Positions 1-64,000 of a stretch of DNA of 64,000 bases are shown piece by piece. Source of the stretch: Opitutales bacterium. Lineage in GTDB: Bacteria; Verrucomicrobiota; Verrucomicrobiia; Opitutales; UBA2987. The translations under genes and the position numbers were made by a program. The stretch spans positions 26,745-90,744 of the forward strand of contig JAJFLU010000024.1 in NCBI GenBank assembly GCA_021772515.1, read 5' to 3'. Below the pieces are notes generated by a model. It saw only the letters and a program-made list of their open reading frames with translations, did no database searches and was not told the origin of the DNA. Each line of letters starts with the position of its first letter. The stretch's first letter is position 1.

Positions 1-792
1 AAACGACAAGGTGAAATCCTCAAGCTTCTCGAAAGGGAAGGCGGTGCCAAGGTGACCGATTTGGGCCGACACTTTTCAGTCTCTGAGGTAACGATCCGGA
101 AAGACCTGGAAAAACTGGAAGCTGAAGGGGGCATTTTCAAGGGGCATGGGGGTGCCTTTTTAAAGGACGTTCCTGAGAAGTCCTCCGGTTTCTCATTCGA
201 GAAAACGGAAAATGTATATGAAAAGCAAGCGATTGGCCGAGCAGCAGAGCATTTGATTGAAAACCGTGACACCTTGATCATCGATTCGGGAACTACCACG
301 ATGGAATTGGCGAATGAGATTAATCAGGCCAAGAATCTCATTATTATTACAAATTCTGTGCCGGCCGCGCTTCGTTTGGCCAACATTCCCAGTATAGAAA
401 TCCATATTACTGGCGGAGAGGTTAACGCCAACAGTCTGGCTGTTGCAGGACCGCAGGCGGCAGACTTTTTTGAAAGCATTCATGTGGACAAACTCTTTCT
501 CTCCGCCATTGGTCTATCTTTCAAAACCGGCCTCGTTTACTCCGAAACAGACAGCGCCATTGTCAAGAAGGCGATGATTCAGGCGGCCGAACAGGTCTAT
601 TTGCTCCTCGATTCATCTAAGTTTGAAAAGAAATCCTTTTCACCCATCGGCGCGATAGAGGTGCTTGATTTCGTGATAACCGACAGCGGGATCAGTCCTG
701 CAAACCGTGAAGCCTTGGAAAAAATGGGGATTGAGGTGATTATCGCAAATCGAGGATTTGCCGGGACCGATTCCGATCAGACAGGTTCTTAG
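1..792 (+). CDS. DeoR-family transcriptional regulator (5' end outside window)
   Basis: Open reading frame continues in frame to base 1 (KRQGEILKLLEREGGAKVTDLGRHFSVSEVTIRKDLEKLE), a DeoR-type HTH followed by a sugar-isomerase-like sensor domain (IIDSGTTTMELA...ITNSVPAA...GGEVN). The GTG at 52 is probably not the true start. Confidence 0.9.
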   Translation, partial: KRQGEILKLLEREGGAKVTDLGRHFSVSEVTIRKDLEKLEAEGGIFKGHGGAFLKDVPEKSSGFSFEKTENVYEKQAIGRAAEHLIENRDTLIIDSGTTTMELANEINQAKNLIIITNSVPAALRLANIPSIEIHITGGEVNANSLAVAGPQAADFFESIHVDKLFLSAIGLSFKTGLVYSETDSAIVKKAMIQAAEQVYLLLDSSKFEKKSFSPIGAIEVLDFVITDSGISPANREALEKMGIEVIIANRGFAGTDSDQTGS

Positions 793-928
793 AACCGGAA
801 CTGACCAGAACCGGGTAGTTAAAGAGAATAACACGGCAATTACTCTACTAATATTCTAGTAAACTAGGTCGGCCACACTACTTAAGACCGTGAGATAATT
901 AGTTTTTTAGAATATTAGCTTATCACAC

Positions 929-945
929 GAATTCTTCGCGAATTC
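929..945. promoter_or_regulatory. Small inverted repeat GAATTC-TTCGC-GAATTC, possible operator
   Basis: Perfect 6-bp arms with 5-nt spacer in the intergenic gap between the DeoR regulator and the ThuA-like gene. Confidence 0.25.
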
Positions 946-1074
946 AATACGGGAACCGGGCCGTTAGATTCCGAGGATCATGCATTAACGCTGATTTAGA
1001 TGTTGGAAACATTATAAAAATTGGATTCCTCGGTATGATAAGATAGAGACCTCTCTAACATAGGAAAAACGAAA

Positions 1075-1869
1075 ATGAAAAAATTATCCGTCATCGCATG
1101 GAACGAGAATGTTCACGAGCAAGTGAATAAGGTCGTTAAAGAAATCTATCCTGGAGGAATACATAACGCGATTGCGGAAGGTTTACGAAATCAGGATGGC
1201 GATGGGCTTCTTGAGGTATCGACCGCCACTTTGCAGGAACCAGAACACGGCCTCACGGCAGAACGCCTTGAAGACACTGATGTTCTTTTCTGGTGGGGAC
1301 ACCGTGCGCACAACGAGGTCGTTGATGCCATCGTTGACCGGGTTCAAGAACGCGTTCTCCAAGGTATGGGACTTGTCGTCCTCCACTCCGGGCATTTTTC
1401 CAAAATCTTCAAGCGCCTGATGGGAACCTCCTGCGGCCTCAAATGGCGGGAAGCTGGAGAACGTGAGCGGCTTTGGGTGACGAATCCCGGTCATCCAATT
1501 GTCAGAGGACTGGGGGATTGTATCGAGCTTGAACATACGGAGATGTACGGCGAACCATTCGGCATTCCTGTACCGGACGAGCAGGTTTTTATCTCGTGGT
1601 TTGAAGGCGGGGAGGTCTTTCGTTCTGGATGTTGCTGGCATCGCGGAAACGGGAAAATATTCTATTTTCGACCGGGGCATGAGACCTACCCCATCTACCA
1701 TAACGGGCAGATTCACCAGATCCTTTATAATGCAGCGCTTTGGGCGGCTCCACAGGGAGCATGGTCAGGGGTTATGAATGCTCCCAACGTACCAGTTGAA
1801 CATGCCCGTGAAAAGATCCGTAGGAAAGGTGAATCCTTGCATGCCGAGGGTGAAGAAGGATTTAAGTAA
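1075..1869 (+). CDS. ThuA-like (trehalose utilization) domain protein
   Basis: 264 aa; [16 protein letters not shown]...[14 protein letters not shown]...[12 protein letters not shown]...[37 protein letters not shown]...HPI is characteristic of ThuA-like glutamine-amidotransferase folds. Confidence 0.85.
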
Positions 1870-2586
1870 ACAACCTTACTATCACGAGGAATTTTCAAAA
1901 GAACAAAATCACTCTGGAATTACCAAAAAACAGAGCAGCCATTTTTACGGGTACCAGCAATGGGTTGGGGTGACAGATTGCATTACACTTCTCAGACTAT
2001 GGTTGTAAAATCGTCCCTGTTTAAAGTGCTGAACCGGTTTTGAACTTCGGTGAGCGGAGGTTCGCTTTATAGCAGAAGGATAGATCATCCCTTCCGCCCG
2101 CCCTGGACTAGCTCGGACAATAGAAGGCAAAACTTCAACAAGCAGATAGTCCAGACGAACCAAGAGTGGTAAACAAGGTATTTGGGGGCAAGGTTCACTC
2201 CACCCAGAAAATTCACAGTAATTGCCATTATCTGTCCTGTAAGGCTCATAGTCAATTCCTTAGTCTAATGGGTATGAGCATACCCGGAAGACTGATCGCT
2301 TTCAAAAAGGAGTTACTGGCTTACCTTTCCAAAGAAGTCTTTAGGCGTAGAACCTGACTTTAATATAGACGTGTGTGAGCCTTTTGAAAAAGCTGGCTAT
2401 CGCATTGTCAGGCAAATTTTCATCAACACGATCTGGTCAACCCTGAGATTCTACGAAACCCGATTGGTTTAATATTTTTTTCCATTATCTGGCGTAGTGT
2501 CTCGATTGGGAACCGCCTCCTGATAGATATTTTTATGCTAAGAACATTAAAATCCATCCCTCCCTTTCTTCCATTTTGCGGCGTAT

Positions 2587-2630
2587 GGCCGTCAAGGTAT
2601 TGCTCGTTCCTGCGCTCCACCTTGACAGCC
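2587..2630. repeat. Imperfect inverted repeat GGCCGTCAAGGT ... ACCTTGACAGCC
   Basis: 11/12-bp arms (2587-2598 and 2619-2630) in a non-coding stretch of the island. Confidence 0.5.
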
Positions 2631-2789
2631 CGCCTGAATTTTTGGAAGAGGGGTCGGGTTTTTATGAATGGTTTACCGTTCGCTTGCCGCCGCTATCCGT
2701 ATTTCTCCGGTTCGTCACGCATTCGGGTTTCATGGCTCTCACAATACTCGCCTGTCCTGCAATTGATTTTTTTCACCCAATACCGTACA

Positions 2790-3435
2790 ATCTTCAAATA
2801 CCACGATGACGAGGTATTCTTCCCCGTCTCTCATCTCGCAGAATTCCATGAAGCTTGCTGAACTCCCGGATTTCCTTCGCATCTACGGCAAACCCTAAAG
2901 ACATCAGATGTTTTCTCAATTCACCCGTTCTGTAACGCTCTTTCGGATTGGCTAGCAAGTAAAATAAGGCATTCAGCTTCCACTAGCTAGCTGAACCATA
3001 CGTTTCCGGCCCCAGTTGATCGACGGCTCTAGACCCCAGCAGATCTACCGCCTTAGCTATCTCTTTAAAGAACTTGGCCCGATCATGGTGAATCGCCTCC
3101 GCCATAATATCCAAACTCACCCTTTGTAGGGCAATGCTAACCTCATAGCTCTTAGCGTTGCTCATTCCTTTCTTCCACTCGTAGACGAATAGAAACGCCG
3201 TCAGGTCGATATTTCCCGCCTGAAACTGTTGCATCAGTTCTTCAATCTCGAGAAGCTTGAGACCACCGTAGGACCGATTTTGGAATCGCCAGATGTGCCG
3301 ATTTATTCCATCGACCCCCTCTTTTCCAATATGCGCTATTCAGTTCCGATGAAGGCTTGTCGATCCTACCGGATAGCACTTTAGCAAACCGCTCCCCATC
3401 TTCTGGCAGTGCTTTGCCCCGAAAATACTCTCACT
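2790..3435 (-). pseudogene. Decayed copy of the 8006..8797 unknown protein
   Basis: Minus-strand translation MQQFQAGNIDLTAFLFVYEWKK...LQRVSLDIMAEAIHHDRAKFFKEIAKAVDLLGSRAVDQLGPETYGSAS* matches MQQYQAGNIDLTAFLFVCEWKK...ETYGSASWWKLN of the intact copy. A TAG replaces a TGG (Trp) codon, homology continues downstream (gaagcttgctgaactcccgg), and the N-terminal ~50 aa are missing. Confidence 0.85.
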
Positions 3436-3994
3436 TAAAGTGGTAGTGAAGATGGGGTCCGATCAAAAGGCATCCAGGATGTCTGCCAGGCCAACAATAT
3501 CAGTCTGAGTCGAGTAGAGCGATTGCGACTCGCACCCGATACGGTATTTTCAAAAGAAAAGGAACCAGTGCTGTGAGATTCTCAAACAGCACAGAATCAC
3601 TCAGCCCAGTTTTCGCCGAACAACGGTCAAATCCTCAACGAATAGTAATTGCTGCCTATTCAACTTCAGGAAGCCCGAAAAAACAATTGCCAAAGCGTAA
3701 AAAATTGAGCAATTTTCACCCGAAATCCTCCAAGGGCGAAATTTTAACTATTTATATCCACCATTTGGAAAATTTGAAAATATATATCATGAGTCAACCT
3801 CCGTAAGTATTTTATATATTTCATACCTTTTGTTAAATCATGTTGGAAATCAACGATTTGAAATACATTTTTACATTTCCGATTCGACTTGGGAACCTGC
3901 CTTCACTCTCTGCGAAGTATCTATTTCACGCACCGTTTTTATACAAGACGATTGACGAACTAGCGAAACTTGGCTTTCAACACATTTATAAAAG

Positions 3995-6900
3995 ATGCTG
4001 ACTCTCAATGAGATAATTTGTCTCCTGGGCTATAGCGATTCGTCCCAGTTTTTTCGCGAGAATCCTCCGGATGATCCTTATTTAAGCGGCCTGCATCAAA
4101 CAGCTACGAATGCAGCCAGCAATCTTTCACCGAAACCGGTCATCGAAGGGCTATACTACTTTGAGACTCAAGCCCCGGACTTAGACGGTGCAAATAAAAC
4201 TGGGCGCCTGCGTCCCGCCGTCTGTGTTGCAGAGGCTGCCACTAAAGACATCGCGCGACAACTCCACCGGCGGCTATGGAATCTTGGAACCGTCCCTTTC
4301 ATTATCATTCGCCTGCCCAACGAAATTCAACTTTACAGCGGTTTCAAATACGATCGTGAGCATGATGAGCCATTCAAGATTCTCCATAGCAATGACGAAA
4401 CGCAGACTTATCTAACCATTTTAAACGCTGAAACCATTGATTCAGGACGTATTTGGCGGACTCCATTAGCGGATGAATTGAGTGCTCGTGACCGGGTCGA
4501 CACTAGCCTGCTTAATAATCTGAATGCGCTTAGCAAAGTCCTGCGAAAAATAATTCACCCCGTATTGCCAGCGTCGGCAGCGCACGCTTTGATCGGTAAA
4601 TATATCTATTTGCGCTTTCTCAAGGATCGACGCATCCTGACAGATAACTGGATAAGGGACGAAGCGGGTTTGTCTTCACTGGAAGATGTTTTTGGTCGTA
4701 ACGCGTCACGTAATAAACTTCGTAAATTAGTCAATGCGCTGGAAGATAAATTTAATGGAGGCGTTTTTAAACTGGATTACACCAAAATTCAGGACAAGCA
4801 TGTTCGAATAGTCGCTTCAGTTTTCAGTGGTGATGAATTACTGTCGTCGAATCATACCCTTGTTCGCCAGCTTTCACTCAATTTTCAAATTTATCATTTT
4901 GAGTATATTCCGGTCGAATTACTTTCGTCTATTTATGAGCAGTTCCTGCACGCTGATAAAAAAGGCCGTGAGAAAGGAGCTTACTACACACCAGAGCCAT
5001 TAGCGGACTACCTGTTATTCGAAATGAATACAGTAAAACCATTACGTCCTGGTATGACTGTGTTCGATCCTGCTTGCGGCTCAGGAATCTTTCTTGTTCT
5101 GGCCTACCGTCGTCTCGTTGAGTTGAAAAAAAAGGAACTTGGTCGCAGTCTTAGGGCCGCTGAATTACGTAACATTCTCGTCGAATCAATTTTCGGTGTC
5201 GAACGGGAATCGGAAGCCTGCAATGTCGCGGCATTTAGTTTGCTTTTGGCAATGTGGCATTACATCGATCCTCCTGAGTTGGAGCGTATGCATTGGAAGT
5301 TTCAGTTTCCAAACCTGCTTGAAACTAATCTCTGCCAATCCGACTTCTTTGAACAATATACGCGATTCCGTCGGGAAGGTCGTAAATTCGACTGGGTGGT
5401 GGGTAACCCGCCATGGGTAGAGGATAAATCAGCTACGAACCCAGATAGTAATGATCAAAAGGTATTTGCTCACTGGAGATCAGAGCCGAAAAACAGAGTA
5501 CATACACCTGGAAAGAAAGTACAGCTAGGCTTTGCTTGGGAAACGCTCAATTTTGTTGCCCAGAATGGAGTTATAGGCCTCGTTATGCCTGCGCCGGATT
5601 TGTTCAACAGCGAGTCAGCAGGTTTTCGCCGGTCTTTTTTCACCGCAACAACTTTTCGACGAATCACGAATTTTGCCAATATCCGCGGATCGCTTTTTAC
5701 TCGGAAGCAAACAAGGCATAAGCATCTTGACGATGAGGGTGACAGCAGCAACGCCTCTATGCCTGCTTCTACTTGGGTTTTTCAGCCCGTTAGAGAGGAT
5801 GTGCGGGAACCGGATATTGTCCATGCGGCGCCATTGGTTGTCAATCAACACGCATTGAGCGGCCATGGGAAAAGCCATTTGTGGAGCATAACCATCTATG
5901 GTGGTGATATTTGCTATGTCCCTGCAAAGGAGGCGGCAACTGGCGAAGCACATGTTTGGAAACTTGCTCAATGGGGGACGCGACGCGACGCGTGGGCTCT
6001 TCGACGACTCAATCAACTCTATCCGACAACATTGAGCAAATACTGCGAGTCCCAAGATTGGCTAAAACCATATAAAGAAGAAAATGCCCGGCTTCAGTTT
6101 CCTGTCGAGGGTCCTCAAATTAAAAATGATCCGGGAAAGAATAACGAAAATGCGTATCTTCGAGAATACATTGGTAAAAAACGGGTCGTGGCTCAATTGC
6201 TTGGCGATGAGAAGAAACATAAGGGACAGCGTTTCACAATATCAGAAAACACGTTGGAAACGATTACTGAGAAAAACTGTTATTTTCGGCGTAAAGGTGG
6301 TTTAGAAGCATCATATCCTCCGCATCTTTATTTTTCCTATTATTGGAAAGACTTCATGATTTACTCTGATGAGTTTTTTGTCATCCCTCCCCGTCGTTTT
6401 GGTATTGCATGTCCTCCTGAAGACGCCGAAAAACTACGAGCGTTGGCAGTCTACCTTTGGAGTTCGCTTGCAGACTATTTCATTTTTTTTAATACACCGC
6501 AGTGGGGTGTCTATTCAACCAAGCGGCAGGTCAACGTATCCCAGGTTCGAAAGATTCCAGTTCCTGACTTTAGTAGTGAACAAATCTCTGTTTTGGCGAA
6601 TCTGCACAGTGAAATTGTAGCCGGGGAACTGGACCGTGTAAAAAAATTCTCGCTTGAAGCTGAAGATTCAGGTTGGGAAAAACGGCGCCAGAAACGCATC
6701 GACAAGGCAGTGTTTGCTCTCGTGAAACCGCCACATCAATTACAGATGCTCGTTGAAGATTTCATTGAATACAGGCTACCGCTTGATGAAGGTAAACGCT
6801 ACGCCAAACGGCTCTGTGGCCAACCAACCAAGAAGGAACTTTTAAGTTATGGAAAAGAACTGCGCAACGAATTGGATGTCTTTATTGAAAACGAGGTGCG

Positions 6901-7225
6901 GCACAAGATCGATTTCACGGTCAGCGAGGATTGGATTTACTGCCGAATTACACAGGAAGATCGACTGAACGCTGTGTCGGCTACCCAATTCGGATACGCA
7001 AAAGCCGACGGCGGAACAACAGCACTATTAGGAAAAATTCGTCAGCTAGCCGGGCAAGAATTATCGGGCCGGTTTTTTCTCCAGCGTGAAGTTATCATCG
7101 TCGAAACGAAGGCGCTTCACCTTTTCAAGGCTGCACGCAGGATGGACTGGACACGAGCTTCTGCGCTTTCCGATGCGGACAACCTCATTGCCCACGCGAT
7201 CGAGAAGAGTCATCAGGCCGCATGA
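3995..7225 (+). CDS. Large N6-adenine DNA methyltransferase-type restriction-modification protein
   Basis: 1076 aa. Motif I VFDPACGSGIFLVLAYRRL and motif IV FDWVVGNPPWVEDKS (NPPW), preceded by GAYYTPEPLADYLL, typical of gamma-class N6-adenine methylases of type I/IIG-like systems; long N- and C-terminal extensions. Confidence 0.88.
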   Translation: MLTLNEIICLLGYSDSSQFFRENPPDDPYLSGLHQTATNAASNLSPKPVIEGLYYFETQAPDLDGANKTGRLRPAVCVAEAATKDIARQLHRRLWNLGTVPFIIIRLPNEIQLYSGFKYDREHDEPFKILHSNDETQTYLTILNAETIDSGRIWRTPLADELSARDRVDTSLLNNLNALSKVLRKIIHPVLPASAAHALIGKYIYLRFLKDRRILTDNWIRDEAGLSSLEDVFGRNASRNKLRKLVNALEDKFNGGVFKLDYTKIQDKHVRIVASVFSGDELLSSNHTLVRQLSLNFQIYHFEYIPVELLSSIYEQFLHADKKGREKGAYYTPEPLADYLLFEMNTVKPLRPGMTVFDPACGSGIFLVLAYRRLVELKKKELGRSLRAAELRNILVESIFGVERESEACNVAAFSLLLAMWHYIDPPELERMHWKFQFPNLLETNLCQSDFFEQYTRFRREGRKFDWVVGNPPWVEDKSATNPDSNDQKVFAHWRSEPKNRVHTPGKKVQLGFAWETLNFVAQNGVIGLVMPAPDLFNSESAGFRRSFFTATTFRRITNFANIRGSLFTRKQTRHKHLDDEGDSSNASMPASTWVFQPVREDVREPDIVHAAPLVVNQHALSGHGKSHLWSITIYGGDICYVPAKEAATGEAHVWKLAQWGTRRDAWALRRLNQLYPTTLSKYCESQDWLKPYKEENARLQFPVEGPQIKNDPGKNNENAYLREYIGKKRVVAQLLGDEKKHKGQRFTISENTLETITEKNCYFRRKGGLEASYPPHLYFSYYWKDFMIYSDEFFVIPPRRFGIACPPEDAEKLRALAVYLWSSLADYFIFFNTPQWGVYSTKRQVNVSQVRKIPVPDFSSEQISVLANLHSEIVAGELDRVKKFSLEAEDSGWEKRRQKRIDKAVFALVKPPHQLQMLVEDFIEYRLPLDEGKRYAKRLCGQPTKKELLSYGKELRNELDVFIENEVRHKIDFTVSEDWIYCRITQEDRLNAVSATQFGYAKADGGTTALLGKIRQLAGQELSGRFFLQREVIIVETKALHLFKAARRMDWTRASALSDADNLIAHAIEKSHQAA

Positions 7226-7866
7226 GCAAAGCCACCGACTTACCCAGCCGTTATCGACAAGCTTTCCGTAAGAAGGTTCATAGGCTCATCGCATGGGGGT
7301 ATCAGGACGCGAAAGCAAAATGCGGCCCTAAAGAAGAGGAAGAAAGCATTACGGGGTATATTTCAGATGCGGTAGAATTGCGATTGGATGACCCTGGGAT
7401 CCCTTCTGATTACAATTCAATAGGTATCCACGAAGAAAAACCACATGGTGGAGACGGTCGTAAAGGAAAGGGGCGATATCGCATCGATATCCAGTTCAAG
7501 GATTCGAGTAGTCGGCCGCGGGCTCGGTTTAGTATCGAAGCCAAGCGACTGAAGACGGGGGGGTTCCCAATCGGAGCATACACTGGAAACGAGGGAATGG
7601 AATGCTTTCTAAATGGGTCTTATGCTAGAAACGAACCAGAGGTTGCGATGCTCGCTTACGTGCAAAATAAAGAGTTTGCCTATTGGCACAGACAATTACA
7701 TAGCAAATTCGATAATGACGCTGGATTAAAACGAACCATCAAAAGAGAACTAAAAGCCGTTGAAGTTATTCTGGAATTACCGCACGAATTGCTCAGTGAG
7801 CATAACCGGAACGGAGCCAGCGTAGTAATGATATACCATATTTTTCTCGACTGCCGTGTAGCATGA
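7222..7866 (+). CDS. Putative PD-(D/E)XK-type nuclease partner of the methyltransferase
   Basis: 214 aa; start overlaps the upstream stop by 4 nt (ATGA). Contains GRYRIDIQFKDSSSRPRARFSIEAKRLKTGG, a D...(beta)...ExK arrangement resembling restriction-nuclease active sites. Confidence 0.6.
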   Translation: MSKATDLPSRYRQAFRKKVHRLIAWGYQDAKAKCGPKEEEESITGYISDAVELRLDDPGIPSDYNSIGIHEEKPHGGDGRKGKGRYRIDIQFKDSSSRPRARFSIEAKRLKTGGFPIGAYTGNEGMECFLNGSYARNEPEVAMLAYVQNKEFAYWHRQLHSKFDNDAGLKRTIKRELKAVEVILELPHELLSEHNRNGASVVMIYHIFLDCRVA

Positions 7867-8005
7867 TTTGTAGTTGCCACTACTCGACCAACCGGACAGC
7901 GTAAGATAACTTAAACCAGAGATATTACATTGCCAAACAAATCCTATCTTTCATAAATTGGGTATATTATTCTTTGCTTTTCATAGTCGTTTTTTAATTC
8001 ATTTG

Positions 8006-8797
8006 TCAGGTTTTTTTTGGAATTCGCCCCCTTCTCTCGTCGCGTTGTATACCGTGAAGCTTGCAGAACTCCCGAATCTCCTTTGCGTCCACGGCCAGCA
8101 CTAAAGACCTCAAATGTTCCCTCAATTCCCCCGTCCGGTATCGCTCCTTCGGATGACCGAGCAAGTAAAGTAAGACATTCAGCTTCCACCAGCTCGCCGA
8201 TCCATACGTTTCCGGCCCCAGTTGGCCGACGGCTTTGGACTCCAGGAGATCAATCGCCTTGGCGATCTGATTGAAAAGCCTGGCCCGGTCGCGGTGGATC
8301 GTCTCAGCCATCAAATCCAAGCTCACCCTTTGCAGGGTAAGGCTAACTTCATCGCTCTTACCGTTGGCCGCTTCTTTCTTCCACTCACAGACGAACAGAA
8401 ACGCCGTTAGGTCGATATTCCCCGCCTGATACTGTTGCATCAGTGCTTCAATCTCAGACCGCTTGAGACCGCCATAGGATTGATTCTGGAATCGTTCGAT
8501 CTGTCGATACACTCCCTCGACCCCCTTTTTCCCAATGAGATTAACTAGTTCCTTAGAAGGTTCGTCACTCTGGCCGGAGAGCACCTTGGCAAACCTATAC
8601 CCATCTTCCGGTACCGGTTTGCCCCGAAAATACTCATCAAAGAGCTTCTGAATTTCAGACGAGGTCGCATATTCCGCCTTGAGCCAATGCCTCACATGAG
8701 GAGATTTGCGGCAAAGCCTCACCAACTCCATCATGGCGGCATCCTTGTCCTCAATGGACAAAGCTTTTTGTAAACGCTCTGGAGAGAATATGGACAT
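8006..8797 (-). CDS. Uncharacterised protein, mobile-element associated (intact copy of duplicated gene)
   Basis: 263-aa ORF with a decayed paralogue at ~2790-3435; adjacent to and co-oriented with the integrase. No recognised domain. Confidence 0.65.
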   Translation of the reverse strand: MSIFSPERLQKALSIEDKDAAMMELVRLCRKSPHVRHWLKAEYATSSEIQKLFDEYFRGKPVPEDGYRFAKVLSGQSDEPSKELVNLIGKKGVEGVYRQIERFQNQSYGGLKRSEIEALMQQYQAGNIDLTAFLFVCEWKKEAANGKSDEVSLTLQRVSLDLMAETIHRDRARLFNQIAKAIDLLESKAVGQLGPETYGSASWWKLNVLLYLLGHPKERYRTGELREHLRSLVLAVDAKEIREFCKLHGIQRDERRGRIPKKT

Positions 8798-8886
8798 AAG
8801 TGTCCGAAAGCGATCCGTTCCCTGGGCTAAGAAATAGAATCACAACGTAAGTTTGGGACTAGGACAACAAAGTAAGCGAAAAACGA

Positions 8887-10251
8887 TCAGGCCACGAAGC
8901 GAGATACTATCTCGAGGATCTGCCCTTTTCTCTCTTTCCAATTTTTTGTGTTCTGCTCTTTGACCAATCGCAGAATCTCCGCCAGTTCTTCTCGTCCAAT
9001 GGTCGGCACATCCGATTGCCCCGTAATCATCAGTTGCGGCATCTTCGCTTCCAAGGCCCGTCGAAAGTCCTCTCTTCCGGGTCGAAAATAGTGCGTCAGG
9101 ACCACGTCAACGGTTCGGTGGCCGGTCACTTTTTTAATCAATTCCATTTCGACGCCAGAGAGCAAAGCCAACGTCACCCAAGTTACACGAAACGAATGAA
9201 AGTCGATCACCGAGGCTTTCTTTAATCCAACTTCCCTCTCAACATGAAGGTTTCCTCTGTGATTGGGATCTTCTTCGCTACCATTCGATTGCCGATCATA
9301 AAACCCGGCCTCTTTGAGCACTTTCCTTACGCGCCAGGTAATACCGTCCGGGTTGGAACGATACATCTTGGCAAGTTCAGGAAATACATATTCGTCGGAT
9401 GACGATGGCTGACTATTTATCTCGTCAAATAACAACGGAAACAGCGGTATATCCACCCGCTCTCCCGTTTTGGAAGTGGTTACACGCACAAATCGTGCTT
9501 TAAGGTCGGTTTCTCTTCTCTTGAGAAGGCAGCAATCGCCTTTGCGCATGGCCGTACACATGCCTGTAATAATGGCCGGACGTATAAACGCATGTTCCTT
9601 CCGTAGCACAACCTCTATAATTTCCGAAAGCTCATCGGGAGAAAACGGCCTGCGAAATACCGTATCTTCAACCTTGGTCGGTATGCCTTCAAACGGATTA
9701 TCCGTCAGGCCAGCCTTCTTTTTCAACTTCTCAAAAGTGGACCGCAAAAGGATCAACCCGTTGTTGTATGTCTTACCCGAAACGCCTCTTTTTTCTTCCG
9801 AACGCAAGAACGCCTCGGCAATGTTGCTCTGAACATCGGCCATTTCAACCGCTTTGGGAAAATTGCCACGCACAAATACAGCGAACCGCTTAAACAGCGA
9901 ATTTACTTGCGCGACATACCGCGTGCTTGGCCTGCGCTTTCTCGGAATCTTCCTCCATGCATCGAACATTTCATCCAGGATAATTGCTCCGACTTTGCTG
10001 CCGGTGCGAATCGCATGGATCTTTTGCAACAGTTCTTCCGATTGGCCCTTTTTGCGAAATTCCGTCGTCACCTCGTTTAGTTTTTGTAAAGCTCGCTCGC
10101 GAGAGCGCTCAAATGCAACATCGCCCTGGCCGCGAAGGGACTTGGGACGCTTGCCGCGAATTTCCACTCCAAGGTTGACGAATTCCCGTTTCCCATCGAT
10201 CATGGGTCTTCCGTAGAACCATTTTGCATCCTTTCTGATCTCTAGTGTCAT
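8887..10251 (-). CDS. Site-specific tyrosine recombinase / integrase
   Basis: 454 aa; catalytic-box residues in RPAIITGMCTAMRKGDCCLLKRRETD, TTSKTGERVDIPL, FHSFRVTWVTLALLSGVEMELIKKVTGHRTVDVVLTHYF (R, K, HxxR, GH, Y). Confidence 0.93.
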   Translation of the reverse strand: MTLEIRKDAKWFYGRPMIDGKREFVNLGVEIRGKRPKSLRGQGDVAFERSRERALQKLNEVTTEFRKKGQSEELLQKIHAIRTGSKVGAIILDEMFDAWRKIPRKRRPSTRYVAQVNSLFKRFAVFVRGNFPKAVEMADVQSNIAEAFLRSEEKRGVSGKTYNNGLILLRSTFEKLKKKAGLTDNPFEGIPTKVEDTVFRRPFSPDELSEIIEVVLRKEHAFIRPAIITGMCTAMRKGDCCLLKRRETDLKARFVRVTTSKTGERVDIPLFPLLFDEINSQPSSSDEYVFPELAKMYRSNPDGITWRVRKVLKEAGFYDRQSNGSEEDPNHRGNLHVEREVGLKKASVIDFHSFRVTWVTLALLSGVEMELIKKVTGHRTVDVVLTHYFRPGREDFRRALEAKMPQLMITGQSDVPTIGREELAEILRLVKEQNTKNWKERKGQILEIVSRFVA

Positions 10252-10398
10252 CTCATAAGCCTCCAGTCTATTTTATTCTATTCGAACATTGCGGAACAAC
10301 GTGGCACAACTATGACGCCGTTTGGGGCGTTTGTCAAAGTTTTAACCACAGAAAGCGTTATTAATTTCATAACTAATTGGTAATCAATACTAGCTCTG

Positions 10399-10447
10399 TG
10401 GGCTCATAACCTGAAGGTCGCGGGTTCAAATCCCGCCCCTGCACCCA
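10399..10447 (+). other. 3' fragment of a tRNA-Met(CAT), probable initiator type; putative att site
   Basis: GGGCTCATAACCTGAAGGTCGCGGGTTCAAATCCCGCCCCTGCACCCA: anticodon loop CTCATAA, perfect T-arm GCGGG-TTCAAAT-CCCGC, acceptor 3' strand and CCA. The 5' half (D-arm, 5' acceptor strand) is absent upstream. Confidence 0.8.
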
Positions 10448-10460
10448 ATTTCAACATCCT

Positions 10461-10486
10461 CTAAGCCAAACACTTAGGGTTTTTTT
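10461..10486 (+). terminator. Rho-independent terminator-like hairpin downstream of the tRNA fragment
   Basis: CTAAG-ccaaaca-CTTAG followed by GGTTTTTTT. Confidence 0.55.
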
Positions 10487-10499
10487 GTACGAGGCAAAT

Positions 10500-11378
10500 T
10501 CACCGATTCGGCAGGAATTTATCCAGGTAGCTTTGGTAGTTGGAATTTCCCAGAGATTCGATGCTCCTGCCCAGGGTTGCGTCGTCGATCCAGCCCTTGC
10601 GGTAGGCAATTTCCTCCGGGCAGGAGATTTTCATCCCTTGCCTGCGTTCGATAACCTGTACGAAATTTGAGGCGTCAAGCAGGCTATCATGGGTTCCGGT
10701 GTCCAGCCAGGCGGTTCCCCGCCCCAAAAGCGCCACATGAAGCTGCCCTTTTTGCATATAAGCGCGGTTCAGGTCGGTGATTTCCAATTCCCCCCGCGCG
10801 GAGGGCTTCAACTGGCCTGCCATGAGGGGGGCCTGCTCATCATAAAAGTAAATTCCGGGAACGGCGAATGGCGAGCGCGGTTTGGCAGGCTTTTCCTCAA
10901 TCGAAAGCGCCTCCCCCGACTCCGAAATCTCGACCACTCCATAATTGCCGGGATCCGATACCTGATAGCCGAAAATTGTGGCGCCACTTTGCCTGGCGTC
11001 AGCGGCAAGCAGGGTTTTTGGCAAATCATGCCCGTAAAACAGATTATCCCCCAAAATTAACGCCGAAGGGCCACCTTCCAGAAATTCCTCAGCGATGATA
11101 AGAGCCTGTGCAAGTCCCTCTGGTCGAGGCTGCTCCGCATAGGAGAAATTCATTCCGAATTGACTTCCGTCCTCTAACAATTTTCGAAAAAGAGGCAAAT
11201 CCGATGGAGTGGAAATTATCAAAACCTCTTTGATATCCGACAACATGAGGACCGACAGCGGATAATATACCATCGGCTTATCGTAAACGGGCATCAATTG
11301 TTTGCTCACTGCGATGGTCAATGGAAACAGGCGTGACCCCGAACCTCCGGCCAGAACTATTCCTTTTCTTTTTTTCAT
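10500..11378 (-). CDS. rmlA: Glucose-1-phosphate thymidylyltransferase
   Basis: 292 aa; KGIVLAGGSGSRLFPLTIAVSKQLMPVYDKPMVYYPLSVLMLSDIKEVLIISTP, LILGDNLFYGHDL, AWLDTGTHDSLLDASNFV. Confidence 0.95.
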   Translation of the reverse strand: MKKRKGIVLAGGSGSRLFPLTIAVSKQLMPVYDKPMVYYPLSVLMLSDIKEVLIISTPSDLPLFRKLLEDGSQFGMNFSYAEQPRPEGLAQALIIAEEFLEGGPSALILGDNLFYGHDLPKTLLAADARQSGATIFGYQVSDPGNYGVVEISESGEALSIEEKPAKPRSPFAVPGIYFYDEQAPLMAGQLKPSARGELEITDLNRAYMQKGQLHVALLGRGTAWLDTGTHDSLLDASNFVQVIERRQGMKISCPEEIAYRKGWIDDATLGRSIESLGNSNYQSYLDKFLPNR

Positions 11379-11490
11379 CGATCAATTGCCAATCTCATCT
11401 CAGACAGCGCGAATCTTCGATAATTGCTCCAAAATCGCAAGGACGGAATCAACCGTCGGTGGTAAAACAGACTCTGTAAATGGGTAAGCG

Positions 11491-11928
11491 TTGACACCGG
11501 TGCCTTTTGCGGGGATGAACACTTGGGGTATGAAGGGAAAGTTTTTGCCGATTTCTGATAGCGAGCCAATCACTCTGGATTGGGGAATTTTAAGATGGCT
11601 TAGTCAGCCCGAATTAAATGGAGCGGAAAAGCTGGTGGTTATCGAGGTCAGCCTGCTCCCCGGCCACGGCCACAATTTTCACAAACATCCTCAGCAGGAG
11701 GAGGTCATCTATGTGATCGAGGGGTCGGTAGAGCAGTGGCTGGAAGGGGAAAAGCGTGATCTCGATCCGGGAGATTCCATTTTCATCCCCGCCGATACCG
11801 TGCATGCCTCTTTCAATATGTCATCGGGAAATGTAAAGCTTTTGGCTATATTGGGACCAGCGGTAGGCGACGAGGGTTACGAACTCGTCGATGTCAGCGA
11901 CGAGGAGCCCTGGAAGTCTTTACGCTAA
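11491..11928 (+). CDS. Cupin-domain protein (true start may be ATG ~11514 or ~11527)
   Basis: GHGHNFHKHPQQEEVIYVIEGSVEQWLEGEKRDLDPGDSIFIPADTVHASFN: cupin metal-binding motifs. Confidence 0.85.
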   Translation: MTPVPFAGMNTWGMKGKFLPISDSEPITLDWGILRWLSQPELNGAEKLVVIEVSLLPGHGHNFHKHPQQEEVIYVIEGSVEQWLEGEKRDLDPGDSIFIPADTVHASFNMSSGNVKLLAILGPAVGDEGYELVDVSDEEPWKSLR

Positions 11929-11972
11929 CCAATTAGTTACCTTGTAGCTCTCCTTGTCGGGGTGAATTTTCG

Positions 11973-12041
11973 ATGAAAAGGCGCAATTTCATCAAAGGAA
12001 TCACCGCAATAAACGGCGCGGCTACTGCCTCTTTGAAGTGA
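11973..12041 (+). pseudogene. Orphan Tat-type signal peptide microORF, probable gene remnant
   Basis: MKRRNFIKGITAINGAATASLK* (22 aa) with RRxFIKG twin-arginine motif, no downstream mature domain. Confidence 0.4.
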
Positions 12042-12299
12042 CTCCGAAAATCTGGGAAACCCATATAAGAGCCATAGAGTCAACGCGGGTTGCAGGCTCA
12101 AAAGTAGAGACGCTGGCCACCTTTGTCGTCGAAGCGGGAAAACCCGGCACACGCCGCGCTTGAAAATCGAATAGTGTAGTTGTCACAATATTTGCCCGAA
12201 CTTCGACAATTCATGCGGAGCGGGTTTTGGTATTATCGGGTATAATTCTTTAAATCCGAAGGAGTGTCCGTGTCAGAAGGATAATAGGAGGAATACGAA

Positions 12300-12755
12300 A
12301 TGGGCGTCGAGACAGCAAAAGATGTACTAGATCACGCGAGAGCTTTCCATCGCCAGTTGCGCGATTTTTATTCACAGTTACAGGAGATTACCACCAAAGA
12401 GAGATTGAGGCTGCTCCTCGAGTATCTCAGTGCGCATGAAAAACAGCTCGAGGATAACCTGGAAGCCTACGAGGATGTGGCCGAAAAAAATGTGCTCGAT
12501 TCCTGGTTCCAATATCCGCCCGAGCATATCCACGATGTTCCATTTGAAGATATCGATAAAATTGAAGACCTGTCCATCGATGAAATCATCAATATCGGAT
12601 TAAAATTCGATGACATGCTACTAAAATTATACGAGGAATCCGCTGATAAAGCTGAATTGGAGGGTGCCAGAGATGTCTTTAAAAACCTCGTCGAAAAGCA
12701 GAAGGTGGCTCGGCGGAATTTCGTCCGGCAGACGCTCCGCACCGAAGATCTTTAG
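12300..12755 (+). CDS. Hypothetical helical protein, possibly ferritin/rubrerythrin-like
   Basis: 151 aa, good RBS (AGGAGG) upstream; ARAFHRQLRDFYSQL...EKRLRLLLEYLSAHEKQLEDNL helical pattern. Confidence 0.6.
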   Translation: MGVETAKDVLDHARAFHRQLRDFYSQLQEITTKERLRLLLEYLSAHEKQLEDNLEAYEDVAEKNVLDSWFQYPPEHIHDVPFEDIDKIEDLSIDEIINIGLKFDDMLLKLYEESADKAELEGARDVFKNLVEKQKVARRNFVRQTLRTEDL

Positions 12756-12864
12756 GAAACTGTAAACTTTCCGGCAATTAACTGTCGGAAGCGATTCCAT
12801 ACGATCCGCATTTTGAGTCTTGTAAGCGGAAGACGGTTCTAGTAATTAGATAGAACACTCACGT

Positions 12865-13434
12865 ATGTCATCGCAGATGAAAACTTCGACGATCAATTCT
12901 GAAAATTCCCTTTGGCAGAAAAGTCAATTATCGGAAATCGTTGTTCTTTTGGGCTTGTCGGTGACGGTTCCGTTTCTGATCCATCTTTTCCCGATATGGG
13001 GCGCGCTTCCTCTGGGAGCCTACTTGTTGCCAATGTTTTATGCGCCGCTACTGGCCGCATTATTTTGCCGAATCCATGTTGGGGTTGTCGTATGCCTTTT
13101 TGGACCTTGGTTGAATATGCAGCTAACCGGCCAACCGGAATCGACATTCGCCATCCTGCTCACTGCCCAATTGCTGGTTTTTTACGTTTTACTAAAAGGA
13201 CTGACCTTTCGCGGAAGAAGTCAGCGGCAATGGTATTTTGGCCCGCTTTCATTTCTGGCTACCAAAGGCCTGATAATGGTGCTTCTCCTAATTTTCCCTA
13301 CGTTTCTGACTCGAATTTCTCCCTTTGAATTTTTCCTGAATTCCACAATCTACGCCTTTCCGGGATTGGTCATAATCAGCCTGATCGGATGGCTGGCAAT
13401 CCTCACCTACCCCTCGGAATCAAGCGCGTCTTAA
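12865..13434 (+). CDS. Small integral membrane protein, possibly ECF-transporter S-component/BioY-like
   Basis: 189 aa with several hydrophobic helices (VVLLGLSVTVPFLIHLFPIWGALPLGAYLLPMFYAPLLAALFC). Confidence 0.5.
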   Translation: MSSQMKTSTINSENSLWQKSQLSEIVVLLGLSVTVPFLIHLFPIWGALPLGAYLLPMFYAPLLAALFCRIHVGVVVCLFGPWLNMQLTGQPESTFAILLTAQLLVFYVLLKGLTFRGRSQRQWYFGPLSFLATKGLIMVLLLIFPTFLTRISPFEFFLNSTIYAFPGLVIISLIGWLAILTYPSESSAS

Positions 13435-13436
13435 AG

Positions 13437-13838
13437 ATGGAAGAGGTTACCTTTCAGGAAATATCCCGCCGTCTCCACGAAACCAAATTTCCGGCCATCG
13501 ATTGCGTAATTGGAATACTCAATGGCGGCAGGGTTCCCGCGACTCTCCTGGCCCATCAGTTAAAGGTTCCCCTCGTATTTCTATCCATAAACTATCGGGA
13601 TGAGGATAACAACCCGCGCTATGAAGACCCGAAATTGTTTTCTGCGCCCGAAAGTTTGCCCGTGGATGGGGCAATTCTCCTCGTTGACGACGTATCCGTT
13701 TCCGGCAAGACAATGCAGGTGGCCAGAGAGCAATTGAGCCACTGCCGAGTAACCACCTTCGTTCTCAAAGGCCGAGCGGACCACGTCCTCTTCCCCGAGT
13801 TCAAAGACTGTGTAAACTGGCCCTGGAAATCGATTTAA
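13437..13838 (+). CDS. Phosphoribosyltransferase
   Basis: PRPP-binding motif GAILLVDDVSVSGKTMQVA and N-terminal IDCVIGILNGGRVPATLLAHQL; start chosen at internal ATG. Confidence 0.85.
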   Translation: MEEVTFQEISRRLHETKFPAIDCVIGILNGGRVPATLLAHQLKVPLVFLSINYRDEDNNPRYEDPKLFSAPESLPVDGAILLVDDVSVSGKTMQVAREQLSHCRVTTFVLKGRADHVLFPEFKDCVNWPWKSI

Positions 13839-13890
13839 ACTCGATCGCTGAATATGGCATGGGGCAAGAGGATTACCTGATGCCTGATTT

Positions 13891-14883
13891 TCAATAAAGC
13901 CAGTTGCGGTAGGGTTCCAGGCCTTTCGAGTTGGCTACTTCCGCTACTTTGTCGGCGATGGTTTTGCGGTCGTCTTCCGTCAGCGAGGTGAAGCGTTTAG
14001 CGATGTCGATATTTTGGCGGAGATTTTCGAGGTTCGGCATTCCACTGACCAGCGAACAAATAGGCAAAGACAGGACGAACCACAAATTTTCTTCCAGCGA
14101 GAGTCGGTCCGGGACAATGGATTTGCCATTGTATTTCCTCAAGACACGGCCGGAACTCATCGCTTTCATGGCCAGTGGAGCGTAACCTTGTTCAACGAGT
14201 TTGGGCAGGACTTTTAAAGTAAAACTGTCGCGAGCGATGGTATCAATTGTGCTGATGGGCATGAGGCAGGTTTTCAGCGGGCCGCCCTTGGCCAATTCGA
14301 GCACTCTCAAATGCGCGGAGGTTACAGTGTGGCCGGAGAATCCACAATGGCGGACTTTGCCCTCCTCCTGTGCTTTCAGCATGACGGGGAGCATCTCGGG
14401 GACGCGGTTTTCGGCATCTCCCGGGCTGCTGACGGTGTGAATCATCCAAAGGTCGATGTAGTCGGTCTTCATACGACGCAAAGACTCTTCAAGCTGCTGG
14501 CGAGGGGAGGGGCCTTCGCGGGAGTCCGCCTTGGACATTATAAAGACCTGTTCGCGGTATTTTGGCGTCAAATATTTGCCATATCTTTCCTCGCTCCGGC
14601 CACCGTTGTATTTCCAGGCATTGTCAAAAAACCGGACTCCGTTTTCGAGCGAGGTTTCGATGATTCGCTCGCATTCGGATTCACTGCTGATGCCGATATG
14701 GTAGCCGCCGACGCCGAGGATTGTCAGTAGCTCACCGGTGTCGGCAAACGGCCGCCGGGGCAGCAAAAGCCCGAGTTTGTCCGAATCGCCAGCGCTGATC
14801 TTGGCAGCCTCGACTTGACCAGGATACAGAAGTGGCGCACCTGCCGCGCCGATGAGAGCGCGTAAAAATGTTCGGCGATCCAT
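13891..14883 (-). CDS. Aldo/keto reductase with N-terminal Tat-like signal
   Basis: 330 aa; MDRRTFLRALIGAAGAPLL; GVRFFDNAWKYNGGRSEERYGKYL, DYIDLWMIHTV, KVRHCGFSGH. Confidence 0.9.
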   Translation of the reverse strand: MDRRTFLRALIGAAGAPLLYPGQVEAAKISAGDSDKLGLLLPRRPFADTGELLTILGVGGYHIGISSESECERIIETSLENGVRFFDNAWKYNGGRSEERYGKYLTPKYREQVFIMSKADSREGPSPRQQLEESLRRMKTDYIDLWMIHTVSSPGDAENRVPEMLPVMLKAQEEGKVRHCGFSGHTVTSAHLRVLELAKGGPLKTCLMPISTIDTIARDSFTLKVLPKLVEQGYAPLAMKAMSSGRVLRKYNGKSIVPDRLSLEENLWFVLSLPICSLVSGMPNLENLRQNIDIAKRFTSLTEDDRKTIADKVAEVANSKGLEPYRNWLY

Positions 14884-14959
14884 CTGTCAAATCATAGCCA
14901 AGTGTTCGCTCAACTCAAGCAACTTTGCAAAAACAATGCGACACCGGATTGGTTGCTGT

Positions 14960-15223
14960 TTAACCGCCGCTCATGGCCGGGAGAAAGTTAATCTCGCTTT
15001 CGGACGAAACCTTTTGGCGGAGGCCGAGAGGGGAAACTTCGCTATCGACAAAGACCGCGATAGTCGGCTTGAGACGATCTCCTTTGCACAGGCGTTCACG
15101 AATACCGGAGTGGACTACCTCAAGGCTCTCTATTATCTCACGGACCGTTGCGCCCTCGACCGAGACCTGCTCACGACCACCTGTGAGGTTCTGCATTTGC
15201 GGGGGAATCCAGACCGTGGCCAT
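14960..15223 (-). CDS. MoaD/ThiS-family sulfur carrier protein
   Basis: 87 aa; beta-grasp type sequence ending in FLPAMSGG (C-terminal GG); directly downstream of molybdo-hydroxylase large subunit. Confidence 0.8.
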   Translation of the reverse strand: MATVWIPPQMQNLTGGREQVSVEGATVREIIESLEVVHSGIRERLCKGDRLKPTIAVFVDSEVSPLGLRQKVSSESEINFLPAMSGG

Positions 15224-15232
15224 TTTATTAAA

Positions 15233-17533
15233 TCAATGAGAGGCCGCCAGCTTTTCAAGACAAGCCGCGAGGACACGATCGGGCCGCATGGGAAGCTCCC
15301 GGAGACGCACTCCGACGGCGTTGTAAATGGCGATGGCAATGGCTGCCGGGGGCGGCGCTATCGACGCTTCACCGACACCCCGAACCCCAAACGGGTGACC
15401 CGGATGGGGCACTTCGACGATCACAGTATCCACCATGGGAACATCAAAACAGGTCGGAATGCGATAATCCAAAAAACTGGCGTTTTGCATCCGTCCCTCG
15501 GAATAGAAATATTCTTCGTTCAAAGCCCAGCCGATTCCCTGCACCGAGCCTCCCTGCATCTGCCCTTCGACATAGCTCGGATGGATGGCCGTCCCCGCAT
15601 CCTGGATCATGGTAAAACGCAGAATCGTCACTTTGCCGGTATCCGGGTCCACCTCGACATCGGCCATACAGGTAGTAAAGGACCCCCCCGATCCGTAGTC
15701 GGGGTCCACTGTGCCGGAGCCAACGACCGCCCCTCCCAAATCTTTTAAATGGCCGGCCAATTCCTTGAAAGAAAGTTTCTTGTCTGCGTCGGTTGCGTGC
15801 AGGAATATGCCGTCCTCAAATCGCACTTCTTCTTCCGGCGCTTCCCAATACATGGCCGCTTTGGCCATCATTTTTCTTTTAACTTCCTGTGCTGCCTCGT
15901 AGGCGGCCCATCCGGTGGCAAAGGTTACCCGGCTGCCCCCGGTTAATTCGGTGTAACCGACCGAGGAGGTGTCACCCACCGACGGATTGATGGCTTCGGC
16001 GGGTAATCCGAGAACTTCGGCGAACTGCATGGCAATCGATGCGCGGGAGCCGCCAATATCGGTCGAACCTTCCACTAAATTTACGGTGCCGTCTTCATTA
16101 ACATGAGCCGTAGCGCTCGATTTTAACCCCGCATTTACCCAAAACCCGGTGGCGATGCCCCGGCCTTGGTTCGGGCCGTTCAAAGGCGTTCGGTAATGCT
16201 CGTGCGCCTTCGCCTGCTCCAGGGTTTCCCGGCATCCAATTACCGGATAGACCACGCCGTCAACCCTTCGGACACCCTCTTGGGCGGCGTTCAATAGGCG
16301 AATTTCAATCGGATCCACACCCAATTTTTCGGCAATCTCGTCAACTATCGTCTCGGTCGCGAGGATGACCGGCGTGGCCCCGGGCGCTCGATAGGCGGCG
16401 CTACGAGGTTTGTTCAGGACGACATCATAGCCGTCAACGAGGGCATTGGGAAATGAATAGCATGAAAAAACGCACATTGCGCCAGCCCAGACGGGAGAGC
16501 CGGGGAAAGCGCCTGCCGCAAATGCGAAATTTGCCTCGGCGGCGAGAAATTTTCCGGTTTTGTCCGCACCAATTTTCACTTTCACGTAAGTGGCGGGTGT
16601 GGGACCAGTGGACTTAAAAACGTCCGCCCGTGTCATAATTATTTTTACGGGCCGCCCGGATTTTTTCGACAAAAGAGCCGCCTGTGGAGCCAGGTAAACC
16701 GGTATTTTGCCCCCGAAACCGCCACCGATTTCCATTGGCACGACTTTCACCTTGGATACGGGAATACCAAGGATTCCGGCGGTTTGTTTTTGTACGCCAA
16801 AAGCGCCTTGGGTGCTCGTCCAGACCGTCAATTGCCCATCGGTTTTCCATTCTGCGGTGGCATTGTGGGACTCGATATAACCCTGATGGACGGAGGCGGT
16901 TTTAAACTCGTGCTCAATGATGACATCCGACTCCCCAAACCCTTTTTCCAGATCACCGATTTTAAATTGGGTATGGCTTGCAATATTGCTTTTTGTTCCC
17001 GTGTCCTCCCCAAAATCTTCGGTGGTTAAATCATCGTGCAGAAGCGGAGCGTCCTCACGCATGGCCTCATGCACATCCTCGACATAGGGCAGGATTTCGT
17101 AATCGACTTCAATCAGGCGCAGGGCTTCCTCAGCTATATGGATATTGGTGGCGGCCACAGCGGCCACCGAATGCCCTTGGTAAAGCACTTTGTCTTTGGC
17201 CAGGATATTACTCCGCATATGCGTGAGACGAAAAACACCCTCAACCAGGCTAATTACCTCATCATCTCCGGCGGGCGAAAAATCATCAGCCGTAACGACC
17301 GCGCGGACACCTTCGAGGGCTTCGGCTTTGGTTGTATCGATGCTGCGAATGCGGGCATGAGGGTGGGGACTGCGGAGAGTTTGCCCGTAAAGCATTCCAG
17401 GCAGATTTTGATCGATGCCGTAAACTGCCCGCCCGGTAACTTTGTCAAGGCCGTCGTGGCGAATGGGCCGCGTCCCGATTACCTTATATTTACCGTTACC
17501 ATTACCATTTTCTGAATTTGAAGTGGCTGCCAT
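15233..17533 (-). CDS. Xanthine dehydrogenase family, molybdopterin-binding subunit
   Basis: 766 aa; RHDGLDKVTGRAVYGIDQNLPGMLYGQTLRSPHPHARI, GGGFGGKIPVYLAPQAALLSKKSGRPVK, RAPGATPV, GVRGVGEASIAPPPAAIAIAIYNAVGVRL (catalytic Glu retained). Confidence 0.95.
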   Translation of the reverse strand: MAATSNSENGNGNGKYKVIGTRPIRHDGLDKVTGRAVYGIDQNLPGMLYGQTLRSPHPHARIRSIDTTKAEALEGVRAVVTADDFSPAGDDEVISLVEGVFRLTHMRSNILAKDKVLYQGHSVAAVAATNIHIAEEALRLIEVDYEILPYVEDVHEAMREDAPLLHDDLTTEDFGEDTGTKSNIASHTQFKIGDLEKGFGESDVIIEHEFKTASVHQGYIESHNATAEWKTDGQLTVWTSTQGAFGVQKQTAGILGIPVSKVKVVPMEIGGGFGGKIPVYLAPQAALLSKKSGRPVKIIMTRADVFKSTGPTPATYVKVKIGADKTGKFLAAEANFAFAAGAFPGSPVWAGAMCVFSCYSFPNALVDGYDVVLNKPRSAAYRAPGATPVILATETIVDEIAEKLGVDPIEIRLLNAAQEGVRRVDGVVYPVIGCRETLEQAKAHEHYRTPLNGPNQGRGIATGFWVNAGLKSSATAHVNEDGTVNLVEGSTDIGGSRASIAMQFAEVLGLPAEAINPSVGDTSSVGYTELTGGSRVTFATGWAAYEAAQEVKRKMMAKAAMYWEAPEEEVRFEDGIFLHATDADKKLSFKELAGHLKDLGGAVVGSGTVDPDYGSGGSFTTCMADVEVDPDTGKVTILRFTMIQDAGTAIHPSYVEGQMQGGSVQGIGWALNEEYFYSEGRMQNASFLDYRIPTCFDVPMVDTVIVEVPHPGHPFGVRGVGEASIAPPPAAIAIAIYNAVGVRLRELPMRPDRVLAACLEKLAASH

Positions 17534-17567
17534 GGATATATCCTCTGTTGTTCGGAGTGGGTGGGGT

Positions 17568-18071
17568 TTAATTGGAACTTTGGAGGGAAGTCTCCGTATT
17601 CGGGGCTACATTGGCGGCATCGAGGACTGCCCGGACGATCTTGTCGTAGCCGGTGCAGCGGCAGAGGTTTCCCGCCAGCCAATGGCGCACCTCGTGCTCC
17701 GTTGGATCGGGATTCTGATCGAGTAGAGCTTTTGCCGCCACAAGAAATCCCGGTGTGCAAATACCGCATTGCAAACTGGCGTGTTCGAGAAATTTTTGCT
17801 GCAAAGGGTGCAGCCCTTGAGGAGATGCCAACCCTTCGATAGTAACGATTTTTCGATCCTGTGCCTCGACCGCGAAGATGAGGCAGGAATTCATTAAAAC
17901 ACCATCTATGATCACATTACAGGCTCCGCAATTGCCGTCGTTACAACCCTCCTTTGTGCCCGTCATTCCAAGGTGGTCGCGGAATATCTCGAGTAGACTC
18001 TGCCGCGGTTCGCAGAGAAATTCGACTGCTTCGCCGTTGATGGTGGTGTTGATGTAGAGCTTTTTACCCAT
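17568..18071 (-). CDS. Xanthine dehydrogenase family, [2Fe-2S] subunit
   Basis: 167 aa; GCNDGNCGACNVIIDG and CGICTPGFLVAAKALL...GNLCRCTGYDKIV. Confidence 0.95.
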   Translation of the reverse strand: MGKKLYINTTINGEAVEFLCEPRQSLLEIFRDHLGMTGTKEGCNDGNCGACNVIIDGVLMNSCLIFAVEAQDRKIVTIEGLASPQGLHPLQQKFLEHASLQCGICTPGFLVAAKALLDQNPDPTEHEVRHWLAGNLCRCTGYDKIVRAVLDAANVAPNTETSLQSSN

Positions 18072-18122
18072 TAAAATTTTTCTGTTCTTGAATTTATGTT
18101 AAACTGGTTATTTTAGCTTCGG

Positions 18123-19031
18123 TTATTGGTCATTATTTTGTACCGCGTTTGGAACAAACTCCCCACGCGCACGGTTAATCGCACCCCACAGTGCCCGCCG
18201 GGTGAGCACTTTAACGAGATGCTTACGATACTCGGCGGGCGCGCGCATATCGGATATCGGGCGAGCGATTGACTGGGCCGAAGATGCGGCCGCATCGATG
18301 GACTCATCGGAAACCTCACGGCCTTTCAGGAGGTCGCCAGCTTCCCTGGCATAGAGCGGGGTCGGGGCCACCGCAGCCAAACCGATACGGACTTTATTAA
18401 ACATTCGGCCCTCATCATCCAGTTCCACATAAGCCCCTGCTCCTACCACCGCGATGTCCATCTCGAATCGCGGAATAAATCGCAGGTAGTGTGCGCCACT
18501 CGATTTCGGAACAGGCGGTAAATGAATCGCCACGAGAATTTCCCCTTTCTCCAGGATGTTTTTTCCTGGTCCCGTGCAGAAGTTTTCCACCGGAATGCGG
18601 CGGTTTTCTGCGGCGCCGACGATTTCACAGGTGGCGCCATAGGCAATGAGGATCGGAATGCTGTCCGCGCTCGGCGATGAATTGCAGAGATTGCCGCCCA
18701 CCGTTGCCCGTCCCTGGATTTGAATACCTCCAATAATTGCGATTGAGTCGATTAAACCCGGATAGGTATCGACGATGGCTTTGTCCTCGTAAATGCGATG
18801 ACACGGAACGGTTGCACCAAGGGTGAGCCCTTCAATTGGGTCACAAATTAGTTGCTTACACTCCGGCAGGTGTTTGATGTCGATTACACGGTCCACCGAC
18901 AACGCCCCTTGCCTCAATTGGACAATCAGATCAGTGCCACCTGCCAGAACGCGGCATTGACAGTCATTTTCACCCAGCAAATCGAACGTTTCGCCTAGAG
19001 TGCGGGGTGTGCAATATTCAAAGTTTTGCAA
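18123..19031 (-). CDS. Xanthine dehydrogenase family, FAD-binding subunit
   Basis: 302 aa; VLAGGTDLIVQLRQG and IGGIQIQGRATVGGNLCNSSPSADSIP. Confidence 0.93.
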   Translation of the reverse strand: MQNFEYCTPRTLGETFDLLGENDCQCRVLAGGTDLIVQLRQGALSVDRVIDIKHLPECKQLICDPIEGLTLGATVPCHRIYEDKAIVDTYPGLIDSIAIIGGIQIQGRATVGGNLCNSSPSADSIPILIAYGATCEIVGAAENRRIPVENFCTGPGKNILEKGEILVAIHLPPVPKSSGAHYLRFIPRFEMDIAVVGAGAYVELDDEGRMFNKVRIGLAAVAPTPLYAREAGDLLKGREVSDESIDAAASSAQSIARPISDMRAPAEYRKHLVKVLTRRALWGAINRARGEFVPNAVQNNDQ

Positions 19032-19257
19032 TCGCTATATTCTTTCCGTCTGTAAAGTGTGTGGAGCCTGATATCATTGCAGGCTTGGTTATAAATCTTG
19101 AGGGAGAATTGTTCGCATGTCAGTTGAAATGAGTCAAATCCGTATTTATTCAATCTAGACATTAAGGAAAATAGAACCTCCAATTGGCATTTAAACAGAA
19201 ATTTTTGATAAAACATCCTTTCAGGGGATCCCACCTCGATCATATTGAACAACAACC

Positions 19258-20178
19258 ATGCTAAACGACTATCTCCAAATAAAGCCCGATGTGGCCGACG
19301 CTCTCAAAAGGGGCCAACCGGTTCTTGCGCTGGAGTCCACCATCATTTCCCACGGGATGCCCTACCCGCAAAATGTCGAGACGGCTCGCAAAGTCGAATC
19401 CATCGCCCGGCAAAATGGAGCCATACCGGCAACATTAGCTATCCTTGGGGGTAAGCTGAAGGTCGGCTTAAATGATGATGAAATCGACTTTTTAGGCTCC
19501 GGTGAAGGAATCTTGAAGGCCAGCAGCCGGGATTTGCCCTATCTGGTTGCCAATAAATTGAACGGGGCGTCCACCGTTGCGGCCAGTGTTCGGATCGCCG
19601 CAATGGCGGGGATCAATGTCTTGGCAACCGGCGGAATAGGGGGTGTGCACAGGGGGGCTGACAAGACTTTCGATATTTCCGCCGATTTGCAGGAAATTGG
19701 GCGAAACAATGTGGCCGTAGTCTGCGCGGGGGCCAAATCGATTCTCGATATCGGTTTGACGCTTGAATACCTGGAAACATTGGGAGTGCCCGTTGCCGGT
19801 TATCAAACTGACCAATTTCCCGCGTTTTTCACCCGAAAGAGCGGTTTTGAGGTTCCTTTAAATGTTGGTTCGGTGGTGGAACTTGGGCATATCCTGAAAA
19901 CCAAATGGCAAATGGGAATGACGGGGGGGATGGTGCTCGCAAATCCAATTCCCAAGGAGCACGAATTGCCCCCGGAAATGGCGAAATCTGCCACTTTCCA
20001 AGCTCTCGCGGAGTTGGAGCAGCTGGGCATCTGCGGTAAGGCGGCGACACCCTTTTTACTCTCGCGAATTGAATCGATTACGAAGGGAGAGAGCCTACGC
20101 TGCAATATTGAACTGGTCGGCAACAATGTAAAATTGGGTGCTCTTCTGGCCGTCGAGATGTCTCGAAGTCATTCATAA
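19258..20178 (+). CDS. psuG: Pseudouridine-5'-phosphate glycosidase
   Basis: 306 aa; ALESTIISHGMPYPQNVETA, SVRIAAMAGINVLATGGIGGVHRGA, VAGYQTDQFPAFFTRKSG, TGGMVLANPIPKEHELP. Confidence 0.95.
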   Translation: MLNDYLQIKPDVADALKRGQPVLALESTIISHGMPYPQNVETARKVESIARQNGAIPATLAILGGKLKVGLNDDEIDFLGSGEGILKASSRDLPYLVANKLNGASTVAASVRIAAMAGINVLATGGIGGVHRGADKTFDISADLQEIGRNNVAVVCAGAKSILDIGLTLEYLETLGVPVAGYQTDQFPAFFTRKSGFEVPLNVGSVVELGHILKTKWQMGMTGGMVLANPIPKEHELPPEMAKSATFQALAELEQLGICGKAATPFLLSRIESITKGESLRCNIELVGNNVKLGALLAVEMSRSHS

Positions 20179-20272
20179 CCATTAACCTTGAACAGGAACT
20201 TCGGCCATCTCAATTCATCGGCAAACCAGAGTAGCCTGCATCGGAGGCGTTAATATCGACCACAAGGCTCGG

Positions 20273-21151
20273 TTGCATCAAGCGTTTCAGTTGGGCACCT
20301 CCAACCCCGTTTCTGTCACCTCTTCTCATGGCGGGGTCATCCGCAATATCGCAGAATCTCTGGCCCGGCTGGAATGCGATGTCAGTCTCTTCTCCATCGT
20401 TGGCGAGGATGCCGAAGGGGTTGATATTTTGCGTGCCCTGGATGCTCTGAATGTCGATGTTTCAGGGGTGAAACGTTCCTCACACCAGCCCACAGCCTCC
20501 TACACGGCCATTCTCGAAGGTTGCGGGCACTCGACGGCGGGTTTGGCCAATATGGACATTTTTGAAGAACTCGATTCCCCTTGGGTGGATCGGATCGCCC
20601 CGATGTTGGAATCCTGCGGTATTTTAATAGTTGATGGCAATCTACCCGCCGAGACGCTCGAAACACTGCTCAGTCGCTGCCGGAAGGACACCAAGGTGCT
20701 CGCGGATCCCGTATCGGCGGCCAAATCCCTGCGTTTTTTGAAGGTTCTGGGTCAAATTGACGTAATTTTTCCCGATCGCCTGGAGGCAACAGCTTTGTGC
20801 GGCAAGGCCATTGAAACCAATCGGGACTTGGGGGCTGCCGCAGCAGAAATTCGCAAATTGGGTGCAGGCTCGGTTGTGGTGACATTAGGGGCAGCGGGGC
20901 TTTATGTGGATTGCGGCCAGTCCAGGGAATTTATTTCAGCCATGTCTACAAAGAAAGTGCTTGATGTCACTGGGGCGGGAGACGCCTTGGTCGCCGGATT
21001 TGCCTATGGATTGATAAAAGGCGAAGCGGTCGATCCACTGAAGGCAGGGCTGGCTACAGCTAGTCTGGCCCTCGAAAGCAGACAATCCGTCCCACCTGAT
21101 TTAACCCCCGGCTCTTTACACGAGCGCATTGCCAGTTCAAATGCCCTGTAA
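20273..21151 (+). CDS. psuK: PfkB-family carbohydrate kinase, probable pseudouridine kinase (coding homology starts upstream, see findings)
   Basis: 292 aa; SHGGVIRNIAESLARL, VLDVTGAGDALVAGFAYGL; immediately downstream of psuG. Confidence 0.85.
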   Translation: MHQAFQLGTSNPVSVTSSHGGVIRNIAESLARLECDVSLFSIVGEDAEGVDILRALDALNVDVSGVKRSSHQPTASYTAILEGCGHSTAGLANMDIFEELDSPWVDRIAPMLESCGILIVDGNLPAETLETLLSRCRKDTKVLADPVSAAKSLRFLKVLGQIDVIFPDRLEATALCGKAIETNRDLGAAAAEIRKLGAGSVVVTLGAAGLYVDCGQSREFISAMSTKKVLDVTGAGDALVAGFAYGLIKGEAVDPLKAGLATASLALESRQSVPPDLTPGSLHERIASSNAL

Positions 21152-21421
21152 TTCCAATATATAAGTAGAATAATAGTGAATGTTCATTTCAGTCATGTTT
21201 ATGAGCGTAAGAGTCATTTCCTAGTAAAATAATTATTAATATACTATTAATTTTCAGAAAATATGGGATTAGAGTATTGCTAAGTTACTTTTTTTTATTC
21301 AAATAATACCGGTTCGCCCCATTTAACCACCCCTTTGTCCACACCCCGCCGATGCAAATGGATTTATACTATACTTTTACGATTTACCAAACCAAACAGA
21401 AACCCAAAAAACTACAAATAT

Positions 21422-24400
21422 ATGATTATCAACAAACTAAGAATAGCATTATTGCTCTTCGCCAGCTTCGCGCTGGCATCGGTTGGATATTCCCAAAATA
21501 TCACTTCCTCCGGCATGAATGGCACTGTGACTGACAGCGATGGCAATGCTGTCGCAGGCGCTACAGTTCGCATCGTGCATGTTCCCACCGGGACGACCAA
21601 AACAATGACCTCCAGCGGAAATGGATCGTTCTCCGCACGGGGTATGCGTGTCGGTGGCCCCTACACCGTTACCGCCAGTTTCGACGGCTACCAGACCTCA
21701 ACCGTGGAGGGGATTTATCTAACCGTAGCCAATGTCACCAGCGTCACCGTGGCGATGAAAGATGCGGCAGATATTCAGGAATTGGAAGAATTCGTTTTTT
21801 CTGAAGAACAGGATGGGCTATTCAGTGCGGATTCCCGCAGCACGGTAACGAGGCTGGACGAGGCTCGTGTCTTGGGAGTGGCCAGTAGCGACCGTTCCTT
21901 GAACGAGTTGCTCAAAAACAATCCAAAAGTAGTCGTTGATAAAGATTTCGGTTCCTTTACCTCGGCTGGTATCAATGCACGGTATAATAATGTAACCGTT
22001 GACGGCGTTCCAGTAAATGATCCCTTTGGCTTGAATTCCAATGGTCAGACCACGCGCAACGGACCTCCCGTTTCCATTGATGCTATTGAGTCTCTGGAGA
22101 TCGATACGACTCCATTTGACATCCGCCAGTCCAAATTCACAGGCGCTGCGGTAAATGTAGTTACAAAAAGCGGCACGAACCAGTTCCACGGTTCCGGCTA
22201 CTACTTTTGGCGCGACTCAGATCAATTTGGAGAAAACGAAAACGGCGTGGAATTTGACCCTGTGTTCAGTGAGAAAACCTACGGTTTCAACTTGGGTGGA
22301 CCAATCATAAAGAATAAGCTCTTTTTCTTTGTCAATTATGAGAAACTTGAGCGCGATCGAAGCGGAACCAGTGTTGGGCTGATCGGGAGCGGCGCCACCA
22401 ATATTTTCCCTGGCACACAAGCAGAAATTGACGAAATTATTGATATTGCGACAAACGTTTGGGGTCTTAATCCAGGATCGGCAACCGGGGCAGATGTATT
22501 GAATGACGCAGTCGAGAAAATTTTGGTCAAAGTCGATTGGAATATCAACGACAAACACCATCTGAGTTTCAAATATTCCAAGGCCGAAGACAATGTCGTG
22601 ATCATTACTCAACGAAATACGACGGCGTTTTCCCTCAGTAGCTATTGGTATGATCAACCAAGTATTGCGACTGACTATGTAGTTCAGCTTTTCAGTGATT
22701 GGAGTGATCGATTCAGCACGGAAATTCGTTATTCTTTTACCGACTATGATGGCAGCCCACGGCCGCCGACAGCCGAGCCACAGGTTGCAGTCAGGGTTGC
22801 CAGTGGTAACGACGTGTTTTTTGGGACTGAAATATTCCGTCAATTCAATTTACTTTTTGCTGAAACAACCACCTTCACGGCGGCGGGAACTCTTTTCTCT
22901 GGCGCAAACCGTAATCACGAAACGGTTTTCGGCCTCGATTTTTCAAAAAAGATCATTGCCAATACCTTCCTTTTTGCCAATAAAGGGGTATGGAATTTTG
23001 ACAGTATTGACGATTTTAGGACCGGAACCGCTTCAGGCCTTTTCCATAGATTTGAAGCCGATGGGACTAATGTAACTGCCAATTGGGAGGAAAAAATATG
23101 GTCCCCTTATATCCAGCATACCTGGCAGGTACACGAAAATTTCACCATGACCCTTGGAGTGCGTTGGGATATTAATGATTTCCCTGAAACCCCTGGATTC
23201 AATCAGCGGTTTCAGGATTTCTTCGGCAGGCCAAATAACAATACAATCGATGGTTCAAGAACTTTTTCCCCTCGATTCAGCTTTAATTGGGACGTTAAAG
23301 GTGATAGCAGCATTCAACTACGTGGCGGCATAGGCAAGTTTTTTGGAAAATCACCAGGAGTCTGGCTTTCCAATGGATTTACCAATGACGGACTCACCGT
23401 ACTGACGGCTAGTTTCCCGAATGGTCTGCCTGCGTTTGAACCCGATGCAACCAACCAACCCAAAGGCGTACCCGGTGCTCCCAGTGGAGAAGTAGATTCA
23501 ATTGCTGACGGATTCAAGACGCCTTCATCCTGGAAAGGTGTGGTGGCGCTTGACTACAAATTCAAAGCGCCCCTGCTTGGCGATATGGTCGCCACCATCG
23601 AAGGTGAATGGTCTTTTGTTGAGGATGCCGTTGTCTTCCGCAATCTTGTTGCTGAAGCAGTTGGGACAGGTCCTGATGGAAGGACAATTTTCTCGACGGC
23701 GCGGGCCGGTGATGAAGGCTTCGGCGGTTTCGGTAGTGTAACAGAATTAGCCAATACCAGTTTGGGTGATTCCACCAATTACACCATTTCACTGACACGT
23801 CCCAATAGGGGAGACGGATGGTTCTCATCCTTTTCCTATTCCTACGGGAGTTCCAATGAGGTTAATTCCGGGACAGGCTTTATCGCCGTTGAAAATTTCC
23901 GGGCCACTCCGATTTTCAATGCCAATGTGGATGAATTGGGAACTTCGCCTTTTGAAGTTCGCCATAATTTTATCTGGTCCCTGTCCAAGCAAATTAAATG
24001 GGGCGGAGACGACAGCAAATGGAAAACTAATGTATCTTTGTTTTACCAAGGTCGTTCGGGCAAACCCTATAGCTACGTGGCCAAGAATAATACGAATAAT
24101 GATGACTGCTGCTCGACCAATGACCTCTTCTACACGCCGAATGGGCCAGACGATCCTTGGGTGACTTGGGCGGCCGACCCCAGTGGTGTCCTTACCGCTG
24201 CCGAGGCCGCAGACCGGGACGCGTTTTTTGCGTTCGTTGCCCAGCACCCTGACCTCGAACCTGGAAAGCAGCACAAGAAAAATGACGCTACTCTGCCTTG
24301 GATTCATCAGTGGGATGTCAAGATTACTCAGGATCTCCCAATTGCCACAAAATGGGGCAAAATGCAGTTCACCATGGACATCCTGAATATTGGTAATTTA

Positions 24401-24604
24401 ATCGACAGTTCGTGGGGCCAGATACGGGACTTCCCGATCAACTTTGGCGGCACTCCTTCACAGAACATCGCCAGCGCAACCTATATCCCTGAATCGAACC
24501 AGTATCTCTACTCCTTCAATGGCGTTGGTAACCAGTCCATCGTAGAGGATCGTTTAGGCCAGTCCCGTTGGAATATACTCTTTGGCATTAAGTATATCTT
24601 CTAA
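21422..24604 (+). CDS. TonB-dependent receptor with N-terminal carboxypeptidase-regulatory-like domain
   Basis: Signal peptide MIINKLRIALLLFASFALASVGYSQ, GMNGTVTDSDGNAVAGATVRI, plug (VTVDGVPVNDPFG...AVNVVTKSGTNQFHGSGYYF) and barrel C-terminus ...RWNILFGIKYIF. Confidence 0.93.
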   Translation: MIINKLRIALLLFASFALASVGYSQNITSSGMNGTVTDSDGNAVAGATVRIVHVPTGTTKTMTSSGNGSFSARGMRVGGPYTVTASFDGYQTSTVEGIYLTVANVTSVTVAMKDAADIQELEEFVFSEEQDGLFSADSRSTVTRLDEARVLGVASSDRSLNELLKNNPKVVVDKDFGSFTSAGINARYNNVTVDGVPVNDPFGLNSNGQTTRNGPPVSIDAIESLEIDTTPFDIRQSKFTGAAVNVVTKSGTNQFHGSGYYFWRDSDQFGENENGVEFDPVFSEKTYGFNLGGPIIKNKLFFFVNYEKLERDRSGTSVGLIGSGATNIFPGTQAEIDEIIDIATNVWGLNPGSATGADVLNDAVEKILVKVDWNINDKHHLSFKYSKAEDNVVIITQRNTTAFSLSSYWYDQPSIATDYVVQLFSDWSDRFSTEIRYSFTDYDGSPRPPTAEPQVAVRVASGNDVFFGTEIFRQFNLLFAETTTFTAAGTLFSGANRNHETVFGLDFSKKIIANTFLFANKGVWNFDSIDDFRTGTASGLFHRFEADGTNVTANWEEKIWSPYIQHTWQVHENFTMTLGVRWDINDFPETPGFNQRFQDFFGRPNNNTIDGSRTFSPRFSFNWDVKGDSSIQLRGGIGKFFGKSPGVWLSNGFTNDGLTVLTASFPNGLPAFEPDATNQPKGVPGAPSGEVDSIADGFKTPSSWKGVVALDYKFKAPLLGDMVATIEGEWSFVEDAVVFRNLVAEAVGTGPDGRTIFSTARAGDEGFGGFGSVTELANTSLGDSTNYTISLTRPNRGDGWFSSFSYSYGSSNEVNSGTGFIAVENFRATPIFNANVDELGTSPFEVRHNFIWSLSKQIKWGGDDSKWKTNVSLFYQGRSGKPYSYVAKNNTNNDDCCSTNDLFYTPNGPDDPWVTWAADPSGVLTAAEAADRDAFFAFVAQHPDLEPGKQHKKNDATLPWIHQWDVKITQDLPIATKWGKMQFTMDILNIGNLIDSSWGQIRDFPINFGGTPSQNIASATYIPESNQYLYSFNGVGNQSIVEDRLGQSRWNILFGIKYIF

Positions 24605-24636
24605 ATCTGGACTGATCCCTGTTTAATCTATTATTT

Positions 24637-24669
24637 ATTGATGCCCCGGAGTTTTTCCGGGGCATCAAT
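24637..24669. terminator. Strong 14-bp perfect hairpin between the TonB receptor and the nucleotidase gene
   Basis: ATTGATGCCCCGGA-GTTTT-TCCGGGGCATCAAT; no long T-tract directly after. Confidence 0.6.
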
Positions 24670-24705
24670 GCTTACTGAGATCGATATTTTTTCTTAAACC
24701 TATCA

Positions 24706-26331
24706 ATGAGAGTTCGGTTGCCCTCTTTTTCTTTTAAAAGCGTTCGCATTTACCACTACAGGCGGTTCTACATAGCTTTGTTTTGCTTGGTTTCGTCCTT
24801 TGTGAGTTTTGCCAATGCCGATCCTAAAACGGATTCAAGCGGCTCGATCCGCGAAATCACCATTCTTCACACCAATGATTTCGAGAGCGCCTTTAATCCA
24901 ATACCGGCCTACTGGCTGGACGATGTAAATTTCCTCGGAGGCGGGGCGGAATTGGCCACCTTGGTGGAGCAAATTCGCGCCCGTGAAGACCTCGTTTATC
25001 TCTTCGATGCCGGGGATATGTTTACGGGCTTGCTTTCCAACCGCACGCAGGGGGAGCTACTCATGGAAATGATGATCACCATGCGTTACGACGCCATGGC
25101 TATTGGTAATCACGAGTATGACTACGGTTGGGAAAATCTCAGAAAACAGAAAAACCGGGCCCCCTTTCCAATCATGGGCGCCAACATTTTTTACAAAGGA
25201 ACCGATATTCCCTTCGCCCAACCCTATGCGATCGTGGAAAAAGAAGGTTTCCGCATCGGAGTTATCGGAATTATCGGCGAGGATGCCCGCAGCGTGGTGC
25301 TGCCCTCATTCGTTGCAGAGCTTGATTTTCGCGACCCGGCGCCGATAGTCCGGGAGGCGGTCGCCTACCTGAAACCAGATGTCGATTTGGTCGTGGTGTT
25401 GGCCCACATGGGCATGACTGCCCCGATGCAGACCGATGCCGAGGCGCACCCCGAAATCCAACGCGGTGTGGAGGCGGATCTGGCGCTGGTCGGAGCGGTT
25501 CCCGGAATCGACATTTTCATCGGTGGGCATGCCGATAACGGGACCGAAAAACCGATAGTGCACCCCAAAACAGGAACGCTTGTCGTGCAAACTTATGGTC
25601 ACGGCATCCGGTTGGGTTATATTAAATTGAAATATGACACCGACGCGAAAAAAATACTCTCCTACGAAGGAAAACTGTTGCCGGTCGAGAGTGAAAAGCT
25701 GGTTCCCCATCCACTTGTGGCGCAAAAAATTGAACATTATCGCAAACAATATCCCGAAATTGAAGCCGTCGTCGGGCGTATGGACCGAAGGCTTATCCGC
25801 AGTTATAACACCGAATCCTCACTCGGCAGCTTTGCCGCCGATATCATGCGAAAATCTGCTGATACCGAAATCGCCTTCATCAATGCGGGCGGCCTGAGAT
25901 CCGATCTGCCTGAGGGTGAAGTATCGTTTGGAAATGTTATCGACGCTTTTCCCTTTCCCAATCGCGTTGTTGTGATGGACCTTGCCGGAAAGGATATTCT
26001 CGGTGTTCTCGAACAATCGATGACGCTCGAGCGGGGCATGATCCAGAGTTCCGGGCTTGTCGCGCATTACGATTTAGCACGCCCGATCGGGAGCCGCGTT
26101 GTCGACCTCGAAATCGGGGGCCTACCGGTGGATCTAGAGCAGAAATACCGGGTGGCAGTGGCAGACTTGCTGGCCGAAGGCGCAGACCTCTACTCCTCTT
26201 TCCTAAATGGAACGATCACCCGTGACCGCAAGGACAGCCCAAAGATTTCCGAGGTTATTTTGCAGTATTTTTCCGATGTCCCTGCGCCCGACTTCCCAAA
26301 ACAAGGGCGGCTAATCCCTATCGAAAGGTAG
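24706..26331 (+). CDS. Bifunctional metallophosphatase/5'-nucleotidase (UshA family)
   Basis: 541 aa; ITILHTNDFESAF, DAGDMFTG, AIGNHEYDYG, LAHMG, IFIGGHADN, NAGGLRSDLPEGEVSFGNVIDAFPFPNRVVVMDLAG. Confidence 0.93.
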   Translation: MRVRLPSFSFKSVRIYHYRRFYIALFCLVSSFVSFANADPKTDSSGSIREITILHTNDFESAFNPIPAYWLDDVNFLGGGAELATLVEQIRAREDLVYLFDAGDMFTGLLSNRTQGELLMEMMITMRYDAMAIGNHEYDYGWENLRKQKNRAPFPIMGANIFYKGTDIPFAQPYAIVEKEGFRIGVIGIIGEDARSVVLPSFVAELDFRDPAPIVREAVAYLKPDVDLVVVLAHMGMTAPMQTDAEAHPEIQRGVEADLALVGAVPGIDIFIGGHADNGTEKPIVHPKTGTLVVQTYGHGIRLGYIKLKYDTDAKKILSYEGKLLPVESEKLVPHPLVAQKIEHYRKQYPEIEAVVGRMDRRLIRSYNTESSLGSFAADIMRKSADTEIAFINAGGLRSDLPEGEVSFGNVIDAFPFPNRVVVMDLAGKDILGVLEQSMTLERGMIQSSGLVAHYDLARPIGSRVVDLEIGGLPVDLEQKYRVAVADLLAEGADLYSSFLNGTITRDRKDSPKISEVILQYFSDVPAPDFPKQGRLIPIER

Positions 26332-26386
26332 AACCATTCATTACCATATCCAACTAGACAAAAACCTAATCGAAGGTGCCGAGTAC

Positions 26387-27091
26387 GTGCTTTTGCCGGG
26401 CGATCCCGCCAGAGTTGAGAAAACAGCCAAGCACCTCGATGAAAACGCAAAATTTCTTGCCTCCAATCGCGAATACACTTCGTTTTTGGCGACTCTGTGT
26501 GGCCAAAAAGTGCTCGTTTGTTCGACCGGGATCGGTGGCCCGGGAATGTCCCTGGCCCTCGAAGAGCTGGCCGATTTGGGAATTAAAAACTTTTATCGCA
26601 TCGGAACGACCGGTGCCATCCAGCCGGAAATACCGGTTCCCTCCCTCATAATCACGAGTGGATCTGTGCGGCTGGATGGGGCCTCCACCCACTACGCCCC
26701 CATCGAGTATCCTGCAGTGGCCGATCTCGATTTGACCAATTCGCTCGTCGATGCGGCCAAATCGATGGGGCTCGAATACCGGGTTGGCATAACGGCATCT
26801 GCGGATACATTTTATCCCGGGCAGGAGCGTTATGACACCTTCACTGGTTATGTGATTCGCAAGTTTCAAAACAGCATGAAGGAGTGGCAGGCGCTCAATG
26901 TTCTCAACTACGAAATGGAATCCGCCACGTTACTGACCATTGTCGCAACGTTTGGCCTAAAGGCGGCCTGTGTCGCTTCCACCGTCGTAAACCGGACAAA
27001 TTCCGAAACGCCGGATGACTCAATTTTGCACCTGGCGGAATCCAATTTGGCGATTGTGATGAAAAAGGCCCTCGAAATCCGTTTTGCCTGA
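26387..27091 (+). CDS. udp: Uridine phosphorylase (coding homology extends upstream to ~26336)
   Basis: LLPGDPARVEKTAKHLDE, VCSTGIGGPGMSLALEELADLGIKNFYRIGTTGAIQ, SVRLDGASTHYAPIEYPAVAD, SADTFYPGQERYDTF, NYEMESATLLTI: close to the E. coli Udp pattern. Confidence 0.94.
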   Translation: MLLPGDPARVEKTAKHLDENAKFLASNREYTSFLATLCGQKVLVCSTGIGGPGMSLALEELADLGIKNFYRIGTTGAIQPEIPVPSLIITSGSVRLDGASTHYAPIEYPAVADLDLTNSLVDAAKSMGLEYRVGITASADTFYPGQERYDTFTGYVIRKFQNSMKEWQALNVLNYEMESATLLTIVATFGLKAACVASTVVNRTNSETPDDSILHLAESNLAIVMKKALEIRFA

Positions 27092-27106
27092 GCGCATCCT
27101 CAATTT

Positions 27107-28405
27107 ATGGAAATTCTGGTTAACATAGCGAGGGGCTTATTTGGCATTACGATGTTGGTTGCCCTTTGTTATGGGTTGAGCAACGACCGTAAGCACATCA
27201 ACTGGAGGCTTGTTTTTGGTGGAATCGGGTTACAGGTGGTCATTGCCTTTTTGGTGATGAAGGTCGAATGGGTGGAAAAGAGCTTCAACGCGGTATCGAA
27301 ATTATTTGTCCGCGTTCTTCAGTATTCAAATGTGGGTTCGCGGTTCATTTTTGGCGATTTGGTGGATAGCGAATCAATCGGAGCACAATTTGGCTTCGCG
27401 GTTCTTCCGACTATCATATTTTTCTCCGCCCTGACATCACTGCTCTACTATCTGGGGATTTTACAGCGGGTCGTCTATGTTTTCGCCTGGATTATGAATA
27501 AAACTATGCGGCTCTCCGGAGCGGAGAGCATGGCCGCCGCTGCCAATGTGTTTATTGGGCAAACGGAGGCGCCTCTGCTGGTCAGGCCCTACCTCGAAAG
27601 GATGACCAAATCCGAAATTGCCTGCCTTATGACCGGGGGCATGGCGACCATTGCCGGAAGTGTTTTGGGCGCTTATATTCAACTTCTCGGGGGAAACGAT
27701 CCCGTGTTGCGCGTTGAGGTCGGTACTCGCCTGCTGACCGCCTCGATTATGGCGGCTCCGGCGGCTATAGTATTGGCCAAAGTGCTCTTCCCTGAGCGAG
27801 AAAAAGTCGATGCCAATTTACATGTTTCCAAAGATTCGATCGGAGTAAACCTTTTTGATTCCATAACCTCAGGAACCACTCAGGGAGTAAAACTCGCGGT
27901 CAATGTAGGAGCCATTTTGGTGGTGTTTATCGCCATTATCGCAATGGTAAACTACATATTGACCAACGGTTTGGGGGAACTATTAAACGTCAATACCTCA
28001 ATCGAAACCTGGACGGATGGCGCCTATAAGGGTCTTACTTTACAGTTTATCTTCGGCATTTTATTTTCTCCCGTAGCCTTCATCATCGGTGCCGATACCG
28101 GAAGTTTATTGGCGGTAGGCCAATTGTTGGGCGAGAAGTTGATTCTCAATGAATTTTTTGCCTACCATACACTTGGAGAGATGATCGAGAACGAGAGGCT
28201 CGTCGATCCGAAATCAATTTTACTATCAACCTTCGCCCTTTGCGGATTCGCCAATATGGCTTCAATCGGTGTGCAGATCGGCGGCATCGGCACTCTTGCC
28301 CCCGGTCAGAGAGATAATTTGGCCAACCTCGCCGTGCGAGCCCTGATCGGCGGAACTTGTGCCACCTTGATGACAGCAACTATCGCGGGGGCGATTTCGG
28401 GTTAA
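27107..28405 (+). CDS. NupC/CNT-family nucleoside transporter (copy 1)
   Basis: 432 aa; SAESMAAAANVFIGQTEAPLLVRPYLERMTKSEIACLMTGGMATIAGSVLGAYI. Confidence 0.94.
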   Translation: MEILVNIARGLFGITMLVALCYGLSNDRKHINWRLVFGGIGLQVVIAFLVMKVEWVEKSFNAVSKLFVRVLQYSNVGSRFIFGDLVDSESIGAQFGFAVLPTIIFFSALTSLLYYLGILQRVVYVFAWIMNKTMRLSGAESMAAAANVFIGQTEAPLLVRPYLERMTKSEIACLMTGGMATIAGSVLGAYIQLLGGNDPVLRVEVGTRLLTASIMAAPAAIVLAKVLFPEREKVDANLHVSKDSIGVNLFDSITSGTTQGVKLAVNVGAILVVFIAIIAMVNYILTNGLGELLNVNTSIETWTDGAYKGLTLQFIFGILFSPVAFIIGADTGSLLAVGQLLGEKLILNEFFAYHTLGEMIENERLVDPKSILLSTFALCGFANMASIGVQIGGIGTLAPGQRDNLANLAVRALIGGTCATLMTATIAGAISG

Positions 28406-28424
28406 GGCGAACCAGGTTTGTGAA

Positions 28425-29723
28425 ATGTTGGATGTTTTATTAGATACCCCAAGGGCTTTGCTCGGCGTGGCGACACTCCTTGGTTTTTGTTACTGGCTCA
28501 GTGACGACCGCAAGGGTATCAACTGGCGACTGGTAAGTGGGGGTTTAGGATTGCAGGTCTTTTTGGCCCTTTTGGTATTAAAAGCCCCTTACGTAGGGGA
28601 CGGCCTTGAATATATCTCTGTATTCGCAGTCAAGTTGCTCGGATTTTCCGTGAAAGGGGGCAGTTTCGTTTTTGGAGATTTGGCCACAAACGACTCCTAC
28701 GGTGCTGTTTTTGCCTTTCGTGTGATGCCTTCCATCGTTTTTTTCTCAGCGCTCACTTCGGTTCTTTACTACCTCGGTATTTTGCAAAAGGTGGTTTACG
28801 CCTTTGCCTGGGTGATGCAGAAAACGATGAAACTATCCGGTGCCGAGAGTCTCGCCGTGGCCGCAAATGTTTTTATCGGGCAAACTGAAGCGCCCCTTAT
28901 GGTTAAACCTTATCTGGAGCGCATGACACGATCCGAAATTGTTTGTTTGATGGCGGGTGGAATGGCGACTTCTGCCGGTGCGATATTCGCGGCCTACTTA
29001 ACCATCCTTGCCGGTGACGATGAGGCTCTTCAGGTGGTTGTGGGCAAACGGCTGATTTCGGCCTTCATCATGGCCGCTCCGGCAGCGATTGTTTTCGCCA
29101 AAATACTCCTGCCCGAAAGCGAGGAAGTGGACCGTGATTTGAAGGTTTCCAAGGAGTCAATCGGGGTCAATTTTTTTGACGCAGTGACTGGTGGGGTGAC
29201 CCAGGGGGTTAAGCTCTCGGTCAATGTGGGAGCGGTGGTTCTTGTATTTGTCGCTCTGGTAGCGTTACTCAACGACCTGACCGGCTGGGTCGGCGGTATT
29301 ACCGGGCTCAACCCGCTTATCGCGGAGGCGACCGGAGGTGGATTTGAGAGCCTTTCGTTGCAGTTCATCCTTGGGCTGATTTTTATGCCGGTGGCCTGGT
29401 TGATGGGAGTCGATGCCGGAAGTCTGTTGCACGTAGGCGTGCTTTTTGGCGAAAAGCTTATCCTCAATGACTTGGTGGCCTACAGCACAATGGCCGATAT
29501 GGTCAGCGAGGGACACCTGGCCACCCAAAAAGCGATCGTCATTTCCACTTTTACCCTCTGCGGATTTGCCTCCTTTGTCTCGGTCGGAGTTCAGATCGGC
29601 GGGATTTCTGTCCTCGCGCCCGGACAGAGAATCAACCTGGCAAAATTGGGAATCCGGGCCATGATCGGGGCCTTTTGCGCCTCACTCCTGTCCGCAAATC
29701 TGGCAGGGTTGTTAATCGGTTGA
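28425..29723 (+). CDS. NupC/CNT-family nucleoside transporter (copy 2, tandem paralogue)
   Basis: 432 aa, same length and aligning along the full sequence with copy 1 (SLAVAANVFIGQTEAPLMVKPYLERMTRSEIVCLMAGGMAT). Confidence 0.94.
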   Translation: MLDVLLDTPRALLGVATLLGFCYWLSDDRKGINWRLVSGGLGLQVFLALLVLKAPYVGDGLEYISVFAVKLLGFSVKGGSFVFGDLATNDSYGAVFAFRVMPSIVFFSALTSVLYYLGILQKVVYAFAWVMQKTMKLSGAESLAVAANVFIGQTEAPLMVKPYLERMTRSEIVCLMAGGMATSAGAIFAAYLTILAGDDEALQVVVGKRLISAFIMAAPAAIVFAKILLPESEEVDRDLKVSKESIGVNFFDAVTGGVTQGVKLSVNVGAVVLVFVALVALLNDLTGWVGGITGLNPLIAEATGGGFESLSLQFILGLIFMPVAWLMGVDAGSLLHVGVLFGEKLILNDLVAYSTMADMVSEGHLATQKAIVISTFTLCGFASFVSVGVQIGGISVLAPGQRINLAKLGIRAMIGAFCASLLSANLAGLLIG

Positions 29724-31064
29724 CCAGGCGGCCAGGGTGGCCTCGAAATCAAAGACTTCCAGGGCATTGCCCCGCATCAGACGTTGGGCCGTTTCGAGGG
29801 CATCGCTCTCCGAAAAATAGCCCTCGTTAACCAGTTCGGATAATACCCGAGTAATGCCTTCACGGGCCAGCCGGGCATGCCCGACAATGGTTTCGACTGA
29901 GACATAATCCCCGCCAAACGCGAAAAATTTGCTCGCTGGCGCGGCCAGTAAAGCCTCCTTTAGAAATCGGCTGCTTGCCACCGGATTTAGTATCCAGGCC
30001 CAGCAGAGATCGATATAGACATTGGAATAATGTTTGGCCAACGCGATGTATTCATCCTGATAGGGGTAGCCGATATGCATCAAAACAAATTTCACATCCG
30101 GATGCGCCTGCAGGACTGTGCAGAGATCGCTGGCGTTGCAGCGCAGGCGATCCAGGGGCATGTTGTTGACCCCGGCATAATAGCCGGTGTGCAATTTTAC
30201 CGGCAGCTTGTATTCGGCGGCTTTTTCCAGGCAGTAGTTGAATAGATGATTTCCGAGGGATTCTCGTTCGGCATCGGAAAGGATTTCGCCTCTGGCCAAT
30301 CGGGCGAATAAGGGCGCGGCCTCGTTTTTTGTAACCGGAAGATAATTCAGCCGCCGGACATAGGCGCTCTGGTTTTTCAAAGCAATGGCCCGAGGCCCAT
30401 AGGTCTCGAAGTACCAGTCGACGATCTCATGCCATTTATCAATCGATGAGGGTTCGATACCAGCAGGCTCCGCGATGGACAAGTCCAGTTCGGTGCTCAG
30501 GGCGACAAAGGATAAATCCTGATAAAGCAGGTCGGGATATTCGGTTTCGCAAAAAATCTGATCCAAGGCATTGACCTGACTGCTTTCCACCCCCGCGTAG
30601 TCATTTAAGACTGTTTTGTAATAACCCTTTTGGACCAGTTTCTCCATCTTCTGATCGACCCGCTCGACACTGCTTTCATAAACTTCCTCCTCATCGAAAA
30701 GTTCCCGAAAGGTTATTCGCAACGCCTGAAGATAACCAGTGTTTTTGGCCCGTTTGTAGTAAGGTTCGACAATTCGCCATTTTTCCCTCGAGGAAATCTC
30801 GTTTCGTGACAGGCCGAAAACCTTATAGGTTTCCTCAGTGGTCATTCCCGCCGAAAGCAAATCGTCGAGGGCGTATTGAAGAAAAAGGTAGGGCCAGTCA
30901 TTGCGTCGATAGCCTAAAAACAGGGGCATCCAACTATCAAAAGGTGGAACTGTGGCCTCTTTCCCACGCCAATCGAGTCGCCGCGATTCCTCGATCAGGT
31001 GTTCGTGGGTGTCGATGAAAAGAGTGGTATCGACAAGTTCTCCTATGCTTGAAATCACGGGCAT
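29712..31064 (-). CDS. Amidohydrolase-superfamily protein
   Basis: 450 aa; FIDTHEHLIEESRR (HxH), LPVKLHTGYYAG, FVLMHIGYPYQDEYIALAKHYSNVYIDLCW, KFFAFGGDYVSVE. Confidence 0.85.
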   Translation of the reverse strand: MPVISSIGELVDTTLFIDTHEHLIEESRRLDWRGKEATVPPFDSWMPLFLGYRRNDWPYLFLQYALDDLLSAGMTTEETYKVFGLSRNEISSREKWRIVEPYYKRAKNTGYLQALRITFRELFDEEEVYESSVERVDQKMEKLVQKGYYKTVLNDYAGVESSQVNALDQIFCETEYPDLLYQDLSFVALSTELDLSIAEPAGIEPSSIDKWHEIVDWYFETYGPRAIALKNQSAYVRRLNYLPVTKNEAAPLFARLARGEILSDAERESLGNHLFNYCLEKAAEYKLPVKLHTGYYAGVNNMPLDRLRCNASDLCTVLQAHPDVKFVLMHIGYPYQDEYIALAKHYSNVYIDLCWAWILNPVASSRFLKEALLAAPASKFFAFGGDYVSVETIVGHARLAREGITRVLSELVNEGYFSESDALETAQRLMRGNALEVFDFEATLAAWSTD

Positions 31065-31177
31065 TGATTTGACAAATAAATGCTTATTTATCAGCTACCG
31101 CCACGAAGCGCCATTATATATTGGTAAAATTGTCAATCTGGCCCCAAGAGAGGCATAATCCAGCCCGCGGTATTGTC

Positions 31178-32131
31178 TTAATCCTCCTTTTTCAGACCAA
31201 TGCTGACAAGTCGTTGGTTGAGAAATTCCCCGGAAGTGAGATCGTCGAAGTTTTTAGGATGCTCCTCGTCCACACAGGTGGAGAGACAGCTCAAGTCCAT
31301 TTCGGGTCGGGGTTGGAGGAAAAACGGAATCGAAATACGCGGAATATGCCACATTTCACATGGAGGATTTACGACCCGGTGTTTAGTCGAAATCAGCCGG
31401 CTGTTGCAGAGTCTTTCCAGCATGTTACCCACATTGACGACAATCTGGTCAGGAGTGATTTCGGCGGCAATCCAGTCGCCATCATGGTTCATGACCTGCA
31501 ATCCCGGCGTATCCGCCCCAAGCAGGAGGGTGATCAGGCAAATATCCGTATGCTCTGCGGCGCGGACGGCATCCTTGGGCTCTTCGGTAATGGGCGGAGA
31601 ATAAATCGCCCTCAAAATACTATGTCCGTTATGAATTTTATCGTCGAAATAATCTTCCGGCAATTCCAGATACAAGGCAAGAGCGCCGAGCAGTTTCCGG
31701 CCCGATTCCTGGAAATTTTGGAACAGTTTCAATCCGGTGGGGGTGTACTCCGGTAAATCGTGGACGACGATATTTTCAGGATACTCGGCCCTCAATTCGG
31801 GATCGTCCTCCACTTGGGGGCCGAATTGAAACATTTCCTTGAGGTCTGGAGTGTCGAAACCTTCGGCATGTTCCACGCCCATTGCAATATAGCCGCGCAT
31901 CCCGCCGCCATCGTATTTCTTTTTCACTTCGAGAGGAAGTTGGGAGAATTCCTCGACCAGAGAAAGAAACTTGTCGATAAGACCCTGGTCGATGCCGTGG
32001 TTAGTCATGGCGACAAACCCGACGTCGGTGTAGGCTTTTCCGATTTCTCGAATAAATTTCCTCTTTCTGGCTTCATCTCCAGAGAGAAAGTCGGCGAAAT
32101 CAACAGACGGTATGGCAGTAAATGAACTCAT
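31178..32131 (-). CDS. Isopenicillin N synthase-like 2-oxoglutarate/Fe(II) oxygenase
   Basis: 317 aa; AIPSVDFADF...VGFVAMTNHGI; HTD...STKHRVV...RISIPFF (HxD...H and R-x-S). Confidence 0.9.
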   Translation of the reverse strand: MSSFTAIPSVDFADFLSGDEARKRKFIREIGKAYTDVGFVAMTNHGIDQGLIDKFLSLVEEFSQLPLEVKKKYDGGGMRGYIAMGVEHAEGFDTPDLKEMFQFGPQVEDDPELRAEYPENIVVHDLPEYTPTGLKLFQNFQESGRKLLGALALYLELPEDYFDDKIHNGHSILRAIYSPPITEEPKDAVRAAEHTDICLITLLLGADTPGLQVMNHDGDWIAAEITPDQIVVNVGNMLERLCNSRLISTKHRVVNPPCEMWHIPRISIPFFLQPRPEMDLSCLSTCVDEEHPKNFDDLTSGEFLNQRLVSIGLKKED

Positions 32132-32263
32132 GGTATTATAGGTCGAGATAGGTGGGGTTTTCCCATTGTTGCAGAGTATAATACTGTATCGATTTTAGCA
32201 ATGCCCAGAAATGGCAATTCAATGTCTGTAGTGAACATCGCAGCTTTTCATGTAGTCAATAAA

Positions 32264-32707
32264 CTAGAATTCGCGCGGATCTACCCCTTTGGTCTCAGGT
32301 CCGTAGGGGTGGGGGTATAATTCGCCGATGGTCATGATATCGATTTCGCGCTCGAGGGTGGCCCCGATAATTTTCACATCGGGATTTGTCCCGCAAAATT
32401 CCCAAATCACCTGTCGGCATTCGGCGCAGGGCACCCCCGAATAAGGTCCGTGGCAAACCAGCGCCTCGATCTCGCGGTCACCCCCGGCTGCCATATGGTT
32501 GATCGCGTTTCGCTCGGCATGAACGCATTGCTGCAGGCTGATCACTTCGACATTGCAGGCGGCGTAAATTTTCCCCGATTTAGCCCTCACGGCAGAGCCC
32601 ACCTTGTGTTGCGAATAGGGAGAATAGGCGTTTTCTCGCGCCCTCTCGGCGGCCAACACCAATTCGCGGTCGGCATCACTTAAATCCTCAAAATTGATTC
32701 GCTCCAT
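32264..32707 (-). CDS. cdd: Cytidine deaminase
   Basis: 147 aa; CVHAERNAINHMAAGG and GVPCAECRQVIWEF. Confidence 0.92.
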   Translation of the reverse strand: MERINFEDLSDADRELVLAAERARENAYSPYSQHKVGSAVRAKSGKIYAACNVEVISLQQCVHAERNAINHMAAGGDREIEALVCHGPYSGVPCAECRQVIWEFCGTNPDVKIIGATLEREIDIMTIGELYPHPYGPETKGVDPREF

Positions 32708-33142
32708 TCAGTCGGTTTCCTTTTTGGGTTGCGGAATTATTTCCAATAGACCGTCGGGGGTTAAACGGCGGTAAAAGCATCCCAATCGCGATTTGCCGTT
32801 CGCCGATTTCGTGTGGCAGGCACCGCCGCCACTCAGCCGAACCAAAAACAGGATCGCGGTTTGCTCGCAATTTACCCTGGTTTCGATGATTCGGAGGGTG
32901 TCGCCGGTGTTTTTCCCGACTATCCAGACCTCGTCCCGCCAGGTGCTCCAGAACGTCACGCACTGTTCGTCCAAAGCGGTTTCGAGAACCTCTTTGTTTA
33001 CATAACCCAACATCAATACCTCACCGGTTTCGGTATCCTGGACAATTGCCGGGATGAGGTCTTTGCCGGTGGCCGCAATGTCGTTCAGCTTGTTAAAATC
33101 AAGCCGCAGTTCCTTGCCTTCTTCCAATTCAGCTTGTGACAT
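32708..33142 (-). CDS. hisI: Phosphoribosyl-AMP cyclohydrolase
   Basis: LIPAIVQDTETGEVLMLGYVNKEVLE, VTFWSTWRDEVWIVGKNTGDTLRIIETRVNCEQTAILFLV, GACHTKSANGKSRLGCFYRRL. Confidence 0.92.
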   Translation of the reverse strand: MSQAELEEGKELRLDFNKLNDIAATGKDLIPAIVQDTETGEVLMLGYVNKEVLETALDEQCVTFWSTWRDEVWIVGKNTGDTLRIIETRVNCEQTAILFLVRLSGGGACHTKSANGKSRLGCFYRRLTPDGLLEIIPQPKKETD

Positions 33143-33165
33143 GGTTTGATTCCAAAAAAAACAGG

Positions 33166-34035
33166 CTAGAGGGTTTGCTTGAACCACGCCAAAGTCTTGT
33201 CCATCACATTTTCGGCCGTGGTCTGGTCTTCGCCCAAGACGCCAAATATATGATCGGCGCCGGACAGCAATACACCCTCGGTAGGGCGACCCTTTGCCCT
33301 TGAGGTGAATTCCGGGATGTGAGCGGCGGAAAAATCCTCCGTCCCGGCAATGCAGAGGAATGCGCCGGGATATTTTTCCAGATTTTTCATGACATCGTAT
33401 TTGCTCAATTTTTCAAAAAATCCTTTTTTCAATGTCACTTCTCGCCAACCCAGGTCGATTGTGATGATTCCCTTTTCCATGGCCTCATCAAATCGTTCTT
33501 TTCCCAGCGAACTCATAAAGTTTTTCCCCAAATTTCCCGCCGAGGACCATGTCACCATGGATTTGTACCAGCTTGGGTTTTCTCCGGCTGAGATAATGGC
33601 GGTGGCTCCGCCCATACTAAATCCAAGTATTCCCATTCGCGCGGTGTCGACCGAATCGAGGTTCGATAAATACTTGTAAGCCTCGGCGGCCGCATTGACG
33701 CGGGTCTCGATTGAAGAATCGGCCATTTCACCACCGCTTTCGCCCCAACCGGGGAAGTCGATACGCAGCGAGGCGATTCCCTCGTGGGCGAGTTTTTCGG
33801 CCAAACGCTTATACATATCGCCGACCTCGTTTTTGTGGCTGGCGAACCCGTGGCACATCAGGATGGCGGGCGCCTTGTCGGTTTCCTCCGGTTGGGCGAG
33901 GATTCCCACGATCTGCTTACCGATCTTTACATAATTCTCACTCCAGGAATTTTCTTCGTCGGCATACATTTCAGTGGCAATAATCGAACTTCCGAATAAA
34001 AAGCAAAGTGCGATTAGATACTTGTTCATATTCAT
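33166..34035 (-). CDS. Secreted alpha/beta hydrolase
   Basis: 289 aa with signal peptide; APAILMCHGFASHKNEVG, RMGILGFSMGGATAI (GxSxGG). Confidence 0.88.
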   Translation of the reverse strand: MNMNKYLIALCFLFGSSIIATEMYADEENSWSENYVKIGKQIVGILAQPEETDKAPAILMCHGFASHKNEVGDMYKRLAEKLAHEGIASLRIDFPGWGESGGEMADSSIETRVNAAAEAYKYLSNLDSVDTARMGILGFSMGGATAIISAGENPSWYKSMVTWSSAGNLGKNFMSSLGKERFDEAMEKGIITIDLGWREVTLKKGFFEKLSKYDVMKNLEKYPGAFLCIAGTEDFSAAHIPEFTSRAKGRPTEGVLLSGADHIFGVLGEDQTTAENVMDKTLAWFKQTL

Positions 34036-34101
34036 AAAGTCAGGTGATTGTTAGAATCTATCCGGCAAAATGCAAACTATTGGGCCCTTGCCATCGGAAA
34101 T

Positions 34102-35406
34102 TTACATAACGAGGTTTTTACTATAAACCATTTCCTCACCCTGTGGATCGAGATTGCTGATAGCGCCGCATTTTTCGTAATCCAATTTCCGAAGCAATTC
34201 CTTCATCGGCTGATTGGATTCACCCGAAGAAATATATATTTTGCTTGTGCGACATATCCTTTCCCCATGTTCGAGCAAAGCGGCGGCGACACCTTGGCGG
34301 CGATTTTCAGGTTTTACGTAAATCAGGGAGATAAAACCATAGCTGAAAAAAGTGTGATCCAGTATCATACAGGCGACAGCATTTCCTTGTATTGAGGCAA
34401 GCCAGCAATTTCGGGACCTCACGGCACGTTCGAAAAACTGCTGTCCCTCCTCGAAACGCTCGAGTCCCTCAATGGGAAACCCGTTTCTCAAGAAATCTTC
34501 ATTGGCCCAGTGGATTTTAAGATTTTGCGAGATTTGCGTCGATATAACGGAGCGCTCTGTTTTGGTGTCCGAAGCCCACTCGCGCTGGCGGACATCCCTC
34601 GGCGAAAGGCCGTAATACTTTTTAACCAGCCGGGAAAAATGATAAGGAGACTTGAAACCGCTCTGGTAGGCGATTTCCTCCACTGTCAGGTCCGTATCGC
34701 GCAGTTTGGCCAGCCCTTTTTCCACCCTTGTCTGCCACAGTAGCTGGTTGGGAGTGCAGGAGAGATGCTTTCGGAACAACCGGGAGAGGTGCTGGGCGCT
34801 CAGGCAGGCAACCTGGGCGAAGTCTTTCGTGGTGCATGATTCGCAATAATGCCCCTCGATATAGTGGCATACCCTTTGAATTTGATCGGGTAGCGGGCGC
34901 GGTTCATCATCGAAGAGGCCAGACCGGTAAAAAAATTCATGAAAGATGGCCTCGGCCAGTTTTTCCCTCAATCTCCGGGGACCGTTTCGGTGCAATAAGC
35001 CGATTTTCATCAAAGTGTCCATCAATTCGGAGACAGGAATGATGAAAGGCATCGACTCAAGTCTTTTCAAAACGACACGATCGAGGTCGGGCTGAATGGC
35101 TGCACACCAGGTATGATGCACTTCCTCGGCGCTGGAGTATTGAAAAAATTCCCGATGCCCTGGACATAGCATCGTTGCCTGGCTGGGACCTTGCTGATAG
35201 TTGACACCGTCCACGGTGATGGTCTGCTCACCGCGATAAACGATATTCAGTTGAAGATTTTCCTGGGTGCGCGGCCCGAAACTCCATTTTCTCGCTTTGC
35301 CCCGCCAACCCGCTTTGTGTCGAAATTCGGAAAACATAAAAGGTTGATTGAGAGCAAAGATGTTCATTTCAGGCATGTTATTACATAGGTTGGGCATTTT
35401 AAACAA
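34102..35406 (-). CDS. AraC-family regulator fused to a C-terminal GNAT acetyltransferase domain
   Basis: AraC HTH: LSRLFRKHLSCTPNQLLWQTRVEKGLAKLRDTDLTVEEIAYQSGFKSPYHFSRLVKKYYGLSPRDVR; then GFISLIYVKPENRRQGVAAALLEHGERIC (GNAT motif A). Confidence 0.88.
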   Translation of the reverse strand: MFKMPNLCNNMPEMNIFALNQPFMFSEFRHKAGWRGKARKWSFGPRTQENLQLNIVYRGEQTITVDGVNYQQGPSQATMLCPGHREFFQYSSAEEVHHTWCAAIQPDLDRVVLKRLESMPFIIPVSELMDTLMKIGLLHRNGPRRLREKLAEAIFHEFFYRSGLFDDEPRPLPDQIQRVCHYIEGHYCESCTTKDFAQVACLSAQHLSRLFRKHLSCTPNQLLWQTRVEKGLAKLRDTDLTVEEIAYQSGFKSPYHFSRLVKKYYGLSPRDVRQREWASDTKTERSVISTQISQNLKIHWANEDFLRNGFPIEGLERFEEGQQFFERAVRSRNCWLASIQGNAVACMILDHTFFSYGFISLIYVKPENRRQGVAAALLEHGERICRTSKIYISSGESNQPMKELLRKLDYEKCGAISNLDPQGEEMVYSKNLVM

Positions 35407-35478
35407 TGGCTAATTGCTTATACTTGTTTGGAATTCAGAATTTTTGAGATTAAAGAAAAACCAAAACATAGGAAACAA

Positions 35479-36672
35479 ATGAACAATCAATCGGTAGACG
35501 AAGTGCTTCTGAAGCGCGGGTGGGGTAAAATCAAATGGACGGGCTCCAATATGCGAATGCTTCAGGGGCTGAGTGAGGAGTTCAGCGCAGACAAGCCCTT
35601 TGCCGGGCTCACTGTAGGAGTATGCCTCCATATCGAGCAGAAAACAGCATCCTTGTTCAAGGTTTTGGCCGCTGGGGGCGCCGAGGTGGTGGCCACCGGA
35701 AACTTGGGCACGACCAATGACGATATCGCCGCAGCCCTCAATGAAAGCGGAATCAAGGTTTACGGAAAACGCGATGACACCCGTCAAGAACAGATAGAGA
35801 ACGTTCGGAAAGTCCTGCGCCACAAACCCGACCTGCTTCTTGACAATGGGGCCGATTTGGTCGCGCTCCTGGTCGAAGCGGACGAGTTTTCCGGGCAAAA
35901 AGTCATCGGCGGAACCGAGGAAACTACCTCGGGAGGGAACCGCATTCGCGAGGAAATGCCCGATAAAGTGTCTTTTCCGGTCATAGTTATAAATGACAGC
36001 CCCCTTAAATCTTTCGTCGAAAACAAGCACGCGGTTGGACAATCGGTCCTGGAAAGTTTTTTAAGAATTACCAATTTGATGGTTCAGGGTAAAAGGGTCG
36101 TGGTCTTTGGTTACGGCTGGTGTGGGAAGGGAATCGCGAAATATTTCAAGAGTTTTGGAGCCCAGGTTGCCGTGGTGGAGAAAGATCCCATTCGGGCGCT
36201 GGAGGCAGCCGTGGACGGATTCCGGGTCGCCGAAACGGAAGCTATTCTACCCTGGGGAAACGTTTACATCACGGCCACCGGCAGACAGGGAATAATTCGC
36301 GGAGAGCATTTCGCCCACATGCCCAACGACTCGGTTTTGGCCAACGCGGGTCATTTCGATTACGAAATCGATGTGCCCGCTCTGGTCGAACAATCGGTTT
36401 CGGTTGAGGAGCCGGAGGAGGCCATTGAGCGCTGCACTTTGCCCAATGGCCGATGCCTGACATTGCTGTCTCACGGCAGAATGTTCAACTTGGGCGGTCG
36501 GGAGCCCAAAGGAAATTCGGCCGAATCCATGGATATGGGATTCTCCCTGATTGCGCTCTCTCTGGAATGTATTGCCAAGAGCCGCTACAACCTCGTGCCC
36601 GGTGCGCAACCGGTTCCTCACGAGATCAATCTCGAAGCCTCCCGCAGGATGCTCGAAATCATGATGGCATAA
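35479..36672 (+). CDS. S-adenosylhomocysteine hydrolase-like protein (divergent)
   Basis: 397 aa; VCLHIEQKTASLFKVLAAGGAEVVATGN, LDNGADLVAL, GGTEETTSGGNRIR, VVVFGYGWCGKGIAKYFKSFGAQVAVVEKDPIRALEA. Confidence 0.88.
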   Translation: MNNQSVDEVLLKRGWGKIKWTGSNMRMLQGLSEEFSADKPFAGLTVGVCLHIEQKTASLFKVLAAGGAEVVATGNLGTTNDDIAAALNESGIKVYGKRDDTRQEQIENVRKVLRHKPDLLLDNGADLVALLVEADEFSGQKVIGGTEETTSGGNRIREEMPDKVSFPVIVINDSPLKSFVENKHAVGQSVLESFLRITNLMVQGKRVVVFGYGWCGKGIAKYFKSFGAQVAVVEKDPIRALEAAVDGFRVAETEAILPWGNVYITATGRQGIIRGEHFAHMPNDSVLANAGHFDYEIDVPALVEQSVSVEEPEEAIERCTLPNGRCLTLLSHGRMFNLGGREPKGNSAESMDMGFSLIALSLECIAKSRYNLVPGAQPVPHEINLEASRRMLEIMMA

Positions 36673-36782
36673 GAAAACGGCCGACAATCCTGCACTTTTT
36701 TCATTTTTCTTTTTCATCTGATGTAAGCTTTTCACAACTGGATCGACTAGATTGCCTCTAACAAGTTGAGAAAGATAAAAAC

Positions 36783-37118
36783 ATGAAAAGCAATAACACA
36801 GTAAAAGTAAACGAATCCAATTTTGATGAAGAAGTATTACAGGCAGGGAAACCGGTTTTGGTCGATTTTTGGGCCGAATGGTGCGGACCATGCAAAATGA
36901 TCGCCCCGGTGCTCGATGAAATAGCCGACGAGCATGTGGAGACCGTTAAAATTGCCAAAGTCAATGTGGACGAAAATCCTGATTTGGCAGGCCGGTTTGG
37001 TATCAACTCAATTCCCACCTTGCTTATTTTTGAAGGAGGTAAACTCCAGGACAGAATCGTTGGGTTTCTCGGGAAAGATGCGATATTATCGAAATTAGGC
37101 CCAAAGGCTGGCGCCTAA
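36783..37118 (+). CDS. trxA: Thioredoxin
   Basis: 111 aa; [37 protein letters not shown]. Confidence 0.95.
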
Positions 37119-37162
37119 AACCAACTATTTGGCAGGCAATCTGCAAAACGCCTTTCGGGTCT

Positions 37163-38011
37163 TCAAATCGTTCGCAGCAATTTGTAAACCTCGACTAGTT
37201 CTTGCCGTGCTGTTGGCACAATCTCGTCCAGATCGTTGTCTTTGAGACCTATCTTGGTCAGAACCTCGGGCGGTGCCTCCCGCCCGGGGCATTTATCCTC
37301 CGCTTTCGTAGAAATTCTGGCGGCAACAGCGAGACTGCTGCGCAAGAGGCAGGCCATTGGCAGGTGATCCCCAGCTTGCAAAGGGTCGAGCTGATATCGC
37401 ACGGGAAGGACAAGTTCTTCGGTAAATGCCCATTTTTCGAGGAGTTTTGCCCCTACTAAAGCATGGTCGGTATCGAAGGTTTCTCTTTCCCATCTGGCCA
37501 GTGAGAGATAGTCTTTATTCACACCGTAGTCCACCTTACCGGAATAAACCTCCATGTACTGGTTTAAAATCCACTTACCCGACGAATGAACGAGGCCCAC
37601 CGTGTATGCGGTGTGATTATCCATTTGCAGTTTGTTGGCGAGGTGATCCATGACGATGGCGGTCAGCACCGAACTGCGCCAGATTTCTTCTGAAGTGAGC
37701 GGGTAGGCGGATTTTCGCGTTTTCACCATATCCAGAATGGCGACAAAGGCTGCCAGTTTGTAAACCTCCTTCGATCCGAGAAGGGAAATGGCCTCCTCGA
37801 CACTATCGGTGGGGACAGGTGATCCGAAATAGGCGCTATTTCCGAGGCGCATGACCGAGGTGGCCAGAGAAGAGTCCACCTTTATCACTGAAGCGATATC
37901 GCCAAGGTCTGAATTTTCGTCCGCTATCACCTGCCTGAGCCTTGCCAGAACATGGTGGGAAGGCGGCACAGTATTGAACCTGCGGATGTAATCTGAAAGA
38001 TCTTCCCTCAT
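37163..38011 (-). CDS. HDOD-domain protein
   Basis: 282 aa; LGDIASVIKVDSSLATSVMRLGNSAYFGSPVPTDSVEEAISLLGSKEVYKLA. Confidence 0.88.
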   Translation of the reverse strand: MREDLSDYIRRFNTVPPSHHVLARLRQVIADENSDLGDIASVIKVDSSLATSVMRLGNSAYFGSPVPTDSVEEAISLLGSKEVYKLAAFVAILDMVKTRKSAYPLTSEEIWRSSVLTAIVMDHLANKLQMDNHTAYTVGLVHSSGKWILNQYMEVYSGKVDYGVNKDYLSLARWERETFDTDHALVGAKLLEKWAFTEELVLPVRYQLDPLQAGDHLPMACLLRSSLAVAARISTKAEDKCPGREAPPEVLTKIGLKDNDLDEIVPTARQELVEVYKLLRTI

Positions 38012-38259
38012 CAGAATGCCTTTATCGGCCCCATATTATAACTCTAAAACGTTTGCTGATTAAAATGGTTCCCCGATTTTTCGAGGATTAAAATAATTGC
38101 TCTCTTCCAATGCGTCTATAGAAATTGTTCATGGTGAAGGCGGTTATGGTTGTGGGAGTGGGATTTTGCATGGGTGAATAGAGGGTTGTTTCTGTGAGGG
38201 ATGGCGAGTCGGGGTTTTCGCCCAACAACAAAGATTTTAAAATCGGAAATTAAAAAATT

Positions 38260-39135
38260 ATGAATACAACAAATCAAAAAAACGTTTTAGTAACCGGCAG
38301 CACCAGCGGTTTCGGCAGGTCAATTGTCGAAACTCTTTCACGCAAAGGGCATCGTGTCTTTGCCACCATGCGGGCTATCGAGGGTAAAAATTCCGGGGTG
38401 GCGCAGGAATTGCGCGAATGGGCCCAAAATGAAGGGGTGGAACTGGAAACATTCGAACTGGATGTGACCGATGATGCCTCCGTCGATTCGGCGGTCGAGA
38501 GCATTCTCGATAAGTTCGGGCGCATTGATGTGGTGGTCAACAACGCGGGAATAGGCTCCGGCGGTTTTCTGGAGGGCTTCACCTCCGAGCAGGTCAAGAT
38601 GATGTTTGATGTCAATACCATCGGCCCGCTGAGGGTAAATCGCGCCGTTCTCCCGCATATGAGGGAAAACAAGTCCGGCCTCTTGATCCACATTACCAGT
38701 GCTACCGGCAGGCTTTATATTCCGGGTTTGAACCTTTATAGCGGAGCCAAGTATGCCCTCGAGGCGCTCGTTGAATCCTACTCGCATGAATTGGCTCCGT
38801 TTAATATCGACTGCGTCTCTATCGAACCGGGCGGCTATGGAACCGATATTGGGGCCAACTCAATGGCGGCGAGCGATACCGGGCGTTTGGCCGGCTATGG
38901 TGAAGGGGCGCATCCGGGCCTCGGGTTATACGCCTATTTTGAAAAGCACCTGAGCGGGCCGGATGCACCCGATCCAAAGGAAATCGCCGATGGAATAATT
39001 GACCTGATGGAGATGCCCGAAGGAGAGCGACCACTGCGGGTGGTCATCGGGACTGTGGGCACCGAGGGGCTCGATGAACTCAATCGTGTAACCGATAAGA
39101 TCCAAAAGGAATACCTGGACTCAATGGGTCTTTAG
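38260..39135 (+). CDS. Short-chain dehydrogenase/reductase (SDR)
   Basis: 291 aa; VLVTGSTSGFGRSIVETL, VVNNAGIGSGG, YSGAKYALEALVES. Confidence 0.93.
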   Translation: MNTTNQKNVLVTGSTSGFGRSIVETLSRKGHRVFATMRAIEGKNSGVAQELREWAQNEGVELETFELDVTDDASVDSAVESILDKFGRIDVVVNNAGIGSGGFLEGFTSEQVKMMFDVNTIGPLRVNRAVLPHMRENKSGLLIHITSATGRLYIPGLNLYSGAKYALEALVESYSHELAPFNIDCVSIEPGGYGTDIGANSMAASDTGRLAGYGEGAHPGLGLYAYFEKHLSGPDAPDPKEIADGIIDLMEMPEGERPLRVVIGTVGTEGLDELNRVTDKIQKEYLDSMGL

Positions 39136-39253
39136 CGGAAATGCTTTTGAGTAGATCGGCTGGTTTTTCTTGCCGCTTCATCTTTCAAGGTGATAGTGTG
39201 CTTATGGCTTTATGAAACAGCCCTTTTTCCCAGTTATTAATAAGACTCTTAAA

Positions 39254-39943
39254 ATGAAAAAAACAACCCTTTGTCTGTTCGTAGCTTTGTTTTTTGGATA
39301 CCTCGCCGCTTTTGCCAAGGAGGAAGTTCCCTCGGGAAAATTGCTGGAATTGCACGATTGTGAGCTAATCGCAGGAGGCTGTATTGCCTCCTCGGAATCC
39401 ACTTTGGGGGGTCGCTCGCTCTTGCGGGTATGGGATTTTGATAATGGCATCCACAATGGGCAGAATCTGGCGGGCTTGCGAGTGGCTCTTTTGCAAATTG
39501 CCAATACCAATTTGGCCTTTTCGGAAACCCAGCCGACCGGAAGCGTTATTTATCTTCCCCAGGAAGCCACCCCTGCACAACAAAATGCACTCTCCGATTG
39601 GCTCCGCACCAAGGAACTCGCTTTAGCGACGAGAAAGGTCGAGGAAAGAGTCGTTCCCATCGAATTTGTTGGGAGCGGTGATGCGGTTTCGCTCAAAGTC
39701 GGTCAGAATATCGGTTTGCAAACACAATCGGTGGCACCTGCCGGCCCCGATCATTGCACTGGGATGCTCTGGTACAGCCCACGCTCCCGCCTCAATGCCT
39801 TCAAGGTGCTGGTGAATCGCCAGTCCACCATCAGGGAAAAAAGTCTTCAACTTACTTGGAACAATCATGATGCCAAGAGTGTCTTTCTCGGCAGCTTTGG
39901 TTCAACTAACCCCCAATGGGCGGCCAACAAGACCGAGCGTTGA
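39254..39943 (+). CDS. Secreted hypothetical protein
   Basis: Signal peptide MKKTTLCLFVALFFGYLAAFA; two-Cys motif HDCELIAGGC. Confidence 0.6.
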   Translation: MKKTTLCLFVALFFGYLAAFAKEEVPSGKLLELHDCELIAGGCIASSESTLGGRSLLRVWDFDNGIHNGQNLAGLRVALLQIANTNLAFSETQPTGSVIYLPQEATPAQQNALSDWLRTKELALATRKVEERVVPIEFVGSGDAVSLKVGQNIGLQTQSVAPAGPDHCTGMLWYSPRSRLNAFKVLVNRQSTIREKSLQLTWNNHDAKSVFLGSFGSTNPQWAANKTER

Positions 39944-39997
39944 GCTAAACTAAGACTCCTTTACCCACCCAGCCCCTCCAAATTTCCAATTCCCCCT

Positions 39998-40675
39998 ATG
40001 CAGGGAAAGAATAAAAGCCCCCACAACAATTCACCTAACTCTCTCTCGCGACGTGAATTTCTGAAAGGCGTGGGGACAACCGCCGTTGCCGCCGCAGCTT
40101 CGCAGGCGGAGCAATTGGCGGCTCAAATCAAAGAGGTTTCCGACGAAAAAGTTCACGGCCCGGAAGCGGTTCCAGTTACTTTACATGTCAACGGTGAGAA
40201 AAGAAAACTCGTTCTGGAACCCCGCGTCACACTTCTGGAAGCCATCCGCGAACACCTCAATCTGACCGGGCAAAAGGAAGTTTGCGATCGCGGAACCTGC
40301 GGTGCCTGCACCGTTATGGTGGATGGAGTGCCCCAATACTCCTGCATGAAATTAGCCGTCGATTCCCAGAATGAGGACATCACCACCGTTGAAGGACTGT
40401 CCAGCAACGGGCAGCTCAATAAAGTACAGCAGGCTTTTATCGAATGCGATTCTCTGATGTGCGGCTATTGCACACCCGGATTTGTGGTCAACCTTACCGC
40501 TTTGCTCGACCACAACCCGAAGCCCTCCGAGGCGGACGTAAGGGAAGCCTGTTCGGGAAATCTTTGCCGTTGCGGAACATATCCCCGTATTTTCGATGCC
40601 GCCCTCAAAGCCGCCGGTGTTAAAACAAAAAGCCGGGTTCAAATTTTATCAGCCAAGGATATCATCAATGCCTAG
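39998..40675 (+). CDS. [2Fe-2S] subunit of a molybdenum hydroxylase with Tat-type N-terminus
   Basis: 225 aa; SLSRREFLKGVGTTAVAAAASQ; CDRGTCGACTVMVDG; CGYCTPGFVVNLTALLDHNP...GNLCRCGTY. Confidence 0.93.
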   Translation: MQGKNKSPHNNSPNSLSRREFLKGVGTTAVAAAASQAEQLAAQIKEVSDEKVHGPEAVPVTLHVNGEKRKLVLEPRVTLLEAIREHLNLTGQKEVCDRGTCGACTVMVDGVPQYSCMKLAVDSQNEDITTVEGLSSNGQLNKVQQAFIECDSLMCGYCTPGFVVNLTALLDHNPKPSEADVREACSGNLCRCGTYPRIFDAALKAAGVKTKSRVQILSAKDIINA

Positions 40676-42851
40676 CTGGCCAACAGAACCCGTTTATATT
40701 GGAAAATCCACTCAACGGGTGGATGGTCCCGAAAAAGTCACCGGCGAGGCCCGTTACTCTTCTGATATTCACAACGAGGGCTGGATTTACGGAATGATCC
40801 TACGCTCTCAATGGCCCAACGCGAAAATCCACTCCATCGATCTATCCGCCGCCCGAAACGTTCCCGGCATCAAAGCGGCCATCAAGGTGCGGGATGATGA
40901 GTTTGTCGCGCATTACTACGGTCAGGAGTTGGCCGCCGTGGCTGGAACGAGTAAGCAGGCCTGCATTGATGCGCTCTTGCTCATCAAAGTCGATGCCACG
41001 GATATTGCTTTTGTCGTTTCCGAGGAAACCGCCATAAACCCGGATTCCAGTCGCGTTTTTCCTGATTTTCCCAATATCGGTGAACCCAAAGTAAGGGAAA
41101 ACGGCGAAGTAGATAAAGCCTTCGCCCAATCCGCGGTTACCGTCGAAGGTCTTTATGCGACCCAGATACAAATGCACCATTGTCTGGAAACGCATGGCAA
41201 TACCGCCCATCAGCAGGGGGATAATCTTACCGTTTGGGCCTCTACACAGGGCGTGTTCAGCGTGCGGGATGGCTTGGCCAGCAATCTCGAATTGCCCCAA
41301 AACAAGGTCCGCGTCATCAGTGATTATATGGGAGGCGGTTTCGGTTCCAAATTCGGGCCGGGTGTGGAAGGCGTTCTCGTTTCCCGCCTGACCCAGAAAA
41401 CCGGTCTTCCGGTAAAATTGATGCTCCCCCGCTATGACGAGGCCAAGGCGGTTGGCAACCGTCCCTCCTCCTTTCAAAAAATTCGCATGGGCGCCGATGC
41501 CGATGGTAAAATCATCGCGTTTGAGTTGAATTCCTTTGGCACCTCTGGATTTACGAGTGGCCCCAGCACCGCTGGCGGCGGTGGGCGTGCCGGGTTTCCC
41601 TCCCCTTATCTTTACAATATACCCAACACCCGCGTGCGGCAGGCCGGGGTCGCCGTCAACACCGGTTCTTCGAGGGCCTTCCGGGCACCGGGGCATCCGC
41701 AGGCCAGTTTCGGCATGGAATCGATTATGGATGAAATGGCTGCTCGGCTAAACATGGATCCCCTTGATTTTCGCCTGAAAAACGATACCCATGACTCCCT
41801 TCCGGCGGAGATTCGGCGAAAGGAGTGGAAAATCGCCGCCGAGAGTTTCGGGTGGAAAGAAAAATACAACCCGCCAGGCAGTTCAAAGGGCACCATTAAG
41901 AAAGGCATTGGTCTGGCCGGAGGCACTTGGGGCGGCGGAGGTCGCGGAACTCAGGCGGAATGCCAGATCAACTCCGATGGATCGGTCGAGCTGCGCTGTG
42001 GCACCCAGGATTTGGGCACGGGCACCCGCACCCTTATGGCCATTATCGCGGCTGAAATTTTTGGACTCAAACCCGGCCAGATTACCGCGCGCCTTGGGGA
42101 CACCCTGTTTCCACCATCGGGCGGCAGCGGCGGCAGCACCACAGCGGCATCGGTATCCCCCGCCATTTACGATATTTGCCATAATGCCTTGAAAGAGCTT
42201 GGTGAAGTCAGCGGTATGGAGGATCCTACGGGCAATCAATGGTTTGCAGCCTGTCGAAAAATCGGAATCCAGCCCCTCATCGTACAGGGGCGTTGGCAGG
42301 AGGGTCTCTCCTCGCGAGGGGTCGGCGGCGTGCAAATGGCAGAAGTCGAAGTGGATACCGAAACCGGTTTTATTAAACTGAATAAAGTTCTCTGTGTGCA
42401 GGATTGCGGACTTGTTGTGAACAAACTGGCGACCGAAAGCCAAGCCAACGGCGGTGTTATCATGGGCGTTGGCTATGCGCTTTACGAAGAGCGTATTATG
42501 GATTCCCTTTCGGGTGTGGTTCTCAACCCCAATTTTGAAAACTACAAGCTGCCCGGCGCTCAGGACATGCCGGAGATCGAGATTATTTTGATGGAAATGC
42601 CCGAGCGCGGTGTTATCGGAATCGGCGAACCGGTTACCATACCGACCGCCGCAGCCATCGCCAACGCGGTCGCCAATGCCATCGGCGCGCGGGTTCCCAC
42701 ACTCCCGATCACACCCGATAAAGTTTTGGCAGCCCTCGGCAAAGTGCCCAATAAACCGGCCGATTCACTTGCTGGAAATTGGGGAGACTTTGACCAAAAA
42801 CTCAACTGGAGCCAATATAGCCCGACCCAAGAAGAAGGGGGAGGCCACTGA
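40668..42851 (+). CDS. Molybdopterin-binding subunit of molybdenum hydroxylase (xanthine dehydrogenase family)
   Basis: RVDGPEKVTGEARYSSDIHNEGWIYGMILRSQWPNAKI, MGGGFGSKFGPG, SSRAFRAPGHPQA, GVIGIGEPVTIPTAAAIANAVANAIG. ATG overlaps the previous stop. Confidence 0.94.
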   Translation: MPSWPTEPVYIGKSTQRVDGPEKVTGEARYSSDIHNEGWIYGMILRSQWPNAKIHSIDLSAARNVPGIKAAIKVRDDEFVAHYYGQELAAVAGTSKQACIDALLLIKVDATDIAFVVSEETAINPDSSRVFPDFPNIGEPKVRENGEVDKAFAQSAVTVEGLYATQIQMHHCLETHGNTAHQQGDNLTVWASTQGVFSVRDGLASNLELPQNKVRVISDYMGGGFGSKFGPGVEGVLVSRLTQKTGLPVKLMLPRYDEAKAVGNRPSSFQKIRMGADADGKIIAFELNSFGTSGFTSGPSTAGGGGRAGFPSPYLYNIPNTRVRQAGVAVNTGSSRAFRAPGHPQASFGMESIMDEMAARLNMDPLDFRLKNDTHDSLPAEIRRKEWKIAAESFGWKEKYNPPGSSKGTIKKGIGLAGGTWGGGGRGTQAECQINSDGSVELRCGTQDLGTGTRTLMAIIAAEIFGLKPGQITARLGDTLFPPSGGSGGSTTAASVSPAIYDICHNALKELGEVSGMEDPTGNQWFAACRKIGIQPLIVQGRWQEGLSSRGVGGVQMAEVEVDTETGFIKLNKVLCVQDCGLVVNKLATESQANGGVIMGVGYALYEERIMDSLSGVVLNPNFENYKLPGAQDMPEIEIILMEMPERGVIGIGEPVTIPTAAAIANAVANAIGARVPTLPITPDKVLAALGKVPNKPADSLAGNWGDFDQKLNWSQYSPTQEEGGGH

Positions 42852-43837
42852 TGAAACCTTTTCAATACGCCACCGCTTCCAGCGCCGACGGTGCCCTGGA
42901 ACTTTGCGGAAAAAATGATCAATTTCTTGCTGGCGGGACGGATATTCTCGGTGAGGTGAAGGAATTTGTGTCTAATCCCGGCAGGTTGGTTAATATAAAA
43001 AATCTCCCCGGAACGAGGGAAATTGTTGAAACAGATACCGGCTGGAAACTCGGGGCCAATGTAACCATCGCTGAAATCGCGGCCCATGAGGGACTTCGCC
43101 GAGCGCTTCCCGGATTAACCCAGGCTGCGGCCAAGGTCGGCTCTCCCCAAATCCGCAATATGGGCACATTGGCGGGAAATCTCGCGCAGCATTCGCGCTG
43201 CTGGTATTATCGGCATCGGGATGTCCAATGCCTGAAAAACGGCGGAGCGCGATGCTATGCCAGGGAATCGGAAAACAAATACCACAGCATCTTTTCGGGA
43301 AACCCCTGCATAAGCCCAGTGGTTTCGAACATGGCCGTCATCCTGGCAGCCCTTGAGGCGAGTGTTAATATTCGAAGGGGCAAACAGACCTTTGATATAA
43401 AGATGGCGGAATTTTACATGGTCGCCTGGTTTAACCCCTACGCCCATAACTCCCTGAAACCCGCCGACCTTATTCTGGAGGTCAATATACCCGTAAAAAC
43501 TCGTTCTTGCGTGTATTTACAGGTCTCCGAAAAAAGCGATTTTGACTGGGCGCTGGTTAGTTGCGCGGCAGCGGGAGACCTGGATGGCAATGCCTTGAAA
43601 AATGTTCGTGTCGCATTGGGGGCGATTTCTCCCATGGTTCAAGAGGTGGAAGATGCCAATAGTTTTCTCGAAGGCAAAGAGTTGGACAGAAGAACCGCCT
43701 CAATGGCCGCGAATATCATCCTGGAAGAAGCGGAACCGCTGGAACATAATGGCTACAAAGTGCCTATGGCACGCGCGCTCATCCGCCGGGCATTGTTCAA
43801 ACTGGCTGGGATAAATCTTGAAAGGGAAACTTCATGA
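42851..43837 (+). CDS. FAD-binding subunit of molybdenum hydroxylase with Cys-rich insertion
   Basis: 328 aa; FLAGGTDILGEVKEF, VGSPQIRNMGTLAGNLAQHSRCWYYRHRDVQCLKNGGARCYARESENKYHSIFSGNPCISPVVSNMAV. Confidence 0.92.
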   Translation: MKPFQYATASSADGALELCGKNDQFLAGGTDILGEVKEFVSNPGRLVNIKNLPGTREIVETDTGWKLGANVTIAEIAAHEGLRRALPGLTQAAAKVGSPQIRNMGTLAGNLAQHSRCWYYRHRDVQCLKNGGARCYARESENKYHSIFSGNPCISPVVSNMAVILAALEASVNIRRGKQTFDIKMAEFYMVAWFNPYAHNSLKPADLILEVNIPVKTRSCVYLQVSEKSDFDWALVSCAAAGDLDGNALKNVRVALGAISPMVQEVEDANSFLEGKELDRRTASMAANIILEEAEPLEHNGYKVPMARALIRRALFKLAGINLERETS

Positions 43838-44040
43838 AGCAGATCCCTTGCAGATTTCTCCGCACCAAAAAGATGTACATCCCCGAAAAGGCTGGTCTAG
43901 CCTTGGTTGAAAAGGATTACCCGGCGGAATCTCCCCATTGCTGGTGCAATAAAACCATGATCGAACTAGGCCCCGATGATTCACCCGTTTCCATCAAGGA
44001 CTGCACCAACGTAAAACGCCCCTGCCACCGGGATGGGTAG
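43834..44040 (+). CDS. Small Cys-containing protein, last gene of the molybdenum hydroxylase operon
   Basis: 68 aa; ATGA overlap with upstream stop; FLRTKKMYIPEKAG...HCWCNKTMIELGPDD...DCTNVKRPCH. Confidence 0.6.
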   Translation: MKQIPCRFLRTKKMYIPEKAGLALVEKDYPAESPHCWCNKTMIELGPDDSPVSIKDCTNVKRPCHRDG

Positions 44041-44063
44041 AATTATTTATTACTGGGTAATTA

Positions 44064-45254
44064 TCATGCACGTTGCAGATCTTTTATACGGCTTGAGAAC
44101 AGTTTTTGTAAGAGATTCTTTATTTCTGTTTTTTTGGTAAGCTTCTCGATCCACTCTTGAGGGATACCTTTTTCTCCGCCGATTCCGTGGGCGGCTCCTA
44201 GAATGGCTCCAAGAAGTATGCCACGTCCGCAGGAATCGCCACCAGCGTAGATATTCTCCCTGATTGCTTCGCGAAATGAGCCCGAAGTGGCCAGATTATG
44301 GATTACGCTCGGAACACCGAAAACGAGGTTGCAACTCATTCCGAATTCGCCCGTCACGACCTGATTATTCTCGTTTTTTAAGGAGAGCGCTTTGTTCAAT
44401 AAATTCGCTACATCCGGTTCCGCACCCGCTAACCCGGCTTCGATGGCCGCTTCAACATCAGCGGTTTGCAGGGCCGTTTCGATGATTTGTGCGGCCGCTT
44501 GGCCGAAGGTGACTGCGAGGTCGTTGTCATTAGTCACTCGCACCGCAGATTCCACAACCTCGGAAAGGGAATCAACTCCCTCATAGGCGGCGACCAGAGC
44601 GGGTAGTTTTGAGATGGCCGGCAATTGTTCATCGTCGGCACCGTGGTAACCACCGATGCTTTCCAGTTCATCGAGGATTTTGAAAGCATAGGCAACCATT
44701 TCATCATCGTCGTTGGTTGTCCGCACACTTTGTTCGACCATTTCGCGAAGTTCTTCTCCTTTTGCCCGCTTCACATTGGCGAGGACTTTGGTAATCATCC
44801 GGTGTTTGGTATTTTCATCACCTGCAAATGGAATCGCTTCGGCCCGTTGGAGGGCTTGATTTTCTGCCCTGGCAAGGTTGTTCAAAGTATCCCGCGTTGG
44901 ATGGTCGATATAGCCCACATAGTCGCCGCCATATCCAAAATGTTCCTGGAAAAGTTCCTCGTAGCTGGTCTTATCGTAGCGGCCATTATTGGCGGCCAGT
45001 GTACGTAAAAGGACCATTGCCTGTTCCCCGTAATGGGACAAATCGCCAACCTGTTTTCTCCCGTGTGCATAGTAGCCTACCACGTTTTCATAATCCGCTG
45101 GAGTGGGGGAACGAAATTCCGGTTTTTGGGGCGCGACCTCGCGGATGCGGTCCTGATCATAAAGCCAATGCAAACCCAAAGAGGCGGCGTCGGCCACCAA
45201 AGCTCCTAATATTGCGCCATAAAAGCGGTCCTCTTTATTGATGTTTTTGTTCAT
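44064..45254 (-). CDS. ADP-ribosylglycohydrolase / J1-crystallin-like family protein
   Basis: 396 aa; DRFYGAILGALVADAASLGLHWLYD, VGDLSHYGEQAMVLLRTL, IYAGGDSCGRGILLGAILGAAHGIGG. Confidence 0.83.
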   Translation of the reverse strand: MNKNINKEDRFYGAILGALVADAASLGLHWLYDQDRIREVAPQKPEFRSPTPADYENVVGYYAHGRKQVGDLSHYGEQAMVLLRTLAANNGRYDKTSYEELFQEHFGYGGDYVGYIDHPTRDTLNNLARAENQALQRAEAIPFAGDENTKHRMITKVLANVKRAKGEELREMVEQSVRTTNDDDEMVAYAFKILDELESIGGYHGADDEQLPAISKLPALVAAYEGVDSLSEVVESAVRVTNDNDLAVTFGQAAAQIIETALQTADVEAAIEAGLAGAEPDVANLLNKALSLKNENNQVVTGEFGMSCNLVFGVPSVIHNLATSGSFREAIRENIYAGGDSCGRGILLGAILGAAHGIGGEKGIPQEWIEKLTKKTEIKNLLQKLFSSRIKDLQRA

Positions 45255-45430
45255 GGTAAATCCTAATTGTTAAAATCAATTTTCCAATCCGTAAATTGAG
45301 ACGGATTCGCCTTTCGATCCTTGCAAAAGACCTATGCGGAAACGAATTTGGCGAAAAATGGTTTTCCCCAATAAACAATACCGGAACGGAAACTGTTTCA
45401 GATTGCTTCTGAACCGCCCGGAAAATCAGG

Positions 45431-45667
45431 TTACAGAGAACTATGAGCCCCGTCACAGTAAGCGCCATTGCCACTGTGTTTGCAGCCGCAAAAGGCAACG
45501 CGGGTGGTTTCTTCGATTTCCACTTTTACTGGCCCGATCCCCATGCCTTTGTGGGAGCCATCGCAAAAGGGCTGCCCGGCAGATTTTCCGCAGGCGCACC
45601 ACCAGTAGGTTCCGGCTTCAACTTCTTGAACATAGGGTCGTTTCTGTGCGATTTCCGGTTCTGCCAT
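45431..45667 (-). CDS. CDGSH iron-sulfur domain protein (two CDGSH motifs)
   Basis: 78 aa; WCACGKSAGQPFCDGSH and FCGCKHSGNGAYCDGAH. Confidence 0.93.
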   Translation of the reverse strand: MAEPEIAQKRPYVQEVEAGTYWWCACGKSAGQPFCDGSHKGMGIGPVKVEIEETTRVAFCGCKHSGNGAYCDGAHSSL

Positions 45668-45828
45668 AACTATTCCTTTACGTTGATCGTGTGGGGGGGT
45701 GATTGATTAACTTTTCTGTCTCAGAGCGGCCATTACAAGTTGTTATTCAGGGAAAACACTGTTGGAATACTCTGGTTTTCTTTGGTATGACTTAATTGCC
45801 TTCGCCTCAAGCTAATTCCCTAATTATT

Positions 45829-47649
45829 ATGAAACCAACTGGTCCAAATAATCTTGTTTTCAAAATTTCAATTCTACTGCTGAGTTTGGTTCTTCCCGCT
45901 AGCGGGTTTTCTCAGGAAAACGGCGATGAGTCGGCTCGATTGAACGCTTTTTTCGAGAAATCATTCGAGGCCCATATCAATCGCAACCCGGAATTTCAGT
46001 CCAGACTCGGGATTAAAAAGGATTACGGTAAATGGACCGACCGCTCAGATGCATTTGCCACTGAGGCGCTTGCGACCACTGTTTTCGAATTGGCTACCCT
46101 CCGCAACGAGTTCGATTTTGACAAACTTGATCAACAAACGCGCCTCAGCTATCTCCTCTTTGAATACCGCGCGGAGCGAGAAATTCGCGGCTACCAATGG
46201 CGCTTTTACAATTACCCGGTGAATCAGATGCACGGTCTCCAATCGGAGGCGCCAGCTTTTCTCATCAATATTCACCGCATCGAAAACCTCAGCGACGCCG
46301 AGGCATACATATCGCGACTGAGAGGAATGGGGCCGCTCATTGATCAATTGATCGAAAATCTGGAGATACGCAGAGAGAAGGGCATTGTTCCCCCAAAGTT
46401 CGTTTTTCCTCTGGTCATAGGTGCCTCCCGAAACTTGATAACCGGGCCGCCATTTGATAAATCGCTTAACAACAGCAGCTTATGGGAAGATTTTAATGTC
46501 AAAATTGAAGCGCTGAAAGGAGTCAATACTGCCCGTAAAAATACTCTGTTAAAAAATACGCGCATGGCCTTGTTGGAGGCTGTAGGTCCGGCGTACGGCC
46601 GGTTGATCGACTATCTGACAGGCCTTGAAACTATTGCCACCGAAGACGATGGCGTGTGGAAATTTCCCGACGGGGATGCGTTTTATGAAAACGCTTTGAG
46701 AAGGACGACCACCACGAATCTAAAAGCGGAGGAAATTCACCAAATTGGGCTGGCAGAGGTCGCCCGTATTCATCGGGAGATGCGAGAGATCATGAAGGTT
46801 GTTGGATTTAAGGGTGATTTGGCGGCGTTTTTGAACTTCATGCGCACGGATTCCCGATTCTTTTATCCAGAAACCGAAGAGGGTAAGCAGGCCTATCTGG
46901 ATAAAGCCACATCGATTCTCGATGAAATGAAGATGCACTTGGATGAATTTTTTGTTACCACTCCGAAGGCCGGGTTGGTGGTCAAGGCGGTCGAGGCATT
47001 TCGGGAAAAGTCGGCTGGCAAGGCATTCTACAGCCGACCGGCCATGGATGGCTCCCGACCAGGAACCTACTATGCCAACCTGATGCTTATGGCCAATATG
47101 CCCACCTACCAAATGGAGGCGCTGGCCTTCCACGAAGGGGTTCCGGGTCACCACTTACAAATCGCTATTGCCCAGGAGGCCGCAGGCATCCCTGAATTCC
47201 GCAGGCATACCCGATATACGGCTTTCTCCGAAGGGTGGGGACTTTATAGCGAATATTTCCCTCTCGAATACGGTTATTATGAAGATCCTTATTCCAATTT
47301 TGGGCGTTTGGCCATGGAGATCTGGAGGGCTGCGCGGCTCGTTGTGGATACCGGCATTCATTTCAAAAAATGGACCCGCCAGGAGGCAATCGATTTTTTG
47401 ATCGAGAATACCCCCAACCCCGAAGGCGACTGCATTAACGCCATTAACCGCTACATCGTAATGCCCTCACAGGCGACCGCCTATAAAATCGGCATGTTGA
47501 AAATTCTCGAACTTCGCGCATGGTCGAAAGAAAAACTGGGAGATAAATTTGATATCCGGGAATACCACGAAGTCATCCTCACCGGTGGTCCCATGCCCCT
47601 TTCAATGCTAGAAAAACAAGTGCAAAAATGGGTGGAGTCAAAGCTTTGA
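45829..47649 (+). CDS. DUF885-type secreted metallopeptidase-like protein
   Basis: Signal peptide; YQMEALAFHEGVPGHHLQIAIAQE (HEGxPGHH), YTAFSEGWGLYSEYF. Confidence 0.88.
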   Translation: MKPTGPNNLVFKISILLLSLVLPASGFSQENGDESARLNAFFEKSFEAHINRNPEFQSRLGIKKDYGKWTDRSDAFATEALATTVFELATLRNEFDFDKLDQQTRLSYLLFEYRAEREIRGYQWRFYNYPVNQMHGLQSEAPAFLINIHRIENLSDAEAYISRLRGMGPLIDQLIENLEIRREKGIVPPKFVFPLVIGASRNLITGPPFDKSLNNSSLWEDFNVKIEALKGVNTARKNTLLKNTRMALLEAVGPAYGRLIDYLTGLETIATEDDGVWKFPDGDAFYENALRRTTTTNLKAEEIHQIGLAEVARIHREMREIMKVVGFKGDLAAFLNFMRTDSRFFYPETEEGKQAYLDKATSILDEMKMHLDEFFVTTPKAGLVVKAVEAFREKSAGKAFYSRPAMDGSRPGTYYANLMLMANMPTYQMEALAFHEGVPGHHLQIAIAQEAAGIPEFRRHTRYTAFSEGWGLYSEYFPLEYGYYEDPYSNFGRLAMEIWRAARLVVDTGIHFKKWTRQEAIDFLIENTPNPEGDCINAINRYIVMPSQATAYKIGMLKILELRAWSKEKLGDKFDIREYHEVILTGGPMPLSMLEKQVQKWVESKL

Positions 47650-47664
47650 ATTATTCCGAAAAAA

Positions 47665-50600
47665 TTAGCGATTGGGAGTTGGCAGCTTGCCCTTTAGGTA
47701 GGGGGCGGTTGGGCTGCGGGTGCATTTTAAGAGGCCGTTTACTGGGCCTTGGTAGAGGATCTCGCCTCCTGTGTCCCCTCCATCGGGTCCGATTTCGACC
47801 ACGTAATCCGCTTCCGCAATCAGATCGAGGTGATGCTCGATTACGATAACCGTGTGACCTTGATCCACCAACCGATGGAGCACATCGATCAATTTTTCGC
47901 AATCACTCAAGTGCAGCCCGATGGTCGGCTCCTCAAGAATATAGAGGTTGCGCCCTCCGTTGAGCGGGCCGGTTCGTCTTTGTGGAACGGGAAGCCCTTT
48001 TGTCAGTTCGCTCACGAGTTTGAGTCGTTGGGCTTCCCCGCCCGAGAGCGTGGGGCTGCTTTGACCGAGGGTTAAATAACCCAACCCGGTCTCCACCATC
48101 AGTCCGAGCATGGCTTTTAGCTTTGTGTGAAATTGGAACATCTCGACCGCCTCTTCAAAAGTCAGGTTCAGGACATCGGCAATATTTCTGCCCTGCAATC
48201 GAATGTCGGCCAATTCTGCGGCGTAGCGTTTCCCCTGACATTCATCGCAATCGACATAGGTGTCGGGCAGGAAATTCATGGCTAGTTTGATACGCCCCGC
48301 TCCCTTGCAGGTCTCGCAGCGACCACCCTTCGTATTGAATGAATAGGTGCTCGCGGAATGTCCGTGCAGCCGCGCCTCGGGAAGCATTTGGAAAAGTTGC
48401 CTAATGATGTCGAATGCCCCGATATAGGTTGCCGGGGTGGATCGTGGAGTTTTGCCAATCGGCTTTTGATCGACTTCGATAACCTGGCGGAAACCGCTCC
48501 CGATGGTGATTCGTTTGAACGGAGGACCCGATTTTCCGTCCATATCTATTTTTCCGGATCGGGCAAATTTGGCTCCGGTAATTCTATTCAAATTGTGTTG
48601 GCAAAGATGGTTCACCGCCGGTTTGAGCAAATCACGAATGAGGGTGGATTTTCCCGCTCCGGAGATGCCGCAGACCATGATGAGTTTGCCCAGAGGTAGG
48701 TAGAGGTCGTCCCCCTTGAGGTTGCGAAAAGCGGTTTCCTTGATGACAAGCCAGTTTTCCCGGTTTCCCTTGCGGGGACTATAAACGGACGGTAGCGGTC
48801 GGTATTCGCCCCGGCGCGGATGGGCCATACCTTTTCGCAAAAACTGTCCCGTCAGCGAAGTCTTGTTTTTCTTGATCGCAGCTAAAGAACCATTGGCCAA
48901 TAAATGACCCCCATGCGCTCCCGCGCCGGGACCGAGGTCGATGATGCGGTCTGCCATTTGCATCGTCTCCTCATCGTGCTCAACAATTATCAAGGTATTT
49001 CCTTTGTCGCGGAGCGATTTCAGGGATTCCAGGAGTCGGGAGTTATCCCTTGCATGCAATCCGATGGAGGGTTCGTCCAGCACATAGAGGACTCCCGAGA
49101 GATTCGAGCCAAGTTGCGCGGCGAGGCGAATCCGCTGGGCTTCGCCGCCGGAAAGTGTGGCAGTGGCGCGATCCAAAGAGAGGTAATTCAACCCCAAAGA
49201 GTCCATAAAGTGAAGCCGCTCCGTGATTTCCGGTAAAAGACTCTCCACAATGGCTTTACCCCGGCGGTCCAGTTTCAATTGACGCAGAGATTTAACCAAA
49301 TTTTCCGGAGTCAGTCGGAGCAACTCGGGCAGATTGAGCGCGCGGCCATCCTTGACGAGCAATCGGACGGAGCGGCTGACGGCGTTTAGGCGACCCCCCC
49401 GGCAGTCGGGACATTGGGCCCCATTTCTTAGCCCCTGGATAGAATCTGGATAATCCTCGTCGGTGACCATCCAGTCAAATATGCGCCCATGCCCCCGGCA
49501 ACTCGGGCACCAGCCCTTGTTTGAATTCCAGGAAAAATGCTTCGGATCGAGCTCCGGGTAGGCCTCCCCTGTTTGAGGGTCGGTGCGACTGGTTGAAAAC
49601 CAGGAGGTTATTTTCCCACTGGGCATTGCCAAAAAACAGGCGCCCTTGCCCAATCTGAGGGCTTCCTGTAATGTTTTTCGGTCCAGCTTGGACAATTTTT
49701 CGCCACCTAACTGAAATGTTTTCACGACGACCTCGATGTCATGCTCACGGTAGCGATCCAGTTTCTCAAAATCCGCGATAGCCTCGAAATGGCCGTCAAT
49801 ACGCAATTTTTCAAAGCCGTGGTCGGAGGCCCAATTAGCCAACGGTTGATGGTGCCCCTTTCGCCCTCGGACGAGTGGGGCGCATAGATGCCGGACCGAT
49901 TTTCCCTTTTTGCCCTGCTGTTTTTCGAGTGATTTATTCAACCTCCGTAACAGGGCGGTCGGGGTTTGGGAAATTAGTGGCAATCCGGATCCGATACTGT
50001 GTTGAACCCCGATTCTCGCCATAAGCAGCCGCAAATACTGGGCCACTTCCGTTATGGTGGCGACCGTGGACTTACGGGTTCCGTAGGTGACTCTTTGTTC
50101 GATTGCGACAGTCGGGGGGATGCCGCTCAACCGGTCGATGTCGGGTCTTGGCATTTGCTCGACGAACTGCCGGGCGTAGGGGGACATTGATTCCATGAAC
50201 CGCCTTTGGCCTTCGGCAAAGATGATGTCGAAGGCCAGCGAAGATTTTCCCGACCCGGAAATGCCGGTGATAACCGTTATCTCCCGATGGGGAATTTGCA
50301 GGGTGAGATTTTTCAGATTGTGCTCCCGCGCCCCAAACACCTCTACCGATTTCGAACGGCTCCTCCTCGTGTATGGAGCCTTATCCTCTGCCGCCCTAAG
50401 ATGCGTTCTAACCGGAAATTCACTAATGTTTTTTGCCTTTTTCTTTCCTCTGCGGCCATTGGCTGATGAGCGCAGGGCATCGGCCATAAAAGGAGCGCTC
50501 GGGGCCGTTTGGAGAGCCAGTTTTTCGGGAGTTCCCGCGAAAACGATTTTTCCGCCGTCCTGTCCGGCTTCGGGTCCCATTTCAATAATCCAATCGGCGG

Positions 50601-53319
50601 ATTTGAGGATGTCCAACTGATGTTCGATAATCACCAGGCTATGCCCGCGTTCGACCAACTTTTGCAAAACGTCGATCAGTCGTCTCACATCGTCCCGATG
50701 GAGGCCGGTTGTCGGTTCATCCAACAAAAGAAGCGCCTGCCCCTCAATTTTTCCAATGCCCCCAAGGTATTTGACCAATTTCAGCCTCTGGGATTCTCCA
50801 CCGCTTAGTGTGTTGAGGGGTTGGCCGAGCGGGAGGTAGCCAAGCCCAACGTCGTCGAGTGATTGCAACCGATAATGGATACTTGCATGATCCTCGAAAA
50901 ATCGCGCGGCCTCGCTGACGGTTAATTCAAGAATATCGGCGACACTCTTGCCTTTTCGATGGATGGCGAGCACCTCAGGCCTGAATCGGCGACCCTCACA
51001 GGAGGGGCAAGTCACATAGACATCGGCCATAAATTGCATTTCAATCCGCTCATACCCCAATCCCTGGCATTGCCCGCAACGCCCATCGCCGCTGTTGAAT
51101 GAAAAGCTTGAAACGCCGAGTCCGGCAGATTTCGCTTCCTCGGCTTGGGCGAATAATTCACGGATCGGATTCCAGGCATCGCAGTAGAGGGCGGCGTTAG
51201 AGCGTGGGGTGCGACTGACGGGGGCCTGGCTGACCAGCACAATTTCGGAGATACTTTCATCACCCGATATCTGTCGAATTTTGGCCGAATCTTCTACCGA
51301 CTTTCCGTTGCGAGCAAGCAAACCCTGGTAAATTACATTGTCGAGGAGGGTCGATTTTCCCGAACCGGAAACCCCGCTCAGGCAAACCAGTCGTTCCAGC
51401 GGAATTTGGAAATTCAGGTTGCGGATGTTGTGTTTTGTGACCCCCTTAAAACGTAATTCATCGGGGCATGTAATTTTTTTAGCTTTTGGTTTCCCATTGG
51501 TCACTGATCGGCGACTTTTCGGCAGTGTGATTTCCTTTTTTCCCGACAAATAGGCTCCGGTAATCGATTCGGGGTGGTCCAAAAGCTCTTTCAGGCCACC
51601 GCTGAAAGTGAGTTCGCCGCCATTGGAGCCCGGTTTGGGGCCAAGTTCCAGTATTTGATCGGCAGCCCGCATGATGGCCTCGTCGTGCTCGACCACGACT
51701 ACGGTGTTACCCTGATTCGTAAGACCTTTGAGGATGGCTATCAGCCGGTCAATATCCCTCGAATGCAATCCCACAGACGGTTCATCGAGAACGAAAAGGG
51801 TGTCAACCAACGAAGTGCCGAGACAGGAAGTCAGGTTCACCCTCTCGACTTCACCACCGGAAAGGGAACGCGAGGAACGATCCAGATCGAGATAGCCTAA
51901 CCCGACTTGTTGGAGGTATTTTAACCGCGAGAGGATGGAGTCGATGGCAATATCCGCCTGGTGATTCCCCAACGGCTTATAGTGTTTTTCCATCAGGGCG
52001 AGAAGTTTGCTGACGGGCAAACGGTAGAGTTCCGGCAGTGTGAGCCCCCGCCATTTCCAGCAGAGTGCATCGGGTTGCAACCGTGACCCCTGGCAGTCCG
52101 GGCAGCGGGTATAGGCGCGATATTTGGAGAGAAATACCCGCACATGCATCTTGTAAGTGTTGTCCTCAAGCCAGGCGAAAAATCGTTTCACCCCGTACCA
52201 TACCTTGGGCCAGACTGCCTTGCCTTCGCCATAATTCGGATCTCCCAACAGCACAAAATCTTTCTCCTTTTGAGATAGATCGCGATAGGGCACATTCATG
52301 CGGATTTTCGGCTTTTTGCTGGCCTTCACGAGGTCGCGCTGGCTCTCGCTGTAAACGGTTCCACCAAACGCCCTGATGGCTCCTTGCTCAATGCTGAGGC
52401 TCTGGTCGGGGATTACCAGACGGTAATCGATCTCGATAATACGCCCGAATCCCCGGCATTTTGGACAAGCGCCCAGGGGTGAATTAAACGAGAATAATGC
52501 CGGGTTGGCGGGCTTGAAAAATCGTCCCGAAACCGGTGAGTGAAGCCCTTCGGAAAATTTGGACAAAACCTTCCCGCTAGTATTCAACAGCGAAATTTCA
52601 CCCTGGCCATAGTGCAGGGCGGTTTGAGCCGACTCAATGAATCTTGAGCGGTTGGCCTTTTCAATTTTCAAACGATCCTGGAGGACGAGAAGGGAGTCGC
52701 TCGTAAGTTGGGCCGCGTCGATCGTTTCGATTTTCGCAACTCCATTTGACAGAACCACTCTCGAATAACCTTGTTTGCGCAGGGAAGCGAAAATTTCCTC
52801 CCATTGCAGGTTTTCGGGCCGTTTCACCTCGAACGCCAGAAGAAGGGATCGGCTTTGGTAGTTTGCGAAAACTTTTTTCCAGATCGATTCCGGGTTGTCG
52901 TCCTCGATTTTTTCTCCGGATTTCGGGTCGTGGAGAGATGCCAAATGGCAGAACCACACTTTAAAGAAATCTGTCAATTCGGTCATCGTTCCCACCGTCG
53001 AGCGAGATGTCTTCACCGTGTTGCTTTGCTCAATGGCGATGGAAGGGTGGATATTTTCGATGCCATCCACTTTCGGACGGTCCAGCATCTCCAGAAATTG
53101 CCGAGTATAGGGGCTGAAGGTCTCCACATAACGCCGCTGGCCCTCGGCGTGCAGGGTTTCCAGCACCAAAGAGGATTTCCCCGAACCGCTCAACCCCGTC
53201 ACCACAATCAATCTGCCCAGGGGCAAGTCGAGATCGAACCCCTTGAGGTTGTTCTGGCGGGCGCCCCGCAGTCTTATGGATTCAGGAGGCCGGGTTCGTT
53301 TTTTTATTTTAGTGGGCAA
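47665..53319 (-). CDS. uvrA: Double-length (tandem-fused) excinuclease ABC subunit UvrA
   Basis: 1884 aa with four Walker A motifs (GLSGSGKSS, GVSGSGKST, GISGSGKSS, GISGAGKST), four signature motifs (LSGGEVERVNL, LSGGESQRLKL, LSGGEAQRIRL, LSGGEAQRLKL) and four paired CxxC zinc-finger modules. Confidence 0.96.
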   Translation of the reverse strand: MPTKIKKRTRPPESIRLRGARQNNLKGFDLDLPLGRLIVVTGLSGSGKSSLVLETLHAEGQRRYVETFSPYTRQFLEMLDRPKVDGIENIHPSIAIEQSNTVKTSRSTVGTMTELTDFFKVWFCHLASLHDPKSGEKIEDDNPESIWKKVFANYQSRSLLLAFEVKRPENLQWEEIFASLRKQGYSRVVLSNGVAKIETIDAAQLTSDSLLVLQDRLKIEKANRSRFIESAQTALHYGQGEISLLNTSGKVLSKFSEGLHSPVSGRFFKPANPALFSFNSPLGACPKCRGFGRIIEIDYRLVIPDQSLSIEQGAIRAFGGTVYSESQRDLVKASKKPKIRMNVPYRDLSQKEKDFVLLGDPNYGEGKAVWPKVWYGVKRFFAWLEDNTYKMHVRVFLSKYRAYTRCPDCQGSRLQPDALCWKWRGLTLPELYRLPVSKLLALMEKHYKPLGNHQADIAIDSILSRLKYLQQVGLGYLDLDRSSRSLSGGEVERVNLTSCLGTSLVDTLFVLDEPSVGLHSRDIDRLIAILKGLTNQGNTVVVVEHDEAIMRAADQILELGPKPGSNGGELTFSGGLKELLDHPESITGAYLSGKKEITLPKSRRSVTNGKPKAKKITCPDELRFKGVTKHNIRNLNFQIPLERLVCLSGVSGSGKSTLLDNVIYQGLLARNGKSVEDSAKIRQISGDESISEIVLVSQAPVSRTPRSNAALYCDAWNPIRELFAQAEEAKSAGLGVSSFSFNSGDGRCGQCQGLGYERIEMQFMADVYVTCPSCEGRRFRPEVLAIHRKGKSVADILELTVSEAARFFEDHASIHYRLQSLDDVGLGYLPLGQPLNTLSGGESQRLKLVKYLGGIGKIEGQALLLLDEPTTGLHRDDVRRLIDVLQKLVERGHSLVIIEHQLDILKSADWIIEMGPEAGQDGGKIVFAGTPEKLALQTAPSAPFMADALRSSANGRRGKKKAKNISEFPVRTHLRAAEDKAPYTRRSRSKSVEVFGAREHNLKNLTLQIPHREITVITGISGSGKSSLAFDIIFAEGQRRFMESMSPYARQFVEQMPRPDIDRLSGIPPTVAIEQRVTYGTRKSTVATITEVAQYLRLLMARIGVQHSIGSGLPLISQTPTALLRRLNKSLEKQQGKKGKSVRHLCAPLVRGRKGHHQPLANWASDHGFEKLRIDGHFEAIADFEKLDRYREHDIEVVVKTFQLGGEKLSKLDRKTLQEALRLGKGACFLAMPSGKITSWFSTSRTDPQTGEAYPELDPKHFSWNSNKGWCPSCRGHGRIFDWMVTDEDYPDSIQGLRNGAQCPDCRGGRLNAVSRSVRLLVKDGRALNLPELLRLTPENLVKSLRQLKLDRRGKAIVESLLPEITERLHFMDSLGLNYLSLDRATATLSGGEAQRIRLAAQLGSNLSGVLYVLDEPSIGLHARDNSRLLESLKSLRDKGNTLIIVEHDEETMQMADRIIDLGPGAGAHGGHLLANGSLAAIKKNKTSLTGQFLRKGMAHPRRGEYRPLPSVYSPRKGNRENWLVIKETAFRNLKGDDLYLPLGKLIMVCGISGAGKSTLIRDLLKPAVNHLCQHNLNRITGAKFARSGKIDMDGKSGPPFKRITIGSGFRQVIEVDQKPIGKTPRSTPATYIGAFDIIRQLFQMLPEARLHGHSASTYSFNTKGGRCETCKGAGRIKLAMNFLPDTYVDCDECQGKRYAAELADIRLQGRNIADVLNLTFEEAVEMFQFHTKLKAMLGLMVETGLGYLTLGQSSPTLSGGEAQRLKLVSELTKGLPVPQRRTGPLNGGRNLYILEEPTIGLHLSDCEKLIDVLHRLVDQGHTVIVIEHHLDLIAEADYVVEIGPDGGDTGGEILYQGPVNGLLKCTRSPTAPYLKGKLPTPNR

Positions 53320-53409
53320 GGGTAATTTTTTAAGTATTTTGCCCTCAAGTGTGTAGCCGCCACAACCCTTGGCAATACACCTGCCCGATTTTTTTCTTTT
53401 TGCCCGAAA

Positions 53410-54081
53410 CTACAAAAGACTGAATGGGAAATCGTCGTCCCTAACCGGCTCCTCATCCCAATCGCGCCCGTACTCATCACCATCGTCATCAATTTCGGGA
53501 CGGGTTGCGAGGGAAGGCCACAGAGATTCACCCATCTGCTTGAAAACTGGTCCCCATTCCTCGTGATCGTCCAAATCTTCACTTACACTCTCACTGACGA
53601 GCCCATTGATGAAGATGGAAAAGAGCCTTAACCTGGCAGCGTCCCGTTCGTCCTCCAAGGGCTCACCTTCCTCGATCAGAACCGCTTCGAAATCTTTTCT
53701 GGCGACATCACAGGCTTCCACCAAAGGATTTTTTACAATTCCCGACCAAAGAATCATTTGGGCGGTCAGAGGACGCTCTCGTAATTCCTTTGCATAAGCG
53801 TGGAGGACCGCCGCCATCCGGTCTGCTTCAGAACGGGTATCTGTTTTTGGCAGGCAGGTTTTTAAAAATCGGTTGGGATCTGGAAAAAATTTTACCGATT
53901 CAGCAACCGCTTTCAAAAGCCCTTCAATATCTCCAAAGTATCGGTAGAGAAGCACCTTATCGCAACCAGCTTCCCTCGCCACACTATTAATGCCGAAATC
54001 CTTGAACCCCGATCGGGTCAATAAGGCGATCGCGCCGTTTATAATTTTTTCCCTGGTTTTTTCTTTGTTCCGTGTTGTCAT
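53410..54081 (-). CDS. TetR-family transcriptional regulator
   Basis: 223 aa; KTREKIINGAIALLTRSGFKDFGINSVAREAGCDKVLLYRYFGDIEGLLKAV. Confidence 0.9.
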   Translation of the reverse strand: MTTRNKEKTREKIINGAIALLTRSGFKDFGINSVAREAGCDKVLLYRYFGDIEGLLKAVAESVKFFPDPNRFLKTCLPKTDTRSEADRMAAVLHAYAKELRERPLTAQMILWSGIVKNPLVEACDVARKDFEAVLIEEGEPLEDERDAARLRLFSIFINGLVSESVSEDLDDHEEWGPVFKQMGESLWPSLATRPEIDDDGDEYGRDWDEEPVRDDDFPFSLL

Positions 54082-54174
54082 GAAATTAAGTCACTTCAAT
54101 GTGACATAGGTCGGTTGAATTGTCAAAATTTATAGAGACGTCCCTCCTGTAATTCTCCATTTGATAGAGCTTAC

Positions 54175-56340
54175 ATGGAGCTTGTCAATCAGGAGTCCTT
54201 TCCCATTATAATTCAACCAGTAATGCACTCAGACGGATCGACCAGTTCTTCAATAGACCCAGACCTGCGCTTCTGGAAAGCCGAGGGCATGCGTCAGTTG
54301 CGGATTCAATCCGGCGAGGATTTAAAACTCCTTAAAGCCCTGGATCCAAAATTGTGGGTCGTTCTGAGTTGCCCCACTCACGGACTGGAATTTGATGAGA
54401 CCACTCTTCGACTGATCGATACCGACGGCGATGGCCGAATTAAGTGTCAGGAGATGATTGATGCGGTGGAATGGGCTCTCGGCATGCTTAATTCGTGTGA
54501 ATCACTGAGTTTGGGCCAAGATTCCATCGCTTTGAGCTTAATCAACGATAGCCATGAGGAAGGGGCCCGGCTTTTGCAGTCGGCGCGGCGAATTTTGATC
54601 AACCACGGAAAACCGGAAGCAGTGGAAGTTTCCCTGGCGGATACTCTCGACACCGCGAGTATATTTTCGGCGGTCAAATACAATGGCGACGGTATAATAC
54701 CTCCCCAAGCGGCTGAGAATCGCGAGGTGCGTCAAATTATTGAGGACATCCTGAATACGGTTGGCGGCGAAACGGATCGCGGCGGCGCCAAGGGTGTTTC
54801 TTCCGAAGGAGTGGAGCGCTTTTTTGATTCCCTGAAAAATTATTGTGATTGGATAAAACGTGAGGAGGCTTCCAAGCGGGAAATTATGGTTTTTGGAGAG
54901 GATACGGCGGTTGCCTTCGAGTCCTTCAAAGCCATCGCGTGTCGTATCGAGGAGTTTTTTGCGAAATCCCGTCTCGCTTCCTTTGATAATCGAGCGATGG
55001 CCGCCTTCAACTCACCAAAGAGTGACTTTTCATCTTTTGACTCAAATCCAATCGCGAAAATCAATGATTTTCTGCGGGACTGCCCATTGTCTCGGATAAA
55101 GGCCGAATCTCGCCTGTCATTTTCTGAAGGGATCAATCCATTTTATGAAGAATTGGCCAGAGACTTTCGAAATCAGGTTGTAAATCGACTGTGGAATTCG
55201 GACAAGTCGGAAATTTCACTGGAAGATTGGAAGAAAATTAAAACTACTTTTGCGCCCTATGCTGAATGGGTGGACTCGAAGTCCGGTGATGAGGTGGAGA
55301 AATTGGGTCTCGATCGTATCGAAGCGATTCAAGCGTCCGGCCATCGTGAAATTCTCGAAGGAATGATAGCCGAAGACAGGGCAATCGCGGCTGAAATCGA
55401 TGCGGTTGCCGAGGTGGAAAAGCTCATTCGTTTTCACCGGGATCTTTTCCGACTGGCGAATAATTTTGTGGCATTGCCCGATTTTTACCATTTGCGCAAA
55501 AAGGCTATTTTCCAGGCCGGAACTCTGACCATGGATGGCCGTGACTTCAATCTCTGTCTATATGTTGAAGATGCCGGCAGACATGCAGCAATCTCCCGTC
55601 AGGCGGGAATTTATTTGTTATACTGCGAATTGAAGGGACAAGTAACAGAGGAAAAGCGATTGGTTGCAGCGGCGGTTACCAGTGGAACGAGCAATCGCTT
55701 GGCAGTGGGTAAAAACGGTTTGTTCCGCGACCGGCAAGGAAAAGACTGGGAGGCCACCGTGGTGAAAATCGAAAGCCATCCAATTGGTGTTCGAGAGGCG
55801 ATTATTGGACCCTTTAAACGGCTGGGGCAGCTCATTGCCGCTCAAATCGAAAAAATTTCATCGACCCGCGAGAAGGCATTCCAGGGTAAATTAACTGACG
55901 GTATTTCGGCGGTTGATAAAAATGTATCCGCAGGTAGCGCCAGCCCGACCACAACTTCGACGGGCGGCGGCATGGGCGGGGTTTTGGCCGGTGGCGGCGT
56001 GGCCATCGCGGCCCTTTCCTCCTCCTTTGCCTTTATCACGAGCACCTTATCGAATGTCGATGTCGGCACTATCCTATACACCGCGGTAGTTTTCCTCATG
56101 TTCATTCTTATGCCTCCTGCGATATTGAGTCTTTTAAAGTTAAGAAAACGGGATCTTAGTCTTGTCCTGGAAGCCTGCGGGTGGGCAATCAACGGACCCA
56201 TGCGCCTGAATTTTACTCTTTCGCGGATGCTAACAAGACACGGGGTTTATCCCGATGGGCATAAAAGAGGTGTTCGCTGGTGGGTTTTGGGATTGCTGGC
56301 GGGGGTTTTGCTAATCGTTTATCTGCGCAACCGGGGATAG
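54175..56340 (+). CDS. Large uncharacterised protein with EF-hand-like motif and C-terminal transmembrane segments
   Basis: 721 aa; RLIDTDGDGRIKCQEMIDAVEW (EF-hand loop); GMGGVLAGGGVAIAALSSSFAFI, TILYTAVVFLMFILMPPAIL and WWVLGLLAGVLLIVYL helices. Confidence 0.75.
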   Translation: MELVNQESFPIIIQPVMHSDGSTSSSIDPDLRFWKAEGMRQLRIQSGEDLKLLKALDPKLWVVLSCPTHGLEFDETTLRLIDTDGDGRIKCQEMIDAVEWALGMLNSCESLSLGQDSIALSLINDSHEEGARLLQSARRILINHGKPEAVEVSLADTLDTASIFSAVKYNGDGIIPPQAAENREVRQIIEDILNTVGGETDRGGAKGVSSEGVERFFDSLKNYCDWIKREEASKREIMVFGEDTAVAFESFKAIACRIEEFFAKSRLASFDNRAMAAFNSPKSDFSSFDSNPIAKINDFLRDCPLSRIKAESRLSFSEGINPFYEELARDFRNQVVNRLWNSDKSEISLEDWKKIKTTFAPYAEWVDSKSGDEVEKLGLDRIEAIQASGHREILEGMIAEDRAIAAEIDAVAEVEKLIRFHRDLFRLANNFVALPDFYHLRKKAIFQAGTLTMDGRDFNLCLYVEDAGRHAAISRQAGIYLLYCELKGQVTEEKRLVAAAVTSGTSNRLAVGKNGLFRDRQGKDWEATVVKIESHPIGVREAIIGPFKRLGQLIAAQIEKISSTREKAFQGKLTDGISAVDKNVSAGSASPTTTSTGGGMGGVLAGGGVAIAALSSSFAFITSTLSNVDVGTILYTAVVFLMFILMPPAILSLLKLRKRDLSLVLEACGWAINGPMRLNFTLSRMLTRHGVYPDGHKRGVRWWVLGLLAGVLLIVYLRNRG

Positions 56341-56375
56341 ATCAAACCAAGTGAGCCTCGCCGCCGCCCTAAATA

Positions 56376-56954
56376 TCAGCCAAAATAATCCGGCTCGTTT
56401 CCCGCCTTCCATTTGATATTGCAGCCCATACTGGCAATTTGCTCCCCCGCGACCGGCTGCCCTGCCACCACCGCCTCCAAGGCTGCTCGAATATCGCTGC
56501 CGGTAATCGGTCCGTAGCCACCCGGTCGGCTATCATCGAACTGCCCCCGGTAGGCCAGTCGTTTGTCTTTGTCGAAAACGTAAAAATCCGGCGTGCAAGC
56601 CGCTCGATAGGCCTTTGCAACCTCCTGCGTTTCATCCATTAAATAAGGAAAAGGGTAATCGAATTCCGCCTTGTCCTCCGCCATCTTACCGGGAGCATCC
56701 TGCGGGTATTTAGCGACATCGTTGGCGTTGATACCGATGGTCGCAACGCCGCGATTTCCATAATCCCCGGCCAGCTCGGCCAGCTCCTTTTTCAGGTGTA
56801 TTACATAGGGGCAATGGTTGCACATAAACACCACCAACAAAGCCGTGGCATCCGCATAATCTGACAAGGAAACGATATTTCCATCCGTATCCGGCAAAGA
56901 AAAATCAGGGGCCAAAGTGCCCAAGGGAAGCATGGTGGAAGGGGTCAAAACCAT
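56376..56954 (-). CDS. Thioredoxin-fold peroxiredoxin-like (AhpC/TSA) protein
   Basis: 192 aa; LAPDFSLPDTDGNIVSLSDYADATALLVVFMCNHCPYVIHLKKEL; FYVFDKDKRLAYRGQFDDSRP. Confidence 0.9.
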   Translation of the reverse strand: MVLTPSTMLPLGTLAPDFSLPDTDGNIVSLSDYADATALLVVFMCNHCPYVIHLKKELAELAGDYGNRGVATIGINANDVAKYPQDAPGKMAEDKAEFDYPFPYLMDETQEVAKAYRAACTPDFYVFDKDKRLAYRGQFDDSRPGGYGPITGSDIRAALEAVVAGQPVAGEQIASMGCNIKWKAGNEPDYFG

Positions 56955-56976
56955 CGGCCGTATTCTCTATAATTTT

Positions 56977-58116
56977 TTATTTAAACCGGTCCAGAATGCC
57001 CATTGCGATTGCTTTGCCTGCCTCTCGATAGCATTTGCGCGACATCAGGTTATCCCCGGCCAAAGAGTAGGGCGACAGGAGGGTCAGTGCGCATATCTTG
57101 AGTGATTCGCCACAATAGGAGATGAATTCGCTCTCCGGGCCTCCCGGCCTTTTGGGGGCCGGTTTCCTGAAATCGCTGGCCGCAAATTTAGCGGGAAGCC
57201 GGTTGGCGATATTGTTTGCCCAGCCGGTTGACGTTTTGTGGAAATCTGGAAACCGCGCCGAATCGGGTAAATAACAATGGATGCCCTCAATGTCGCAAAT
57301 GCCCGGGGATTGAAAATTGACTCCCAAAACAGGTAGGCAACGCTCTTTCCACCGATTGAGATCGTTTTGAATAACAAGGGTTTCATGCCGATAAAATGAG
57401 CATCCCCAGGAACGATTCAGATTGAATGGACCGCTCTTTTTTCCGTATTCCCCCCGGTGAATCCCGTCGATGTCCGCCAGCGGCACCACCCACACGATGC
57501 AGCGTTGATTACGGGTTCGGGCCAATTCTCTCAGCAGGCCATCGAGCACCCAGGAACCGGGCGTCTCACCGGGATTTTGACGTGCGATCAAGTATATCCC
57601 CGGCCTGTCTCCGCCCGGAGTGCCGTAGTGGTTGCTCAGACGGTGGATGGGCCGCCCTGCCTGGCTCAGGCCAATGGAATCCGTCTGCCAATAGCCCTTT
57701 GTTTTGCCCGTCAATTGCCTGATTTCCGCCGATCCATAGGGAAAGGACACAGCGACCTCGACCATCGGGTCGGGATGGTCGATTATCCAGGAAACACTGT
57801 GCTGGCCATCCTGTGGCACCTCGATTTTGCCCGGTTTCAGTCGCACCCAATCCCGGTTCTGATGCTTGCATACTGGCCGGACGCGGATCGGATCACCGCT
57901 GCCGTAGAGATTATCAAAAAACTTCAGAACCAGTTGAACTTTTTTGACCTGTGTAGATTCTGGACTGGTATCCACCAGGCGAAAATTAAACCACAAACAC
58001 TCCGGTCCCTGACAGGGATCCGCCGTAAAGCGGACCACGGGTATATCCCCCTCAGTATCGACCGATAGTTTGCGAGCGTTTCCGCCGGGAAATCTAGATT
58101 CGAGTTTGAGGCTCAT
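56977..58116 (-). CDS. M14 carboxypeptidase-like protein, active-site residues substituted
   Basis: 379 aa; IYLIARQNPGETPGSWVLDGLL, PLADIDGIHRGEYGKKSGPFNLNRSW, LGVNFQSPGICDIEG, ALTLLSPYSLAGDNLM match M14 layout but lack the zinc-ligand His residues. Confidence 0.78.
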   Translation of the reverse strand: MSLKLESRFPGGNARKLSVDTEGDIPVVRFTADPCQGPECLWFNFRLVDTSPESTQVKKVQLVLKFFDNLYGSGDPIRVRPVCKHQNRDWVRLKPGKIEVPQDGQHSVSWIIDHPDPMVEVAVSFPYGSAEIRQLTGKTKGYWQTDSIGLSQAGRPIHRLSNHYGTPGGDRPGIYLIARQNPGETPGSWVLDGLLRELARTRNQRCIVWVVPLADIDGIHRGEYGKKSGPFNLNRSWGCSFYRHETLVIQNDLNRWKERCLPVLGVNFQSPGICDIEGIHCYLPDSARFPDFHKTSTGWANNIANRLPAKFAASDFRKPAPKRPGGPESEFISYCGESLKICALTLLSPYSLAGDNLMSRKCYREAGKAIAMGILDRFK

Positions 58117-58225
58117 TTATCTTATCATTCTAACTATTAAATTCCAACAGGTCATCCAGCATAAATCTGATTACCAAAAAAAATATTTTCAACCACAGAT
58201 TCTATCGATGACCGCAGATAACTCA

Positions 58226-59503
58226 TTACTTGGCACCATACTTTTTTAAAAGCTCAGTCACTTCGGCATGCCTAGCCTGCGTTGCAAGAAATAGAGGTGA
58301 AGCGCCGGATGTATGGACTTTATTCACATCGGCCCCCGCTTTCAGCAAAATTTTGACCACTTTGGCATGGCCTAATCCAGATGCCAAATATAATGGAGTA
58401 GCCCGATTTGCAGGGGCTTTATTCACATCGGCCCCGGCATTCAGAAGTAGCTTGACGGTTTCGGCGTTGTCGATGATCGACGCCATAATTAGTGGAGTCA
58501 TGTCATCTATGTCGGTTTTATTAACCTCAGCCCCGGCCTCCAGCAGCAGCCTGACGATTTTGTCGTGGCCCGTTACCGACGACGCTTCATGTAGCGGAGT
58601 GGCGCCATTAATATTCGATTTGTTCACCTCAGCCCCAGATTCCAGAAGCAGTTTGACGATTTCGGCATTGCCGATTTTCGACACTCTATGCAATGGAGTA
58701 TCTCCATCAGTATCGGGATTATTTACATCGGCCTCGGCTTCAATTAGAAACCTGACCACTTCGGCATGACCTTGATGCGACGAAATTGATAACGGAGTAG
58801 TGCCATACATTATAGTTTCCGCTCTCGGAACTTTGCCACCCTTCGGTTTAAAAGTGAATCTGGTAGAGGCTTTATTTACATCGGCCCCAGCTTTCTGAAG
58901 CAGCTTGACGATTTCTAAATGACCTCGATACGACGCTAAGAATAGAGGAGAAGCGCCATCAGCATCAGAAATATTCACTTCTGCCCCGGCATCTAGTAAC
59001 AACTTGACCACTTGTGCATGGCAATTCACCGACGCTTCCTGTATCGGAGTAATTCCATCCGCATCAGCTTCATTCATGTAAGCCCCGGCTTCCAGTAGTA
59101 GCTTCACAACACCAGCATAGTCATATTCCGATGCCATAATTAGAGGTGTATCGCCATTTTCATCGCTTTTGTTTACATCCGCTTCGGCTTTCAGCAGTAG
59201 TTTGACCACTTCGACATCGCCTAGCTGGGCCGCCACAAATAGTGGAGTTGCGCCGTCAATACGACTCTTATTCGCATCAGCCTGATATTTTAGCAGCAAA
59301 TTGACCACTTCTGCATATCGATTTACCGATGCCCAAAATAGCGAAGTAGCGCCAACTTTATCGGCTTTATCCACTTCGGCTCCAGCTTGGAGCAGTTGCT
59401 TAACAACCTCTGCATCGCCTGCCTTTGCAGCGATTATTAACGGAGTCTTACCACTGATAAGAGCCTTAATTTTAACCCATAATATACTCGAGAAATTACT
59501 CAT
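58226..59503 (-). CDS. Ankyrin-repeat protein (about 12 repeats)
   Basis: Repeats such as GATPLFVAAQLGDVEVVKLLLKAEADVNKSDEN across the whole 425 aa. Confidence 0.94.
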   Translation of the reverse strand: MSNFSSILWVKIKALISGKTPLIIAAKAGDAEVVKQLLQAGAEVDKADKVGATSLFWASVNRYAEVVNLLLKYQADANKSRIDGATPLFVAAQLGDVEVVKLLLKAEADVNKSDENGDTPLIMASEYDYAGVVKLLLEAGAYMNEADADGITPIQEASVNCHAQVVKLLLDAGAEVNISDADGASPLFLASYRGHLEIVKLLQKAGADVNKASTRFTFKPKGGKVPRAETIMYGTTPLSISSHQGHAEVVRFLIEAEADVNNPDTDGDTPLHRVSKIGNAEIVKLLLESGAEVNKSNINGATPLHEASSVTGHDKIVRLLLEAGAEVNKTDIDDMTPLIMASIIDNAETVKLLLNAGADVNKAPANRATPLYLASGLGHAKVVKILLKAGADVNKVHTSGASPLFLATQARHAEVTELLKKYGAK

Positions 59504-59638
59504 TGGGTGTCACCTGCGTATATTCCTGTTACCGGTAGGATTATTCAGGTCTGTTTCATTTGTAGTATTCACGATTCTTTATCCCTTTTCATCTGCATAA
59601 TCCCTGGTGAAATATAATGTTCAAACGATAGCGGCTCA

Positions 59639-60313
59639 CTAAACTTGGTTGAAATGGCAGCCCCGAATATTCTTCACATACGCGGCCAGTTTTTCCTCGT
59701 CCAACTGCCCGTTGGTGCGCACTCCTGAGCAGAGGTCGAGGCCGAACGGGTTTACCTGTTTGATTGCGGTGGCGACATTATCCGGGTTCAACCCCCCTGC
59801 CAAATACACCGGAACCCCCGCCTCTTCACAAATCCTCCGGCTCAGTTCCCAGTTATGGATGCGGCCGGTTCCCCCGAGTTCCTTAACTTCCAGAGTCTGA
59901 TTTCCCGAATCCAGCAGCAGCGCATCGACATGTGCCGCCACCTCGACCGCCTCCGCCACCGATTCCTCGCCTCCAACATGGATCACCTGCACGATCGCGA
60001 TTCCCGGCAGCGCTTCTCGCAAATCCTCGTAGCGACCCTCTTCCAGACGATCGACCAGTTGGAGCGTATTGGTGCGGCAGCGCCGATGTTGTTGAATAAT
60101 CGAAGCGGTATCCTGCAAACTGGTCAGGAGAAATGACGAAACCCCCGGCGGGATAATTTCCGCAATTTCGGCGATCAATTTTTCGGAAATCACACCGGGT
60201 CCGCTCGGCATATGGGCAACCAAACCCACCGCGTTGGCCCCATAGCGAATGGCCAGCCGCGCCTCTTCGACACTGCTGATGCAGCAAATTTTGATTCTCG
60301 GGAGAGTGGTCAT
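59639..60313 (-). CDS. trpF: Phosphoribosylanthranilate isomerase (TrpF)-like protein
   Basis: 224 aa; RIKICCISSVEEARLAIRYGANAVGLV, DALLLDSGNQTLEVKELGGTGRIHNWELSRRI, YLAGGLNPDNVATAI, GLDLCSGVRTNGQLDEEKL. Confidence 0.82.
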   Translation of the reverse strand: MTTLPRIKICCISSVEEARLAIRYGANAVGLVAHMPSGPGVISEKLIAEIAEIIPPGVSSFLLTSLQDTASIIQQHRRCRTNTLQLVDRLEEGRYEDLREALPGIAIVQVIHVGGEESVAEAVEVAAHVDALLLDSGNQTLEVKELGGTGRIHNWELSRRICEEAGVPVYLAGGLNPDNVATAIKQVNPFGLDLCSGVRTNGQLDEEKLAAYVKNIRGCHFNQV

Positions 60314-60328
60314 CGTAAAGTAAAGAAA

Positions 60329-63300
60329 TCAGGATTCGCCGTCGGTGGACTGTATTATTTTCTCAAAAATCTCTGGAACGCTCATGCGGGCAAGTTCCTC
60401 GGGTGATATCCGGTTTTTCGTGAGTATGGGAAGGCTTTTCAGTGGTTCGCTCAACACGAGATTTCGGTTGGCGGAAACCTCATCCACCCGGTTGATGGGG
60501 GTAAAAAAGGGCGTCCGGTTGAGGGCTTCCGGTTTTTCCCGGACGACTTTCAAAATATGTCTGACGGCCTCCTCAAAGCGATCGAGTTCGGCCTTCGTGT
60601 AGCTCTCGGTCGGCTCGATCATCACACCCAAAGCCTCCGGCCAGGATACCGTCGGGGCGTGAAATCCGAAGTCCAGAAAGAGCTTCCCCAATCGCGTCAC
60701 GGCCAGCGCTTTTGGGGTGCCGCTTTTTTCCAAATTCGCGAAATCAGCGTCGGCCAAAGTGAGGATAAACTCGTGCATTCGAGGCGCCTCGGTGGCTTCC
60801 TTGGGCAGGGTGGGGTAAACCCGGTTGAGCTTTTCATAAAGATACCGCGATGACAGCACGGCCACCGCCGACATCCGGCGAATCCCTGCGTGTCCCAGCC
60901 GTAACAGATAGGCATAGCAGCGCACTTTATGAGCAAAATTTCCCCAATGCCGGTGGAAAGAGCCGATGCTTTTGGGAGGCTTTACGCGGGTAAAACCGCC
61001 GTCCGTCTTTTCAATTATGCTGCCCGGCAGAAAATCCACCAGTTTTTCGCTCACAGCCACGATAGCGTCACCCGGTCCGCCTCCGCCGTGGGGTATCGTC
61101 CAGGTTTTATGCAAATTGTTGTGCACCGCATCGACCCCCAGCGAATCCAGGTTCACCCACCCGGCGATCGCGTTCATATTGGCCCCATCCATATAGACAA
61201 GGCCGCCGATTTCATGGATGGCGTCCGCGATTTCCTTGAAATGGCTTTCAAATATTCCGCAGGTATTCGGGTTCGTGATCATGATGCCGCAGATGCGTTT
61301 CCCGAAAATGGCGATCTTGTTTTTCAAATCCGTCTGGTCGATCATGCCATTTTTATCCGCCTCAAGCAGCGCAATGCCGCCCTTAGTCTCGCTTGCCCGT
61401 GAACTCCCGAATCCGGCCATTACCGCCGTCGCAAAGTTCGTCCCGTGCGCCGTTTTCGGAATCAAAATCACATCGCGGCCCTCGTCTCCCCGGTCCCGAT
61501 GATAGGCCCGGAATAGCTTCAATCCCGTCAATTCTCCCTGCGCCCCGGCCACCGGTTGAGTAGTCACCGCCGGTAGTCCGGTGATTCCTTTAAACCACTC
61601 CTGAATCTCAAAGAGGATTTCCAGGCAGCCTTGAGCGTCTTCCATCGGAGCCTGCGGATGGATATTGGTAAACCCCGCCAACCCCGCCGCCCAATCATTC
61701 AGGTAGGGATTGTATTTCATCGTGCAGGAGCCCAGCGGGTAACAGGCGTCGTCCGGGCTCACATTCAACTCTCCCAACTCCAGATAATAGCGCTTGATTT
61801 CTTCCAGCGAAAACTCCGACAGCCCCACCGGACCTTGCCTCAGCAAATTGGACGGGACGGCTTTTATTTGGGGCGAATTTCCCTCCTCTGGGCCAAAGCG
61901 TTCCTCAAAAAACCGCACGAGTCGGCCAATATCTTTCTTTTTATCCGAAAAGGATATTTTCAATAAATTGCGGTCGCCATTGCCAATCCTCCCCGAGACA
62001 TCGACCCCGATATGCAGCCCTGCTTCGCGTCCTTGTTTTATCAAGTCCGAAACTTCCACCGGCAGGGAGAGAGTAAATTCGTTGAAAACAGGGGCCTCGG
62101 GGAACGCCAGCGTAACCCCCGCAATGGCCGAAACCCTTTCCATCGCCGTGATCGCCTGATTTCGGGCCGCCCCGCAGACATCGGCCATTCCGTTTTCCCC
62201 CCGGGCCAAAAGCGCCGCCCCCGCCAGAGTGGCCAAAAAGGCCTGGTTCGAGCAGATATTCGAGGTCGCCTTCTCTTTGCGGATATGCTGCTCCCGTGTC
62301 GAGAGCACCATCACCCGGCAATCCCGCCCATTGGCATCGGTCGCTTTTCCCACAAACCTTCCCGGTGTGTGCCGAACATCGTTTTTCACTTTCTCGTTAT
62401 AGCGAATCCCGAAAATCCCCAATCCCGGTCCGCCGAAATTCGGGTTGATCGCCAGGTGCTGACCTTCCCCTACGATCATATCCACCCCGTTCCGCCCGAA
62501 TTCCGAAGGCGGCTTGAGCCCCCCCGCGCCCAACAGCATCGGATCGATCACCGCGATGCTTTTTGCCCCCATTTCACGGGATAAGTCGGCCAGCGCATCC
62601 ACATCTTCCAAAATCCCCAACGTATTGACTTGCGGGAAGACGATTGCCGCCAGGCGTTTATCCAGATTCCGGGCTTCTTTTTCCAAGGCATCCAGCGGGA
62701 TGCGCCCCGTCGCCGGGTCGAGCGGAATCTTGATGATTTTCAAATCCGTGTCCCTTGCCAGCGTTTCCAAAACTTCCATATCACCGGGAAAAAGAGCCTC
62801 GGGAATCAACGCCGTATCGGCCCGGCGCTTTAGGCGAAGGGCCACGAACAGGGCTTCAAACAAAGCCGTCGAGCGGTCGTAAAGTGAAGAATTAATCGCC
62901 TCGAATCCCGTCAGCTGAGCCATCAGGCACTGGTAAATCCACTGGGTTTGCAGCGTCCCTTGGCTCCGTTCCGGTTGGTAGGGCGTATAGGCGGTGGTCA
63001 GCCGTCGGATATCCGAAACAAAAGCCACGATTTCATGCTCCTCAAAATCCGCCAACCCATCACCTATAAAGGTTTCCATGAGGTGGTTTCGAGCCGCGAC
63101 TTCCTCCAAACGCTCCATAACTCCCTCGTAGGAGAGTTCATCGGGCAAATTGGGCTGCCCCGAAAACCGGTCCGACTCCCCAATATGGCAAAACAGGTCG
63201 TCCAGGCATTCCATCCCGATTTCCCCCAGCATGGCCTCAATATCCGCTTCGCTCGCGGAGATATAATGCCGCTTCAGTTCCCTCGGCAGGGATGCCGGAT

Positions 63301-63337
63301 CATAGGAAAGAGCTCCGCTTTTTAAAAATTCTGTCAT
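60329..63337 (-). CDS. gcvP: Glycine dehydrogenase (decarboxylating), fused P-protein
   Basis: 1002 aa; N-terminal half (PYQPERSQGTLQTQWIYQCLMAQLTG) and C-terminal half (YPLGSCTMKYNP, NNLHKTWTIPHGGGGPG with PLP lysine). Confidence 0.95.
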   Translation of the reverse strand: MTEFLKSGALSYDPASLPRELKRHYISASEADIEAMLGEIGMECLDDLFCHIGESDRFSGQPNLPDELSYEGVMERLEEVAARNHLMETFIGDGLADFEEHEIVAFVSDIRRLTTAYTPYQPERSQGTLQTQWIYQCLMAQLTGFEAINSSLYDRSTALFEALFVALRLKRRADTALIPEALFPGDMEVLETLARDTDLKIIKIPLDPATGRIPLDALEKEARNLDKRLAAIVFPQVNTLGILEDVDALADLSREMGAKSIAVIDPMLLGAGGLKPPSEFGRNGVDMIVGEGQHLAINPNFGGPGLGIFGIRYNEKVKNDVRHTPGRFVGKATDANGRDCRVMVLSTREQHIRKEKATSNICSNQAFLATLAGAALLARGENGMADVCGAARNQAITAMERVSAIAGVTLAFPEAPVFNEFTLSLPVEVSDLIKQGREAGLHIGVDVSGRIGNGDRNLLKISFSDKKKDIGRLVRFFEERFGPEEGNSPQIKAVPSNLLRQGPVGLSEFSLEEIKRYYLELGELNVSPDDACYPLGSCTMKYNPYLNDWAAGLAGFTNIHPQAPMEDAQGCLEILFEIQEWFKGITGLPAVTTQPVAGAQGELTGLKLFRAYHRDRGDEGRDVILIPKTAHGTNFATAVMAGFGSSRASETKGGIALLEADKNGMIDQTDLKNKIAIFGKRICGIMITNPNTCGIFESHFKEIADAIHEIGGLVYMDGANMNAIAGWVNLDSLGVDAVHNNLHKTWTIPHGGGGPGDAIVAVSEKLVDFLPGSIIEKTDGGFTRVKPPKSIGSFHRHWGNFAHKVRCYAYLLRLGHAGIRRMSAVAVLSSRYLYEKLNRVYPTLPKEATEAPRMHEFILTLADADFANLEKSGTPKALAVTRLGKLFLDFGFHAPTVSWPEALGVMIEPTESYTKAELDRFEEAVRHILKVVREKPEALNRTPFFTPINRVDEVSANRNLVLSEPLKSLPILTKNRISPEELARMSVPEIFEKIIQSTDGES

Positions 63338-63639
63338 TATTCGATTGTTAAGGCTGTCGACAAAAGGAAGATTCTGGAATTTGCAGTCAAAGTTAAAGTC
63401 TTAAATAAATTCAATCCACAATTGGTCTTTTTCAATTCGTGGTGTTAATGATAATTCTGAATTCACTCACATGTCGGGTTGATAAATTAAATGTCGTTTT
63501 ACGTCGCTGGATACCGCTGTCATTCTCAGTTTGAGATTCCTGCAAAAACAAACAATACATAGAAACCTACGAACAAAAAACGGCGGCAATTTCTGCAACG
63601 AACCACATTATATCAAAAAATAAAAAACCCCACAATGAC

Positions 63640-63675
63640 TGCGTTGGCTGCGCGTGCTGCGTTGGCTGCGTTGGC
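63640..63675. repeat. Short direct repeats of GCGTTGGCTGC / GCGTGCTGC type
   Basis: tgcgttggctgcgcgtgctgcgttggctgcgttggctgcg. Confidence 0.7.
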
Positions 63676-63754
63676 TGCGCGGACTATAAAAAACACCAAA
63701 AACACCCAAAAAACCCAAAAATCGGGACATTCTGACACACCCAACCCCCCAATA

Positions 63755-63865
63755 ATCATCCCTCTTCCTCTCCGTCTCCCTCTTCCTCCCCCTCCCCAAT
63801 CCCCCATCAAAAATCTAGCATCCAGCATCACGCATCCTCTTTCCCCCCTCTCCCTCTCCGTCTTG
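63755..63865. repeat. Polypyrimidine-rich low-complexity tract
   Basis: cctcttcctctccgtctccctcttcctccccctccccaatccccc ... cctctttcccccctctccctctccgtcttg. Confidence 0.75.
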
Positions 63866-63889
63866 TAGGTTACCCCATGATGATTGCCG

Positions 63890-63955
63890 AGTTTTTTGAG
63901 TCCTTCCGAGAATGGGTCCATATAACTCGTCGGAGGAAGGACTCGAAAAAACTTT
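63890..63955. repeat. Imperfect inverted repeat (hairpin) GAGTTTTTTGAGTCCTTCC ... GGAAGGACTCGAAAAAACTTT
   Basis: Arms gttttttgagtccttcc and reverse complement gttttttcgagtccttcc, differing by a 1-nt bulge. Confidence 0.65.
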
Positions 63956-64000
63956 TAACCCTCTCTAATGTTGAGAGTGCCAGGATCTCCCGGCCCCTGG

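Follow-up and report, generated by a model that had tools for sequence, protein, structure and literature searches.

Background

Restriction enzymes of the Type IIG/IIL group (the MmeI, Eco57I and BpuSI families) hold in one polypeptide a PD-(D/E)XK nuclease within the N-terminal ~200 aa, a helical spacer, a gamma-class N6-adenine methylase and a C-terminal target-recognition part. Among the Type IIG organisations given in Table 4 of PMC3874165, none has a gamma-class methylase with its target domain and the nuclease in trans. A split enzyme has been proposed for Haloferax volcanii (HVO_A0006/HVO_A0237), where a ~219-aa PD-(D/E)XK protein (PD-X14-EAK) may complement a Type IIG-like methylase without nuclease region; that small protein, a homologue of the Type IIG N-terminus, is rare, encoded 231 genes away and fragment-like (PMC4389544). 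Type I systems (HsdR/M/S) likewise combine a gamma-methylase with a nuclease on a subunit of its own, and a small endonuclease apart from the gamma-methylase occurs in AhdI-like 'Type 1 1/2' systems and in further Type II systems whose R and M are separate. The AhdI-type methylase consists of separate M and S subunits and has no N-terminal nuclease-like domain (PMC3874165). Large N6-adenine methylases with a similar core are PglX of BREX and MAD2 of MADS.

In this work, we are presenting an analysis of a two-gene locus of an Opitutales bacterium, coding for a large protein, M, and a small protein, R, for which a split Type IIG enzyme, and not a free-standing novelty, is the best comparison. 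M resembles the Type IIG/IIL enzymes in its gamma-class methylase, presumed C-terminal target recognition, predicted helical spacer and N-terminal domain reminiscent of a nuclease fold; it differs from them in having lost the N-terminal D/ExK, with no active PD-(D/E)XK nuclease in its own N-terminal ~200 aa, and in being accompanied by a separate 214-aa predicted nuclease from the overlapping downstream gene. In contrast to the Haloferax volcanii case, R forms a conserved family of its own, to all appearances obligatorily adjacent to M, and a presumably degenerate N-terminal domain is still present in M. Unlike Type I systems, the pair has neither HsdS nor an ATP-dependent translocase, R being only a small putative nuclease; the nuclease-like domain of M sets it apart from the AhdI-like methylases, and the missing companion genes from BREX and MADS.

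Organization of the locus

The window, by which we mean the whole analysed stretch of 64,000 nucleotides, had earlier been read from its letters alone. This sequence-only reading described a 1076-aa ORF with DPACGSG and NPPW motifs followed by a 214-aa ORF starting within its stop codon, and both ORFs were confirmed (Table 1). The R start codon overlaps the M stop codon in gccgcATGAgc, and the recurrence of this overlap in homologues suggests translational coupling of the two genes. M-to-R spacing is exactly -4 nt in half of the independent loci (14/28) and between -4 and +12 nt in 25/28, while the order M-R is kept at every intact R locus examined. The proposed location between mobile-element debris was borne out as well, the module being flanked by a decayed and an intact copy of an integrase-neighbour gene, which share 76-79% DNA identity in two blocks with a spacing of 5205-5206.

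Table 1 Features of the M-R locus and its flanks
Feature	Position	Strand	Remark
Decayed second copy of integrase-neighbour gene	2813..3430	-	Internal stops; left flank of the module
M	3995..7225	+	1076-aa Type IIG-like N6-adenine DNA methyltransferase
N-terminal alpha/beta domain of M, aa 28-114	4076..4336	+	Presumed degenerate PD-(D/E)XK nuclease domain; AF2 model
Helical spacer of M, aa 134-323	4394..4963	+	All-helical in AF2 model
Gamma-class N6-adenine methylase core of M, aa 308-541	4916..5617	+	Pfam PF02384
DPACGSG of M, aa 358-364	5066-5086	+	
NPPW of M, aa 471-474	5405-5416	+	
Presumed target-recognition region of M, about aa 576-880	5720..6634	+	Inferred from position
ATGA overlap of M and R	7222..7225	+	Presumed translational coupling; recurs in homologues
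R	7222..7866	+	214-aa PD-(D/E)XK-type nuclease family protein (predicted)
Intact 263-aa integrase-neighbour gene	8006..8797	-	Right flank of the module
Tyrosine integrase of presumed carrier element	8887..10251	-	Pfam Phage_integrase 7e-10

The earlier statement that HsdS/HsdR, BREX or DISARM companions are missing nearby also held. Neither HsdS nor HsdR (helicase) genes were found beside M-R in the window or at annotated plasmid loci, and Type I membership was rejected on scores and on these missing genes. BREX was rejected with PglX models at 25-35 bits against cut-offs of 400-900 and no PglZ or BrxC/BrxL companions, MADS with MAD2 at 32 bits against a cut-off of 720 and no mad gene cluster, and DISARM on scores and missing companion genes.

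Expression of the pair may be under control in many relatives, to judge from a gene for a regulator just upstream (LexA-like with S24 protease, MerR-like, Cro/CI-type HTH or weak RHH); an ORF of this kind is missing from the window copy. Other defence genes lie beside some plasmid loci, namely TIR+SIR2 (L012), AbiH (L020) and Shedu+PIN (L086).

The large protein M

The layout of M is Type IIG/MmeI-like: N-terminal alpha/beta domain, helical spacer, gamma-class N6-adenine methylase, presumed target-recognition region and C-terminal region. Matches to methylase models (N6_Mtase E=7e-18, MmeI_Mtase 1e-13, Eco57I 4e-12) are accompanied by a best family match to PADLOC REase_MTase_IIG (1e-48) and a best PDB match to MmeI (5hr4, E 1e-12), and motif I and NPP are invariant or nearly so among 43 homologues. 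The spacer occupies the position of the MmeI spacer, and the target-recognition region was placed by analogy with MmeI 621-825 (PMC4833311). This presumed region is less conserved than the methylase core; in the best-sampled subgroup it is not hypervariable, and no specificity swapping was seen. A comparison of this region and R among 10 close relatives showed every region diverging in step, and therefore does not decide whether specificity sits in M or R.

The N-terminal ~330 aa, in which the sequence-only reading had recognised no domain, now reads as a degenerate nuclease-like domain followed by a helical spacer of the Type IIG/MmeI kind. In the AF2 model (pLDDT 67) the predicted elements of the first part are H28-42, E49-57, E72-80, H84-96, E102-106 and E111-114. 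No conserved acidic residue, lysine, D or ExK was found in the N-terminus among the 43 homologues; [ED]xK triplets present in 7/42 N-termini were taken as chance, because they are scattered and never aligned at one site. By hhalign the domain matches fused Type IIG nuclease domains weakly (prob 2-6%), aligning with the helix-strand-strand part that follows D...VEAK. Foldseek on this moderate model gave no significant match. The non-significant ones include PD-(D/E)XK proteins (Holliday resolvase, Cas4, restriction endonuclease domain).

The small protein R

The motif RIDIQFK...RFSIEAKRLK, noticed earlier in the small ORF, lies at aa 87-111, and its conservation goes far beyond chance: D89, E106, K108 and Y120 are invariant in 48/48 homologues, and E40 and H206 are each conserved in 47/48, in a set of 48 proteins with a median pairwise identity of 19%. 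As judged by alignment, this pattern is the PD-(D/E)XK signature (E40, D89, E106-A-K108). In the AF2 model, built from 3 sequences and of low confidence (pLDDT 46), the predicted secondary structure (H40-55, E85-92, E101-109) gives the expected element order alpha-beta-beta-beta-alpha, and the catalytic residues fall where they should; D...ExK lies on adjacent predicted strands, and a helix-borne Glu lies upstream. Foldseek on this model yielded no significant fold match and a meaningless list. The D...ExK of R aligns with D...VEAK of fused Type IIG enzymes, again weakly (hhalign prob 2-6%).

No convincing match to R, and no exact match to a catalogued type, which would have spoken against the earlier proposal, was obtained in Pfam, NCBIfam, PADLOC, PHROGs or PDB, the last searched with R itself and with profiles of 19 and 43 rows; one R homologue matches Pfam PDDEXK_9 at 0.0015. 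R shows no similarity to a modified-base reader domain. From its homologues, R is a member of a widespread protein family. In the public records examined the family appears as 'hypothetical protein' nearly throughout, and once as 'Fis family transcriptional regulator'.

Linkage of M and R

Searching with R alone revealed 29 new loci in three phyla, 28 of them with M directly upstream; at the sole locus without M, R itself is truncated by an IS3-type element. Conversely, when plasmids were searched with M, R was present at 24/24 window-type loci, and all 14 genomes of the own phylum (388 genomes) with a strong M match (E<=1e-60) were also R-positive. The distances of M and R are correlated (r=0.915; 0 of 5000 permutations). 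One M without R-profile match (L024) lies at a viral contig end adjoining a transposase. Viral contigs contained no R-type locus, and no such locus was present in the phage records searched. Chance adjacency is ruled out by the reciprocal searches, and the comparison shows a pairing which appears obligate and co-inherited, so that the two-gene conservation named as a check in the earlier reading holds. The pair was present in roughly 1-4% of the genomes sampled from three phyla, and many plasmids of proteobacteria carry it as well; its relatives include those of Bradyrhizobium elkanii pBel61 and of Rhizobium. A literature search covering mainly open-access journals found no description of it.

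Four lower-scoring M relatives, from the same phylum (L095), Psychrobacter (L098), Xanthomonas (L099) and Lactobacillus (L100), possess an intact N-terminal D...VEAKK nuclease motif and no R gene, whereas in window-type M proteins the D...VEAK motif is lost and R is present. In this comparison, with a small sample of four fused examples, cis and trans nucleases appear mutually exclusive. Since the fused relatives lack R and the window-type proteins have R and no motif, the nuclease probably acts in trans, as expected for a split Type IIG-like system. The comparative evidence, namely reciprocal linkage and the invariant D-ExK, favours the earlier proposal of a pair in which one protein modifies DNA and the small one cleaves it.

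Alternative explanations

An ordinary Type II pair, in which M is a solitary gamma-methylase and R an endonuclease independently recognising the same sequence (Type IIP or AhdI-like), is rather unlikely, although it has points in its favour. The 214 aa of R are a usual size for a stand-alone Type II enzyme, and it is typical of Type II for R and M to be encoded separately but next to each other, behind a controller-like gene. Type II endonucleases differing in specificity are usually unrelated, but the R proteins of the different phyla are all homologues and diverge in parallel with M. Moreover, stand-alone methylases such as M.TaqI have neither a nuclease-like N-terminal domain nor a helical spacer (PMC4833311), both of which M retains in full, and the fused relatives carry a nuclease in cis and no R. 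It is markedly less probable that R is not a nuclease at all and helps M instead, as a small accessory protein or specificity factor, with its conserved charged residues in another role; the lack of a significant fold match would agree with this, but the strict conservation and spacing of E...D...ExK follow the PD-(D/E)XK pattern, and D and ExK fall on neighbouring predicted strands with a helix on either side.

Improbable, too, is a BREX/PglX- or MADS-like system, with M marking self DNA, R as one effector, exclusion by means other than simple cleavage at unmethylated sites and host factors possibly needed. The M core does match the PglX and MAD2 methylase models, yet mostly over the methylase core only and far below the curated cut-offs; the conserved unit is the M and R genes alone, with no recurrent PglZ, BrxL, BrxC, ATPase, helicase or other MADS gene next to them. 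We give an equally small chance to R damaging host DNA in abortive infection, or being a modification-dependent nuclease, M then acting as a sensor or antidote and not as the specificity subunit. In six loci a LexA-like repressor with S24 protease lies ahead of M, hinting at induction by DNA damage, but the regulators vary widely (MerR, HTH, RHH, none in the window), and damage induction is therefore not a core feature; R also has nothing similar to a reader domain for modified bases.

Proposed mechanism and significance

On balance, we regard it as fairly probable that M-R is a two-gene restriction-modification system, best described as split Type IIG-like. In such a system, M would recognise its DNA sequence via its own C-terminal target-recognition region and methylate adenine at N6, in this way shielding the host sites. 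Its N-terminal nuclease-like domain having apparently lost the catalytic residues, the PD-(D/E)XK active site would be supplied in trans by R from the overlapping cistron. When M encounters an unmethylated site, as on phage or plasmid DNA entering the cell, R would be docked on M or recruited to it and would cut the DNA nearby in a Mg2+-dependent manner. We infer here the enzymatic activities, the target choice, the contact between M and R, and the anti-phage or anti-plasmid role of the pair. More speculative, and in our opinion possible rather than probable, is a distinct, phylum-spanning restriction-modification class in which a dedicated trans nuclease would dock on the catalytically dead N-terminal nuclease domain of M, this domain also acting as its licensing switch, with LexA-type (SOS) control in some lineages. 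If this docking and licensing reading is true, the class would connect one-chain Type IIG with multi-subunit Type I enzymes in evolution.

The probable split methylase-nuclease pair seems to be a form of restriction-modification defence that has been little described, in which a second protein provides the cutting part that the enzyme normally contains. As the R family is mostly annotated 'hypothetical protein' and has no model in the searched libraries, the systems look to current tools like Type IIG or orphan methylases; once the pair is recognised, a probable defence system is added to those of three phyla and of many plasmids of proteobacteria. Because the cutter is separable here and can be left out or swapped, M-R is a natural test of the Type IIG coupling between recognition, methylation and cutting, and the pair may explain failed plasmid or phage establishment in hosts apparently without a restriction enzyme.

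Organization and co-inheritance of the M and R genes

The genes of the large N6-adenine methylase (M) and its small partner (R) were found as the sequence-only reading had described them, on the same strand, with the R start codon sitting within the M stop codon (ATGA, 4-nt overlap). Its placing of the module between mobile-element debris was likewise borne out, as a decayed and an intact copy of an integrase-neighbour gene flank the module beside a tyrosine integrase. The two copies (~76-79% DNA identity) lie 5205-5206 nt apart, with no further copies in the genome, and such a location is as expected of mobile-element cargo.

Features of the module and its flanks, with predicted elements of both proteins
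Feature	Position	Strand	Remarks
Decayed copy of integrase-neighbour gene	2813-3430	-	left flank of module
M ORF	3995-7225	same as R	1076 aa
R ORF	7222-7866	same as M	214 aa
Intact copy of integrase-neighbour gene	8006-8797	-	right flank of module; 263 aa
Tyrosine integrase	8887-10251		adjoins intact flanking gene
M alpha/beta part (aa)	helix 28-42; strands 49-57, 72-80; helix 84-96; strands 102-106, 111-114		AF2 model
R secondary structure (aa)	helix 9-33; helix 40-55; strands 66-72, 85-92, 101-109; then helices		predicted

A scan of the genome collection with R located homologues of it directly behind an M homologue in two genomes, a Blastocatellia MAG (L002; 47% identity) and Anaerolineales HSG24 (L003; 36% identity). 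A plasmid search with M provided loci on alphaproteobacterial and other plasmids; R was located directly downstream of M in 24/24 inspected loci of the window type (N-terminal nuclease motif of M lost), and the plasmid R genes were annotated as hypothetical proteins in nearly all cases. Profile A5, derived from 19 R proteins, was run alone against whole genomes of three phyla and detected R in 16/388 genomes of the window's own phylum (window's genome counted), 11/350 of the HSG24 phylum and 4/347 of the Blastocatellia MAG phylum. M was present immediately 5' on the same strand in 28 of 29 new R loci, with a spacing of -4 to +12 nt in 25 and an overlap of exactly 4 nt in 14 of these 28; at the sole M-less locus (L063) the R 5' end was removed by an IS3-type transposase. 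In the reverse search M was found (E ≤ 1e-60) in 14/388 own-phylum genomes, all 14 of them R-positive. Comparison of M and R distances for 40 pairs gave r = 0.915 (0/5000 permutations). The pair, initially only a candidate, is thus conserved across genomes, and M and R pass down as one unit.

At five loci (L057, L062, L014, L017, L096) R is intact and M is broken into at least two ORFs by a frameshift, stop or annotation break, reflecting either decay, phase variation or sequencing errors. In the Blastocatellia M homologue no ATG lies close to the conserved N-terminus (L002:260-440); a CTG that follows AGGAG by a few bases appears to be the start. Close to one end of an IMG/VR contig, an M homologue (L024:5743-8820) with no match to the R profile is neighboured by a Dam-like methylase and a transposase. 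The R homologue of Paracoccus sp. TOH (L008:7658-8368, WP_289896566.1) carries the label 'Fis family transcriptional regulator', likely a misannotation.

R as a candidate nuclease

R gave zero matches in Pfam, NCBIfam, PADLOC and PDB. Among 48 R proteins (median pairwise identity 19%) D89, E106, K108 and Y120 are invariant, in line with the ExK nuclease-like character proposed for R, and E40 and H206 are kept in 47. E40 starts a predicted helix, and D89 and E106/K108 occupy two successive predicted strands, an arrangement shared with the PD-(D/E)XK superfamily. The AF2 model of R, obtained from three sequences, reached pLDDT 46, too poor for its Foldseek list to be usable, and a match of one R member to Pfam PDDEXK_9 (E 0.0015) is weak given 43 proteins scanned; it is therefore by motif, strict conservation and order of elements that R resembles a PD-(D/E)XK nuclease.

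Domain layout of M and its fused relatives

Pfam identifies M as an N6-adenine methylase (N6_Mtase, E 7e-18; MmeI_Mtase, 1e-13; Eco57I, 4e-12). In PADLOC it is best matched by a Type IIG enzyme (aa 89-538, E 1e-48), and its closest PDB relative is MmeI. In the N-terminal ~330 aa no domain had been recognized before; AF2 modelling of aa 1-324 (pLDDT 67) predicted an alpha/beta part followed by an all-helical spacer (134-323). MmeI is arranged as nuclease (1-155), helical spacer (156-300), methylase (301-620), target recognition (621-825) and C-terminal bundle (PMC4833311), and from this domain order and the predicted architecture the layouts of both proteins therefore match. Across 43 M homologues neither an acidic residue nor an ExK is conserved in the N-terminal domain; what is conserved there is a tryptophan (W95) along with hydrophobic positions.

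An intact N-terminal D...VEAKK motif is present in each of four lower-scoring, more distant relatives of M that have no R gene: L095 (from the phylum of the window), L098 (Psychrobacter), L099 (Xanthomonas) and L100 (Lactobacillus). In hhalign the D...ExK of R falls on this motif (E 0.0068, probability 5.6%) and the M N-terminus aligns with the helix-strand-strand segment that follows the motif (E 0.028, probability 1.8%). Weak alone, both alignments agree with the exclusivity that emerges from sequence comparison, with four fused examples: a nuclease in cis and no R, or an apparently dead M N-terminus and R in trans.

A putative split Type IIG-like system

The simplest reading is that M-R constitutes a split Type IIG-like restriction-modification system, in which M would supply recognition and protective m6A, R would supply the cut and the ATGA overlap would couple their translation. 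Comparison shows homology, co-inheritance, the catalytic signature and the cis/trans exclusivity (in four fused examples). All activities of M and R, their physical contact, M as the specificity setter and a role against phages or plasmids are inferred. The leading alternative is a conventional Type II pair, with R finding its own site; against it, R is homologous in all cases across phyla, and M still carries the N-terminal domain and spacer. In an in-silico comparison for specificity swapping, the best-sampled subgroup showed no hypervariability of the M target region, so this comparison does not separate the two readings.

By definition a Type IIG enzyme carries an active nuclease at the N-terminus of its own chain (PMC3874165); since M lacks one, M-R was not filed as such an enzyme, and its arrangement is missing from the Type IIG organizations listed there. 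A split Type IIG has been proposed once, for a Haloferax volcanii pair (PMC4389544) which, unlike M-R, is rare and non-adjacent. No paper on the M-R family was found in the literature searched, whose scope excluded REBASE, bioRxiv and most subscription journals. The pair probably works like a Type IIG enzyme with its nuclease in trans.

Near plasmid copies we noticed the defence genes TIR+SIR2 (L012), AbiH (L020) and Shedu/PIN (L086). In several relatives a regulator gene ends at or overlaps the M start, none being present there in the window copy: LexA-like with S24 protease (L068, L069, L075, L076, L079, and L084 by sequence), MerR-like (L013, L022, L083), Cro/CI or other HTH (L058, L074), and weak RHH matches (L012, L018, L020, L085, L086, L091). 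The LexA-type repressor genes suggest SOS-controlled restriction-modification.
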